6,325 bases of DNA from an uncultured Chitinophagaceae bacterium (lineage in GTDB: Bacteria; Bacteroidota; Bacteroidia; Chitinophagales; Chitinophagaceae), in contig CAMPGT010000232.1 in assembly GCA_946885665.1 (NCBI GenBank), positions 1 to 6,325 on the forward strand, in the 5' to 3' direction. Under the pieces are notes generated by a model. The model saw only the letters and a program-made list of their open reading frames with translations, did no database searches and was not told the origin of the DNA. The position numbers and the translations under genes were made by a program. Below, one piece after another: positions 1-6,325 of this stretch (position 1 is its first letter; each line of letters starts with the position of its first letter).

Positions 1-259
1 GCAATGGCTGGACGCGCTGGTCGCGAGCTGGCCTGCCAACCGCACCCTGTTCTTCGCCTACGAAGCAGGCGGCGAACCGCTGAGCATCGACGCCGTGACG
101 GGACCCGCGGCGATTCTCATCGGCCCCGAAGGCGATTTCACGTCAACCGAAATTTCTTTCGCCACACAAAACGGGTTTGTTCCCGTCGCGCTCGGTCCCA
201 CGCGCCTGCGCACCGAAACTGCAGGTGTTTACGCCGCCACTGTTTTGCAAAGCAAGTAA
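1..259 (+). CDS. rsmE: RsmE, 16S rRNA (uracil-1498-N3) methyltransferase, C-terminal fragment
   Basis: The 5' end is cut by the window edge; the first whole codon is at base 2, and 85 residues precede the TAA at 257-259. RsmE is a cytoplasmic SPOUT-class enzyme that methylates N3 of U1498 in 16S rRNA using S-adenosylmethionine. The fragment carries the two knot signatures that bind the cofactor: IGPEGDF at fragment residues 40-46 (the family usually has IGPEGGF, so one Gly is Asp here) and LGPTRLRTETAG at 64-75, followed by the usual short alanine-rich tail. Full-length members are about 230-250 residues, so roughly the last third is present. The reading frame is intact and ends where the family normally ends, so this is an edge truncation and not a pseudogene. 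The gene lies on the same strand as comM, 132 bases upstream of it. Confidence 0.93.
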   Translation, partial: QWLDALVASWPANRTLFFAYEAGGEPLSIDAVTGPAAILIGPEGDFTSTEISFATQNGFVPVALGPTRLRTETAGVYAATVLQSK

Positions 260-301
260 TTTCAGCTTTTCGTTTCCGGGTTTAAACACCGCCGCGCTTA
301 T

Positions 302-333
302 GTTTTTTCATCTTTTTTTGAGGATGAAAAAAC
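302..333 (+). repeat. 11-bp A/T-rich inverted repeat in the rsmE-comM spacer (possible weak terminator)
   Basis: Arms 302-312 (GTTTTTTCATC) and 323-333 (GATGAAAAAAC) are perfect complements around a 10-base spacer of seven T and GAG. The surrounding spacer (260-391) is strongly T-rich on the + strand, with further T runs near 343-366. The position just after rsmE suggests a transcription end or pause signal for rsmE. However, the stem has only three G:C pairs and no uninterrupted T run directly follows it, so a terminator role is inference. The rest of the spacer shows no convincing Bacteroidota promoter (TTTG then TAnnTTTG at about 19-base spacing). Confidence 0.45.
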
Positions 334-391
334 TGTCTCTCCTCCGTTTTCTTCCCATTTTTTTTCTCCGCCGCCGTAGTTTCTTTGCTCC

Positions 392-1936
392 ATGATGCTG
401 GTTAAAACATTTGGAAGTGCAGTATATGGAGTCGAGGCGATTACAATTACAATTGAGGTGAACGTGATGCCCGGAAGTAATTATTACATCGTGGGGCTTG
501 CCGATAATTCAATAAAAGAAAGTATTCAGCGCATCGAGTCGGCGTTTAAAACAAACAACTATCACATGCCGCGCACGAAGCTTATCATTAACCTGGCGCC
601 GGCGGACATAAAAAAGAGTGGAGCTGCTTTCGACCTGCCCATAGCCATCGGAATACTTGCGGCTTCCGAGCAATTGGAGAATGCGGGCAGGTTGTCCGAC
701 TACGTGATCATGGGCGAACTGAATCTTGACGGCAGCATTCATCCCATACGGGGCGCCCTTCCCATTGCGATTACCAGTTGGAACGATAAGTTCAAAGGAT
801 TGATATTGCCGATCCAGAATTCACGCGAAGCAGGCATGGTGAATAACATTAAGGTGTACGCGGTGTCTCACCTTAAACAGGTGGTCGAGTTTTTTAAAGA
901 TGAGGCGTCGCTCGACCCTGTACTTGTCGACACACGCGAAGAATTTCTGCACTCGCAGTCAACTTTCGATGTTGATTTTGATGATGTGAAAGGGCAGGCA
1001 AATATTAAACGATCACTCGAAATTGCGGCGGCGGGCGGGCACAATGTTATATTGATTGGGCCGCCCGGAGCCGGAAAAACGATGCTGGCGAAACGGCTAC
1101 CCACGATATGTCCGCCACTGTCGCTGAAGGAAGCACTGGAAACCACGAAGATTCATTCGGTTGCCGGCAAATTGCCGCCCGGCTCGGGGTTGATCGCCAA
1201 ACGACCCTTCCGTACGCCCCATCACACCATCAGCGATGTGGCACTGGTGGGCGGTGGCAGTAATCCGCAACCTGGCGAAATTTCTCTTGCACATAACGGC
1301 GTTCTTTTCCTGGACGAGTTGCCGGAGTTCAAAACAGCCGTCCTGGAAGTTTTACGGCAGCCACTCGAAGAAAGGAGGGTTACCATTTCGCGGGCCAGGA
1401 TATCGATAGAGTTTCCCGCAAACTTTATGCTGGTGGCATCCATGAATCCCTGTCCTTGCGGGTATTTCAATCACCCCGAAAAAGAATGTACCTGTGTGCC
1501 GGGCACCGTCCAAAAATATCTCAACAAAATATCGGGTCCGCTGCTCGACCGCATAGACCTTCACGTTGAAGTAACACCAGTGAGTTATAGTGAATTAACC
1601 GACCGCACGCGCAGGGCATCTTCGGAGGAAATAAGAAGCAGGGTGATGGCCGCAAGGGCGGTGCAGGAAGAGCGATATCGTGAGCATCATGATATTTATT
1701 GCAATGCGATGATCACGCCGAACCTATTGTCTGAATGCTGTAAAATAGATATAGTAGGAAGCAACCTTTTAAAAAACGCCATGGCAAAATTGAACCTGTC
1801 GGCGCGCGCTTACGACAGAATATTAAAGGTGAGCCGAACGATTGCAGACCTGGAAACCTCCGGTTCCATCCAACCCCAGCATATAGCCGAAGCCATCCAA
1901 TACAGGAGCCTCGACAGGGAAGGGTGGGCCGGATAA
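392..1936 (+). CDS. comM: ComM/YifB family Mg-chelatase-like AAA+ ATPase
   Basis: This complete 514-residue cytoplasmic protein has the family's usual length. It has an N-terminal ChlI-like domain (about residues 20-145), a central Mg-chelatase AAA+ ATPase domain (about 193-397) and a C-terminal Mg-chelatase helical domain (about 405-505). Visible motifs are Walker A GPPGAGKT (223-230), Walker B VLFLDE (304-309), sensor-1 Asn352 in VASMNP, a Cys cluster CPC...CTC (C354, C356, C366, C368) that is typical of YifB/ComM and may bind metal, LLDRIDLH with Arg387 as likely arginine finger, and a sensor-2 type Arg472 in LSARAYDR. Studied ComM proteins are hexameric helicases that promote branch migration of incoming DNA during natural transformation. 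Two ATG codons are adjacent (392 and 395); the second gives MLVKTFGSAVYGV, the more usual family start, so the true start may be 395. No Shine-Dalgarno sequence is evident. The gene converges on the - strand operon. Confidence 0.95.
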   Translation: MMLVKTFGSAVYGVEAITITIEVNVMPGSNYYIVGLADNSIKESIQRIESAFKTNNYHMPRTKLIINLAPADIKKSGAAFDLPIAIGILAASEQLENAGRLSDYVIMGELNLDGSIHPIRGALPIAITSWNDKFKGLILPIQNSREAGMVNNIKVYAVSHLKQVVEFFKDEASLDPVLVDTREEFLHSQSTFDVDFDDVKGQANIKRSLEIAAAGGHNVILIGPPGAGKTMLAKRLPTICPPLSLKEALETTKIHSVAGKLPPGSGLIAKRPFRTPHHTISDVALVGGGSNPQPGEISLAHNGVLFLDELPEFKTAVLEVLRQPLEERRVTISRARISIEFPANFMLVASMNPCPCGYFNHPEKECTCVPGTVQKYLNKISGPLLDRIDLHVEVTPVSYSELTDRTRRASSEEIRSRVMAARAVQEERYREHHDIYCNAMITPNLLSECCKIDIVGSNLLKNAMAKLNLSARAYDRILKVSRTIADLETSGSIQPQHIAEAIQYRSLDREGWAG

Positions 1937-2037
1937 CACGAAAGAAACCCTTGTACGAATACAGAAAATGAATTGCAAAGAGCAAGACAGTATTAGATCA
2001 TTACCAGCGGCACCGTCTTTCGCATCGCAAACCAAAT

Positions 2038-2070
2038 AAAAAAAGATCGCAACCTGTTCGGCCACGATCT
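2038..2070 (-). terminator. Intrinsic terminator of the sus/enolase/RraA operon
   Basis: Read on the - strand, AGATCG (2070-2065) pairs with CGATCT (2049-2044). The stem continues inward through three G:T wobbles and two C:G pairs to a 5-base GAACA loop, giving about 11 paired positions. The 3' arm runs straight into a T tract (2044-2038). It lies 25-57 bases beyond the RraA-like stop codon, as expected for the end of this operon. On the + strand the hairpin is not followed by a T run, so it does not obviously end comM. The rest of the 1937-2094 spacer shows no gene or other clear signal. Confidence 0.78.
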
Positions 2071-2094
2071 TCATGTAGAAAAAAACACTACCCC

Positions 2095-3024
2095 CTACTG
2101 TCTTTTGATGTACTGCTCTATTTCTTCCTGCGACACCAATAATTTCTTTGGATGCTTCGACATCCATGTCCTGAACTCGTCCTTCATCTTGTCGGACCAG
2201 TCGCCATGAATTTCGCCGCTGGGGTATTTATTCAGTTGCAACATATACCGCTCAAACGTATCGCGCAGGCGCACCAGTTCAGCATTCTTTACCAGTTCGT
2301 CAATCAAATACGCCGGAACGAAAACAACGCCGTAATCATTGGCAAATACGACATCGCCGGGCAACACAGTCGTGCTGCCAATCCTGATGGGCTTGTTAAT
2401 GGACACAGGCGTCATGTCCTTGATATACGAAGGGTGATGTCCCTTTATCCACGCATTGAAACCGTTCGTTTCCTTCAGTTCCTGCATGTCGCGAATGGAA
2501 CCATAAAAGATTACCCCCTTGCCGGTTTTGGCATAGATGGAATTGCCGAGGCTGGAGCCGATAAGCGTTCCGTCCTTCACTTTACCATACCCGTCGGCCA
2601 CATAAATATCTCCTTTGGTGAGGATGTCTATGGGCCAGATGTTGATGCCGCCTTTCTGCGAGCGACCCTCTGCTTTACCTTCTGCCTTTACGATACTATC
2701 CAGGTCGGGGCGCGAGGGAGTAAACTGTGCGGTCACCACGCGGCCCGTCATCACCTCGCCCGGTTTCAAAATGATCCAGTTACCTTCCACCTGGTTGTGA
2801 AATCCCTTGTTATACAAAAAGCCCCACACCTGCTCGAGCGTACATTCCTTCAGGCTTTCCAGCGCCTGGTCGGATACTTTTGGACGGCCGTCCGCAAAGC
2901 GTTCGCCTTTCCATCGTGATGTGAGCTCCTTTACATATTCAGGAGTGGCGCCTACGGTCTGTGCCTCCGCAAATGCGCACGACAGCCAGAGCGCCCCTGA
3001 AAGAAGAAAGATTTTTTTGATCAT
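2095..3024 (-). CDS. Secreted RraA-family protein (HMG/CHA aldolase-like fold)
   Basis: This 309-residue protein starts with a Sec signal peptide (MIKK, a hydrophobic stretch at about residues 5-19, cleavage likely near AFA or AEA at 17-21), so it is probably periplasmic. Cys16 lacks a proper lipobox, so a lipoprotein is less likely. The RraA core spans about residues 70-235. It holds GDIYVADGYGKVKDGTLIG (138-156), in place of the family's GDVVVxDxxG segment, and FYGSIRDMQEL (173-183). R178, D179 and E182 match the R-D-X2-E/D motif of metal-dependent class II pyruvate aldolases and oxaloacetate decarboxylases of this fold. As I recall it, E. coli RraA, an RNase E inhibitor, has R-Q there, so this protein looks like an enzyme and not an RNase regulator. 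It is nearly twice the size of E. coli RraA (about 160 residues), with about 50 extra mature residues before the core and a charged, probably helical, 70-residue tail. Last gene of the operon, 71 bases after the enolase-family gene. Family call strong; reaction and substrate unknown. Confidence 0.85.
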   Translation of the reverse strand: MIKKIFLLSGALWLSCAFAEAQTVGATPEYVKELTSRWKGERFADGRPKVSDQALESLKECTLEQVWGFLYNKGFHNQVEGNWIILKPGEVMTGRVVTAQFTPSRPDLDSIVKAEGKAEGRSQKGGINIWPIDILTKGDIYVADGYGKVKDGTLIGSSLGNSIYAKTGKGVIFYGSIRDMQELKETNGFNAWIKGHHPSYIKDMTPVSINKPIRIGSTTVLPGDVVFANDYGVVFVPAYLIDELVKNAELVRLRDTFERYMLQLNKYPSGEIHGDWSDKMKDEFRTWMSKHPKKLLVSQEEIEQYIKRQ

Positions 3025-3052
3025 CGATTTTGTGTGTTTTTATTTTAATGAT

Positions 3053-3082
3053 CCGCAGGGTCTCTTTCGAAAAACCCTGCGG
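3053..3082 (-). repeat. Intercistronic GC-rich hairpin between the enolase-family and RraA-like genes
   Basis: Perfect 9-base arms CCGCAGGGT (3053-3061) and ACCCTGCGG (3074-3082) surround a 12-base spacer containing TTTCGAAA. The hairpin sits inside the 71-base gap between the enolase-family stop and the RraA-like start. On the - strand transcript it is followed by ATCATTAAAATAAAAA, not a U tract, so it is not a standard intrinsic terminator. It could stabilise the upstream mRNA end, act as a processing site or lower expression of the last gene; the sequence alone does not decide between these. Confidence 0.6.
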
Positions 3083-3095
3083 GAACATAATTTCA

Positions 3096-4580
3096 TCAGC
3101 TATACGTCCTGTCATGCGAGTGTCTTTCGTCCCACATCGGTGTGGGGGCGAAGTAACTCTTGTCTGTAGCATGCAGGTGCTGCTTCACCACCTCATCATT
3201 CAATTCAATGCCCAGACCGGGGGCTGTCAATGGCAGGTTCGCAAATCCTTTCTCGATCAGCTTTCTTCCATCGGTGGTCTTCACCAGGCTTTCCCAATAC
3301 TTCACGTCTACGGAGTGGTGCTCGAGTGCGAGGAAGTTCTGTGTAGCGGCAGCGCAATGCACATTCGCCATGAAAGAAATCGGAGTGCCGGCCTGGTGCA
3401 TCGCCATGGCAATGCCGTATTCTTCGGCAAAATCGCCGATGCGCTTTGTTTCCAGCAAGCCGCCCGAAGAGGCCAGGTCGGGATGTATAATATCCACTGC
3501 TCTCTCCGTAATCAGTTTTCTGAAGCCGTCCAGCAGATATATATCTTCTCCTGTCAGCGTGGGTGTTTCTATTGCTTCGCTGATGGTTTTCCATTGTTCG
3601 GTGTATTGCCAGGGAACGACGTCTTCGAGCCAGGCCAGCCTGTATTTTTCGAGCGCCTTGCCCAGCCTGATGCCGTTGTTGAGGTCGAAGTGACCGTAGT
3701 GATCCGTCGATAACGGTACATCATAACCGATAATGGCGCGTACATTCTCAACGATCTTGGCAAGTTCCTCGAGGCCCTTGTCGGTGATTTGTATTTGTGT
3801 GAACGGGTGCATGGTGTTACCATAGCTCATGTAGTTCGACTGGTCGCCCCATTGGTTGAGGTTACCCCTCGAATCTTCCCAGAATTTAGAGTTGACCACC
3901 GTGCCGGGTTTTCCTTTCAGCTCGCCGATAGACACGTCCATCTTGAGCCAGGTGTAGCCCTGGTCTTCCATACGGTATTTCACTAATTTCTTTTGTTCTT
4001 CAACCGAGCCTGCTTCGGGAGTGTCTGCGTACAGCCTCACCTTGTCGCGATATCTTCCGCCCAGCAATTGCCAGCAGGGCACATTGTAAGCCTTTCCGCA
4101 AATGTCCCACAGCGCCATTTCTATGGCACACACACCGCCGGCCTGTCGCGCAGGCCCGCCAAATTGCTTGATTGATTTGAACAGCATTTCAACATTGCAG
4201 GGATTTTTGCCGAGGATGCGGCTCTTCAGCATCAGCGCGTACTTTTCGTCGGCGCCGTCCCTCACTTCTCCTAATCCGTATATTCCCTGGTTGGTGTCTA
4301 TCCTGATCATCGCGGTACGGCCCATTACAGAGGTTACCGCGTACCGCAGGTCGGTTATCTTAAGGTCCGACGGCGCCGAATAACGGCTTACGTTGGATGT
4401 GCTTTGCGCCACCAAATCTTCTATGGGAGAGAATAAGAAGGCTCCGCCGAGACTTATTCCCCCAAGTGCTGATTTCTTGAAAAAGTTCCGCCGGCTGTTT
4501 TCCTTTGGCGGTTGCGTTTCCGCAGCAGAGTCAGGTTCCTTAAGCCCTAGTTTGGTTGCATATTTCTGTGAAGGCGTCAT
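3096..4580 (-). CDS. Tat-exported mandelate racemase/muconate lactonizing enzyme family protein (enolase superfamily, probable acid-sugar dehydratase)
   Basis: This complete 494-residue protein carries a twin-arginine signal: SRRNFFKKSALGG at 29-41, then a hydrophobic stretch to about 51 and VAQS at 57-60. It is probably exported folded to the periplasm. An enolase N-terminal capping domain (about 73-180) precedes the barrel domain. Likely metal ligands are D293 (STDHYGH), E319 (AWLED) and E345 (LTGED); the base dyad is H395 (MAMHQAG) with D368 (HPDLASSGG). Spacings 293-319-345-368-395 (26, 26, 23, 27) equal those of mandelate racemase D195-E221-E247-D270-H297. The KxK motif on strand 2 is KMD (213-215), so the second lysine base is missing. 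Between KMD and D293 there are about 50 residues more than in mandelate racemase. These features favour one-base chemistry such as dehydration of an acid sugar, but racemase or epimerase activity is not excluded. No other ATG precedes the Tat motif, so the start at 4580 is firm. It follows the SusD-like gene by 65 bases in the same operon. Confidence 0.9.
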   Translation of the reverse strand: MTPSQKYATKLGLKEPDSAAETQPPKENSRRNFFKKSALGGISLGGAFLFSPIEDLVAQSTSNVSRYSAPSDLKITDLRYAVTSVMGRTAMIRIDTNQGIYGLGEVRDGADEKYALMLKSRILGKNPCNVEMLFKSIKQFGGPARQAGGVCAIEMALWDICGKAYNVPCWQLLGGRYRDKVRLYADTPEAGSVEEQKKLVKYRMEDQGYTWLKMDVSIGELKGKPGTVVNSKFWEDSRGNLNQWGDQSNYMSYGNTMHPFTQIQITDKGLEELAKIVENVRAIIGYDVPLSTDHYGHFDLNNGIRLGKALEKYRLAWLEDVVPWQYTEQWKTISEAIETPTLTGEDIYLLDGFRKLITERAVDIIHPDLASSGGLLETKRIGDFAEEYGIAMAMHQAGTPISFMANVHCAAATQNFLALEHHSVDVKYWESLVKTTDGRKLIEKGFANLPLTAPGLGIELNDEVVKQHLHATDKSYFAPTPMWDERHSHDRTYS

Positions 4581-4645
4581 GATAAAAAATTGTGTTTTAC
4601 GTGAAAGAATAATTGCAAAAACTCTATAAGATACTGATAAGTTGT

Positions 4646-6178
4646 TTATGGAGTGTCCCAGAATATCCTGGTCGCGAGGTCATCCGCTCCCTGCCGGGCC
4701 ACCGCCGCATTGTAATTATCGGTGTTTACCGACTTCTCTCTTACGGGGTAGGTTAGCCGGTGAATGAAATCGCCTTTCACCGATGCGTCGGCCCCGGGGT
4801 ACGGGTTGGGCGCAAGCGCCGGGTACCCGCTTCTCCTGAAATTGGCCCATGCTTCCGAACCATTGAGGAAGGAAGCGACCCAGTATTGCGTGTTGATCTG
4901 CTCCAGCGCGGTACCGGCATTAAAAGGATGAGCCGTAAGATAATCATTCTGGTCACCCGAAGAGATGACTGCCGATTCATCGAACTGTGCCATCTGGTCC
5001 ATGTGTCCGCGTACGCCTGCATTGTAATAATCGGCCGCACTGCCGCTTATCCATCCGCGCTGTGCCGCCTCGGCCAGCAGCAATTGCGTTTGTGCATAGG
5101 TGATGAAAAATTCCGGGGCGTCGATTTTTCCCAATGTACGCCTGTTCAGTTGCGAGTATTTGAAGGCAGAACCGATCTTTCCGGGAAAGCCGGGCGCCGT
5201 GGAGATGGTGGATTCGTTATAACCATAAGGCATGCCTTCCTGGTTGGCGGGATCAGTGTCGGCAGCGCCCGCTTCATCCAGCGGCGCCGATGGTGTTTCA
5301 TATTTCACGGCAATGTATTGCAGGCGCGGATCATCGGTCGTTTTCAGGTAATCAATAAACGGCCCGCCCAGGTACACATTTCCTCTTTCCGTTCCCTGGA
5401 AGAAGTTGGCATTGGGGTGATTGAAAGTGCTGCTGAAAGGGAACCACGCATTATCGTCGTTCGATTCCATCACGCCGCCATTGGCCGGGTCAACCGCAAT
5501 GGCAACATTTTCCTGTGCCTTTGCAGGATCCACCTTCGTATACCGCATTGCAATGCGCAACAGTAACGAATTGCCGAGCTTCTTCCATTTGGCAATGTCG
5601 CCCTGGTAAAACAAGTCGCCGCTTTCGATAGATTTTCCGGCGTCGAGTGCAGCGGTCGCTTCCCTTACCTCTTTCAGCAGGTCGTCGTAAATCGCATTCT
5701 GGTCGTCGTATTCCGGTAAATTGATCTCAGTGATGAACGCCTGGCCCGCATTAAAATAGGGCACATCGCCGTAGGTATCCACCAGCACCTGGAAAACGTA
5801 AGCTTTCCAGATCCTTGCCATGTTGTACAGGTTGCTGCGCGCGGCATCGTCTTTTGTTTGGTTGATCACATCCACCAAAAAGCGCACAGGGCTATTGTAG
5901 AGATTGTTGAAGGCGACATTCGTATTGGGATCGTACACAATATTGTGGTTGCCCCCTTCCAGCACGCCGGTGTAGGGCGTGATGATCTGCTGCACAATTT
6001 CTGATTGGTAGTGGAAGGTTTGAATGGCAGACGTGTATTGCGCATTCGAGAATAAATACCCGGGATCGAGTGTTGTGGGTAATATCGGGTTTACGTTCAC
6101 CTCTTCAAAATCCTTGTCGCATGCAGCCATTCCTGTTAAAAGGGAGGCCGCGAATAATATCTTTATTATACTCTTCAT
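4646..6178 (-). CDS. SusD/RagB-family outer-membrane lipoprotein (SusD-like_2 type)
   Basis: This complete 510-residue protein is the glycan- or nutrient-binding partner of the upstream SusC-like transporter, acting as a lid on the outer face of the outer membrane. The lipoprotein signal runs over residues 1-20, with lipobox MAAC and Cys20 as the lipidation site. The following DKDFEE resembles the acidic/Lys export signal that sends Bacteroidota lipoproteins to the cell surface. The mature start, EEVNVNP...LDPGYLFSNAQ (25-47), is characteristic of the SusD-like_2 subgroup. Other family landmarks are VDTYGDVPYF (133-142), GDIAKWKKLGNSLLLRIAMR (193-212), ITYAQTQLLLAEAAQRGW (359-376), SEAWANFRRSGYP (441-453) and a tail with RLTYPVREKSVN (474-485). 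The length is normal. The start lies 20 bases after the susC stop, which indicates co-transcription. The ligand cannot be read from sequence, but downstream genes point to an acid-sugar-containing compound. Confidence 0.94.
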   Translation of the reverse strand: MKSIIKILFAASLLTGMAACDKDFEEVNVNPILPTTLDPGYLFSNAQYTSAIQTFHYQSEIVQQIITPYTGVLEGGNHNIVYDPNTNVAFNNLYNSPVRFLVDVINQTKDDAARSNLYNMARIWKAYVFQVLVDTYGDVPYFNAGQAFITEINLPEYDDQNAIYDDLLKEVREATAALDAGKSIESGDLFYQGDIAKWKKLGNSLLLRIAMRYTKVDPAKAQENVAIAVDPANGGVMESNDDNAWFPFSSTFNHPNANFFQGTERGNVYLGGPFIDYLKTTDDPRLQYIAVKYETPSAPLDEAGAADTDPANQEGMPYGYNESTISTAPGFPGKIGSAFKYSQLNRRTLGKIDAPEFFITYAQTQLLLAEAAQRGWISGSAADYYNAGVRGHMDQMAQFDESAVISSGDQNDYLTAHPFNAGTALEQINTQYWVASFLNGSEAWANFRRSGYPALAPNPYPGADASVKGDFIHRLTYPVREKSVNTDNYNAAVARQGADDLATRIFWDTP

Positions 6179-6198
6179 AAAATATTTGTTTATGCTGA

Positions 6199-6325
6199 TT
6201 ATAACCTGAAATTCAAATTCAAACCATAGCTGCGTGTCGTGGGCAGCGTGTGCGTTTCAATTCCCTGCAGGTTGTCTGATGAAGATACCTGCGCCTCGGG
6301 ATCGAGGTTGTCGATGTATTTTTTG
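6199..6325 (-). CDS. SusC/RagA-family TonB-dependent outer-membrane transporter, C-terminal fragment
   Basis: Only the last 41 residues and the stop (6199-6201) are inside the window; the gene continues past base 6325. The end, THTLPTTRSYGLNLNFRL, has the SusC-family terminal pattern: a P-x-T-R-S-Y-G segment leading into a final amphipathic beta strand that ends near an aromatic residue, as needed for barrel insertion. Such proteins are about 1000 residues long and import SusD-bound ligands across the outer membrane with TonB energy. Its place 20 bases before the SusD-like start is the classical susC-susD order. The call rests on this short tail plus the neighbour. Confidence 0.88.
   Translation of the reverse strand, partial: KKYIDNLDPEAQVSSSDNLQGIETHTLPTTRSYGLNLNFRL

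Follow-up and report, generated by a model that had tools for sequence, protein, structure and literature searches.

The window, that is, the whole stretch of 6,325 nucleotides analysed here, carries a run of four minus-strand genes in the order SusC tail, SusD lipoprotein, Tat-signal enolase (hereafter EA) and Sec-signal RraA-fold protein (Table 1). On re-check, the coordinates of this run and its gaps of 20, 65 and 71 nt agreed exactly with the first-pass annotation of this DNA, which had also described the run as ending at a terminator. That end does hold a hairpin of 13 pairs followed by a T-rich tail, but a scan scored 7 terminator-like sites where shuffles gave 4.9 +/- 2.5, so only the length and place of the hairpin support it. 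The gene for a YifB-type AAA ATPase is outside the SusCD-EA-RraA system. In the syntenic relative L001, yifB (75% identity to the window YifB) likewise adjoins EA-RraA, but there the pair stands without SusCD.

Table 1. Positions of genes, motifs and other features in the window
Feature	Position	Strand	Basis
SusC-type TonB-dependent porin, C-terminal end (41 residues + stop)	6199..6325	-	runs off window; place beside SusD
SusD-like outer-membrane lipoprotein, 510 aa	4646..6178	-	PF12771 1.3e-84, PF12741 1.5e-66; lipobox
EA, Tat-signal enolase-superfamily (mandelate racemase subgroup) enzyme, 494 aa, probable sugar-acid dehydratase	3096..4580	-	
Twin-arginine motif S-R-R-N-F-F-K of EA, residues 29-35	4476..4496	-	sequence; R30 and R31 conserved
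EA catalytic span: K213, D293/E319/E345, D368-H395 dyad; D-H-Y-G-H at 293-297	3396..3944	-	alignment to 2qq6
Sec-signal RraA-fold protein, 309 aa, probable enzyme on 2-keto-3-deoxy acid	2095..3024	-	
R178-D179-M-Q-E182 motif of RraA	2479..2493	-	RD aligned with RD of 3noj
Terminator-like hairpin closing the run	2042..2072	-	13 pairs, then T-rich tail
YifB-type AAA ATPase, convergent housekeeping neighbour	392..1936	+	TIGR00368 620 bits, cut-off 362

The SusC frame ends in SYGLNLNFRL and a stop 20 nt ahead of SusD. Since a Pfam scan of this 41-residue tail matched no family, the name SusC rests on its place before SusD; the SusC-SusD order is common among relatives, and a TonB plug domain was found by Pfam in the SusC of relative L026. 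The window SusD was matched by the Pfam family SusD-like_2 (1.3e-84), and its export signal, MKSIIKILFAASLLTGMAAC, contains by eye the lipobox LTGMAAC. The prediction that the products leave the cytoplasm is consistent with the signals recognised by eye in SusD (lipobox), EA (Tat) and RraA (Sec-type). No glycoside hydrolase, lyase or sulfatase was found by Pfam among the four complete window genes scanned, as the first-pass annotation had noted for the visible part. The operons of relatives rarely hold glycan-degrading enzymes either: the 90 unassigned operon genes fall into 63 clusters, of which 29 representatives were scanned, and at least one sulfatase is present among the matches listed, which cover 25 of 51 families. 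In locus L008, a GH3 gene lies farther away from the operon.

Catalytic residues of EA and the RraA-fold protein

EA was matched in Pfam by MR_MLE_C (1.7e-44) and MR_MLE_N (9.7e-12), and the N-terminal capping domain and barrel domain (PF02746, PF13378) of the mandelate racemase subgroup of the enolase superfamily are present. Both arginines of the twin-arginine motif occur in every one of the 135 EA rows that are ungapped at this place; 5 further rows have a gap. From family knowledge and the alignment to 2qq6, we take D293, E319 and E345 to be the metal ligands and D368-H395 to be the His-Asp dyad; both hallmarks of the subgroup, three acidic ligands and the dyad, are present in EA. K213, D293, E319, E345 and D368 are kept in 140/140 rows and H395 in 139/140, with one gap. 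A His two residues past the first metal ligand is presumably a catalytic acid in dehydratases of the galactonate/gluconate type. EA is without it, the four commonest residues there being Tyr (102), Phe (26), Trp (6) and Leu (4) among 140 rows, and a classic-motif enolase of the same operons, EB, has His at this position in 41 of 42 cases. EA also differs from both EB and 2qq6 in that D replaces E after the second metal ligand in 140/140. All 11 NCBIfam models matched by EA, including every curated dehydratase matched, scored under their cut-offs; the galactonate dehydratase model NF010624 gave 184 bits against a cut-off of 311.

The window RraA was matched by the Pfam family RraA-like (2.2e-18), in agreement with an RraA-like fold; the HMG/CHA aldolase model TIGR02798 gave 53 bits against a cut-off of 304.5. 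Metal binding and catalysis in RraA and HMG/CHA aldolases are associated with the motifs D-X20-R-D or G-X20-R-D-X2-E/D. The window protein reads S157-X20-R178-D179-X2-E182, with RD and E there and S in place of G, and E182 is found in 8/8 members of the subtype closest to it. The available text of one study describes two motif forms in this family (PMC5065237). The 184 RraA rows (99 D-type, 36 E/D-type, 49 neither) were reduced to 176 non-redundant homologues, of which 175 have RD; 97 are of the D-type, 34 of the E/D-type and 45 have neither candidate metal-binding acid. The R-D-X2-E motif named in the first-pass annotation is thus present in the window protein, but an acid at that place alone is found in only 34/176, and because 45 lack both acids, aldolase chemistry cannot be general. 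A hydropathy test detected an N-terminal hydrophobic stretch in 175 of the 176, but it is a crude test that also passes 16/23 FGGY kinases and 12/31 SDRs, though no more than 2/15 KdgK, 1/13 KdpgA, 0/10 IlvD and 0/7 ALDH.

Recurrence and gene company of the pair

Lack of co-occurrence of EA and RraA in homologous loci, which the first-pass annotation had named as a refutation, was not what we observed: 107 of 129 non-redundant loci have an RraA no more than two genes away from EA, as do 84 of 93 at 65% identity or above. Among 53 Cytophagales genomes with EA, 52 carry such an RraA, and of the 238 others 10 do; like the other counts and Fisher values given here, these ignore kinship, and related species are not independent. 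The pair is duplicated as a pair in some loci and persists where SusCD is absent. EA-RraA is a real conserved unit, both members of which carry export signals. The set in relatives differs from the four genes of the window: SusC or SusD lies within four genes of EA in only 73 of the 129 loci, and carriers are often added.

EA homologues were collected at E <= 1e-100 in one search and 1e-150 in two others, and RraA homologues with the window protein and that of relative L081 as queries, both at 1e-50. Removal of identical C-terminal 380 residues reduced 146 EA rows to 140, 3 of them from non-Bacteroidota records (L044, L046, L047), and setting aside 11 at an end left the 129 loci. Of 111 EA places 104 were taken in, the others being those of the Cytophagales G723, G763, G801, G819, G822, G727 and G831, and the short copies L051-L070 were kept out of clustering. 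Genes were called as the longest ORFs, which often places their starts too far upstream, and were labelled by cluster profiles, Pfam or NCBIfam on one or two representatives per cluster.

The neighbours of EA in relatives include a BASS symporter or D-galactonate-type permease, second dehydratase-RraA pairs, PQQ dehydrogenases, KDG kinase and KDPG aldolase, and this company points to sugar-acid and keto-acid metabolism. A BASS or MFS carrier, the latter of the D-galactonate type, lies within four genes of EA in 63/129 loci and is missing there from 66; none was seen in the window itself. In other gene sets, an exported glucosaminate-ammonia-lyase-like (DgaE-like) enzyme with RidA and a deacetylase is followed by the same RraA and symporter, and a 2-keto-3-deoxy acid is the expected product of either route.

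A predicted periplasmic route for sugar acids

Dehydration and aldol cleavage of sugar acids are normally placed in the cytoplasm. On balance, we consider it probable, if by no means certain, that this locus is an outer-membrane and periplasmic module for a sugar acid, in which EA forms a keto acid that passes to RraA for one of two reactions. The ligand would be an acid sugar, an aldonate or a similar compound, either free or within a small conjugate, and SusCD would import it to the periplasm. There, Tat-exported EA would take the carboxylate-adjacent proton and eliminate water to give a 2-keto-3-deoxy acid, a role suggested by its family, conserved metal site, His-Asp dyad and neighbours. 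The exported RraA-fold protein would then act on this acid within the periplasm, as argued by the tight pairing and by the second route that shares RraA. Its most likely reaction is a class-II-aldolase-like cleavage to pyruvate and an aldehyde, and the next most likely a dehydration/decarboxylation like that of FlDet. Relatives probably move the product across the inner membrane with the BASS keto-acid symporter or the D-galactonate-type MFS carrier. The sequential periplasmic route proposed in the first-pass annotation is therefore well supported in outline, while its aldol step is unproven; substrate, reactions and localisation are predictions from sequence.

It is also possible that the keto acid made by EA in the periplasm is not cleaved there, and that RraA dehydrates/decarboxylates, tautomerises or isomerises it in the manner of FlDet, or that it is imported uncleaved by BASS or MFS uptake and then phosphorylated by a cytoplasmic KDG kinase and split by KDPG aldolase. 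This alternative overlaps the favoured reading, which covers either RraA reaction, and the two are not exclusive. According to the available text of its description, FlDet, of the RraA family, turns 2-keto-3-deoxy-D-glucarate into alpha-ketoglutaric semialdehyde (PMC8563752), and the RraA homologues lacking both acids and the D-galactonate-type MFS carrier likewise favour a route without cleavage by RraA, but the window RraA retains the acid E182. Further support comes from KdgK/KdpgA genes, found within seven genes of EA in 17/140 loci, 15 of which have only RraA lacking both acids (L023 has one of each kind and L100 no RraA called). With two mixed loci left out, these genes accompany acidless RraA in 15/38 loci against 0/71 with acid-bearing RraA only (Fisher 1.5e-8). 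On the EA tree, however, this link comes down to just 3 independent pairs (sign-test median p 0.5). It may thus reflect the habit of a single clade, our reading is not built on it, and UxuA beside KdgK can account for the KdgK/KdpgA genes in several loci. A supposed alternation in such loci between a second EB-RraA pair and KdgK/KdpgA did not reach significance either (KdgK/KdpgA in 2/9 with EB vs 13/29 without, p 0.27; tree-pair median p 1). Absence of other aldolases cannot serve as an argument for cleavage by RraA, because PF01081 aldolase genes are present in 17/17 Chitinophagaceae genomes tested and a periplasmic aldolase is thus not required; a search with PF07071, silent in its own controls, carries no weight.

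An improbable explanation is that EA is an epimerase, a lactone or anhydro-sugar cycloisomerase or a glycoside-opening lyase within its mandelate racemase subgroup, with RraA acting on a different kind of acid: classic-motif EB shares operons with EA and has an RraA partner, 5olc ties with the subgroup's other members, and the carriers and kinases suit keto-deoxy acids. That EA and RraA do separate steps on separate ligands in loci that merely collect sugar genes is very unlikely, for although 22/129 EA loci have no called RraA within two genes (an upper bound, since the RraA profile missed at least one RraA-family gene, in L047) and 7/62 Cytophagales genomes with RraA lack both EA and DgaE under the search thresholds (absence from a genome may be an assembly gap), EA and RraA are often and closely paired, are duplicated together and stay paired without SusCD.

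If the module reading is true, a recurrent export-tagged pair, linked outwards to SusCD and inwards to a keto-acid symporter, would shift such chemistry to the periplasm of common Bacteroidota. It would account for SusCD loci without glycan-degrading enzymes and suggest a role for many proteins named just 'mandelate racemase' or 'RraA family', homologues of which make up 8,000/8,000 and 7,861/8,000 of the scored candidates, irrespective of export. A broader and more doubtful extension is that an Entner-Doudoroff-like pathway, phosphate-free and wholly outside the cytoplasm, operates in full in soil and marine Bacteroidota, with different front ends plugged onto a shared core of exported RraA and BASS. 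Sugars or sugar acids imported by SusCD would be oxidised by an exported PQQ or sorbosone-type dehydrogenase with a lactonase, and an exported enolase-type dehydratase would form the 2-keto-3-deoxy acid, replaced for amino sugars by an exported deacetylase, a DgaE-type ammonia lyase and RidA. Still in the periplasm, exported RraA would then split this acid into pyruvate plus an aldehyde, and the BASS symporter would import the keto acid.

Comparison with characterised systems

Our literature search, with most subscription papers and all bioRxiv preprints outside its scope, returned no assay of EA or its RraA partner and no paper combining mandelate racemase with RraA and SusD, mandelate racemase with SusD, or RraA with polysaccharide utilization loci. 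The DgaE gene sets offer one parallel, since in relatives the exported DgaE-like enzyme occupies the place of EA upstream of exported RraA and BASS. DgaE is usually partnered with an aldolase. By its NCBIfam name, its known substrate is D-glucosaminate-6-phosphate, and the exported copy scanned reached 167 bits, under the TIGR01437 cut-off of 385. Galactonate/gluconate dehydratases (PRK14017, PDB 3rr1) share with EA a two-domain fold, metal triad and His-Asp dyad, but EA differs in its Tat signal, in DHYGH for D-x-H-G-R and in scoring under the curated cut-off. The HMG/CHA aldolase (PDB 3noj), 19% identical to the window RraA by structural alignment, belongs to an aromatic-degradation pathway according to the available text (PMC5065237), unlike the window locus. 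FlDet is a characterised RraA-family dehydratase/decarboxylase that, with FlRed and FlDeg, forms the oxidative DEHU pathway of Flavobacterium sp. UMI-01 (PMC8563752). Like the window RraA, it is a Bacteroidota member of the RraA family acting on a 2-keto-3-deoxy sugar acid, as predicted for the window protein. In contrast, FlDet (237 aa) was purified from cell extract, and the available text of that paper, from which 'periplasm' and 'signal peptide' are absent, mentions no enolase partner (PMC8563752), whereas the window RraA has one in EA.

The EA-RraA pair in the window and in related genomes

The first-pass annotation described four consecutive - strand genes ending at a terminator; the gene coordinates in the window bear out the run, and a hairpin follows it (table below). 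In L001, a Chitinophagaceae MAG, enolase (84% identity), RraA (77%) and yifB (75%) follow the order found in the window and SusCD, the outer-membrane uptake pair, does not adjoin these genes. A bacterium of Chitinophagaceae type is therefore the most probable source of the window.

Features of the window and of DgaE loci in relatives (DgaE, exported glucosaminate-ammonia-lyase-like enzyme)
Feature	Position	Strand	Remarks
SusC gene end, 41 residues and stop	first in run, from the window edge at 6325	-	first of four
SusD lipoprotein	second in run	-	20 nt after SusC end
Enolase-superfamily protein (EA)	third in run	-	Tat signal SRRNFFK, residues 29-35; 65 nt after SusD
RraA-fold protein	fourth, run ends 2095	-	Sec signal; 71 nt after EA
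Hairpin, 13 pairs, T-rich tail	2072-2042		after RraA
YifB-type ATPase, convergent	392-1936	+	TIGR00368
DgaE-RidA-deacetylase-RraA locus	L081:179-10146		
DgaE-RidA-deacetylase-RraA locus	L082:5098-14998		
DgaE-RidA-deacetylase-RraA locus	L191:2184-16501		
DgaE-RidA-deacetylase-RraA locus	L192		
DgaE-RidA-deacetylase-RraA locus	L193		

Fifty loci came from a scan of GTDB species genomes. In searches of three further genome sets, EA was present in 20 of 147 Chitinophagaceae genomes (E <= 1e-100) and in 29 of 397 Flavobacteriaceae and 53 of 291 Cytophagales genomes (E <= 1e-150), the groups being named after their centre loci (L006, L016, L043). EA places were used in 104 of 111 cases, mostly as 20 kb stretches, and genes were labelled with profiles built from the first 71 sources. 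The non-redundant EA loci number 140, 129 of them with EA not at an end.

The EA-RraA pair is a real unit, and the co-occurrence on which the first-pass annotation had made its proposal depend holds among relatives. RraA lies within two genes of EA in 107 of the 129 loci. All 20 EA-bearing Chitinophagaceae genomes carry RraA, against 14 of 127 others (p 6e-16, uncorrected for kinship), as do 52 of 53 EA-bearing Cytophagales genomes, against 10 of 238 others (p 4e-46, likewise uncorrected); both genes fall within ~3 kb in 17/20 Chitinophagaceae genomes, as read off search positions. A Chloroflexi MAG (L047:10001-14416) encodes an EA relative, an EB-like enolase (EB, a second Tat enolase type) and a PF03737 RraA, all on one strand, and therefore the pairing may extend beyond Bacteroidota. 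RraA of the acid-after-RD type often stands in tandem with a second RraA (L012, L020, L023, L071, L072, L120, L146, L147); the window has only one copy.

Turnover of the surroundings and the shared RraA

SusC or SusD is found within four genes of EA in 73/129 loci, a BASS or D-galactonate-type MFS carrier in 63/129, and RraA, carrier and SusC/SusD are all nearby in 45/129. Of the 140 loci, 26 share the gene order of the window (SusC-SusD-EA-RraA) and 16 have SusC-SusD-RraA-EA. When the 111 loci that have RraA near EA are placed on the EA tree, SusCD is gained or lost at least 25 times and the carrier at least 21 times, so the surroundings are often rebuilt around the pair.

RraA copies lying away from EA led to the DgaE loci. 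Their exported ammonia lyase resembles DgaE (TIGR01437, 167 bits, below the cut-off of 385); the motif SGGKxxRGPQ is present in 9/10 proteins and a Tat-like start in 9/10, the tenth being cut by the locus end. Alongside it are a RidA whose start is also Tat-like, an amidohydrolase of deacetylase type (NF006689, 436 bits, above the cut-off of 371) and, in some loci, two further enzymes: a gluconolactonase of the SMP-30 family and, with cytochrome c, a sorbosone-type dehydrogenase. RraA follows this set, mostly together with BASS, which was not seen among the DgaE-locus genes of L193. The set stands directly behind SusCD in L082, L191 and L193, and a single opposite-strand frame separates the two in L192. 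All 28 DgaE-bearing Cytophagales genomes carry RraA, the two genes being ~18 kb apart with others between in some (L190, L194); in 10/13 DgaE-bearing Chitinophagaceae RraA lies within ~6 kb, as read off search positions.

Judged from gene content, these loci look like a periplasmic route for N-acetylglucosaminate/glucosaminate. Aldonate dehydration and 2-amino-2-deoxy-aldonate deamination yield one product class, 2-keto-3-deoxy acids. Because two unrelated exported enzymes precede one kind of exported RraA and one kind of carrier, RraA would be expected to act on a 2-keto-3-deoxy acid, and this shared core is the best evidence for such a substrate. The suggestion that enolase and RraA act in sequence in the periplasm on a ligand imported by SusCD appears right in the main points of its outline; its reactions and substrate remain proposals.

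Carriers, neighbours and the two enolase types

The carrier belongs to the BASS family of sodium symporters; its top NCBIfam matches, both below cut-off, are PanS, which carries ketopantoate, and the BASS subfamily. Elsewhere it is replaced by an MFS protein that scores 262 bits against the D-galactonate transporter subfamily (cut-off 395). Identified from representatives, other neighbours include a PQQ dehydrogenase with cytochrome c, a PfkB kinase resembling KDG kinases, a KDPG/KHG aldolase (PRK07114, 366 bits, cut-off 275), UxuA, an IlvD/Edd dehydratase close to L-arabinonate dehydratase (836 bits, cut-off 882), a gluconokinase-type FGGY kinase (below cut-off), FecR/sigma pairs and DUF4440. 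The neighbourhood as a whole points to sugar-acid and keto-acid metabolism.

Three genes of the UxuA family (mannonate dehydratases), each product with a Tat-like N-terminus, stand in a row at L033:6322-9815, with SusD on one side and EA on the other; the one scanned is above the PRK03906 cut-off. A small DUF4440-domain protein with an N-terminal signal is frequent in the operons (L081:9721-10146, L016:12489-12956 and 20 further loci).

EB (~425 aa, 28-35% identity to EA) is found in many loci and directly adjoins RraA in 35/42; it scores 245 bits against galactonate dehydratase PRK14017 (cut-off 311). Both enolases keep the Lys, the metal triad and the His-Asp dyad, and therefore both should abstract a proton next to a carboxylate. 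EB retains D-M-H-G-R, the classic motif, with His in 41/42; EA has D-H-Y-G-H in its place and probably differs from EB in substrate or in acid catalyst. The exported, SusCD- and BASS-linked enzyme combination was not found in the literature searched; each enzyme family in it is already known.
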